From positions 1-32,215 of IMG/VR virus record IMGVR_UViG_3300020205_002541: DNA of 32,215 nt; one strand, 5' to 3'. Source of the stretch: a virus. The notes beneath the pieces were generated by a model, which was not told the DNA's origin, did no database searches, and saw only the letters and a list, made by a program, of their open reading frames with translations. Numbering within the stretch: the first letter of the stretch is position 1; every line of letters starts with the position of its first letter. The position numbers were made by a program, and so were the translations under genes. Below, one piece after another: positions 1-32,215 of this stretch.

Positions 1-3000
1 ATAGTGTAACTCCGTTTGAGTTTAAAATAATCGGCGCGGTGACTACAACCTGTAAACCTTCTGTGACGCTATCTACGGCTAATCCAGAAATTTCAGGCTC
101 GAAACTGACTCCTAAACCGCTGCCATCTATTTTTAGACTGCTGTCATTTAAAATACCTATACCACTAGCATTAGTATATAGTGCACTATCTGCGCTTTTT
201 ATTTTTAAACTATTTGACTCTGCATCTACTTCAAGCCCACCAGTGCTAGATGGATTAATAGCCAAGCCAGAAGCATCTACAGTCAGTCCAGAGTTGGTAG
301 ATTTTTTTACAGAAAGACCGCTTTCTGTTGTTTCCAAGGATAAATCAGCCTTCTTGATCCCTAAGGCATCTGAATCTGTCTCTAGGCCACCTGTGCTAGA
401 TAAATTAACATCTAATGTCTTGTTGCCGTTTGAGTAGACCAAGCCGCTTCCAGCAGTCAACATTGTTGACGGGTCCGATATTGATTCAGTTATATTAAGA
501 GAAACCGTATCGTTTTGATGTATTAGCTGGCCGTTTGTATTAATCCAAAGTCCACTTTGAGATGTGCCTATTGGATTTGTAGTTTCTTTTGTAAAAGTAA
601 TTCCCTTTGGGTCTATTACACCAGTGACGCCGATATCGCCGTTTATTTGTAAAAGTTTCTGTCCAGGCGAACCGTTTATAGTTATAGGACTTCCATCATC
701 TATATCTATTATATTTCCGCCGTAGTATGCGTCTTGCAGATCTTCAACTGTACTCAAGGACGGAGTGAAGTATACTGCTGAGTTTCCATCCACTCTAAAA
801 GTTACAACATCGTCTTCTTCTAAGTCTCTAAATATTTGTATATCGTTAGATAAAGATCCTGTTGTTCCAGTTTCGCTGTAGTCGTCACCTAATCTTAATT
901 TTTGACCGTTTAGCCATACCTGTAGCTGACCACTTCCAACAACGAAGTTTTGAGTGGATGCATCTTCTCTACTGTCTTGTGGCAAGCTCATACTAGTGCC
1001 ATTAACAAATGGAGTATTAAACTGATACGTTGTTATTGCGCTGGGTACGCCTATCTTGCTCTCTTCGTATATGTTTGCAGCCGGCGTCGCATGATTATGT
1101 CTATGTAGCGCTCCGCTTCTTACCGAATACAACACTACAACATCTTGATCCGTAGGAACATTGGTTGTGTTAGTTATATAAAGTGCACCCGCGGCGTCTG
1201 TGTCTTGATAGGCGGCATTAGTTGTTGTAATAGTAAATACTTTAGCTGCATTTCTATTTATTCTAACCCATACACTTTGACCATTTGATACTGTTCGTAG
1301 TTCAGAACTTAAATCATTTATTGATCCACAGTCTATGCTGTTGTTAACGCTGCCGGGTATTAATATTTCAACTTCGCTATCGCTTGAGTTATAGGATATT
1401 AAACTATTTGCATATTTTATTCCGCCAACATCTTGAATAACTATATTTTTATTCTGACTTGTTTCGTAGTCATTTGATGTCCACGACGACGAGTTTCTAA
1501 TCTCATGTCCATCCCATGAGTAAACTGATGTGCCAGAAAATCTATAAAATAGTACTATTCTATTTTCTTTTAAAAGAAAAGAAGATCCAAGGCTTTGTAC
1601 TGTACATGCTGCAGGGGCGCCTGATTGTCTATCTATGTCACATACTAAAGCTTGATTTGCTGCTAGTGTAAAGCTAGAGCCAGTAGTTATAGATTGTTGT
1701 GTAGAACCAGGTTTTTCTATAATAATAGAACCATCTACAGTCACAATTTGATCGCCACCGGTGCTAGTGTTTCTATATGTAGCTCTACCTATTATCTTAG
1801 AGCCTCTATCTTGAACCCTGTCCGCCATCATTGCGGTTAATTTTGATATCCTTGTTGTTACACTGTCGTCAGGGTTAGAGTTGAAATCTTGATACCCATC
1901 TAGTGCATTATATCCATCTGGGGTTTTATAAACAGGGCTTGTCTGCGCCAGAGAATCCATACCTATAAATTTAAGTATGTTAAATGTATCGGGCTCGTTT
2001 ATATCTACTGTCTCGCCTTGAACAACTCTAGCTGCACCAAATTCAGTTCTTAAATTAATTCTTGCGCATGTTGCAGTCGCGTTTACTGTAGTTAGATCAG
2101 TAATTGAATTTGAGTCAATGCTAGAAGGGATTTGAAACTCTGTAGAGCTTCTGTTGTTTATTTGATATTTCTGATTGTTACCATATCCTGCTGCACCGTT
2201 TATAATTACAGTTTGATTTGATTCAAAATTGTGGTTTGCGGATTCTAATTGAAACCCATCATCGGTTGATCTAGATGATGTCTTAACTACGCCCCATCTT
2301 GCTGTTACAATGTCTTCATTAGACAAACCAGAATACTTAATAACAACACCAAGAGTCGATTCGACCTCAACTTGGTATGTCACATCATAATCGTCATCTG
2401 ATAGCGCTATTCTGTCGCCGTCATTAAGATCATGTGCGGTCTCAAAAGTAAGCTTTAGTGTTTCAGTGTTTACCTCAGACACTGTTGCTGTTTTAGAAAA
2501 ATTCGTTATGCTTTCTATTTTTTGAATAGTATCTGATCTGTTCGCTAACCAAAATAAATCGCCACCAGCTACAAAAAGATCAGAGCTGTTTCTATTGCTT
2601 CTTAAAATATCTTCGTCTTGATATTCACCCTTAGTGAACACAGCAGAATCTGTTACTGTTGGGCCAACATATACGCCAGATAGCTTTATGGATATTGCAT
2701 TTTCAGGAGATGTTGGATCTCCTGATGCGTTCAGCCCGTTATACAACTCTTCTACGCGAAGATACAGATTGTTGTCGTCTCCGTGCCTCTTTACCCAGTC
2801 TCCCTTTTTAAGATTTTCAAAAGAGCCAATGGTTCCATTTATATAGCTTTCACCATACTCAAACTCAACTGGAGAGTCTAATTCGTTTATCTGCTTTTCT
2901 CTTTCGAGCTTGACCCACATGATCTGATCATCTAATAAGTCTTTTCCAGAGCTATTAGATCTGATTATGATATCTCTAGGATCGTTCATTCTTCTGATTA

Positions 3001-3910
3001 CTATGTCTTCAGACCAAGATATTCGACCAGGGTTTGCTATGCTATGTGTCCAACTGCCTTTAGATTTAATACTTGTAGCAAGTGCGTCACCATGTATATT
3101 AGATAGATTTAAAGTTGGAGTAGATTCATACCAAAAAGTGGTTCCAGAAAGCTCTAAAAGCTTTGTCATTACCGCATCCATCCACTCTTTTAAAGTGTAG
3201 ATGTTTTGATCTCCACCTTGAAAAGAATTACTAGACGTGGAGTCGTTGATAGTTAAAAGTGGCTCATCTCTCTCATATATGGACTCGGGCAGGCTTCTAA
3301 ATGAAAACTTATTCAATGGGTTTGGGTTTGCGCCGCCGCTACCCAAGCGAAACATCATGTCTCTACAGTCTGTTATGCTTGTTATGATAGCATTTGCGCC
3401 TGTTTGTATCTTTGCTATGGGCACAGTCCCAGTTGGAAAAGTAGAAACCGACACATTTACGTTGATCTTCAATACAGATTGAGTGTTTACGCCTTGATTA
3501 AACTCTCCACCGTTGCCGCCGTTTAAATCTACATCAAAAAATGCCCTAGTGTCCTTGCCCTCTCCAGAGGATGAGAGTGTTAGATATATGTAGTTTATTG
3601 CATTGGCTCTTAGTATCGGCGATACTGGCTGTGATATTTCATTGCCCTCTGGTAAACCATAATAAAAACTACCAGAAGATGATTCAGTGTTATATAAAAC
3701 AGAATCTGCAACTCTTATTGAGACAGACGAAGTGTTTATGCAGCTTGGTGCATCTATTATGTCAAAACCCTTTAATATTAAAGGCGCGGACCCGACTAAA
3801 GACTTTATTAAGAATTTAAAGTCAGAGGCCGTATAAGAGCTCATAGACAGCAAATCTGGAAGATCTAATCGCTGTTGAGAGCCAATTAATAATCTACTTA
3901 ATACGGCCAC
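1..3910 (-). CDS. Long tail fibre protein, 3' end cut by the window
   Basis: An open frame of about 1303 codons from a GTG at 3908-3910 runs off the left edge without a stop. The GTG is chosen because GGGAG lies 6 nt upstream and no in-frame ATG is near it. The first 900 residues are strand-rich and unassigned (VAVLSRLLIGSQQRL at the start; IPLRANAINYIYLTL-style strands; one Asn/Ser-rich stretch). About 960-1050 carries LQVWLNGQKLRLGDDYSETG and ends VVTFRVDG, a pattern found in large-phage fibres. About 1083 onward has GLWINTNGQLIHQ, and from about 1150 the sequence is shaft-like, with repeats such as SSTGGLEVDA, SGLTVDASGLAI and SSLKIDGSGLGV. Probably the host-binding fibre, with the tip beyond the window. 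Confidence 0.75.
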   Translation of the reverse strand, partial: MAVLSRLLIGSQQRLDLPDLLSMSSYTASDFKFLIKSLVGSAPLILKGFDIIDAPSCINTSSVSIRVADSVLYNTESSSGSFYYGLPEGNEISQPVSPILRANAINYIYLTLSSSGEGKDTRAFFDVDLNGGNGGEFNQGVNTQSVLKINVNVSVSTFPTGTVPIAKIQTGANAIITSITDCRDMMFRLGSGGANPNPLNKFSFRSLPESIYERDEPLLTINDSTSSNSFQGGDQNIYTLKEWMDAVMTKLLELSGTTFWYESTPTLNLSNIHGDALATSIKSKGSWTHSIANPGRISWSEDIVIRRMNDPRDIIIRSNSSGKDLLDDQIMWVKLEREKQINELDSPVEFEYGESYINGTIGSFENLKKGDWVKRHGDDNNLYLRVEELYNGLNASGDPTSPENAISIKLSGVYVGPTVTDSAVFTKGEYQDEDILRSNRNSSDLFVAGGDLFWLANRSDTIQKIESITNFSKTATVSEVNTETLKLTFETAHDLNDGDRIALSDDDYDVTYQVEVESTLGVVIKYSGLSNEDIVTARWGVVKTSSRSTDDGFQLESANHNFESNQTVIINGAAGYGNNQKYQINNRSSTEFQIPSSIDSNSITDLTTVNATATCARINLRTEFGAARVVQGETVDINEPDTFNILKFIGMDSLAQTSPVYKTPDGYNALDGYQDFNSNPDDSVTTRISKLTAMMADRVQDRGSKIIGRATYRNTSTGGDQIVTVDGSIIIEKPGSTQQSITTGSSFTLAANQALVCDIDRQSGAPAACTVQSLGSSFLLKENRIVLFYRFSGTSVYSWDGHEIRNSSSWTSNDYETSQNKNIVIQDVGGIKYANSLISYNSSDSEVEILIPGSVNNSIDCGSINDLSSELRTVSNGQSVWVRINRNAAKVFTITTTNAAYQDTDAAGALYITNTTNVPTDQDVVVLYSVRSGALHRHNHATPAANIYEESKIGVPSAITTYQFNTPFVNGTSMSLPQDSREDASTQNFVVGSGQLQVWLNGQKLRLGDDYSETGTTGSLSNDIQIFRDLEEDDVVTFRVDGNSAVYFTPSLSTVEDLQDAYYGGNIIDIDDGSPITINGSPGQKLLQINGDIGVTGVIDPKGITFTKETTNPIGTSQSGLWINTNGQLIHQNDTVSLNITESISDPSTMLTAGSGLVYSNGNKTLDVNLSSTGGLETDSDALGIKKADLSLETTESGLSVKKSTNSGLTVDASGLAINPSSTGGLEVDAESNSLKIKSADSALYTNASGIGILNDSSLKIDGSGLGVSFEPEISGLAVDSVTEGLQVVVTAPIILNSNGVTL

Positions 3911-3932
3911 AAGTAACTCCCTATTTTAACTG

Positions 3933-3960
3933 ATATTACTAGACTATTGACGTTTGTCAA
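3933..3960 (-). promoter_or_regulatory. Possible sigma70-type promoter before the fibre gene
   Basis: The minus strand has TTGACA at 3955-3960, a 16-bp spacer and TAATAT at 3933-3938 (4 of 6 matches to the -10 consensus), 22 bp before the fibre GTG. The -35 lies in a small stem TTGAC-AAAC-GTCAA. A separate promoter for a fibre gene is plausible, but the -10 is weak. Confidence 0.35.
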
Positions 3961-4003
3961 CATCTAGTTACGCAAATATACTATTATTATACAGTAATTT
4001 AAG

Positions 4004-6130
4004 TCAGTCTAATTCATTGTCTGGGGTCTTCTGATATAGATCGTATTCACTGTAGTATATTTTAGGAAATCTTACTATATACCTTAAATAAGCACCAGCA
4101 GACTTAACCTCGCGTATGAGCTCCTGCAAAACCAATCTAGCCGCAGCCGGATCTGAAACGTATAGTGGGTACTCTTTACCTAAGCCACTTAGCACCTGAG
4201 CACCTTTTCTTTTTATTGCAACCACTGAGCTATTTATGCTATGGTTCTGTTGAAAAACATATGCTGGATCTAATGCTATAGTGTTATCTGAGGACTTATA
4301 GAGGTATCTTACTGGTCCTTCTTGCGTGTCTAAGCCGTAATCGAAGATTAAAAAACCTTGCTCACTTGGTATGCTATTTGGCGTCTTAACGCTTAAATTC
4401 ATTGCTGTATTTCCAGCTTTAATTTCCATATTCAATTTTGCAGTAAAGCTAGATAAAACAAAAGCAGACGAGCTGTCCCACATATAAGGACCAAAAATAC
4501 CAGTATCTATTTTAGAACCAGTTAGATATAGTCTAGAGCCGGCATCTGCTATGCCTATTCTTTCTGCCCTTACGGTTCCGCTAGTCTTTGTGTCAGTTTC
4601 TTCGCCAAACAACTCGTACGTGAACGCATTCTGATTTATTGTTGTCACCTTAAAGGTGCCGTTAAGATTATCAAGATCATCAACATTGCTGACTTCGTAT
4701 ATTTTTACTGAATCCCCCGTTGCTATATCATGCGGTATGGCAGTTGTAACGGTAACGAGGTTTGCGGTATCTCTTTTTATTGTGCTTATTGCTATCTCAA
4801 ATATTCCAGAACTATTTGGAAGATCCGGAGTTATTCCAGTTAGTACGTTTCCACTTTTGCCGATGTATGAGAATTTTTTTTCAAAAAAATCCAATCTACC
4901 GTTTATCAAGTGCGAAGTGCTATAGTCTTCAAATTCTGTTTTAATTCTAGTCTGTATCTCTTCTACTGGCTCTAAAGCAAAGATTCCAGAATCTGGCCAT
5001 TCTGAGGCATCATCTATCTCAATCTGCGAGTCAGAAACTCTCTGCCTCATGACACCAACAAGTCCATTTACGTGTGCAGAGCCTATTAATGATCTTCTAA
5101 CTATTGGTGGCGTTGCTGGCATCTCTACTATTATCTCTCCAGTCGGCATCTCCCACACCATAGCCCTATTATTTTTAGTATACACTACAGATCGCTGTGG
5201 TCTGATAAACCTAACATAGTAATCTGTTCCTGTGTGGTCGAAATTAAGGTCTTCCTGTAATATGTTCTCGTAGGAGAAAGATATATCTTGTAGATCCACA
5301 TCTATTATTTCAAACGAGCCAGATCCCGTTGGCATATCCAATAAGACAACATCACCAGTGGCAACCTTATCTAAAGACACTATGCTTCCACTTATGTATT
5401 TCATAGTTATCGTGCTGCCTATCTTGGTGATCTCCCAAGATGTGGTTTCCCCAGATCCTGTTTCTTCTATAAAACCTAAAAACTTTAAAGATATATTTGC
5501 TCTTCCACCTGTCATCTCAATAGAGCCCTTTGACCCTATAGTGTTGCTAAATATCTTAATTTGTTTTTGTTTTGTTATTTTATCGGTTGAGACCGTTGCA
5601 AAAGAGCCTAATGCCTGTCTATTTATTGACGCTGCTATCTCTTCTGGCAAAGCTGAAGACATGCTTGCAAACTCAGCATCGGAAAATATAATTTTTTCAT
5701 CCTTTGCTGCGTCTACTTTGTAAACAAGCTCCCATCCATTCTTTAAAAAAAATGAATCTGCGCTTGAGCTTTCTACAAAGGCACTCGTTGCCTCCTTAAA
5801 GAAGAATATATCTAAAAGCTGATCCATTATATTTTTAACTTGTTTTGGCTGATACGCTAGTATTGGTATGTACTTTCTAAAGCTAGTATCGTCCATTCCG
5901 ACTACTTTTGGACGCCCTACCTTTGAATTGGCAGCAAGCTTGTCTATATAGGGTCTGCTTGCTGTAGGAATAAAGAACTGCTTCCTGACTTCCTGTATCA
6001 GGTCTGCGGTATCTTGATCTGATTGTCCTATAGCCTCTACCAATGCCTTCCAATTAGGATTCTCTCTACTCTTAAATAGAGGGTTTAAATTGTCATGAAT
6101 GCCGTCTATAGCTGTGCGGTTGTTTGCCAT
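4004..6130 (-). CDS. Baseplate wedge/fibre-attachment protein (gpI-like position)
   Basis: A 708-residue protein between the J-like wedge and the fibre, the usual place of gpI-type proteins that tie fibres to the wedge. The N-terminal 110 residues are helical (WKALVEAIGQSDQDTADLIQE, then YQPKQVKNIMDQLLDIFFF). Residues about 131-220 match a module in the J-like protein: EEIAASIN and then IKIFSNTIGSKGSIEMTGGR. The remainder is strand-rich, with SSLTGS-like turns, and the C-terminus ends YLRYIVRFPKIYYSEYDLY. AGGTG about 5 nt before the ATG supports the start, and the J stop is 7 bp away. No catalytic motif is visible. A role in wedge-fibre joining is inferred from position. Confidence 0.6.
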   Translation of the reverse strand: MANNRTAIDGIHDNLNPLFKSRENPNWKALVEAIGQSDQDTADLIQEVRKQFFIPTASRPYIDKLAANSKVGRPKVVGMDDTSFRKYIPILAYQPKQVKNIMDQLLDIFFFKEATSAFVESSSADSFFLKNGWELVYKVDAAKDEKIIFSDAEFASMSSALPEEIAASINRQALGSFATVSTDKITKQKQIKIFSNTIGSKGSIEMTGGRANISLKFLGFIEETGSGETTSWEITKIGSTITMKYISGSIVSLDKVATGDVVLLDMPTGSGSFEIIDVDLQDISFSYENILQEDLNFDHTGTDYYVRFIRPQRSVVYTKNNRAMVWEMPTGEIIVEMPATPPIVRRSLIGSAHVNGLVGVMRQRVSDSQIEIDDASEWPDSGIFALEPVEEIQTRIKTEFEDYSTSHLINGRLDFFEKKFSYIGKSGNVLTGITPDLPNSSGIFEIAISTIKRDTANLVTVTTAIPHDIATGDSVKIYEVSNVDDLDNLNGTFKVTTINQNAFTYELFGEETDTKTSGTVRAERIGIADAGSRLYLTGSKIDTGIFGPYMWDSSSAFVLSSFTAKLNMEIKAGNTAMNLSVKTPNSIPSEQGFLIFDYGLDTQEGPVRYLYKSSDNTIALDPAYVFQQNHSINSSVVAIKRKGAQVLSGLGKEYPLYVSDPAAARLVLQELIREVKSAGAYLRYIVRFPKIYYSEYDLYQKTPDNELD

Positions 6131-6137
6131 TAAACAC

Positions 6138-9100
6138 CTATGAAATACTTATTAGTTCTGGTTTGGTTAGTGCTTTTTGATCGCTTAATATGAAAATTCT
6201 TTCTTCACTTGGACTTGGCGTTGTAAAGGTTACTGCTTCTACGCCGTAGATACTCATAACTCTAGTTATGGTCTCTGACAGTATCACGTCATCGCCAACA
6301 CCTAATCCATTTACATACTGAACTATAACAGATTTAGCGTCACTGATTACATCTGTTAGGTTGACACCATATCTAGTTGTAATATTTAAAGTTAGCGATA
6401 TCTCTACTGTTATGGGTGGCATAACTTCTATTCTAGAGCCTAATGCTCTTCTACCTGGATACGTGGATGTTTCAGGCTCAAAGCCATCTATAACTCTCTG
6501 TACAGTTCTCATAAGACCGGTATAGTAGTTGTAACCATCTATCCCTGTTGTTATTCCGAGATCAAAGCCAATCTTACCCATTGATTTTATTTTTGTTCCA
6601 TTTACTTGAGACATTTTATATCCCCTATCTATAGGAGACACATACACATTTCTTTGATTTGAGTTTGACGGACTTATTGCTGTATATTCCACCTTGCGTA
6701 TTGTTTTATATTTGTTATCTTCGCCTTCTTTTACATAAAAGCCATCTAGTCCACCAGATATGCTAAGATTTATATCTCCTGGTTCTTCTAAACCATTATT
6801 ATTTTCAACTCTTAAAAGAGGCCGCTTAGTGGCTGCATCTATTCCGACGTGGGTTATTTTTCTTGTGCCAGAGTTTGAACTACTAAACCAGGTATTTGCT
6901 AACGCTCCACCGTATGCAATACTATCAATTACTAGATAGTCACCAGCGACCGCAGAGTCGCACTCGTAAACAGATATATCGCCTGTTGACTGCAATGTGA
7001 CACCACCGTTTACGCTCAACTCTTGATCAAAAGATACGCCATCTGATATTCCAGATGCACCCGTGTACACTGACCCCAATGTTATAGTCACCACTCCGCC
7101 AGCCGAAGAAGTACTTAAAACTTGAACAAATTTATCATCTGTATCTTCTTTTTTCTTTATCCAAGTGTCTTCTAAAATTAACGCGCCCAAATTAGAATCG
7201 CCAACAGTCACAGAACTAGAGCCAGATATCCATGTCGCAGATGTAAATTTATTAAGTGTGTGCAGTTGCTCTATAGCGTTATTGTTTTTAAATATTACAT
7301 AATCATTGTCTATTGCTAATATGCGATACCGACCGCTGTTTAATGAGTTAAATGTTGAACCCTTTATAACGATAAAATCGTCCACTGCTGCTCCGCAGTC
7401 TATAAAGTACGGTGAAGCACCAGATACTCTTTTAAGCTTAACTAGATCTCCATAACCTAGTTTTTCAATGCTGTACTTGGTGGACGATGCGCTGGCGCTG
7501 TGCTTTAGCTTAAACTTCAAGCTATGTGTGGGGCATATTTCTACTGCTCCGGCTGCATCCTGTGAAGTTGAGCTCATAGCTTGACCATTAGGATTAAGTA
7601 TGTCTATATACTTGCCGGCAACATTAACGCTTACTATAGGGAAACCGGAATCGTCGCTTTCATCTAGTTTGTTTCCACCGACCCATGGTGATGACAACCC
7701 GTATGGGTTTAGCACGTCTCCCGCTTTGATTAATGCAAAATTTAATCCAGTGTCGATAGCCGTCCATCTCCATATGATTCCAGCTGCCTTACCATAAGCA
7801 GCAGATACGTCTGTTATTGTCCAGCCTGTAGAGGCTGAAAAACCAGTCGCCTTTGAGTTCATTAAGAAATTAAAACTGTCAGTGACTCCCTCTCTCTCAA
7901 CACTTATGCTGTCTTGAGACTGCAGTCTAGATTTTCTTTTAGCCTGATTCTCATTGTATATCTCAACAAAATCTTCAGAGCTTATAGTGAACGGATACGC
8001 AGATGTTGTTAAAACTAAATCAGATGTTGTATCCGAATCTCCTATAATGTAAAACTCAGCGTTATTACCCCTTCCTCCAGCTATCTCTATAGCGCCAGAA
8101 GTGCCTAGTTTTTTAGATTTAATCTGAAGTCTTCTAAAATTACTCGCGACGCTCAAATCAGAAACAATAGGTAGCTGAGAAAGTGCCCTGTGAGACATAT
8201 GATGCTTTATGTTTTCTATAGTTCTAGGAACTAATTTAAAAAACTCACCAAGCTTATCGGAATCATGATTTGGACATGTTGCCGGATTGTATAAGAATGT
8301 ATCTCCTGGGGGTGCGCTGTTTAGTATTAATGATTTTTTAAGAGTAAAATGTGGATTTGCGTTATTAAACTCTCTAATAAACGATTGGCCATCCCATAGT
8401 GATATAGAGCTGTCACCAACTTCATGATCGTACGCTAGATTCCCGTCAACCTCCTCGCGCGTAGCTTTATTTATAACAAGAGCGATATTTCCTACTGGTA
8501 CAGCAACTAGTGTCTCGCTGGTGTTTATCTTGTCACATATGGATTGTATGTCATTTTCTAAAAGTGGAAATATACTAATCTTTTCTATTACTTCATACTC
8601 GTCATTGACACCTGGAGTGAATGAGCTCACACTTAAATGAGTTGTTGCGGTTTCTGCAGTTGTTGCCGCTCTAATTCCATTGTATTTGTCTGTAACTGTT
8701 ATTACAGCATTGCCGCCTACAGATACAGGACCTGTAGATATAAATTTTGTATCTAAATCTAAGGCTATTTTAATCTTTTCTGCTATTTCATTTTTTGAAT
8801 CACCAGGCTCTAGATCTACACGTATGGACCTATTTAAGGCAACCACTGGCGTTGGTATGGTCTCGCCGTAAACGTCAAACCAAACACCAACAGATCCATT
8901 AAGATCTTGTATTTTAAGATACTTACCACCTAAAGTTATATCTGAGGTTCCGTCTATTGTTCTATCTATTTCAAATGCATAGCTGTAATACCAGAATTCA
9001 CCACTATTAGAATTGTCATCGCTACTAATGTATAGTTTTTCATCAAATACTAACATGTCCGATATGGACTCATTAGATGACGTCCAACCAGTTGCGCTAT

Positions 9101-12100
9101 TTATTTTTTCCCATGCGGCTCCGTTGTATCCCCATAGTTGCCCGCCGCCGGAGTTGTAAGTGCCTATACGCAATTTGGATCCATAAGCAGCTGCGGATCG
9201 TATGCTGTTGCCAGCCCACCCAGTTGTCGGCGTAACATCTGTCCAGCTGGTGCCTGTGTCATTATATCTAAAAACCTTTGCGGCTGAGCATGCATACAGT
9301 TTAGAATTATAAACCGCCATGGCATTTATAGAAGAATCTGCAGTGGTCCAGGTTCCACTAGTAATATTTGTCCATGTTGAACCGTTATAGCTCCAAACTT
9401 GAGCAATGCCGCTCGCTACAGATGCTCCAACTATTAATTTGTTATCAAAAATTATCATTTTTTCTATTGTAGTGGGCATTTGCGTCCAAATAGGTGTAAC
9501 ATTTACCCATGTTGTGCCGTCATATCTGTAAATTACATTTTCAAAAACGCCACCTACTAGCCTAAATTTAGAACCTGCATATAGCTTTCCCTGAAACACA
9601 ATCATATCGCTTATTAAACTAGATCCAGGTGCCCATGTTGCATTAGTGTTGGACCAAGATGTGCCGTCATACTTCCAAATAGATGTATAAGTGTTGAGGG
9701 TAGACACAGAACCGTCATCTATTGATGCGTATAGGTCTCCATTAAAGGATCCCATACTGTTAATGTTGCCAGCGAGGCTATTCCATCCAGAATAAGAAAT
9801 ATTTAGCCACTGATCGCCATCATAAGACCACACCTGGTGATCACGGGTGCCAATATATAGTTTAGAATCATGTTCGACTATCGACCTTACCGATACCGTT
9901 GGTCCTATTGGAGGAGGATACATCTCAATCCAAGTTGGATCGCTGTTTGTGTACCCAATAGAAACCGAACCGTGCTTTATAACTGAAGCTGTTATCGTGC
10001 TTCCCACTATCGAAGCCGTAAAGTCTATATCGTTGTTTATGGCTGTTGAAACAGTATTAGCTATATCCTCTCCGCTGGCTGTAGTTGCCACATTGGCGGC
10101 TTGAACGAATCTTAAAGTAATGCCTGGTGCAGAAACAGTGGGTGGAGTTGTATACAGGATTCCATCGTTCTGTATGCGATACCAGAAAACAACAGCAGTG
10201 GTTGCGCTAGTATACAAGATTATATATTTTGTTTCCCCAATAGAGCCACCTGGCGCACAAGATACAGTGTGAACAGTAGACGTGCCAACAACATCATCAG
10301 CGCTTACTGTTATTTGAGTTACAGCTGGCGATCCTACATCTGTAACAACCCCACTCGGGTTGTATATATCTATATACTTTTCTGTGTCTTCTTCTGTGGT
10401 GCTGTTTTTAACAGCAAGTATATTAAATGTGCCGCTGTTTACAGATAGCACATCGCCAGCAACAACATCACTTAGATCTATCACGTCTTCTTGAAAGATG
10501 TATCTTTTATTTCCATCTGTTAATGCCTCAACCCTAAACTTTTGAGAACCACCTATGCTTAGGGTTCTAGCCTCGTCAGAGGCAAATGTCATGGTTGTTA
10601 CGGTTCCACTTACAGAATTTAAATGACTAATTTGAGAGTTAGCATTTTGCTGTGCCGGATAATCTAAAACAAAAGTGTGCTTATCGCCATTTGGCCCGTA
10701 TTCTTTAGCCCTAACTATCATAGTAGCGCCGCTGTCTGACTTATACCAGTTATGACTTCTCATCCATATAGCGTAATCTTTAAACTCAGCACCAGAGTCT
10801 TCTTTAGACCATATAGCAGGTGTTCCAAAGTTTATATTATCTTCGGCGTCAGCATCGTCGGCGGAAAAGGAGCTATTAGTGGGCGCTATTAGACTGTTTA
10901 TTCTTCCAGTTCGCCATAAGTTGACATTTATAGTTTTATTAGATATGTCTTTATCTGCCACTACAACTATAGAGTCATCTGAAGATATACTAAGCGGCCT
11001 TAATGCCTGCACCTCGTCGCCTTGAATGTGATCAAATATAGTTTTTAATTTATTAGTTTGAGTTTTTAAACTGTTGTCTTCGTTAAACTCTTTTATGCTT
11101 CTAAAAAGAGACTTGTTGCTGCCGCTTGTTAAATTCAATAAATCATCGTGTGACATCTCGCTATCGTTGAATATTTCAGACGATACTTCTTCGCTGTATT
11201 CTGCTGTTAAGCTAGCATTAGGCGACACACTAATAGATAGCGCGCTCGCTAAGTCTTTATGCGTGTATCTATCTAAAAATGTAGCAGTAGGATCTGTTCT
11301 TTTGAATATAGAAAAAAGATCTTTGCTAGTTATCTTATTTGCTATGTGCGACTGGTTGCCTAAAACCGATCCCTGTCTACTTGATATGACGCTAGAAATC
11401 TTACCAGTGGACACTGGTACCGATATCGCACCGTTGTTTTCAGTTGCGGATGATATCTTAATTAAGCTGTTTTTAAATATAGAACTATCAACATTGGATA
11501 TGTTGTTATTTATGGAATCTGATATGTTTTTTAAGGTCGAATCTCCAGATATTAAAGAGCTTTTCCATCTTTGTGGATACGTGTCTGAGCTAAAAATCTG
11601 TATATCATCAGAAGATTGAACAATATACGGTCCACCGGCTGTAAAAGATATATTTTGAACATCTAAGTACGAGTTTATTCCAGCCCCTGTGTGTGCACCT
11701 TTGTTTGTTATCTTAAACAATCCACAACTGTTTTCTTTAGGCCATGCTTCTGTACTGGTGACGCTTTTTGCGGTCTTAGATATAAAAACATAATCATTAA
11801 TCTGTGCGCCAGCAAACATTGAATTGTTGCTGCCCATTATTCTCATTTTGCCGCTGACTTCGCTTATTGTTATTGTGCTACCTATAGATATAGATAAGCC
11901 AGATCTAGGAGTAACGTATTTGCCATCCGCAACCATGACCATTTCAGATGATCGACCATAAGAGTCAGAAGATAGATCGTAAGAGCCACTCGTTGTGGCT
12001 TTAGAAAATATACTTCCTCTAGCATCTAAAACGCCAGCAGATATTGTATCGCCCTTTGATATCTTTGTTTTTATTTGTATGTTGCCGTTTTGGCGATTTA

Positions 12101-13919
12101 ATGCAAAATCTGAATTCTTGCCAGTTGATTCAAGTTGTAAGCTGCTAAAGAGGTTACTTAAATAGGTGCCGCCTACTATTTTTATTTTAGACGCTGCGCC
12201 TGTTTTATTAGACTTCAATATCATTCTCTTTGATGACGTCTCTGATGCTGTTATTCCAGCAAATTTAGCATTAAAAGCTTCAACCCACTCAGATAGTGAC
12301 ACAGTGCTCAGCGACTCACCGATTTCTAATCCAAAGTCTTGAGAATAAAAGAATCTTTCTTGCGGCGGCGTTCCGTCTACTTCTAGTATTACAGATCCGC
12401 CCTCGTCAGTGATCCCCCACTGAGAAAAAAAATTGGTTTTTATAGAAGCCGACGTTTCTTTTTCAGTAAGCGTTGAATTATTTTTATAAAGCGTTATGTA
12501 TGACTGAACAGCGTTAGAGAATTTAATTATATAGTTTGCATGTGCGCCGACACTTTCGCCTGTTTTAAGCTCAGATACTTGAATGTATTCTGCGTCATAG
12601 CTTTTTGTGTAAAGTAAGATTCTTGAAGAGTTGTTTGAAAGTCTTGATCTAAAGTTTAATGCTTTAGAATTTATAACATTTACTATTTCTGACGTGGTTG
12701 CTGCTGCTATATTGTTAAACTCACTAGAGTAAAAAAATATCTCTTCTTCTTCTCCGTCTACCGATACTGTTAAAGACATACCATTAGATAGCTCATACGG
12801 CCCATCGGTTTCATTTATTATCTGTGGTCTGGGTATGGGAAAGTTAGCTAGCTGCAAGAATTCTTCATCACCGTTGGCGGAACTTAATAAGACGTCTACG
12901 CTTTGACCTTGAAAGCTTGGTTGAAAACCAGAGCCATCGTCTATGTAAACTATTGACGGCTCGCCTAAACTAGACGGCTCACTTATTGTTGCAGAATAAA
13001 CTTGTTTTGCATCAGATGCATCAGATACGCCTATTATTGACGACAATATGGCCTGCCTGGTTCCTCTAGCAAGAGTTGAGGCATGTGTTTTTATTCTTTC
13101 TCTTAAAACATCATCTGATTCTATATCTCTACCGTCGCTAAGTGCATTGGTATTGATTACCGTGGCGCCAGTGAAAGGTAAAGAGCCAAACACCGTTATA
13201 GTGCCTATTCTTGCGTTGTTACTAGACCCCGTAGATAAGGAAACTATTGGCACATCGTTTACGTAGTCTTCTCCAGCTGGAATTATGGCATCTCTTATTG
13301 TGCTATAAGATATTTCTGGGCTTTCATTATTGGACGGTATCTTTACGGATGTTCCAGCCGCCACAGTGCGATCTGATGTGCCCTGTGCATTTACAACGCT
13401 GTCTGATGTCAGATGATCTTTTTTAAGAGCCGAAGTTAGATTTATCTGATAGTAGCTGCCAAAACTTTCAATACTGGAATAAGATATAGGACCTTCAAAT
13501 TGTCTGGTACCTCTACCTAAATATATCTCACCAGTTGGTGTCCAGTTTTCTGCACTATTAACATATATCTTAGTGCTTCCCGCAACCGGTGCTGGTTTTG
13601 ATGCATAAAGCGTTGTGGACTGCTTGACTATGCTGCTGTCAACAATCTTTATGAAGCCTGTCGCTTTTGTAGCCGGTATTCTAGCTAATCCGTAGTCTGC
13701 GGCTCTATTATCTAGATCTGCGTTTTTTAATGAGTCTATACTTAATGTTTCTAGAACAGAAAGTATAGCTGCGTTATTCTCAAAATCTTGAGATGCCGCT
13801 GCCTCTAATAAGTCCAAAAGTACAGACCCGGCGCTTATGTCGTTAACAGCCGTATCTGCCATTATCTTGCGGATCATCTTTCCCAATATTTCATTTAGCG
13901 TTGTTAACTGGACGGCCAT
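6138..13919 (-). CDS. Giant baseplate J/gp6-like wedge protein with inserted beta-propeller
   Basis: A 2593-residue wedge protein, several times the usual length of J-like proteins. The N-terminus (1-330) is J-like: LTTLNEILGKMIRKIMADTA, a segment with AADYGLARIPATKATG, then GEDYVNDVPIVSL, GSSNNARIG and ALSDGRDIESDDVLRERI. The C-terminus (about 2450-2593) returns to the J pattern: GRRALGSRIEVMPPITVEIS, ITTRYGVNL, and the SETITRVMSIYGVEAV close. Between them are about 2100 residues of beta-rich modules. Repeated modules with VDG and GGR motifs sit near 372-450, 505-595 and 1883-1965; a seven-bladed propeller spans about 1328-1650. AGGA 7 nt upstream supports the start. The frame is open throughout. 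It should form the wedge that the fibres attach to. Confidence 0.88.
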   Translation of the reverse strand: MAVQLTTLNEILGKMIRKIMADTAVNDISAGSVLLDLLEAAASQDFENNAAILSVLETLSIDSLKNADLDNRAADYGLARIPATKATGFIKIVDSSIVKQSTTLYASKPAPVAGSTKIYVNSAENWTPTGEIYLGRGTRQFEGPISYSSIESFGSYYQINLTSALKKDHLTSDSVVNAQGTSDRTVAAGTSVKIPSNNESPEISYSTIRDAIIPAGEDYVNDVPIVSLSTGSSNNARIGTITVFGSLPFTGATVINTNALSDGRDIESDDVLRERIKTHASTLARGTRQAILSSIIGVSDASDAKQVYSATISEPSSLGEPSIVYIDDGSGFQPSFQGQSVDVLLSSANGDEEFLQLANFPIPRPQIINETDGPYELSNGMSLTVSVDGEEEEIFFYSSEFNNIAAATTSEIVNVINSKALNFRSRLSNNSSRILLYTKSYDAEYIQVSELKTGESVGAHANYIIKFSNAVQSYITLYKNNSTLTEKETSASIKTNFFSQWGITDEGGSVILEVDGTPPQERFFYSQDFGLEIGESLSTVSLSEWVEAFNAKFAGITASETSSKRMILKSNKTGAASKIKIVGGTYLSNLFSSLQLESTGKNSDFALNRQNGNIQIKTKISKGDTISAGVLDARGSIFSKATTSGSYDLSSDSYGRSSEMVMVADGKYVTPRSGLSISIGSTITISEVSGKMRIMGSNNSMFAGAQINDYVFISKTAKSVTSTEAWPKENSCGLFKITNKGAHTGAGINSYLDVQNISFTAGGPYIVQSSDDIQIFSSDTYPQRWKSSLISGDSTLKNISDSINNNISNVDSSIFKNSLIKISSATENNGAISVPVSTGKISSVISSRQGSVLGNQSHIANKITSKDLFSIFKRTDPTATFLDRYTHKDLASALSISVSPNASLTAEYSEEVSSEIFNDSEMSHDDLLNLTSGSNKSLFRSIKEFNEDNSLKTQTNKLKTIFDHIQGDEVQALRPLSISSDDSIVVVADKDISNKTINVNLWRTGRINSLIAPTNSSFSADDADAEDNINFGTPAIWSKEDSGAEFKDYAIWMRSHNWYKSDSGATMIVRAKEYGPNGDKHTFVLDYPAQQNANSQISHLNSVSGTVTTMTFASDEARTLSIGGSQKFRVEALTDGNKRYIFQEDVIDLSDVVAGDVLSVNSGTFNILAVKNSTTEEDTEKYIDIYNPSGVVTDVGSPAVTQITVSADDVVGTSTVHTVSCAPGGSIGETKYIILYTSATTAVVFWYRIQNDGILYTTPPTVSAPGITLRFVQAANVATTASGEDIANTVSTAINNDIDFTASIVGSTITASVIKHGSVSIGYTNSDPTWIEMYPPPIGPTVSVRSIVEHDSKLYIGTRDHQVWSYDGDQWLNISYSGWNSLAGNINSMGSFNGDLYASIDDGSVSTLNTYTSIWKYDGTSWSNTNATWAPGSSLISDMIVFQGKLYAGSKFRLVGGVFENVIYRYDGTTWVNVTPIWTQMPTTIEKMIIFDNKLIVGASVASGIAQVWSYNGSTWTNITSGTWTTADSSINAMAVYNSKLYACSAAKVFRYNDTGTSWTDVTPTTGWAGNSIRSAAAYGSKLRIGTYNSGGGQLWGYNGAAWEKINSATGWTSSNESISDMLVFDEKLYISSDDNSNSGEFWYYSYAFEIDRTIDGTSDITLGGKYLKIQDLNGSVGVWFDVYGETIPTPVVALNRSIRVDLEPGDSKNEIAEKIKIALDLDTKFISTGPVSVGGNAVITVTDKYNGIRAATTAETATTHLSVSSFTPGVNDEYEVIEKISIFPLLENDIQSICDKINTSETLVAVPVGNIALVINKATREEVDGNLAYDHEVGDSSISLWDGQSFIREFNNANPHFTLKKSLILNSAPPGDTFLYNPATCPNHDSDKLGEFFKLVPRTIENIKHHMSHRALSQLPIVSDLSVASNFRRLQIKSKKLGTSGAIEIAGGRGNNAEFYIIGDSDTTSDLVLTTSAYPFTISSEDFVEIYNENQAKRKSRLQSQDSISVEREGVTDSFNFLMNSKATGFSASTGWTITDVSAAYGKAAGIIWRWTAIDTGLNFALIKAGDVLNPYGLSSPWVGGNKLDESDDSGFPIVSVNVAGKYIDILNPNGQAMSSTSQDAAGAVEICPTHSLKFKLKHSASASSTKYSIEKLGYGDLVKLKRVSGASPYFIDCGAAVDDFIVIKGSTFNSLNSGRYRILAIDNDYVIFKNNNAIEQLHTLNKFTSATWISGSSSVTVGDSNLGALILEDTWIKKKEDTDDKFVQVLSTSSAGGVVTITLGSVYTGASGISDGVSFDQELSVNGGVTLQSTGDISVYECDSAVAGDYLVIDSIAYGGALANTWFSSSNSGTRKITHVGIDAATKRPLLRVENNNGLEEPGDINLSISGGLDGFYVKEGEDNKYKTIRKVEYTAISPSNSNQRNVYVSPIDRGYKMSQVNGTKIKSMGKIGFDLGITTGIDGYNYYTGLMRTVQRVIDGFEPETSTYPGRRALGSRIEVMPPITVEISLTLNITTRYGVNLTDVISDAKSVIVQYVNGLGVGDDVILSETITRVMSIYGVEAVTFTTPSPSEERIFILSDQKALTKPELISIS
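8965..9940 (-). other. Seven-bladed beta-propeller domain within the J-like protein
   Basis: Seven repeats of about 46 residues read like kLYxGxx...VWxYDGxxWxNxT: KLYIGTRDHQVWSYDG, DLYASIDD...IWKYDG, KLYAGSKF...IYRYDG, KLIVGAS...VWSYNG, KLYACSA...VFRYND, KLRIGTY...LWGYNG and KLYISSDD...FWYYS. The last repeat lacks its DGxxW strand, and a matching strand TWIEM stands before the first repeat (W1330), the usual circular closure of a propeller. Similar flanking modules occur at about 1222-1325 and 1655-1745. Confidence 0.75.
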
Positions 13920-13927
13920 CTTTTTTC

Positions 13928-15544
13928 CTAAGCGTTAGATGAATCTATTTCAAAGCTTATAGGTATTACGTTGTTTCCACCTCCAGCGAGGACTACCCCC
14001 ACTCTTACAACATACCCAACCGGTCCTCCAGAAGAAGACCGCTTTATAGATTCTACCGTTATAAACTCTAAACGATCAAATCTTGGATCGTTTAATATCT
14101 GCTCGGATATAGATTGAGATATGCTTTGAGACTCTGCAACCTTATCTGCTGACTTTGTGCCTATGATGTCTAAAACACCGTAATTGGGGTGTAGTGGTCT
14201 AGAACCCTTAACCGTGCTAATTAGTATCTTTAACGCCTGCATGCCGTTGTCCACGCCATAAGATAGTTGCAGATCACCATATGGTGTAAAAGATAGGTCG
14301 TTGTTTTTGTCTAAAAAAATATCAACTAGCGCATTTTGCTCATCTTTTCCCTTACTTTTTAAAAACCAAGGAGTTTCTTTTTGCATGGGGTTGATAGGTG
14401 TGTCTTTGTTGGGTATAAGTACATAGAAATTAGAATTTATAGTGTTTGGCTTGAACACTCTCACAGTTGCACTATCTACTGCTTTGTAAGTATTTAAATT
14501 TGACTCCCCGTCTAACTCTATCACTATCTCACCAGAAACGGGTATTTCTTTTATAGATTTTATAGTCCTTTGATCCGGAGGTCTTCTAGTGTCAGACTGC
14601 AGGATTACGATTTGATTTATGTATACTTTTTCTATATTCAAACGACCACCGCCGTCAGATCTACCTATATTTATAGTGTTATTGTTGCCGTTTGCTATTA
14701 GTTTAATTTTTTCACCAACCTCATCTATATAGGGTGGCTTAAGTCCGTTTGCTATAGCTATCTCTATCCATTTTGATTGATCACCCATCGTTCTAAGAGC
14801 TAATGTTTCTAAACTTTCTCCGTAGTTCAATTTAAACATTTTTCCACTTTTGTAGGACTGTATGTCGAAGTCTGGATTGTTTGCATTGGCTCTTGCAAAA
14901 GCAAAAGGGTCTATTTTGGCCAAGCTGCCGGTTGCTTGATCTGAGTTTAAAATTATATCGGTTATAGTGTTGATTGCCACTTGATACTGAGCGCACATGG
15001 ATATTCGCTGTGTGGTTCTATCTAGTGTTTTAGAGACAGAGGACCTACTGAACACAGAATTGTACGTCTGATCCTGTCCACCGATGCTATCGGCCAGATT
15101 GTCTCTATTTTTAATTATGTTACTTCGCATAAACTTGAAGTAATCTATAGTAAAAGAGCTTACTCTTTCAATTTCTCGCTCAACTATCGCAGATTCTTGC
15201 TTGGATATGGGCATGTCATACACATCCATAGAGTCGAAAACAGTATAATATTTAGATATCATTTCTGTTTCCGATATTGGGCCTAATGCGTCTGGTCTAA
15301 CTCTAAAAAGTTTAACTAAATTATCAAATTTATTTAACTCTATATTAAGGCGCCCCGGATCTTGTGAACTAGATTGTTTAGTTAATATTCTATCTTTTGT
15401 TTCTTCCCAGTTTTGCACGATGTCCTTTATTCTAAGCTTTATTAGCGAGGGGACATCTGCAAGAGTTAAACTTTCTGAAGTCTTAACCTTTATCCAAAGA
15501 TTTAAATCAGATACATCGTTTCGATCAGTTGATGTGTTGTTCAT
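13928..15544 (-). CDS. Baseplate wedge protein with LysM-like and gp25-like domains
   Basis: A 538-residue protein. The N-terminal 230 residues are mainly helical and unassigned. Residues about 235-282 look like a LysM-type domain (YGESLETLALRTMGD, KWIEIAIANGLKPPYIDE), as found in baseplate proteins. Residues about 420-505 are gp25/W-like: GDLQLSYGVDNGMQALKI, then TVKGSRPLHPNYGVLDIIG, then an ISEQILNDPRF segment and strands. In contractile tails the gp25 fold binds the J/gp6 wedge and templates the sheath, and the J-like gene follows 8 bp downstream. The fusion of LysM and gp25 parts in one chain is compact but not unheard of in large phages. Its ribosome-binding site is weak (GGAAAAAAGACC). 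Confidence 0.8.
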   Translation of the reverse strand: MNNTSTDRNDVSDLNLWIKVKTSESLTLADVPSLIKLRIKDIVQNWEETKDRILTKQSSSQDPGRLNIELNKFDNLVKLFRVRPDALGPISETEMISKYYTVFDSMDVYDMPISKQESAIVEREIERVSSFTIDYFKFMRSNIIKNRDNLADSIGGQDQTYNSVFSRSSVSKTLDRTTQRISMCAQYQVAINTITDIILNSDQATGSLAKIDPFAFARANANNPDFDIQSYKSGKMFKLNYGESLETLALRTMGDQSKWIEIAIANGLKPPYIDEVGEKIKLIANGNNNTINIGRSDGGGRLNIEKVYINQIVILQSDTRRPPDQRTIKSIKEIPVSGEIVIELDGESNLNTYKAVDSATVRVFKPNTINSNFYVLIPNKDTPINPMQKETPWFLKSKGKDEQNALVDIFLDKNNDLSFTPYGDLQLSYGVDNGMQALKILISTVKGSRPLHPNYGVLDIIGTKSADKVAESQSISQSISEQILNDPRFDRLEFITVESIKRSSSGGPVGYVVRVGVVLAGGGNNVIPISFEIDSSNA

Positions 15545-15561
15545 GGTCTTTTTTCCAAATC

Positions 15562-16458
15562 TTAAAATTTTCTTGTAGACCCTAATGATACCAATGCGAA
15601 TGCTGTGTCTTTAAAAGCTTTGATTCTGTTAATGAAGTTAGCAGAGTTTATCTTTTCGCCATTGTCAGATTTATCTTTTTTATCCGACCCTAAATCTTTT
15701 AAATCGTATGCTCGCAGCTGTATGCTGTAATTGTACAGCATTGGGTTGTCGCTGGATCTTTCTAGCGTAAAGGCATTTATTACACAGGAATACTTATTGT
15801 TGTCTTTAAAATTTAAAAACATTAAGGGGCTTGAATCTGGGTGCGCACTCTTGCCGTCGGCTGCTGATTTTTTATAAGCTAAGAAAAATCTATACAAATT
15901 GTGAAATGCAACATACCCAGACATACTGTCACTAACACCGGACTCGAATTTATAAGTTCTACCCATATCTACGGCTTTATTTACAATCGATGCTTTATTT
16001 ACAATCGATGATAAAAATCCACCTAAAATAGCCGTATTAACCTGCGGAAAGTGGTTTAAATCATAAGATTTTCTATTGGATGCGCTAAAACTTTCATTAA
16101 CATCAATATTTGTATTTTCTGTATTTAATGCGCCAGCAATGTTAGCATCTTTTGCTGTTTGTGCAGTAGGCAGATTCTTAGGCGCAATTCCCGTCGTTCC
16201 TGCAATGCCGATATCAAAATATCTTTGATGCGCATGTTGCTCTATGGTGGAGCCAAGCGTCGCCACTGTGGTTGTGGCATAGTGTGTTGTTATTGTTAAA
16301 TTTTGCGGATTGATAGGTAGATAGAATCTTTTTTTTGTGCCGTCTATAATGGCCTCAAAAGCATATGGTTTTGTTTGATACCATAGTTGCTGTCTTATGG
16401 TGTAAAAATGATCTGATTGTATAAGCTTGTTGGGTGAACTATCTGATGTTCCACTCAT
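15562..16458 (-). CDS. Baseplate protein, XkdP/gp53-like
   Basis: A 298-residue protein with the baseplate opening KKRFYLPINPQNLTITTHY, followed by TLGSTIEQHAHQRYFDIGI and a loop with GTTGIAP. This NPQNL...GTTG arrangement is typical of baseplate proteins that sit near the hub and wedge in myoviruses. The second half has FLAYKKSA, HPDSSPLMFLNFKDNNKYSCVI and YNYSIQLRAYDL, which suggest a beta-rich core domain. GGAG 8 nt before the ATG supports the start. Its DNA carries an 18-bp tandem duplication that repeats IVNKAS-like codons. The role is inferred; no LysM domain is visible in it, but the next gene has one. Confidence 0.65.
   Translation of the reverse strand: MSGTSDSSPNKLIQSDHFYTIRQQLWYQTKPYAFEAIIDGTKKRFYLPINPQNLTITTHYATTTVATLGSTIEQHAHQRYFDIGIAGTTGIAPKNLPTAQTAKDANIAGALNTENTNIDVNESFSASNRKSYDLNHFPQVNTAILGGFLSSIVNKASIVNKAVDMGRTYKFESGVSDSMSGYVAFHNLYRFFLAYKKSAADGKSAHPDSSPLMFLNFKDNNKYSCVINAFTLERSSDNPMLYNYSIQLRAYDLKDLGSDKKDKSDNGEKINSANFINRIKAFKDTAFALVSLGSTRKF
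15974..16009 (-). repeat. Perfect 18-bp tandem duplication within the XkdP-like gene
   Basis: The unit GCTTTATTTACAATCGAT (plus strand) occurs twice in a row at 15974-15991 and 15992-16009. It adds six codons without breaking the frame (SIVNKASIVNKA in the protein). Identical copies point to a recent slippage or recombination event. Confidence 0.9.
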
Positions 16459-16486
16459 TTAAAACTCCACGCCGATAATAATCTAT

Positions 16487-17503
16487 TTAAAGGCTTCCCT
16501 TAATAACAGATAATTTGTTTTTTAATGCCAGTATCTGTGCCCACGTGGGTGCAGATTTTAATGGAGAACATGGCCCCATAGGTGAATTTACTATAAGTGT
16601 TCCAAAGGCATCTATTAATTTTAACACAGTATCTATTAGTTCTACGTTGCCGTGGCCTATTGCTATCTTTGCTGCGTCTATTTTTATTGTTTTTATTGCG
16701 TTTAATTGTATGTCACTCTTAGAGGATAGCTTTAAGATCTTACTGGCATCAACTTGATACTGTTCACAGCTAACTGATATTTTTTTAGAATTCTTATCTA
16801 TATCTATAGACACGTCGCCCGATGTGATTGTAAACTTGCCGTTGGGTTTGTCTATTTTCAATGACTGTGGCAGTTTGCTATTGCCATCTGTTAACTCATA
16901 GCTGCCATCTTTTTGAAAACTAAAATATGCGCCACCTATATCTGTATTATATTCGGGTTCTGGTATAGAGGGCTCACCGTTTAATTTATTTATGGCATCG
17001 CTGTTTTTAGCGGCACCTTTAAACTTTATCTTATAGGCACCATACTTGTCTATAGTTGTTTCTAAGCCGTTGAATTCAGATATATAAGATAGTCCATCTT
17101 TTTTAGGATTAAGCTTGTGGGCTCTAGACGGGTGCTTGATTGCGCCAATTATTACACCCTCTGCGTACTTGCCATCTAAAGGTGCAACTATTACCACCTC
17201 TCCAACCCTACTAGTAAAACCAAAAGTAATGCGTGCACCAGATTTCAAACTGTCCTCACGCAGCGACCATTCCTCATAATTAAATGGGTCTCCAAATTTT
17301 GATAGCTGACGGCACCTAATCATAACTTTTTGGCCGCCTATTACGGCTTCAACTATATAGATTAGCGAGAATGGAAGAGCATCGTCTATCTGTCCCCTTA
17401 TTACGCCCATGTGTATAGAGCCACTTGGTTTAGCTAATGTGTTAGATGGGTTGCTACCTATCTTTGATATGGATGAATCTAAGACTGAATTAATGCGTAT
17501 CAT
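16487..17503 (-). CDS. Baseplate central spike (gp5/gpV-like)
   Basis: A 338-residue protein with an N-terminal linker (1-30), then an OB-fold-like region, about 45-125 (LIYIVEAVIGGQKVMIRCR, SGARITFGFTSRVGEVVIV, KYAEGVIIGAIKHPS), which in gp5 and gpV proteins trimerises on the hub. Residues about 200-285 form short regular beta repeats (KDGSYELTDG, KFTITSGDVSIDID, KKISVSCEQYQVDA, DIQLNAIKTIKIDA), the expected triple-stranded beta-helix needle. The last 50 residues are helical. There is no lysozyme domain, unlike T4 gp5. The hub gene ends 10 bp upstream. A separate PAAR tip gene is not seen in the window. Confidence 0.8.
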   Translation of the reverse strand: MIRINSVLDSSISKIGSNPSNTLAKPSGSIHMGVIRGQIDDALPFSLIYIVEAVIGGQKVMIRCRQLSKFGDPFNYEEWSLREDSLKSGARITFGFTSRVGEVVIVAPLDGKYAEGVIIGAIKHPSRAHKLNPKKDGLSYISEFNGLETTIDKYGAYKIKFKGAAKNSDAINKLNGEPSIPEPEYNTDIGGAYFSFQKDGSYELTDGNSKLPQSLKIDKPNGKFTITSGDVSIDIDKNSKKISVSCEQYQVDASKILKLSSKSDIQLNAIKTIKIDAAKIAIGHGNVELIDTVLKLIDAFGTLIVNSPMGPCSPLKSAPTWAQILALKNKLSVIKGSL

Positions 17504-17513
17504 TGACTATCTC

Positions 17514-19346
17514 TTACTTGTAGTACACGTTAGACGGTTTTTCCGCTTCCTCTGGTATAGCTTCAGACATGGTATCTACAGCAAAGCTATTTGGACTTAG
17601 TAGCCTTGTACCTGCTTTATCTGTTATAACGCCTCTTGTGAAAGTTAATTCTCTTGTATAGGAGGCGCCACCATTATCGTCAACTGAGAAAATATTAGAC
17701 ACTGCTTCAACGTGCGCCAATATGGATGCATCGTCCTTGTCTGCTAATGATAGCTGACCCTCAACCATTGGGAACTGACCAAGCGCAGAAGCTGGTATTA
17801 TTATGTTTTCGCCCACACCAATGTAGTCGTTCTTACCTATAACAGTTATGCCACCATTTATCATTTTGTGCGTGTCGAAGTACCAATTTCTTATTACAGG
17901 GACCCACGATCTTAATGCATTTATGTCAGGCGTGCCATTGCTATCTAGTGGCACCGATGATGTTCTTATTACTAGAGTTCTTATTCCCTCTCTAGGGAAA
18001 GAATTTTTATCATAGGCAACTGTCAATAGATCTGCTTTATTTTGAGTTGCTAAGCTTTTTAGAAAAGACTCTTTGAAATTGTTACCATATATAGTTGATA
18101 AATCTGGAATTATTTCTATAAAATTAATTCTATTTTCCCAATTTGTTCCGCAATCTATTTTGGTAATATTTTCTTTACCTATCACGGTGCTTTTTAAATT
18201 AAAGAAAGATGACTTTATATTTCCAGCTCCACTTCCAGCACCTATGGTGTTTTCTTTTGTGTCTGTGTCTTCGTTGCCGGGCTCGTTATCCAATGGGCTA
18301 GCGTCGATTTGTTTATTGAATTTTTTTTCACCACTTGACGCACTATTTGAGTCGGCTGTGCTGTTGAAGCCGATACTCTTTGTGTTTGTTTTACTTAATA
18401 AAAATGGTTTTATTCTTTTGTAAAGAACAAACTCTGGTTTGCCATCTGGTCCATTATCGCTCCACTTTATGTCTGTCAATATCTCGTTTACAACTGTATT
18501 ACAGTTTGCCTCTAGTAGACTCCAAACTGCATTATCTCCCACTATCTGATCATAGCTTATTATAGATAGCGATTCGTTTGTTTCCCGATATCTATCCTTA
18601 TCTACAAGCACTCCAGTTGTTATTTTTATAGCGTCAGCAAGATTGTTTGACTTATTAAATGAGTTTTTTTGATTTTTCAAATTATTCACAAGGGTGTTTG
18701 GTAGCACCACGTTGTAGGTTGGAGCATATCTTTCTACGGGGATGTGTAGCTTGTTCAGTTCATCAGTTTCTTTGCTTGGTTTTTTAACACCCCAAGCTTC
18801 TATAAGGAAATGGGCTACTTGAGTTGTTGTCGGCATCTTGTCTTCGCCATACAATCTAGTTAGATTAAATCTTTCTTGAAAGTCGGCCATGTTTTTAAAA
18901 GCGCTATCTAGTCCGCTTAGTATTGCTGAATCTATGTATAGTTTTGATTCAAATATTTGCCCCCAATCTTTGCCAGTAACTTGAAAAAATGTACTAATTG
19001 CGCCATTTTGTTGGTTTATCTCGGTGACCACTCTAACGCCGTTTATTCTTCCTATCATTTTTAAATTTTTAGAAGAGTAAAGTTCTTTTTTGTCTATGTT
19101 AGACGTGGATATATGTATAGATATCCAACTGCTTAAAGATAGTGTAGTTATCCAGTTTCTAGTCGGCGCAAGGTTTATTGTAAACTCGCCAGCAGGATTT
19201 GATTTGTATTTGCTTGTGCTTATAGAAACTATATCTTTATATATGATCATAGGTTCTTCTGTGCTACTGTCAAGTTTATAGCTAGAGCTGCCTGCTCTAT
19301 CTTTATAATTGTAAACCACAACTAAAGCTGTTGGTTGAGTTATCAT
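17514..19346 (-). CDS. Baseplate hub protein (gp27/gpD-like)
   Basis: A protein of about 610 residues next to the spike gene, in the position of the baseplate hub that joins tube and spike. The start is chosen at the ATG (19344-19346) because AAAGGTG lies 7 nt upstream; the longer frame uses a GTG three codons earlier that overlaps this ribosome-binding site and has none of its own. Landmarks: beta-rich N-terminus (YKDIVSISTSKY, AGEFTINLAPT, a segment with VTGKDWGQIFESK), a low-complexity acidic and Ser-rich stretch around residues 330-380, and a C-terminal beta domain (GGITVIGKNDYIGVGENIII, then VEAVSNIFSVDD). The overall pattern resembles hub proteins of the late-control-D type. Its stop is 10 bp before the spike gene. 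Confidence 0.75.
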   Translation of the reverse strand: MITQPTALVVVYNYKDRAGSSSYKLDSSTEEPMIIYKDIVSISTSKYKSNPAGEFTINLAPTRNWITTLSLSSWISIHISTSNIDKKELYSSKNLKMIGRINGVRVVTEINQQNGAISTFFQVTGKDWGQIFESKLYIDSAILSGLDSAFKNMADFQERFNLTRLYGEDKMPTTTQVAHFLIEAWGVKKPSKETDELNKLHIPVERYAPTYNVVLPNTLVNNLKNQKNSFNKSNNLADAIKITTGVLVDKDRYRETNESLSIISYDQIVGDNAVWSLLEANCNTVVNEILTDIKWSDNGPDGKPEFVLYKRIKPFLLSKTNTKSIGFNSTADSNSASSGEKKFNKQIDASPLDNEPGNEDTDTKENTIGAGSGAGNIKSSFFNLKSTVIGKENITKIDCGTNWENRINFIEIIPDLSTIYGNNFKESFLKSLATQNKADLLTVAYDKNSFPREGIRTLVIRTSSVPLDSNGTPDINALRSWVPVIRNWYFDTHKMINGGITVIGKNDYIGVGENIIIPASALGQFPMVEGQLSLADKDDASILAHVEAVSNIFSVDDNGGASYTRELTFTRGVITDKAGTRLLSPNSFAVDTMSEAIPEEAEKPSNVYYK

Positions 19347-19372
19347 GCTTGTCACCTTTATGTATCACACTA

Positions 19373-22300
19373 TTATCTCTTAAGTGCTACGGCTGCGTCT
19401 TTAAGATCTTTTGCGGCTTGATTAAAAAGAGCAATATCATCCGAAGAAAGCCCTAACGATTGTCGACTTTCTACTTGATTTTCCATTAAGTTTTTAGTAC
19501 TATCTATTATCAAACCAGACAAGGTCTTTAAAGAGTCGCTGAATTGACCAGTGGCAGAATTTAATACTCCTCCAGCTTTAATTAGATCGTTCTGCCAGCC
19601 AGCCATAGCGTCTTGTGTTTCTTTTATTGTTTTTAGGTCCCCTTCAGGCTCATTTAATTTTGTTTTTGTGCCAGTGTATGTACCCTCTTTAAGAACACCT
19701 GAAACGTTAGATAGCGATATACCTGCGCCCTCTAATCTTGCTAACTCACCTGGTGTGTAATCTGACGGCGAAGACTTGCCTTCAAACAACTGCATAAGTC
19801 TGTCTTGTTTTATTCCAGTAAAAGATGAAATTCCTGCTGTTTTATATTTTAGTGTTTCTTTTATTTTATCTTTATCTATTTTTCCATTTTTAAGAAATAC
19901 ATTACCAAGGCCCTTGTTGGTTATCTGTCCCATGGATTCTTCTTCATTTAGGCTAGTTAACCAACTCGTTAATTCCTGAGGTCCTAACTCTGAAGCTGCA
20001 GCAAACTGAAATGGATCTTTTATGCCTAATTTTGTTAAATTCTTGTTAACTATTAGGTCTTGAACAGTTATCTGAGAGCCGCCGCCTCGCATCAACTGAC
20101 TTAACCTGTCGATTCCAGATTTAACAGCGCTCTGCCTCATCTCTTCAGATGCGCCAGGCATGCTCGTCTGGCTAGCTAATAGTCCGCCGGTAAGCATAGA
20201 CGTAACACCTGATGTGACATTTATTCCTCTTTGTGCGAAAGAGGAAGACAGCTCCGCAACTCCAGCAGTCATATCCGATAAAACTTTTGCACCATTTACG
20301 CCGCGCTCAACCGCATTAGCTAGTATCTGCTCAAAGTTTGCAGCAGATCCATTTCCAGCACCGGCGGCATTTAACTGTCCAAGCGATTGAAAGTACTGTT
20401 CGCCAGATATCACTCTTGCTTTTTGCAACTCGCTTGCCCTATTGGTCATCTCGCCAGATGTAAAGAGACCTCTTTTAGCGTTTTGGTAATTTTGATAATA
20501 CGAATCCGTAAGTGTTCCAATCATTGGGGCACCAGGAAAATATTGTTGTGTAGCGCTCCAGTTTGAGCCTAAAGCCGCTGCACCCATTTTTGTAAAATTA
20601 ATTAAATCTTTAGGGGCGGTAACTGTTGTAGCAAACCTGCCTCCAAGATACCCTCGCTCATTTACGGTTGTCATTTGTTGAAATTGATCGCTGGCGCGAG
20701 ATCCCATACCCATAACCGCATCTGCAGCGCCAAAACTATAATCCATAAGCGCTTGACCAGTTTTTGCTCTTATGTAGTTTTGTTGTGTTTGTTTTTCTAT
20801 TTCAGCCCCATAGGTGCCAACGGCAGCCTCTGTTGCTTCAACATTAATAGAGTTTAATGTCTGAGCAGTCCCCAATCCAGCAGCTGTCACACCGGCTGCG
20901 GTCTTCACGTTTTTTGCGGTGAGCACACCTTTAAATAACTTAGAGACGCCGCCCGCCGCCCTCATCGCCTTGATTCCTAAAAGTCCGCCTCTTGCTGCAT
21001 TACCCACACCCGCAGTCAGAGGTATTAAACTTGCAACAGTTGCAAGACCCAATGCTGTATCAAGTGCACTAAAACCTTTAGATTTTCCACTAGCACTCGA
21101 TGCCTCCTCAATCGCCTTACTTTGACCGCTATTAAGGATGGCGGACATTACGTCTCCACTGGCTGCCGCATTCTGAATATCGAATCTGCTGTTTGCGATT
21201 CCAATTCTTGCAGCTTCTGCTTTGGTTTTGGCAATCGGCGTTGACACTACAACATCTCTGCCAAAACTAGATATATTTCTTAACATGTCCAGAGCTGCAC
21301 CACGCGTGTTATATTTTTCTTGTCGACGCTGTTCGCCCACGTCAACTGTATTTCTTTGTCCGGCTATCTGCTCGCCTAAGTCCGTTGCCTTCTTTGCAAC
21401 ACTCTCTAGCTCTTCCGCGGATGCAGTTCCTGATTTTTTTAAATTATCTAGAGTTTCTATCACCTCTAAAAATGCTTTATCTAATTTAGATAGCGTTTCT
21501 TTTTCTTTTTCTACGTCTATTTCGGGTGCATCTGACAATCTAGCTTCTTCTTGTCTATAGTTCACATCTTTTTCTGTGCGCGCTATTTTTCCTATCATAC
21601 CCTCGAGATCTGAACCCTCTCTATGTTGAAGCTGTCTTGCCTTAGAGTACGTGGAGCTTAAACTAATATTTTCTTCAAGACTCTTTCTCATCTCGTCTAT
21701 TTTTTTAATGCTTTGCTGCTGTCTTCCTTTTATATCTTCAGGTCTTTCCCTATCCCCAGGCAACCTAGAGATGGATTCTAGCTCTGCTTTGATACTTGAA
21801 CTTAATCTAGACCGCTCTTTTCGCAATCTATCGCTTTCTTTGTCAAGAGATGCTGCACCATAGCCTTCTTTAGCGGCTAAGGCGCTTATAAGTGTTTCTG
21901 GTCTTGAGGCTTGAACGCGCACACTTGTTTCTAGTTGCTTTTCTTTTGTAAAAGAAGAGATTGACATTGCGTATTTTTTGCCAGCCTCAACTGAGGCGTA
22001 TTTTTCTAATCGCCTTCTTTCTTCTTCTTTTTGCAGTATTGCGTTTTTGCGCATCTCAATGCCGCGTTCAATTCTGTCACGGGCATCTTTTCTCTTTGCG
22101 TCTGTTAAATCTTTTTTTTGAATATTTTTTAAAGCAGCATGTGCTTCTTCTTGCTGCCGTTTTAAGTCTTGTATTCTGTCAGAAACTTTTTGAGCTTTTA
22201 AGGAGTCAGACTCTAACTTTTGTTTAAAGCCAACCGTAGCCTCTTTCATCGATTTGCCTAAAGCAAGAGCACTATATTCCATAGAATCAGGTTCTTGATA

Positions 22301-22417
22301 GTTACTGCGCGTATTGGGTTCTATCGAGCTTCTATCTGTAATATTTTCTGATCTACTTTTGCTGCGCTCTAGTAATTTTTTAGCTTTAGCTAATTTATCA
22401 TCATCATCCAGCGCCAT
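19373..22417 (-). CDS. Tail tape measure protein
   Basis: A 1014-residue protein that sets tail length and may leave the tube on injection. Residues 1-380 are mainly charged, helical and low in complexity (KRQQEEAHAAL, KEEERRRLEKY), fitting a long coiled coil. About 450-490 is hydrophobic and Gly/Ala-rich (LGLATVASLIPLTAGVG), a likely membrane-active segment. The following half is Ala/Gly-rich and helical, with the last 70 residues again helical (LTLSGLIIDSTKNL is the style). It follows the chaperone pair directly; the ATG shares a base with the chaperone stop and has GAGGT about 7 nt upstream. At the rule of about 0.15 nm per residue this predicts a tail near 150 nm. No lysozyme or peptidase domain is evident. 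Confidence 0.88.
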   Translation of the reverse strand: MALDDDDKLAKAKKLLERSKSRSENITDRSSIEPNTRSNYQEPDSMEYSALALGKSMKEATVGFKQKLESDSLKAQKVSDRIQDLKRQQEEAHAALKNIQKKDLTDAKRKDARDRIERGIEMRKNAILQKEEERRRLEKYASVEAGKKYAMSISSFTKEKQLETSVRVQASRPETLISALAAKEGYGAASLDKESDRLRKERSRLSSSIKAELESISRLPGDRERPEDIKGRQQQSIKKIDEMRKSLEENISLSSTYSKARQLQHREGSDLEGMIGKIARTEKDVNYRQEEARLSDAPEIDVEKEKETLSKLDKAFLEVIETLDNLKKSGTASAEELESVAKKATDLGEQIAGQRNTVDVGEQRRQEKYNTRGAALDMLRNISSFGRDVVVSTPIAKTKAEAARIGIANSRFDIQNAAASGDVMSAILNSGQSKAIEEASSASGKSKGFSALDTALGLATVASLIPLTAGVGNAARGGLLGIKAMRAAGGVSKLFKGVLTAKNVKTAAGVTAAGLGTAQTLNSINVEATEAAVGTYGAEIEKQTQQNYIRAKTGQALMDYSFGAADAVMGMGSRASDQFQQMTTVNERGYLGGRFATTVTAPKDLINFTKMGAAALGSNWSATQQYFPGAPMIGTLTDSYYQNYQNAKRGLFTSGEMTNRASELQKARVISGEQYFQSLGQLNAAGAGNGSAANFEQILANAVERGVNGAKVLSDMTAGVAELSSSFAQRGINVTSGVTSMLTGGLLASQTSMPGASEEMRQSAVKSGIDRLSQLMRGGGSQITVQDLIVNKNLTKLGIKDPFQFAAASELGPQELTSWLTSLNEEESMGQITNKGLGNVFLKNGKIDKDKIKETLKYKTAGISSFTGIKQDRLMQLFEGKSSPSDYTPGELARLEGAGISLSNVSGVLKEGTYTGTKTKLNEPEGDLKTIKETQDAMAGWQNDLIKAGGVLNSATGQFSDSLKTLSGLIIDSTKNLMENQVESRQSLGLSSDDIALFNQAAKDLKDAAVALKR

Positions 22418-23300
22418 TAGAATACCTCATTTATATCTTCGCCAAAGTCTTCGCCATATATAGTTTTAGCGTGTGCCATCTGATCTTCCATCCATTGCCT
22501 GTCTTCTTCCGATGGCATCCACTTTTTGTCTTGCTTTTGATCTTGAGCGTCGTTGTGTTCTTCTTGATCTCGCTCTCGATCTTTAGCTTCTTCTTCAGCA
22601 GCCCAAGCCATGGCATCGTCTATTTTCTTCTGTTCTATCTTATCAGCTTCTTCTTTTGACTGATCTTTAATGGCGTTTTCTCGCTCCACTTTGTCGCGGA
22701 ACTCGTAATAAAGCTCTTCTAATGTGTAGGATAGTAAAATAGGATCTTTTAGTGGCCTATTATAGGTTTTAGACCACCAATGCTGTAGGAATCTTGTAAT
22801 TGATTTTTCGTTATCTAGTGACTCTCTTGCGTTTGCCTTTACGATCCGATCTATGCACGCGAAAGTCGAATTTGCATAGTCGGCGCTTAGTTTCCCTTTT
22901 CTTCACTCGCAGCAAGCTTATCGTTGCCAGTCTTTGCGGCATCTTCTTTTGCTTTTGCTGCTTTTTCTAGTTCTTTTCGCCAAGAGTCTGATTCTTTTTC
23001 AACGCGCTCGTATAGAGAAAAAAGAGCATCTTCATCTTCCATCATCAAACCGTTGCTCTGCTTCCACCACTCTGGACCATCTTTTATCTTAGTTCTTAGT
23101 GTGCTAAGTGCTACTGCTGTGCCTAGAAGGCCATTGGTTGGATTGGCCATATCTGCAAGTAGACGAGATTTTTCCAACTCTAGAGAGTATCTATCTGCTA
23201 CGCTTAGTCTGCATTTTATAGTGAAGTATCCTTCATATGTAAAACCAAGCTCTCCGTCGTGTTTGAAATAAAAAGTTCTTTCTTTTTTAGGCAGTTCCAT
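22417..23300 (-). CDS. Tail assembly chaperone, frameshifted long form (gpGT-like)
   Basis: A -1 slip at G GGA AAC (22890-22896) moves the ribosome into a frame that stays open for 157 codons, giving a product of 294 residues. The extension reads LSADYANSTF..., then a helical T-like domain with LQHWWSK, YNRPLKDPILLSYTLEELYY and an acidic, Gln/Lys-rich helical tail to EVF. The last 90 codons of this frame begin at an internal GTG (22689) without a Shine-Dalgarno sequence, so a separate gene there is unlikely. The long form is expected in small amounts. It should bridge the tape measure and the short form, as in lambda. Its stop TAA shares one base with the tape-measure ATG (TAATG), which couples the two. 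Confidence 0.85.
22846..22896 (-). promoter_or_regulatory. Programmed -1 frameshift signal: slippery site and bulged stem-loop
   Basis: The heptamer GGGAAAC (22890-22896) sits in the zero frame as G GGA AAC, followed by stop TAA. After a 6-nt spacer (TAAGCG), CCGACTATGCA (22873-22883) pairs with TGCATAG, a bulged A, and TCGG (22846-22857): 11 base pairs around a 15-nt loop. Slippery site, spacer length and stem are those of a standard bacterial -1 frameshift element. Confidence 0.9.
22887..23300 (-). CDS. Tail assembly chaperone, short form (gpG-like)
   Basis: A 137-residue protein in the slot between the tube and tape-measure genes, where tail chaperones of the lambda G/GT type lie. It is beta-rich at the N-terminus (ERTFYFKHDGELGFTYEGYF), then helical and charged, ending ...EEKGN. 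The stop overlaps the end of a frameshift site: the last codons read aaG GGA AAC TAA, a canonical slippery heptamer. The short form would be the major product, binding the tape measure and guiding tube assembly around it. The start has AGAGG 5 nt upstream and a TATAAATA late core before that. Identification rests on position, size and the frameshift signal together. Confidence 0.85.
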   Translation of the reverse strand: MELPKKERTFYFKHDGELGFTYEGYFTIKCRLSVADRYSLELEKSRLLADMANPTNGLLGTAVALSTLRTKIKDGPEWWKQSNGLMMEDEDALFSLYERVEKESDSWRKELEKAAKAKEDAAKTGNDKLAASEEKGN

Positions 23301-23322
23301 ATAGACCTCTTAGCATTTAGTT

Positions 23323-23330
23323 TATTTATA
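23323..23330 (-). promoter_or_regulatory. T4-type late promoter core TATAAATA
   Basis: The minus strand has a perfect TATAAATA about 23 bp before the chaperone gene's ATG, in a 73-bp gap that also contains the AGAGG ribosome-binding site 5 nt before the start. A 7-bp stem with one GU pair (CTCTATT / AATAGGG, loop AAAC) lies just upstream of the core. Exact matches also occur by chance inside coding DNA elsewhere in the window, so placement carries the argument. Confidence 0.6.
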
Positions 23331-23373
23331 CCCTATTGTTTAATAGAGCCGTAATCTTATTTAAATATTTATT

Positions 23374-23886
23374 TTATTGTGCCGGCTCAAGAGGCTCTGG
23401 TGGTGTTTCTGATTGCCAGCCAACTGCTTTCCAATTTAGTGTAGTGGTAGCCATATCGTCTGCATTTATTTGAGATTGTTGATTTGTTACGATAGCCTTA
23501 TCGGCTTTAAAAATTAACTCGCCGCTTGACGAGTCGCGTATTTCTATGGTTATGTATTTATTAGATAAAAAAGCAAGAGAGTCCGACTGGATTCTTTCAT
23601 TCTGTGGACTTCTGCCCGGGATCTGCAGCAATCCAAGTGTGCCTTCAACTAATATCTTTGTAGGGGCTATCTCATGTGGCAATACGTCGTCTATGGCGTA
23701 TATCTCTCTAGCGTCAGTCTGTATACTCCAAGACACACTAAAAGCAAAACCAACAACCTTACCGTTTATTTTTAAAACTGTTCTAGCACCAGACATAAAT
23801 TTAGCGCCAGGACGCGTAGAAAAAATACCCGGCAATGAAGTGGGAGTGTTTTTGCTGTCTCTATTGAAACCTAGACGAGCTGCCAT
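23374..23886 (-). CDS. Tail tube-like protein, copy 3
   Basis: A 170-residue protein that resembles the two tubes more weakly: GARTVLKINGKVVGFAFSVS aligns with the TGSNxKxKxxGxxxAYAxDxSY region of copies 1 and 2, and VEGTLGLLQIPG with their GSFxxxRY strand, but it lacks the terminal DDSF motif. A separate N-terminal extension (RPGAKFMSG) precedes this. AGGA 8 nt upstream supports the start. Its fold is probably that of the tube, and a structural ring next to the tube (tube-baseplate junction) or a tail-tip part is plausible. The assignment is inferred from position and weak similarity, and I cannot exclude another small tail protein. Confidence 0.6.
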   Translation of the reverse strand: MAARLGFNRDSKNTPTSLPGIFSTRPGAKFMSGARTVLKINGKVVGFAFSVSWSIQTDAREIYAIDDVLPHEIAPTKILVEGTLGLLQIPGRSPQNERIQSDSLAFLSNKYITIEIRDSSSGELIFKADKAIVTNQQSQINADDMATTTLNWKAVGWQSETPPEPLEPAQ

Positions 23887-23895
23887 GATTTAATC

Positions 23896-24480
23896 CTATG
23901 CATTTAATTGACCGTTATCTGATGAATTAGCTATAAAACTATCTTCATCTAGATACTGCGCAACAAATTGAAAAGTCTGCGTCATTAACCCCTTAGGGAT
24001 CGAAGACTGTACATCTACTATTCTACAGTTTCTTATTTTAGTAAGTCCACTGCTTACCATCTTATTTTTAGAAAAATCTTTTTGTGTCTGCCATACTTCT
24101 ATGTCAAATGTGACAGCATTGTGAAGCTCGCTTGGATCTAAAGAATCGCTAGCTCTTCCGTCTACGAGATCTATTCCTACTTTGCGTGCTGTGTCTGATT
24201 GCCAGTAACCAATTCCGTTTCCTTTATTGCTTGAGCTAGCGGGGGCATTTTCTAATGTTTTCTTTCTTGTGCCTTCTGAGTATCTTATAACAGTAAAACT
24301 ACCTCTTACGGAGTAAGAGGTAGGCTCTAATGAATGAACTTCGTATGCACCAAGTGTTTTAATTTCTTTGTGAGGAATAGATACAGAATAGCTAAGATCC
24401 CTGGCATAAGCCAATGTAACGCCATTAACTTTAATCTTACAGTTCGAGCCTGTTACAAAAAATGGTGGTAGATTGGCCAT
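23896..24480 (-). CDS. Tail tube protein, copy 2
   Basis: A 194-residue paralogue of the preceding tube gene. Shared landmarks are FVTGSNCKIKVNGVTLAYA, SYSVSIPHKEIKTLG, YEVHSLEPTS, GSFTVIRYSEG, the GNGIG turn, a DPSELHN segment, NCRIVDVQSSIPKG, and YLDEDSF near the C-terminus. The ribosome-binding site is weak (no clear purine run before the ATG), unlike copy 1, so it may be made in lower amounts. It could be a second tube subunit, a tube-initiator or a terminator ring that copies the tube fold, as the baseplate-proximal rings do in other contractile tails. The copies are too diverged for a recent duplication. Confidence 0.8.
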   Translation of the reverse strand: MANLPPFFVTGSNCKIKVNGVTLAYARDLSYSVSIPHKEIKTLGAYEVHSLEPTSYSVRGSFTVIRYSEGTRKKTLENAPASSSNKGNGIGYWQSDTARKVGIDLVDGRASDSLDPSELHNAVTFDIEVWQTQKDFSKNKMVSSGLTKIRNCRIVDVQSSIPKGLMTQTFQFVAQYLDEDSFIANSSDNGQLNA

Positions 24481-24498
24481 GTTTATCTATTTTATATA

Positions 24499-25041
24499 TT
24501 AGGTTAGATCAGTTGACGAGCTTGAAGATTCACCAACTTCAAAAGAGTCGTCATCATAAAGTATACCAACAAAATCATAATTCTCCACCATAACGCCACG
24601 CTTGCTTATGCCAGAGGTAAGTCTTGTCAATCTACAGTCACTTATTTTAACTAATGGCTTGCTGGGGTCCTGACCTGGAGCATTTCTTTGAAATATTTCT
24701 ACGTCTACTGTAGATGTGGATAACATTTTAGATGGGTTAAAGGCATCTTTTTGTCCGTCATCTGCGAGACCTTTGCCAAGCTCACCAACACCATTCCCTT
24801 TTGGGGCTGCGAGTGGTAAAGCAGCGTTTGCGGTATCGGTGTACCTTACTATGCTAAAAGATCCAGCAACGTTTACAGCAATGGGCTCGTTTGTTACGAC
24901 TTCGTACCTTCCCATGACTTCAACAGGAACCACGTCTACAGTTACTGCGTAAGACACGTCAGTTGCATATGCTATAGTTTTGCCACCTATTTTTAGTTTT
25001 GCATTACTGCCCGTTACTAAACCCGGTTTTTTGCCCGCCAT
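24499..25041 (-). CDS. Tail tube protein, copy 1
   Basis: A 180-residue beta-rich protein of the tail-tube fold, the subunit of the inner tube that the sheath surrounds. It opens MAGKKPGLVTGSNAKLKIGG and continues with the pattern AYATDVSYAVTVDVVPVEVMG and an RY motif near 65. It closes with a segment on DCRLTRLTSGIS and DDDSFEVGE. AAGGAG lies 6 nt before the ATG. The next gene is a clear paralogue: it shares TGSN, AYA-D-SY, EV-EP, GSF-RY, GNG-G, an acidic DDSF/DEDSF motif and similar length. The gene is only 18 bp upstream of copy 2. Which copy forms the main tube and which the ends cannot be told from sequence; the strong ribosome-binding site suggests this is the major tube subunit. Confidence 0.85.
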   Translation of the reverse strand: MAGKKPGLVTGSNAKLKIGGKTIAYATDVSYAVTVDVVPVEVMGRYEVVTNEPIAVNVAGSFSIVRYTDTANAALPLAAPKGNGVGELGKGLADDGQKDAFNPSKMLSTSTVDVEIFQRNAPGQDPSKPLVKISDCRLTRLTSGISKRGVMVENYDFVGILYDDDSFEVGESSSSSTDLT

Positions 25042-25136
25042 TTTTTCTCCTTGGGACTCTAGAGCCCTATTACGTTAGAGTTTCACTGCACAATGCAGCA
25101 TCAAGATCATATAATATCATGCTCTCTGTCATGACT

Positions 25137-25144
25137 TATTTATT
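25137..25144 (-). promoter_or_regulatory. Possible late promoter for the tube genes
   Basis: The minus strand reads AATAAATA about 95 bp upstream of the first tube gene. This matches 7 of 8 positions of the T4-type late core TATAAATA. The tube genes need their own promoter if the terminator after the sheath is efficient. The evidence is this short match and position only. Confidence 0.25.
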
Positions 25145-25147
25145 TTT

Positions 25148-25334
25148 CTAGTATTTTACACGCCTACCACCTAATAAACTTAGTGTCAGATTAGGATTTC
25201 TACAATACTTGGCAGCAGCAGTAAGTTTTGATGTGGCTCTAATCTTAGCCAGCCTTTCCATTTTAAGAATCTGCTTTAATTTGTCTTACTTGCTTTGGGT
25301 TAGAGACATCTGACGCACATGTAGAGCATCGCAT
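25148..25334 (-). pseudogene. Possible broken small zinc-motif gene
   Basis: A 23-codon frame from the ATG at 25334 (MRCSTCASDV, with CxxC) stops at 25263. A second frame, starting at 25261 (MERLAKIRATSKL) and ending at 25148 with KYCRNPNLTL and GGRRVKY, is offset by one base. Removing one A from the AAA of the codon run ATT AAA GCA joins them into a smooth reading of about 61 residues across QIKQILKMERLAKI. This fits a small basic, possibly zinc-binding protein disabled by a one-base insertion, or a sequencing error. No good Shine-Dalgarno sequence is visible. I do not recognise a family, and chance remains possible at this size. Confidence 0.35.
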
Positions 25335-25353
25335 TCTGTCTTAAGACAGCCAG

Positions 25354-26529
25354 CTATTGCGATCTTAGCCAATCAATCACCTCAGACTGAGTGCCACTAA
25401 ACTGTGGAAGTCTAACACTAAGAGTTGCATATCGTTTGATGCGCCTCTTCACGCCATCTGTTAGTGTTCCATCGCGCAGCGACAAACGATGCCCAATCAT
25501 ACCTTCATCTTCATTTATGATGGCCGTAAAGCATCTAACGCCGTTTTGCGCCATAGTCTTAACGAACCTGGTTGCCTGCGTATTAATAACAACTAAGCTC
25601 TTATCTTTGGCTGTTAATGCTGCATCTAGTGCCTTATCGAAGCCTAAAGCATCCACATCGATGATGTTGAAGTTGTTGACCCGCTTAGATGCCCACGTTT
25701 TGCCAGAGCCAGATGGCCCACACAAAACGTATATTGATGGTTTCTTACTGGCCCACGCAACAGGATCTATTGAGTAGTCTATCTCATTGCCCCAAAGCTC
25801 TAGATATTTCAGTCCCTTGTTGTTGAAGAAGTTGCGCTTCCTATTGTTGGAGGCCAAGTGTTTTTGCTGGTTGTGCCAATAGTTACCATGCACGTCTAGG
25901 TACGTGTCTATCTCTGGGATATAGATGTCAACTGTGTAAAAGTCTTTTATAACCTGATTGTGGGCTAATGGGTAGGTTTGCTTTATCTTGTTTAAGACTT
26001 CGGTTTCTAACTTCGAAGTCTTTTCTGATTGCATCTTTGCTAAAGCTTTAGCGTGTGCAATTTTATTTTCTGGTAAAAGTCTAAGTTTCTTAAGAAGCTC
26101 TCCCCCATTATCGTCATTTATTTTTTGTTTTTCAGTTCTATTTTCAGGTTCGGTGTACCAGTTCATAGAGCACTTAACGGAGCAAAACTTATTTTCTCTT
26201 TTTAGGTGAGATTTGTGCTTCTGTAGCGATGTTTTACAGCACGCACACTTTACTGTAATCAAACCGCCTCTATAGTTAGGATTGTTTTGTCCTGATATAT
26301 TTTTAAAATAACATTTCTTGTGAAATCTAGGTGATTCTGCTTCACCTTTTGGGATTGGTACTATTTCGCCGCACACTTCGCAGTTATTAAGAGATCGACC
26401 GTTTTGTGTAAGAGCATCTGTCTTATATTGCTCTTTAGTGTATTCAGTGGAGCAATGTATTTTATAATGTCGGCCCATGAGTCCATTGAGTTGCTTGGTC
26501 TGTAGGTCGCAAAGGTGGCATTTGTACAT
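25354..26529 (-). CDS. Homing-endonuclease-like protein fused to a P-loop kinase-like domain
   Basis: A 391-residue protein that probably belongs to a mobile gene rather than the virion. It starts with a C2H2-like finger (C4, C7, H21, H25), then a second zinc site (C50, C53, H70, C73), the motif NPNYRGG at 83-89 common in phage homing endonucleases, and a third site (C95, C98, C116, C120). Residues about 175-252 look like a Vsr/EDxHD-type PD-(D/E)XK nuclease: E177, D201, then YLDVHGNYWH with D212 and H214, and YLELWGNEI. Residues 265-391 form a P-loop domain with Walker A GPSGSGKT (271-278) and a basic segment RR-IKRY that could be a kinase lid. It sits between sheath and tube genes, which are normally adjacent, and both of those are intact, so it is free-standing and not intron-borne. 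What the kinase part does is unknown. Confidence 0.8.
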   Translation of the reverse strand: MYKCHLCDLQTKQLNGLMGRHYKIHCSTEYTKEQYKTDALTQNGRSLNNCEVCGEIVPIPKGEAESPRFHKKCYFKNISGQNNPNYRGGLITVKCACCKTSLQKHKSHLKRENKFCSVKCSMNWYTEPENRTEKQKINDDNGGELLKKLRLLPENKIAHAKALAKMQSEKTSKLETEVLNKIKQTYPLAHNQVIKDFYTVDIYIPEIDTYLDVHGNYWHNQQKHLASNNRKRNFFNNKGLKYLELWGNEIDYSIDPVAWASKKPSIYVLCGPSGSGKTWASKRVNNFNIIDVDALGFDKALDAALTAKDKSLVVINTQATRFVKTMAQNGVRCFTAIINEDEGMIGHRLSLRDGTLTDGVKRRIKRYATLSVRLPQFSGTQSEVIDWLRSQ

Positions 26530-26531
26530 AG

Positions 26532-26570
26532 AAAAACCCTCTACCAGGATTCTACTTAGTAGAGGGTTTT
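26532..26570 (-). terminator. Rho-independent terminator after the sheath, overlapping the next gene's RBS
   Basis: Arms 26559-26570 and 26533-26544 (AAAACCCTCTAC / GTAGAGGGTTTT in the minus-strand transcript) are perfect 12-bp complements with a 14-nt loop, and the RNA ends in a U5 run. It lies 20 bp after the sheath stop. The 3' arm contains GAGGG, and the ATG of the endonuclease gene follows after 7 nt, so the only plausible ribosome-binding site of that gene is inside the stem. Confidence 0.85.
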
Positions 26571-26590
26571 GATTTACTTACTTGATTTAA

Positions 26591-28390
26591 TTAAGCCGTT
26601 TGACTAGCGCGTTGCAAAGTAATGTCGTTCAATACAAAGTCTATGCCTTCCACTAACTTAACCGTAACTGTTATGTTTATGATGTTACCTTGAATCGTAA
26701 CTGTAAGATCCTTAAATCCTTGTGCAGCATCTGTAGAGCTCACTGTTATGCCTTGAGATAGGAAGGTAGCAAGTACGGATTCTGCAGTACTTTTAACCTC
26801 ATTGGCGCTCAATGTGTTTTTGACACCCACATATCTAGTTTCCATAGTGTTACGGAAGTTGTATGCCACTATATCAGCTGCATACAGTACGTTGCCTCTA
26901 TTGTAGACCCAGTTGTCATCAACGCCATATGTTGTGTTATCTACGACAACTCTAAAGCCACCTGTTTTTGGTGCTTCTAGAAAAGTAACACCAGATTGAA
27001 TTGCATCTTCATACTGCGTATCTGGATCAAAATCAAGTGTAATGTCTTCTTCTGGCGTTGTCATGGCTTGATCTGTATGACGCGCGCCCGAACAATTTAA
27101 AAACTTAAATGTCATTGGGAGTCCCACGGATGCACCACCTCTTGCTCCAGCTAGAAGACAAGCTAGCGCCCATGGCTGAAACCACTTTATGGTACCCGCT
27201 GCGTCAATTTGACGAACGTCTTGAATTACAAGTTGAATTCTTGCATCTGCAAGATCTCCAGCTTTCTCTTTTGCTGCAACATAAGAAGACTTAAGTGAAA
27301 GATATCCTTGTCTTTCAGATCTCTGCTTAGTTGTTTTCATAAGTGAGATGTGTGTCTTTACGGCTTGGTGTATCGCGTCGATTTGATAATCAGAATCTTC
27401 GTCTGTTAAAGAGTCTGATATGTCGTCATCCGCATCTCTTGAAAACAATGGAACAACAGAGTTTACATGAATTTTTTCAAATTTAGTTAATGCAGTCGTG
27501 ATATCAGAAGAAGTAGTTGCTCCCTTTTCTCCACCAGTTAGTGCAGCCTCTGCGATCGCATTTGGTAATCCGCTTGTTGCGCCAGACGTTACAACTAGAT
27601 TTGCTATTTGACTTTCAGCAAAAACTTCTCTAACTTCGTGTGCGTCTTTCTTAACAGACGATGCAGCCGTTACGTGGTCGAGCACGTTAGGCGATAGCTG
27701 ATTATATATTGAAGAGGTTATGGCTACTGGAGCCGTTGGCGATAGCAGGTTGAGCGCTTCTACTAGCTGTTTGATTGTTTTAAAATCAGATTTAGGCAAT
27801 ACTGTTGGAGTTCCACCGTTTACTGATAGTGAGACAGTTGTTGCTGTTATTGTTAGTGTATCGTCTGCGTCAAGTGTTATTACTGTGTTTCCACCGACAG
27901 TTGCAGTTTCAACTATAAGATCTCTTTTTTGAGAGATGGTGATAGTTCTAGTAGAACCAGAGCCTTCTATTTTAATAGTTGCTCGATTTCCGCCTGTTCC
28001 CCATTCAATGGCTCTAACTTTAGAATCACACCACCCGGTGCCTGTAAGAGCTTTTTCTGCCCTTACTGATGCGTTTGTTTTATAAACCCAAACTGTTTGA
28101 GCTCCGCTTGGGATGGCTCCATCAGCTGCTGGTGCAAAAAGAAACGATAATGCTTCCATAATTGGACCAGATCTATACTTTGCTCTTGCTTCAACTAAGC
28201 GATCTGCAGTGTAAAAGTTATTTGATATGTTAACTTCATTTGCTCCAGGTGTCCCAGAGTCTGCTTCACCAAAGATTGCGATAAGTCCAGTTCTCCCAAG
28301 TGGAATATTTCCACCTAAATCAACTTGGGTTTTCGAATAGCTACCAGGGCGATAGATGGTTGCGCCGTTAAAAGATGTACTTATTGCCAT
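26591..28390 (-). CDS. Tail sheath protein
   Basis: The contractile sheath subunit, which polymerises around the tail tube and shortens to drive it through the host envelope. The start at 28390 (599 residues, MAISTSFNGATIYRPG) is chosen over an ATG seven codons upstream because GAGGAG lies 5 nt before it. The N-terminus has the usual sheath opening (YRPGSYSKTQVD, then GLIAIFGEAD). The middle (about 150-300) is a variable beta-rich insertion. The C-terminal third carries the typical GGFRVVVDNTTYG and the segment with NFRNTMETRYVG, ending in a beta-strand region (ITVTVKLVEGIDFVLNDI). The length fits large-phage sheaths. A hairpin terminator follows its stop, which lets it be expressed separately from the tube genes. 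Identification is firm. Confidence 0.93.
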   Translation of the reverse strand: MAISTSFNGATIYRPGSYSKTQVDLGGNIPLGRTGLIAIFGEADSGTPGANEVNISNNFYTADRLVEARAKYRSGPIMEALSFLFAPAADGAIPSGAQTVWVYKTNASVRAEKALTGTGWCDSKVRAIEWGTGGNRATIKIEGSGSTRTITISQKRDLIVETATVGGNTVITLDADDTLTITATTVSLSVNGGTPTVLPKSDFKTIKQLVEALNLLSPTAPVAITSSIYNQLSPNVLDHVTAASSVKKDAHEVREVFAESQIANLVVTSGATSGLPNAIAEAALTGGEKGATTSSDITTALTKFEKIHVNSVVPLFSRDADDDISDSLTDEDSDYQIDAIHQAVKTHISLMKTTKQRSERQGYLSLKSSYVAAKEKAGDLADARIQLVIQDVRQIDAAGTIKWFQPWALACLLAGARGGASVGLPMTFKFLNCSGARHTDQAMTTPEEDITLDFDPDTQYEDAIQSGVTFLEAPKTGGFRVVVDNTTYGVDDNWVYNRGNVLYAADIVAYNFRNTMETRYVGVKNTLSANEVKSTAESVLATFLSQGITVSSTDAAQGFKDLTVTIQGNIINITVTVKLVEGIDFVLNDITLQRASQTA

Positions 28391-28552
28391 AAAAACTCCT
28401 CTATAGGACATAAGATGCTTGGTTCATTCATTAAGATTATTGTACTATGTTGCGTTAGTTAATTTTATTAAAACATCAATTAGGTTTATAGATATTAATG
28501 TTTAGTTTGTGCGGTTATATATGTTTATTTTTACATTAATATAATCAATGGC
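28391..28552 (-). other. AT-rich leader of the sheath gene
   Basis: This 162-bp gap without a gene is very AT-rich. It ends in a strong ribosome-binding site, GAGGAG, 5 nt before the ATG at 28390. It contains a TATAAACC, 6 of 8 matches to the T4-type late core TATAAATA, and a TACAAT without a good -35 partner. A promoter for the highly expressed sheath gene is expected here, but I cannot fix it. Confidence 0.35.
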
Positions 28553-29182
28553 TTATGTGTCCCCTTGATTTAATACTTCGGTCTCTAAATCATACGGGTC
28601 CTCGTTGCTTACATTTGAGTTCCATGTATGGAACACCGTGCATCTCATTCTAACCCACCTTGTCCATATGTTTTCTGGCATCTTAGATTGTTCTTTTTGC
28701 CAGTCTGTGGCAGAAAAAGTTTGCAACTCTATTCCCATACTTTGGGCAACATTTTTATGTTTAAAAAGTATATAGGATAGTATATAGTACATCCACAGCA
28801 CCTGATCTGCTGCCTTACTTCCATGTATCCCTATATCTATCATAACGCTAAAGCTGGATATACCAATATCACCGCTGTCGTCGCTTCCATAGTAATCAGA
28901 CAAACTGGCGTTTGCCTCCATCTCTGAATCTGATGATAGGTGAATGCTATAGCATGGAACTGTCTGTGGGCTAAGTATCCATGAGTGAACCGTTCTTACT
29001 TTCTCAGTAGAGAACCATTCCCATATTCTATCTACATAGGCCTGACCGTAACTCTCTGACATTAGAGGGTGACTTATTTGAAAGTCAAAAATAGCATCAA
29101 ACGCTGCTCGATCCTGTCTAAGCTGTTGCACACCGTATTGGATTAGGCGCTGTATCGCTATCTCTGGCATAACGTGTGACAT
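28553..29182 (-). CDS. Putative tail terminator/neck protein
   Basis: A 209-residue soluble protein directly upstream of the sheath gene. The opening MPEIAIQRLIQYGVQQL is helical. It is followed by a segment HPLMSESYGQAYVDRIWEW and a beta-rich centre, in the style of the small neck or tail-completion proteins found next to sheath genes in large myoviruses. The start is well set: an ideal AGGAGG lies 7 nt before the ATG, within the last codons of the preceding gene, whose stop is 1 bp away from this start, so the two are probably translationally coupled. The likely role is to cap the tail or to join it to the head. Position supports this more than sequence does, and a baseplate-independent connector subunit is an alternative. 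Confidence 0.5.
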   Translation of the reverse strand: MSHVMPEIAIQRLIQYGVQQLRQDRAAFDAIFDFQISHPLMSESYGQAYVDRIWEWFSTEKVRTVHSWILSPQTVPCYSIHLSSDSEMEANASLSDYYGSDDSGDIGISSFSVMIDIGIHGSKAADQVLWMYYILSYILFKHKNVAQSMGIELQTFSATDWQKEQSKMPENIWTRWVRMRCTVFHTWNSNVSNEDPYDLETEVLNQGDT

Positions 29183-29183
29183 A

Positions 29184-29825
29184 TTAACGCCTCCTAATAT
29201 CGCTTGTTGCTATTTTTATATACTTGTTTATTATACTGTCGGCTATTGTTTCTATTTCTACTATCATCTTTGAATTTAAATCCATTATAGACGCAGTTAT
29301 ATCTTTATTTGCCTTAAACGATGGAGAATCAGACTCTCTATGGTCTTCAGTTATCTGATTTTTATTTTTTGAAACTTTATTTTTAGGTATTGTAATCATT
29401 GCGGCTGCCACTTGCGAAGCCATTTCGGATAACTTATTCTGGCCATCAACACTACTCGTTACCGCACTTTGTTTTTTAGATACAGTTATGTTAGGTTCTG
29501 ATTGCCTTTCTGTGACGTTAGACTGCTTTTTTGCCCATGGGAGTTGTGGAAAAGGAATATCAGATACATCGTGATCATTATCTGACGACGGAGTCATATG
29601 CACGTATCCAGAATTAAAATCTAATTCTATATTTTTTAAAATCATACTGGGTGATATGCCATCTGTGGCGGCAACTTGAGACTCTGAAATTATCTTGACC
29701 GCCAGTGCCATTGCACTGCTTTTTATCTCTTGTTGAGCGCTTGTGCAGTAATACGCTATTCTATTTTTAGGAACACCTTTTTGTTCCATATGATATTCCA
29801 TATTTTTGATCTTATTGAATATCAT
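29184..29825 (-). CDS. Hypothetical protein in the neck region
   Basis: A 213-residue protein I do not recognise. The N-terminal 60 residues look helical (AQQEIKSSAMALAVKIISES). The middle, about 75-160, is polar and probably disordered. The last 45 residues are helical and end in RRR. No catalytic motif, signal peptide or membrane segment is visible. The stop of the NUDIX-fusion gene lies only 5 bp upstream. Three start candidates (M1, M9, M13) fall within a 12-bp inverted repeat: M1 and M13 are in the arms and M9 is at the loop edge. None has a clear Shine-Dalgarno sequence, so the true start is uncertain. The AGGAGG that serves the next gene is inside its last codons (the RR of the C-terminal RRR). 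Its position suggests a neck or head-completion part, but that is guesswork. Confidence 0.6.
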   Translation of the reverse strand: MIFNKIKNMEYHMEQKGVPKNRIAYYCTSAQQEIKSSAMALAVKIISESQVAATDGISPSMILKNIELDFNSGYVHMTPSSDNDHDVSDIPFPQLPWAKKQSNVTERQSEPNITVSKKQSAVTSSVDGQNKLSEMASQVAAAMITIPKNKVSKNKNQITEDHRESDSPSFKANKDITASIMDLNSKMIVEIETIADSIINKYIKIATSDIRRR

Positions 29826-29828
29826 ATG
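29787..29828 (-). repeat. 12-bp perfect inverted repeat over a translation start
   Basis: CATATGATATTC at 29787-29798 and GAATATCATATG at 29817-29828 are perfect reverse complements separated by 18 bp. In the minus-strand transcript this folds into a 12-bp stem that buries two candidate ATG codons, at 29823-29825 and 29787-29789, and leaves a third (29799-29801) at the loop edge. There is no U-run after it, so it is not a terminator. A role in translation control or as a protein-binding palindrome is inferred. Confidence 0.75.
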
Positions 29829-29830
29829 TA

Positions 29831-31450
29831 TTATGGTTGTTTGGCTATTTTTTTAACAACCACAGCTCTCATGTCTTTAACAAAGTTTTCTTTTTCCATA
29901 GATGTCCAGTCTGTTGCAAAGTCTATGGCTATGTGTCCACTTGGATGGACAACAACTCTTGGTTTTGATAGGTACATGTAATGTTGAGCATGAATTGCTA
30001 TAGGATTTTCTGGCGTGGAAGAGTATGCCTCAACCTTAGATGGGGTTTTGGTCTTTTTTTCTATAATATCTTGCAGCCGTGCGAGTTTGCTGTAAAGTTC
30101 GTCTATCTCTTTGCCGGCTTTTCTTGCTAAAGAGTTGTGCTTGTTTTGCGTCTCCGTAAGCTTTTCTTCTAGCTTATCAAATAGTTTTAATATCTTTTGC
30201 TCAATTTGTTGAAGATCTACGGCATTGCCATGCCTAATCTCTTCTCTTATATTGTGCATCTCGTCGTGTATGTCTGTTAAATTATACGACTTATAGTTGT
30301 CGGCAAGTTTACTTATGGCATCGTTTATTGTGTCGTCTGTTAGCTCTTCATCTGAATGAATCGTTAACTCTGGATTGTCTTCGGGGAGGTACCACTCAAA
30401 AACACTCATTACTTCTCCAGTTAGAGACGGCAAGGATCTATTGGAAAACTGATGAATCGTCTTAAGCCCATCGTCTATGTTCCCTGAATAAATATCGTTG
30501 GCGTGTTTTCTTACGTGTATGCGGTAGTCACCGAAATTAACTATTTTAGACTCGTCATCCTTCATGTCCTTGACAGCTTCTCTTAACATTCTATAAGCGC
30601 CATTGCCGACTAGTTTAAGTGCATCGCCATGCGTGAATTCATGAACTGCAGAATCTCTCTGTCCAGTTCTTATTATGTTTTTGTTCAACGACTCCTGCGC
30701 AATAAGCAATTTCAATGGTTTATTTTTATATTTAATAAGCGCTGTGTCTAAGTACGCCTTGAGTGAAGGATAGCAGCACGCACGCATGTCGTTTATGTCG
30801 ATATTGTCTATAGGATAGAAGCCTACGTCTTTAAGCTCTTCTGTTGAATGATGATTTGGCGTCTCTTTAAGTCTAACTAAGAAGGTCTTGTCATTGCCGA
30901 CTGTCTTTAATTCTTCTATATGATCAGTGCTTGAAAGAGAAACTCCAGTTTCTTCTTTTAATTCTCTTATGGCTGCGTCTTTTGCAGACTCGTTAGGCTC
31001 AATACCTCCACCTGGAATAGCCCACTGTCCTATTTCATTATCAAGGACACCATGGCGCCCAAATAATATTTCGCCTCTGTCGTTTACTACAACTATGCCC
31101 ACGCCGTTTTCTTTTGTCTTTTTAAGTGGTGTTGATTTTTTGTTTTTTGATTTCTTTCGCTCATGAGGTGCAACATTCTTAGATCTACCAATATCGTAAT
31201 CTTCGTGCGGTGATGCTTTGCCTTTGTTTTTATGACGCTCGTGGTGGGATTTCATGTTCTGACCATCCCATCTTCCACCTTTTAACTCTTTTCCCTGAGT
31301 TTCCGGAAGATCTTTATAGCTACCATCTAGATAGTAGCCGTTGGCTATATCTTTTGGCGGGCCTTTGTCGCCTCTTAGAGTGCTACGTTCCTTGCCGTTT
31401 TTGATGGCCATCATCATTCTATATTGTGCTTTACTTGTAAATGCTGGCAT
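29831..31450 (-). CDS. NUDIX hydrolase domain fused to a long coiled-coil protein
   Basis: A 539-residue multidomain protein. Residues 1-110 are basic and low in complexity, opening MPAFTSKAQYR, a style of N-terminus seen in phage structural-region proteins. Residues about 115-240 are a NUDIX domain: the box G-x5-E-x7-REUxEExGU is intact from G148 to V170 (REL KEE TGV at 162-170), so it is probably an active Mg-dependent pyrophosphohydrolase on nucleoside-diphosphate-X substrates. Residues about 240-390 are unassigned. Residues about 395-465 are strongly charged and helical, probably a coiled coil. The last 60 residues form a short beta-rich tail (PRVVVHPSGHIAIDF). An AAAGGG about 8 nt before the ATG supports the start. 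NUDIX enzymes are known from phages (T4 nudE), but one fused within the neck region suggests it could be virion-associated; that is inference, and the substrate is unknown. Confidence 0.8.
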   Translation of the reverse strand: MPAFTSKAQYRMMMAIKNGKERSTLRGDKGPPKDIANGYYLDGSYKDLPETQGKELKGGRWDGQNMKSHHERHKNKGKASPHEDYDIGRSKNVAPHERKKSKNKKSTPLKKTKENGVGIVVVNDRGEILFGRHGVLDNEIGQWAIPGGGIEPNESAKDAAIRELKEETGVSLSSTDHIEELKTVGNDKTFLVRLKETPNHHSTEELKDVGFYPIDNIDINDMRACCYPSLKAYLDTALIKYKNKPLKLLIAQESLNKNIIRTGQRDSAVHEFTHGDALKLVGNGAYRMLREAVKDMKDDESKIVNFGDYRIHVRKHANDIYSGNIDDGLKTIHQFSNRSLPSLTGEVMSVFEWYLPEDNPELTIHSDEELTDDTINDAISKLADNYKSYNLTDIHDEMHNIREEIRHGNAVDLQQIEQKILKLFDKLEEKLTETQNKHNSLARKAGKEIDELYSKLARLQDIIEKKTKTPSKVEAYSSTPENPIAIHAQHYMYLSKPRVVVHPSGHIAIDFATDWTSMEKENFVKDMRAVVVKKIAKQP

Positions 31451-31489
31451 CGCTTAGCCCTTTAATTCTTTTATAAACTGTTTTGTGCA

Positions 31490-32203
31490 TTAAATCGACG
31501 AATCTATTTTTTCTGGCGCGTTAACTAAGAAATCTCTCTTAACAACAATTTGTTGTGGTAGTCTTATCGCAAGCTTATTTCCAGATTCTAACTGCTGAGA
31601 AACTCGCAACTCTCTAAGGGGATGAAGAACCACATAAACTGGACTTGCCAAATAAGCCACCGAATACGCCTGACCTATATCATTTATAGAATCATATGTC
31701 GGGGTTTGACCTATCCATTTTATTTTACCATCATCTATAATAAAATCGGTGCCCTGTACATATTCTTTAAGCTGATTTGGGGTTGCGGTTACTAATTGCT
31801 CTATCTTAACAACTGGATACCTAAGCTGCTGTTTAGAGTCAGCTCTTGGCTCATACTCTCTCTTTTCCCAAAGTCTCACTGTAAAATCTTTAACAACTAG
31901 CCTATCGTATAAAGCAAAGTCTGCTTGCGTTCCGTCTGAATACTCAGTCGGAAAGGTAACTGTTGCGGTGCCAACTTCCCAAGACCCCTGATATTCAAAC
32001 TGCTTTTCTATAGAGTTTGACATAAATACGCCAAAAATCTCTTTTGATGCATAGTACAATATCCCAGACCCGTCGCAATGTGTACACAAAGGGTCGTGCG
32101 AGTTATCATCTAGTGCTCTCATGTTTGGGCATGGAAGAGCTCTTTGGTGTTGAAATCTTATCCCCCTGTTTTTAAGCAGCTGATCGAAGTTCTGCTTATA
32201 CAT
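31490..32203 (-). CDS. Putative head-tail connector/neck protein with cysteine motif
   Basis: A 237-residue protein and the first gene in the transcription direction. Near the N-terminus it has C25, then C40-x2-C43 followed by DGSG, with H36 and H42 close by; this resembles the small zinc-knuckle motifs of phage head-closure or neck proteins. The rest looks beta-rich, with no signal peptide or membrane segment. It lies upstream of the terminator-like, sheath and tube genes, which fits a part that joins the portal vertex to the tail. The 12 bases visible before the ATG show no Shine-Dalgarno sequence, so it may be translationally coupled to a gene outside the window. The exact role is inferred from position and the cysteine motif. 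A zinc-binding structural protein of another kind is possible. Confidence 0.55.
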   Translation of the reverse strand: MYKQNFDQLLKNRGIRFQHQRALPCPNMRALDDNSHDPLCTHCDGSGILYYASKEIFGVFMSNSIEKQFEYQGSWEVGTATVTFPTEYSDGTQADFALYDRLVVKDFTVRLWEKREYEPRADSKQQLRYPVVKIEQLVTATPNQLKEYVQGTDFIIDDGKIKWIGQTPTYDSINDIGQAYSVAYLASPVYVVLHPLRELRVSQQLESGNKLAIRLPQQIVVKRDFLVNAPEKIDSSI

Positions 32204-32215
32204 AGAAGGATCTGG

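Follow-up and report, generated by a model that had tools for sequence, protein, structure and literature searches.

The window analysed here, the 32,215-base virus record IMGVR_UViG_3300020205_002541 (positions 1 to 32,215), very likely contains a tail assembly chaperone gene of the lambda G/GT type that is expressed by −1 programmed ribosomal frameshifting. Its relatives fall into two groups that share the same pair of overlapping reading frames. At the junction of the two frames one group has a slippery heptamer followed by a hairpin (slippery junctions), and in the other the second frame has a start codon inside the first (non-slippery junctions). We think it probable that these represent one family in which the mode of expression has switched essentially once, between a frameshift G-T fusion and an independently started, unfused T.

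Both frames of the pair are on the minus strand. The zero-frame gene (22887–23300) starts with an ATG at 23300 behind a Shine-Dalgarno-like AGAGG (23310–23306), and codes for a 137-residue, predicted G-like chaperone with identifiable relatives. The heptamer GGGAAAC (22896–22890) is at the end of this frame and in its phase (G_GGA_AAC), and the TAA stop codon (22889–22887) begins at the next base. A 6 nt spacer, TAAGCG (22889–22884), leads to a hairpin (22883–22846) in which 22883–22873 pair with 22857–22851 and 22849–22846 to give 11 bp (7 + 4) with A22850 bulged. Folding of the 45 nt following the heptamer gives this same stem as the structure of lowest energy (−15.7 kcal/mol, z −2.9), and we regard the hairpin, at its 6 nt spacing, as a putative stimulator of slippage. 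Heptamer, spacer and bulged stem are all as described in the original prediction, which was made from the letters of this DNA. A second in-phase heptamer that it did not mention, A_AAG_GGA, overlaps GGGAAAC and begins 3 nt upstream.

After a slip, the −1 frame (22890–22417) continues as a T-like extension of 157 codons to a TAA stop codon (22419–22417), and the predicted fusion has 137 + 157 = 294 residues. The last A of this stop codon is the A of the ATG of a 1014-residue frame (22417–19373). There is no ATG, GTG or TTG in the −1 frame within the overlap or in the 45 nt past the zero-frame stop. Because the −1 frame is open for just four codons upstream of the slip point, the slip must be at or very near the heptamer.

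For the zero-frame product the most likely role is that of a lambda G/GT-like tail assembly chaperone, which weak PHROG and fold matches and the gene order together suggest. PHROG families described as "tail assembly chaperone" were matched weakly by 10 of 66 members (best 4.9e-4) and by 6 of 66 (best 1.4e-3); the window's own zero-frame and −1 proteins have no match in PHROG or Pfam at E 0.001. The model of the 137-residue protein (pLDDT 90.5) has two strands, helices and a long C-terminal helix, and its Foldseek matches in BFVD include the chaperones of Bacillus phage JL (S5M8F1; 230 residues, 22% identity, 6.6e-4) and Lactobacillus phage 521B (172 residues, 14% identity, 1.8e-3). Comparison with 1000 PDB chains by VIA-align placed YqbN (3klu) and the HK97 chaperone (2ob9) at the top with Z 4.4 each, which is below the tool's clear level (4–6% identity, 87–88 residues at 4.2–4.7 Å). 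Nothing at E ≤ 0.001 was returned by a Foldseek search of the model against the PDB, and nothing convincing by a profile search of solved-structure sequences. The 157-residue T-like part is modelled as helical, with one long helix and no viral fold match at E ≤ 0.001, and the −1 frame represents a conserved protein across the relatives. The tail chaperone assignment of the original prediction is thus supported, weakly and indirectly, by the PHROG, BFVD and fold matches.

Upstream of the frame pair, on the minus strand, are a gene for the tail sheath and further structural genes. Among loci with at least 600 nt of flanking sequence, a large frame comes next in all 28 with a slippery junction and in 27 of the 32 with a non-slippery one; in the five that lack it, the longest frame starting there has 93–97 codons. 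The 1014-residue frame is probably the tape measure gene, an assignment made by position and length only, and it matches no library family at E ≤ 0.001. The 157-codon frame and the one-base overlap of its stop with the next start had been predicted correctly, and the description of that start as the tape measure start goes no further than position and length. Neither Rfam nor tRNA scanning of the window gave a hit.

Several other features of these genomes are noted. The nearest match to the sheath protein is in Myxococcus phage Mx1 (32%), and no chaperone pair is present among the annotated product names around the Mx1 sheath gene. A 539-residue protein (29831–31450) encoded among the structural genes of the window has a NUDIX domain (Pfam 3.8e-18) and a weak portal-family match, and Mx1 likewise has a NUDIX gene among those upstream of its sheath gene. 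Between the sheath and tail genes is a 391-residue protein (25354–26529) with weak AAA/kinase-like and homing-endonuclease-like matches; it may be an insert, as two relatives (L001 and L002) have no such frame after their 724–726 residue frame. The segment 1–4000 is not poor in open reading frames as had been considered, and a minus-strand frame of 1303 residues (2–3910), next to a gene with a baseplate match, continues past the left end of the record.

Relatives were collected by protein searches. The window's zero-frame protein matched two loci, and an alignment of these two matched 30, of which 24 have GGGAAAN in zero-frame phase. From a search with a −1-frame alignment the best 80 of 128 virus-contig matches were taken, and the same kind of query identified four loci in metagenome-assembled genomes. 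The window's −1 frame alone as a direct query found no relatives, and the zero-frame alignment found no match in genome contigs. DNA and protein searches of named phages showed no close relative, and Enterobacter phage phiT5282EW, with a single weak match (E 0.3), was not accepted as kin. A total of 117 loci, including the best 80 of 128, were scanned, with a zero-frame match in 116 and a second-frame match in 114. The second frame overlaps the first in −1 phase in all 114 two-frame loci of this sample, and we found no relatives that lack both a slippery site and an open −1 frame, which the original prediction had named as evidence against it. The three loci without a two-frame result are the window's own locus in the other orientation (L003), one that ends within the junction (L011), and a distant relative (L033, 6270–6500) in which, judged by the translations, the second frame is in +1 phase and has an in-frame ATG upstream. 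The L033 arrangement could reflect either a +1 frameshift or a separate start.

Merging of identical junctions left 67, or 68 distinct junctions with the window; near-copies such as L004 and L005 were kept, and as the junctions are related by descent the counts given below are not independent. The protein alignments of the first and second frames (A6 and A7) have 66 and 64 rows respectively, with L005 and L107 omitted from both and L006 and L027 also omitted for the second frame.

A zero-phase G_GGA_AAN or C_CCA_AAN is present in 31 of the 68 distinct junctions, the window included. Twenty-nine of these have GGGAAAN and two have CCCAAAC only (L086 and L116); in L114, GGGAAAN is accompanied by an overlapping CCCAAAG. 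Codons were counted from one match per junction, taking the most upstream first (and therefore CCCAAAG for L114). The last codon of the heptamer is AAC in 15, AAA in 12, and AAG and AAT in two each. The codon preceding GGGAAAN has G as its third base in 28 of 28 cases, and in the three instances where Pro (CCA) replaces Gly the preceding codon (D, D and S) ends in C; the background frequency of third-position G in the zero frame is 805 of 4165 codons. Because the third base is constant across codons for six amino acids (L, E, S, V, Q and K), it is the nucleotide run and not an amino acid that is kept. When the codons in the tails of the same genes were shuffled, zero-phase GGGAAAN or CCCAAAN occurred in 234 of 13,600 sequences (1.7%), compared with 31 of 68 real ones. 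The zero-frame stop directly follows the heptamer in 22 of the 31, the arrangement seen with TAA in the window, and is 3–21 nt further on in the other nine. In 29 of the 31, a stop codon that lies between a conserved Trp codon and the heptamer closes the −1 frame.

In all 31 slippery junctions the 45 nt that follow the heptamer contain a hairpin of −8 kcal/mol or lower (median z −3.0; z ≤ −1.5 in 28). The same 45 nt fold taken after the stop in non-slippery junctions reaches this level in 15 of 37 (median z −0.5), and 45 of 184 control windows do so (median z −0.1; Mann-Whitney p 2.6e-8). The stem sequences are unrelated between subgroups, for example GCCGAC/GTCGGC, GACGGAGAT/ATCTCCGTC and AAGAGGAGAG/CTCTCCTCTT. 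In an alignment of ten sequences from one tight subgroup a single stem pair of six shows a double change and the other five are invariant; formal covariation is thin, and the stronger argument is that different stems recur at this position. Shine-Dalgarno-like stretches before the heptamer are somewhat stronger, with a median of −3.7 compared with −1.5 elsewhere in the gene, although this comparison makes no correction for purine-rich composition or shared ancestry and we therefore do not claim a Shine-Dalgarno stimulator.

The remaining 37 distinct junctions have no zero-phase GGGAAAN or CCCAAAN. Some other X_XXY_YYZ is present in six. A_AAA_AAG, in five of the 37, was considered as a slip site and rejected, being a Lys-codon variant of AAG AAG with weak folds (−3.2 to −7.0 kcal/mol). 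Every one of the 37 has, at a single aligned position, a start codon in the −1 frame (36 ATG, one GTG), which is constructed from the last base of the codon before the conserved Trp and the first two bases of the TGG (NNA TGG). Examples are in L025 (6320–6390), L078 (2940–3016) and L092 (2940–3007), the 37 junctions being distributed among L024–L119. The second frame is open from the aligned start in 37 of 37 non-slippery junctions and in two of 31 slippery ones; one slippery junction (L028) has an ATG with an open frame at this position. Pairing of the upstream sequence with the anti-Shine-Dalgarno has a median of −6.2 kcal/mol in the non-slippery group and −2.2 kcal/mol in the slippery group, and is weaker than −3.5 kcal/mol in four of the 37.

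Codon usage at this position supports selection for the ATG. The codon before the conserved Trp ends in A in 36 of 37 non-slippery junctions, compared with 28%. Where that codon encodes Glu it is GAA in 22 of 22, compared with 237 of 424 elsewhere (p 2.8e-6), and the same Glu in the slippery relatives is GAA in four and GAG in ten (counted by eye; Fisher p 3.9e-6), both p values being too small in view of the relatedness of the rows. A few junctions carry both types of signal. One example is L028 (6290–6430; L029 is the same), in which an internal ATG with an open frame is found together with GGGAAAC and a perfect 10 bp stem; these two could represent an intermediate state. A second example is L002, where the heptamer is accompanied by an ATG 5 nt after the first base of the zero-frame stop, with a Shine-Dalgarno-like stretch (−6.3 kcal/mol).

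A tree built from both proteins in concatenation (271 columns, 68 rows) requires two changes of expression mode, compared with a mean of about 22.7 changes when modes are shuffled; the extra change is the slippery L114, which is on a long branch inside the non-slippery group. A second tree of 63 rows, from which the long-branch L032, L082, L094, L110 and L114 were omitted, has one mode change, with branch support of 98/92 and presence in 98% of 200 bootstrap trees. As this tree needs a single change, it argues for one switch between a frameshift fusion and an overlapping independent gene. The fusion lineage would be the one with the heptamer and hairpin and a second frame that is closed upstream; the other lineage would have lost, or never had, the slip signal, with T starting at the NNA TGG ATG inside the G gene behind a Shine-Dalgarno-like stretch. 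We consider this combined reading more probable than not. The tree is unrooted, and loss of frameshifting is argued only from its wide occurrence in other phages (PMC5009743).

Four other explanations for the window's junction were weighed. The internal starts in the relatives raise the question of whether the window too has two separate genes, the second using its own start codon or being re-initiated after the TAA; the 37 junctions with an aligned ATG or GTG, an open frame and, in most, a Shine-Dalgarno-like stretch are in its favor, as is the late ATG of L002, although that locus also has the heptamer. However, the window has no second-frame start in the overlap or the next 45 nt, and upstream of the heptamer its −1 frame is closed. 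The earliest start listed for that frame (GTG at 22689, of a 90-codon frame at 22689–22417) comes after its best-conserved block, and separate genes would leave both heptamer and hairpin unexplained. Separate genes are thus improbable here. The warning in the original prediction that an annotation as two genes would be wrong is supported for the window, where the second frame lacks a start. The 37 of 68 junctions without the slippery site, however, look like two overlapping genes, and listing two genes in those relatives would be correct. A smaller chance still is given to slippage that occurs mainly at A_AAG_GGA, 3 bases upstream, or in the P site upon arrival of the stop codon in the A site. 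The former site is in phase in the window, and a stop directly follows the heptamer in 22 of the 31 slippery junctions, but per-locus scans found AAAGGGA in zero phase in L114 only, whereas each of the 31 has GGGAAAN or CCCAAAN, by which the set is defined, and the more distant stops in nine of 31 indicate that a stop codon is not required.

Artifactual or transcriptional origins are the least plausible. Single-base insertions and deletions do occur in metagenome contigs, and an error in sequencing or assembly, or decay of the gene, might split what is really one frame, but the same −1 relation is present in all 114 two-frame loci on many contigs, and the signal is kept in 31 of 68 junctions, making this highly improbable. 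We assign an equally slight chance to transcriptional slippage at the A-rich stretch AAAAGGGAAAC; the slip site is purine-rich, but its longest run of A is four, which is short for polymerase slippage, and such slippage would need neither a hairpin nor zero-frame phase. Comparison of the junctions makes −1 programmed ribosomal frameshifting very likely, and with a slippery site, hairpin, phase and conserved −1 protein, and no second-frame start in the window, the frameshift cassette that was originally proposed is strongly supported.

Xu, Hendrix and Duda reportedly described in 2004 a conserved −1 frameshift in the tail genes of long-tailed dsDNA phages, and the frameshift cassette itself is of this known kind. 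As in lambda G/GT, a short frame and an overlapping −1 frame precede the presumed tape measure gene, an X_XXA_AAN heptamer is at the end of the first frame, and the zero-frame protein is about 140 residues long. The window differs in that its own proteins have no detectable sequence kinship with those of lambda, the phage is contractile-tailed as indicated by the sheath match, the zero-frame stop directly follows the heptamer, the hairpin is prominent, and part of the family lacks the heptamer. The haloarchaeal tailed virus HCTV-1, an archaeal siphovirus, has at its g-t junction a G_GGA_AAC heptamer identical to that of the window (PMC5009743).

Anatomy, conservation, phase and the lack of a second-frame start are observed directly in the sequences, and from these we infer slippage, its efficiency, the fusion protein and the chaperone role in the following scheme. 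Most ribosomes would read the zero frame and terminate at the TAA after G_GGA_AAC to give the 137-residue G-like protein, which is expected to be made as well as the fusion, the gene thus giving two products. The hairpin 6 nt downstream would hold ribosomes at the slippery site, where a minority of them would re-pair from GGA AAC to GGG AAA and continue in the −1 frame to give the 294-residue GT-like fusion. G_GGA_AAC is not the strongest slippery site for E. coli, which may not be the host. On the lambda model, binding of the tape measure would fall to the G part and recruitment of tail tube subunits to the T part, and both would be gone before the tail is completed.

What is new is the split of the relatives between two modes. 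No published description of such a switch was found in titles and abstracts, which does not prove its absence, and the 2004 work of Xu and colleagues was outside this search. The chaperone family is barely covered by PHROGs and Pfam, and automatic annotation is likely to split the window's frameshift gene. If the switch is real, the covalent G-T link used by lambda would be dispensable here. The relatives represent a natural experiment, in which a shared pair of protein parts with an unchanged overlapping phase is fused in one clade and apparently separate in its sister. What makes the fusion and its ratio important in tail assembly could be tested in a laboratory phage, by comparison of the two modes or by exchanging one for the other.

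Follow-up and report, generated by a model that had tools for sequence, protein, structure and literature searches.

The locus and its neighbours

The window, i.e., the whole stretch of DNA analysed here, is a contig of 32,215 bases from an uncultivated virus. On its minus strand, positions 25354-26529 hold an intact ORF with an ATG start, encoding a homing-endonuclease-like protein of 391 aa with a C-terminal P-loop kinase domain. Since homologues occur in related loci at 81-85% (L001, L002, L003) and about 40% identity (L006, L007), the ORF is a real conserved gene. The three zinc sites, the motifs NPNYRGG and D-x-H-GNYWH and the Walker A loop GPSGSGKT, which the original prediction had reported for this interval, are all read in the ORF. 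A decayed or frameshifted nuclease gene, also considered, is ruled out by the intact frame and a dN/dS of 0.06-0.08 over the whole protein.

The gene separates the tail sheath gene from a set of three paralogous tube-like genes, of which the first is its direct neighbour. Its upstream neighbour is the sheath gene (26591-28411, minus strand), assigned by phrog_279 (E=1.2e-38) and 80 related loci; the starts used in relatives suggest that the true sheath start lies near 28390. The downstream neighbour (24499-25041, minus strand) is the first tube-like gene, which has a weak phrog_3776 match (0.003) and resembles the next two ORFs; the tube-like ORF at 23374-23886 matches the same family at 2.9e-8. 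The three paralogues weakly match phrog_3776, phrog_365 and phrog_985. That is, the gene does lie between sheath and tube genes, as had been claimed, with weaker family matches on the tube side. Farther along the minus strand, a 539-aa ORF (29831-31450) within the presumed virion-gene cluster holds a NUDIX-box-like stretch, GQWAIPGGGIEPNESAKDA.

Zinc modules and nuclease core

Residues 1-135 (26125-26529, minus strand) comprise three Cys/His zinc-binding modules, a putative DNA-recognition part that includes NPNYRGG. Their ligand sets, i.e., C4/C7/H21/H25, C50/C53/H70/C73 and C95/C98/C116/C120, show no exception in five homologues. In the nuclease protein of L002 and L003, residues ~92-155 (L002:5276-5450) diverge sharply from the window and L001 between two near-identical flanks, suggesting that part of the DNA-binding region was exchanged.

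Residues 173-252 (25774-26013, minus strand) follow as a Vsr/EDxHD-type nuclease core with D201 and D212-V-H-G-N-Y-W-H219. D201, D212 and G215-NYWH-N220 are, like the Walker A residues, invariant in five homologues, and H214 is replaced by Gln in L006 and L007. By a match of the numbering made by eye, D201, H214 and H219 may be the counterparts of the Vsr catalytic residues D51, H64 and H69. The sole PDB match of a five-sequence profile of the nuclease stretch is the catalytic domain of I-Bth0305I (3r3p, E=3.8e-5). The homing endonuclease family phrog_3339 matches the window protein at E=6.6e-4 and L006 at 3.9e-8. Against the 'homing endonuclease' model of PADLOC, the window protein scores E=3.5e-5. 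With these matches the predicted homing-endonuclease-like nuclease stands; the assignments rest on sequence because the predicted structure of the nuclease part is unreliable (pLDDT <50).

A further relative at a sheath-tube junction is the 548-aa Vsr-like protein of L093 (L093:2186-3832; phrog_3339, E=3.6e-48). It shares the zinc N-terminus and the Vsr-like core, has a different C-terminal region and comes without the TATAAT hairpin described below. Its N-terminal zinc module is that of L006 (53% identity between L093 and L006), placed at the head of a different nuclease.

The C-terminal P-loop kinase domain

The P-loop kinase domain spans residues 263-391 (25357-25743, minus strand) and is defined by an alignment of eight versions, by its fold and by a dN/dS of 0.04-0.08 among close relatives. 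Invariant in the eight fused proteins are, in window numbering, the Walker A loop GPSGSGKT, D293, E340, I345, R348, R352, T357, R363, R366 and a terminal F-x-G...E-V motif. The version in L028 retains the Walker A loop, the Asp and most arginines, the one at position 348 excepted; the Walker A loop and the strand-2 Asp are thus kept in every version and the lid arginines in nearly all. Such conservation across nuclease contexts argues that the domain is active rather than a fossil. A chance match to the Walker A pattern was considered as well and is ruled out, the whole domain being conserved across three nuclease contexts.

With regard to family models, the P-loop domain of the window protein reached no curated cut-off, and the AAA_33 cut-off (27) is passed by the HNH version of L028 only, at 27.7 bits. 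An AF2 model from a ten-row alignment gives residues ~263-391 a P-loop kinase fold with pLDDT values of ~76-90, except for one block at 68 (a single-sequence AlphaFold model, with pLDDT 35, was useless). The kinase core is hence present in the predicted structure, and the P-loop kinase-like domain of the original prediction is borne out. A Foldseek search with this model yielded 33 PDB matches at E<=0.001, nearly every one of them a P-loop kinase or a protein of kinase fold, with modest TM-scores (target-normalised <=0.6). The top five are kinase chains of mammalian PNKP (E 5e-6 to 5e-5). The next group, at ~1e-4 to 1e-3, includes RapZ as well as gluconate, shikimate and adenylate kinases, the three kinases following PNKP within about a tenfold to hundredfold difference in E-value. 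Gluconate kinase and guanylate kinase are among the better PDB sequence matches of the domain profile. An hhalign comparison with T4 Pnk aligned 20 residues at a probability of 14%, namely the Walker A loop alone, and found no similarity to Pnk/PNKP beyond it. Given PNKP at the top with this second group close behind and T4 Pnk matching in the Walker A loop only, the matches establish the fold class but do not single out a class of substrate.

These matches bear on the earlier proposal of DNA-end processing, i.e., that the domain is a polynucleotide 5'-kinase which would restore 5'-phosphates on DNA (or RNA) ends during break repair. The PNKP chains lend this reading weak support from the fold, phage polynucleotide kinases occur among the viral matches, and the middle strand and the lid pattern are like those of AAA_33-type kinases, as the L028 score illustrates. 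However, the second group of Foldseek matches, RapZ included, scores almost as well, the T4 Pnk comparison does not favour it, and the domain has no phosphatase partner. Vsr-type and HNH nucleases leave 5'-phosphates, so that a kinase acting on the ends of its own cleavage would be redundant. We consider a 5'-kinase possible but unlikely, and 5' phosphorylation is not favoured by the sequence.

The RapZ N-terminal domains among the fold matches are in line with another reading, in which the domain would sense ATP or a nucleotide and gate cutting, with phosphotransfer lost or never needed, as in RapZ-like kinase-fold domains. Such a gate would suit any nuclease type and hence the Vsr and HNH fusions alike, but the residues that are invariant in the eight proteins extend beyond the nucleotide-binding loop to those of phosphotransfer type (strand-2 Asp, lid arginines), and we regard a pure sensor as somewhat unlikely.

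A kinase module shared by several nuclease types

We ran the domain profile across the collected related loci and found the P-loop domain fused to at least three nuclease types, plus a more divergent fourth version. (In profile scans of genome contigs and viral sequences, the extra hits among the matches listed were only ordinary ATPases and kinases; all fusion counts given here are to be read as 'at least'.) The Vsr type is found in the window, L001, L002/L003, L006 and L007, the last being truncated by the contig end. An HNH type with a HIDH motif is found in L057 and L069, likewise at the sheath-tube junction. The third type combines NUMOD3, HNH and P-loop domains (L053:8739-9827; L079:9125-10264, minus strand; also L080) and is inserted antisense in the gap that separates the first tube-like gene from the second. 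The fourth version, of L028 with fragments in L027 and L029, belongs to an HNH protein encoded antisense at the sheath-tube junction. Taking the L057 domain as reference, identity to the other seven aligned versions is 26-61%, and 26-43% between nuclease types.

Two observations on these loci may be added. The gap occupied by the third type is a second insertion site for kinase-fused nucleases. Furthermore, the HNH genes of L057 (7185-7240) and L069 (1275-1340) have no ATG at the expected place; to judge by the alignment of these two genes and by GGAGG or GAGGG upstream, they probably start at ATT.

Among 50,697 named phage records the fusion was not found: tblastn with the window protein and with the P-loop domain alone gave no match, and the matches of the full HNH versions are essentially confined to the nuclease part.

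Since the module also serves HNH-type nucleases in the same region, a function useful to homing itself is most likely, rather than a chance fusion. In such a function, the module would license cutting or have DNA or nucleotides of the break as its target, and a kinase-type domain attached to unrelated cutters probably helps such genes spread. A rival reading assigns the module to the protection of its carrier: the kinase would phosphorylate bases or nucleotides of the carrier DNA, which is thereby marked or protected, and unmarked competitors would be cut, i.e., a modification partner is fused to the nuclease. The protein of L093, encoded at the sheath-tube junction as well, is in line with this reading in that another C-terminal region is joined to its zinc N-terminus and Vsr-like core, but searches did not identify this C-terminal region, and in ordinary homing endonucleases the insertion already destroys the homing site. 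A modification partner appears highly doubtful to us.

Allele states at the sheath-tube junction

To the 80 sheath-bearing loci we added the nuclease-bearing ones and removed near-duplicates, which left 58 junctions. The gene had been predicted to be mobile, at odds with junctions that always carry it; 23 of the 58 non-redundant junctions are empty. Five carry the Vsr-type nuclease with P-loop domain, two the HNH type with P-loop domain on the same strand, and one an antisense HNH type with P-loop domain. Decayed genes are found in two junctions, the downstream ORF alone in two, other ORFs in 17 and the Vsr-type gene with another C-terminus (L093) in one; five were left unclassified. Decay is seen at several stages: L084 holds a pseudogene with stops and an internal deletion, in L004 ~24 codons of the nuclease gene remain, and in L049 and L028 the start-codon region alone is left as a scar.

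Pairwise comparisons separate the gene from its surroundings. For L001 and L002, identity is 96% in sheath DNA and 78% in the nuclease gene, and the window and L001 show the reverse, with 64% in the sheath and 80% in the nuclease gene. By these values, the nuclease gene has a history independent of its flanking genes. Between L001 and L003, identity drops over the nuclease gene and the first tube gene and is back up by ~8.5 kb; this dip is not unique to the nuclease gene because the same contigs are mosaic elsewhere, too (0-1750).

The last 36 nt of the sheath gene (26591-26626, minus strand) form the 5' edge of a shared, presumably co-transferred tract: they are 97% identical to L001, compared with 69% in the adjacent 39 nt and with 67-86% between the window and empty sites over the same 36 nt. 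That the tract ends within the sheath gene would fit cutting, or resolution of an exchange, close to the 3' end of that gene. No isogenic pair of empty and occupied sites was found; the closest empty relatives share ~75-79% of the sheath DNA. Taken as sequence comparisons, these allele states lead us to conclude that the gene is mobile.

The other ORFs at the same junction (17/58) and the general mosaicism of these contigs would also fit a resident accessory or anti-competitor cargo at a hot spot, which is moved by ordinary phage recombination and whose nuclease attacks rivals without any homing. The family matches, however, are to homing endonucleases, and the exact placement at the foot of the terminator, the decay series and the short shared flanks fit homing better, such that we doubt the cargo reading.

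With regard to other ORFs at the junction, a 207-aa ORF follows the nuclease gene intact in L001-L003 and stands alone at the junction in L026 and L049 (coordinates of this conserved ~200-aa ORF: L001:6186-6809, L002:6183-6806, L026:7253-7843, L049:1963-2565). In the window, a decayed, frameshifted remnant of it is left at 25190-25352 (minus strand; one frame matches by tblastn at E=2e-9, and another frame contains a stop). The ORF has no family or PDB match; an assignment as ADP-ribosyltransferase, made by eye from LHRGM...TSW, found no support in profile searches of the family library and the PDB. Differing cargo ORFs share a short motif, roughly E-x-[LI]...[N/L]GQW-x-[LMI] and often followed by Lys, in the sheath-tube interval of L013, L026, L049, L052, L063, L070, L072, L074, L079, L086 and L001; it is possibly a targeting or processing signal.

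Candidate expression signals around the insertion

Almost every junction has a hairpin of terminator type just after the stop codon of the sheath gene, and a leader and a promoter-like sequence that belong to the tube gene. As RNA, the hairpins of the carriers are stable. In the window, the hairpin lies at 26533-26570 (minus strand) and resembles an intrinsic terminator of the sheath gene (MFE -19.8 kcal/mol, z -4.8; junction comparison). Vsr-type carriers place their ATG a few nt past the hairpin, and junctions with a P-loop nuclease show a TATAAT-like hexamer in its loop or apex and a Shine-Dalgarno sequence in its 3' arm. For the window, these are the -10-like hexamer TAGAAT in the loop (26549-26554, minus strand; TATAAT in most relatives) and the Shine-Dalgarno-like GAGGG of the 3' arm (26537-26541, minus strand), 7 nt before the ATG and paired in the fold. 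That is, as RNA the hairpin pairs the ribosome-binding site of the nuclease gene.

At least five of six TATAAT positions are matched in 8/8 kinase-fused junctions and in 2/40 empty or other-ORF junctions (Fisher P=1.2e-7, which overstates independence because the Vsr-type hairpins are related by descent, for a pattern that had been seen before being tested). The -35 elements of these promoter candidates are weak, and a sigma-70 scan did not list the hairpin-loop site. In one of the eight junctions (L028/L027 type) the nuclease is encoded antisense, and its hairpin may be the scar of a lost Vsr-type gene.

Downstream of the insertion, the promoter-like sequence of the tube gene (extended -10 TGATATTAT) and its structured leader are intact (25042-25120, minus strand), as judged from a comparison of >40 junctions. 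Just upstream of the first tube gene, a conserved hairpin occurs in the window (25042-25110, minus strand) and in >40 related junctions, e.g., L057:8316-8393 and L079:8511-8588. Among 20 distinct leaders with the loop AACCG(C)AA, 79/80 stem pairs hold with many pair types, compared with at most 60 in 1000 shuffles, given that hairpins were chosen with at least three pairs, which favours pairing. The pairs were counted directly, as RNAalifold missed the second hairpin of the tube leaders due to misalignment. The window leader is a variant with another loop. Neither the window region nor seven relatives gave an Rfam match for the leader, which is a candidate new structured RNA.

Proposed mechanism

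We consider it likely that the gene is a free-standing homing endonuclease whose kinase module contributes to homing and whose expression is confined by the terminator hairpin. We infer cutting, homing, ATP use and promoter activity, as distinct from the sequence relationships, allele states, horizontal history, kinase residues and hairpin, which are read from the data. The endonuclease would spread among related myoviruses as follows: it would cut alleles that lack the gene, at the 3' end of their sheath gene or close to it, and repair templated by the carrier genome would then copy the gene into the cut allele. The zinc modules would recognise DNA, the Vsr/EDxHD domain would cut it, and the intact C-terminal P-loop kinase module would use ATP. 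In read-through RNA from the sheath gene, the ribosome-binding site would be folded into the terminator hairpin and expression thereby confined. A promoter with its -10 element in the hairpin loop would instead produce a short RNA without the 5' arm, in which the ribosome-binding site is free. Starting from a promoter within a terminator would be an economical way of inserting a gene between essential late genes without disturbing them.

The alternatives weighed above overlap in part, i.e., our estimates for them do not partition the possibilities. Homing endonucleases are usually viewed as having two parts, one that recognises DNA and one that cuts it. The recurrence of a kinase-type domain behind three unrelated cutters in the same genomic neighbourhood, with its active-site residues kept, would imply an unrecognised ATP-dependent step of homing. 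Tentatively, we suggest that such a second step is provided by an exchangeable kinase module, catalytically active and common to three unrelated nuclease types of one phage group; it would act at DNA ends or on bases, or it would license the cut. To our knowledge, no described homing endonuclease has such a step. Because alleles of all these states, i.e., empty, occupied, decayed and alternative, occur in the region, this idea is directly testable.

Comparison with known systems

The nuclease is of a known kind. Neither its fusion to a kinase nor the occurrence of this fusion in three nuclease types was found in the named phages or in the literature we searched, which covers few subscription journals and in which we found no P-loop kinase attached to a homing endonuclease.

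With I-Bth0305I and the EDxHD Vsr-like family (3r3p; phrog_3339), the window protein shares a homologous nuclease core, DNA-binding modules N-terminal to it and the phage context. In contrast, the 3r3p and phrog_3339 matches end before the P-loop domain, the crystallised chain differs at the residues aligned with D201 and H214, and the window gene is free-standing, with no Rfam match, introns included, in 22000-30000.

Compared to PNKP, gluconate/shikimate kinase and PhnN/guanylate kinase, the domain is short (~130 aa), stands behind nucleases and carries the conserved C-terminal F-x-G...E-V motif; a curated family cut-off is met solely by the one HNH version that matches AAA_33.

For T4 I-TevI, SegB and Aeh1 MobE, the ribosome-binding site is masked in long transcripts, and initiation at an internal promoter yields an RNA that lacks the inhibitory arm (PMC2988022). 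We propose the same logic of hairpin plus internal promoter here. The difference is that the window hairpin resembles the intrinsic terminator of the upstream gene, with a -10-like hexamer in its loop, and that the nuclease families are unrelated. If confirmed, the use of an upstream terminator as regulatory hairpin would be a new implementation.

Finally, the closest precedents for the fusion, the nuclease fusions of jumbo phages, i.e., HNH-Rnl2 ligase and REase-Mom (PMC7824862), likewise join a phage nuclease to a second nucleic-acid enzyme. Here, the partner is instead a P-loop kinase, and it is common to three nuclease types within one insertion-prone region.
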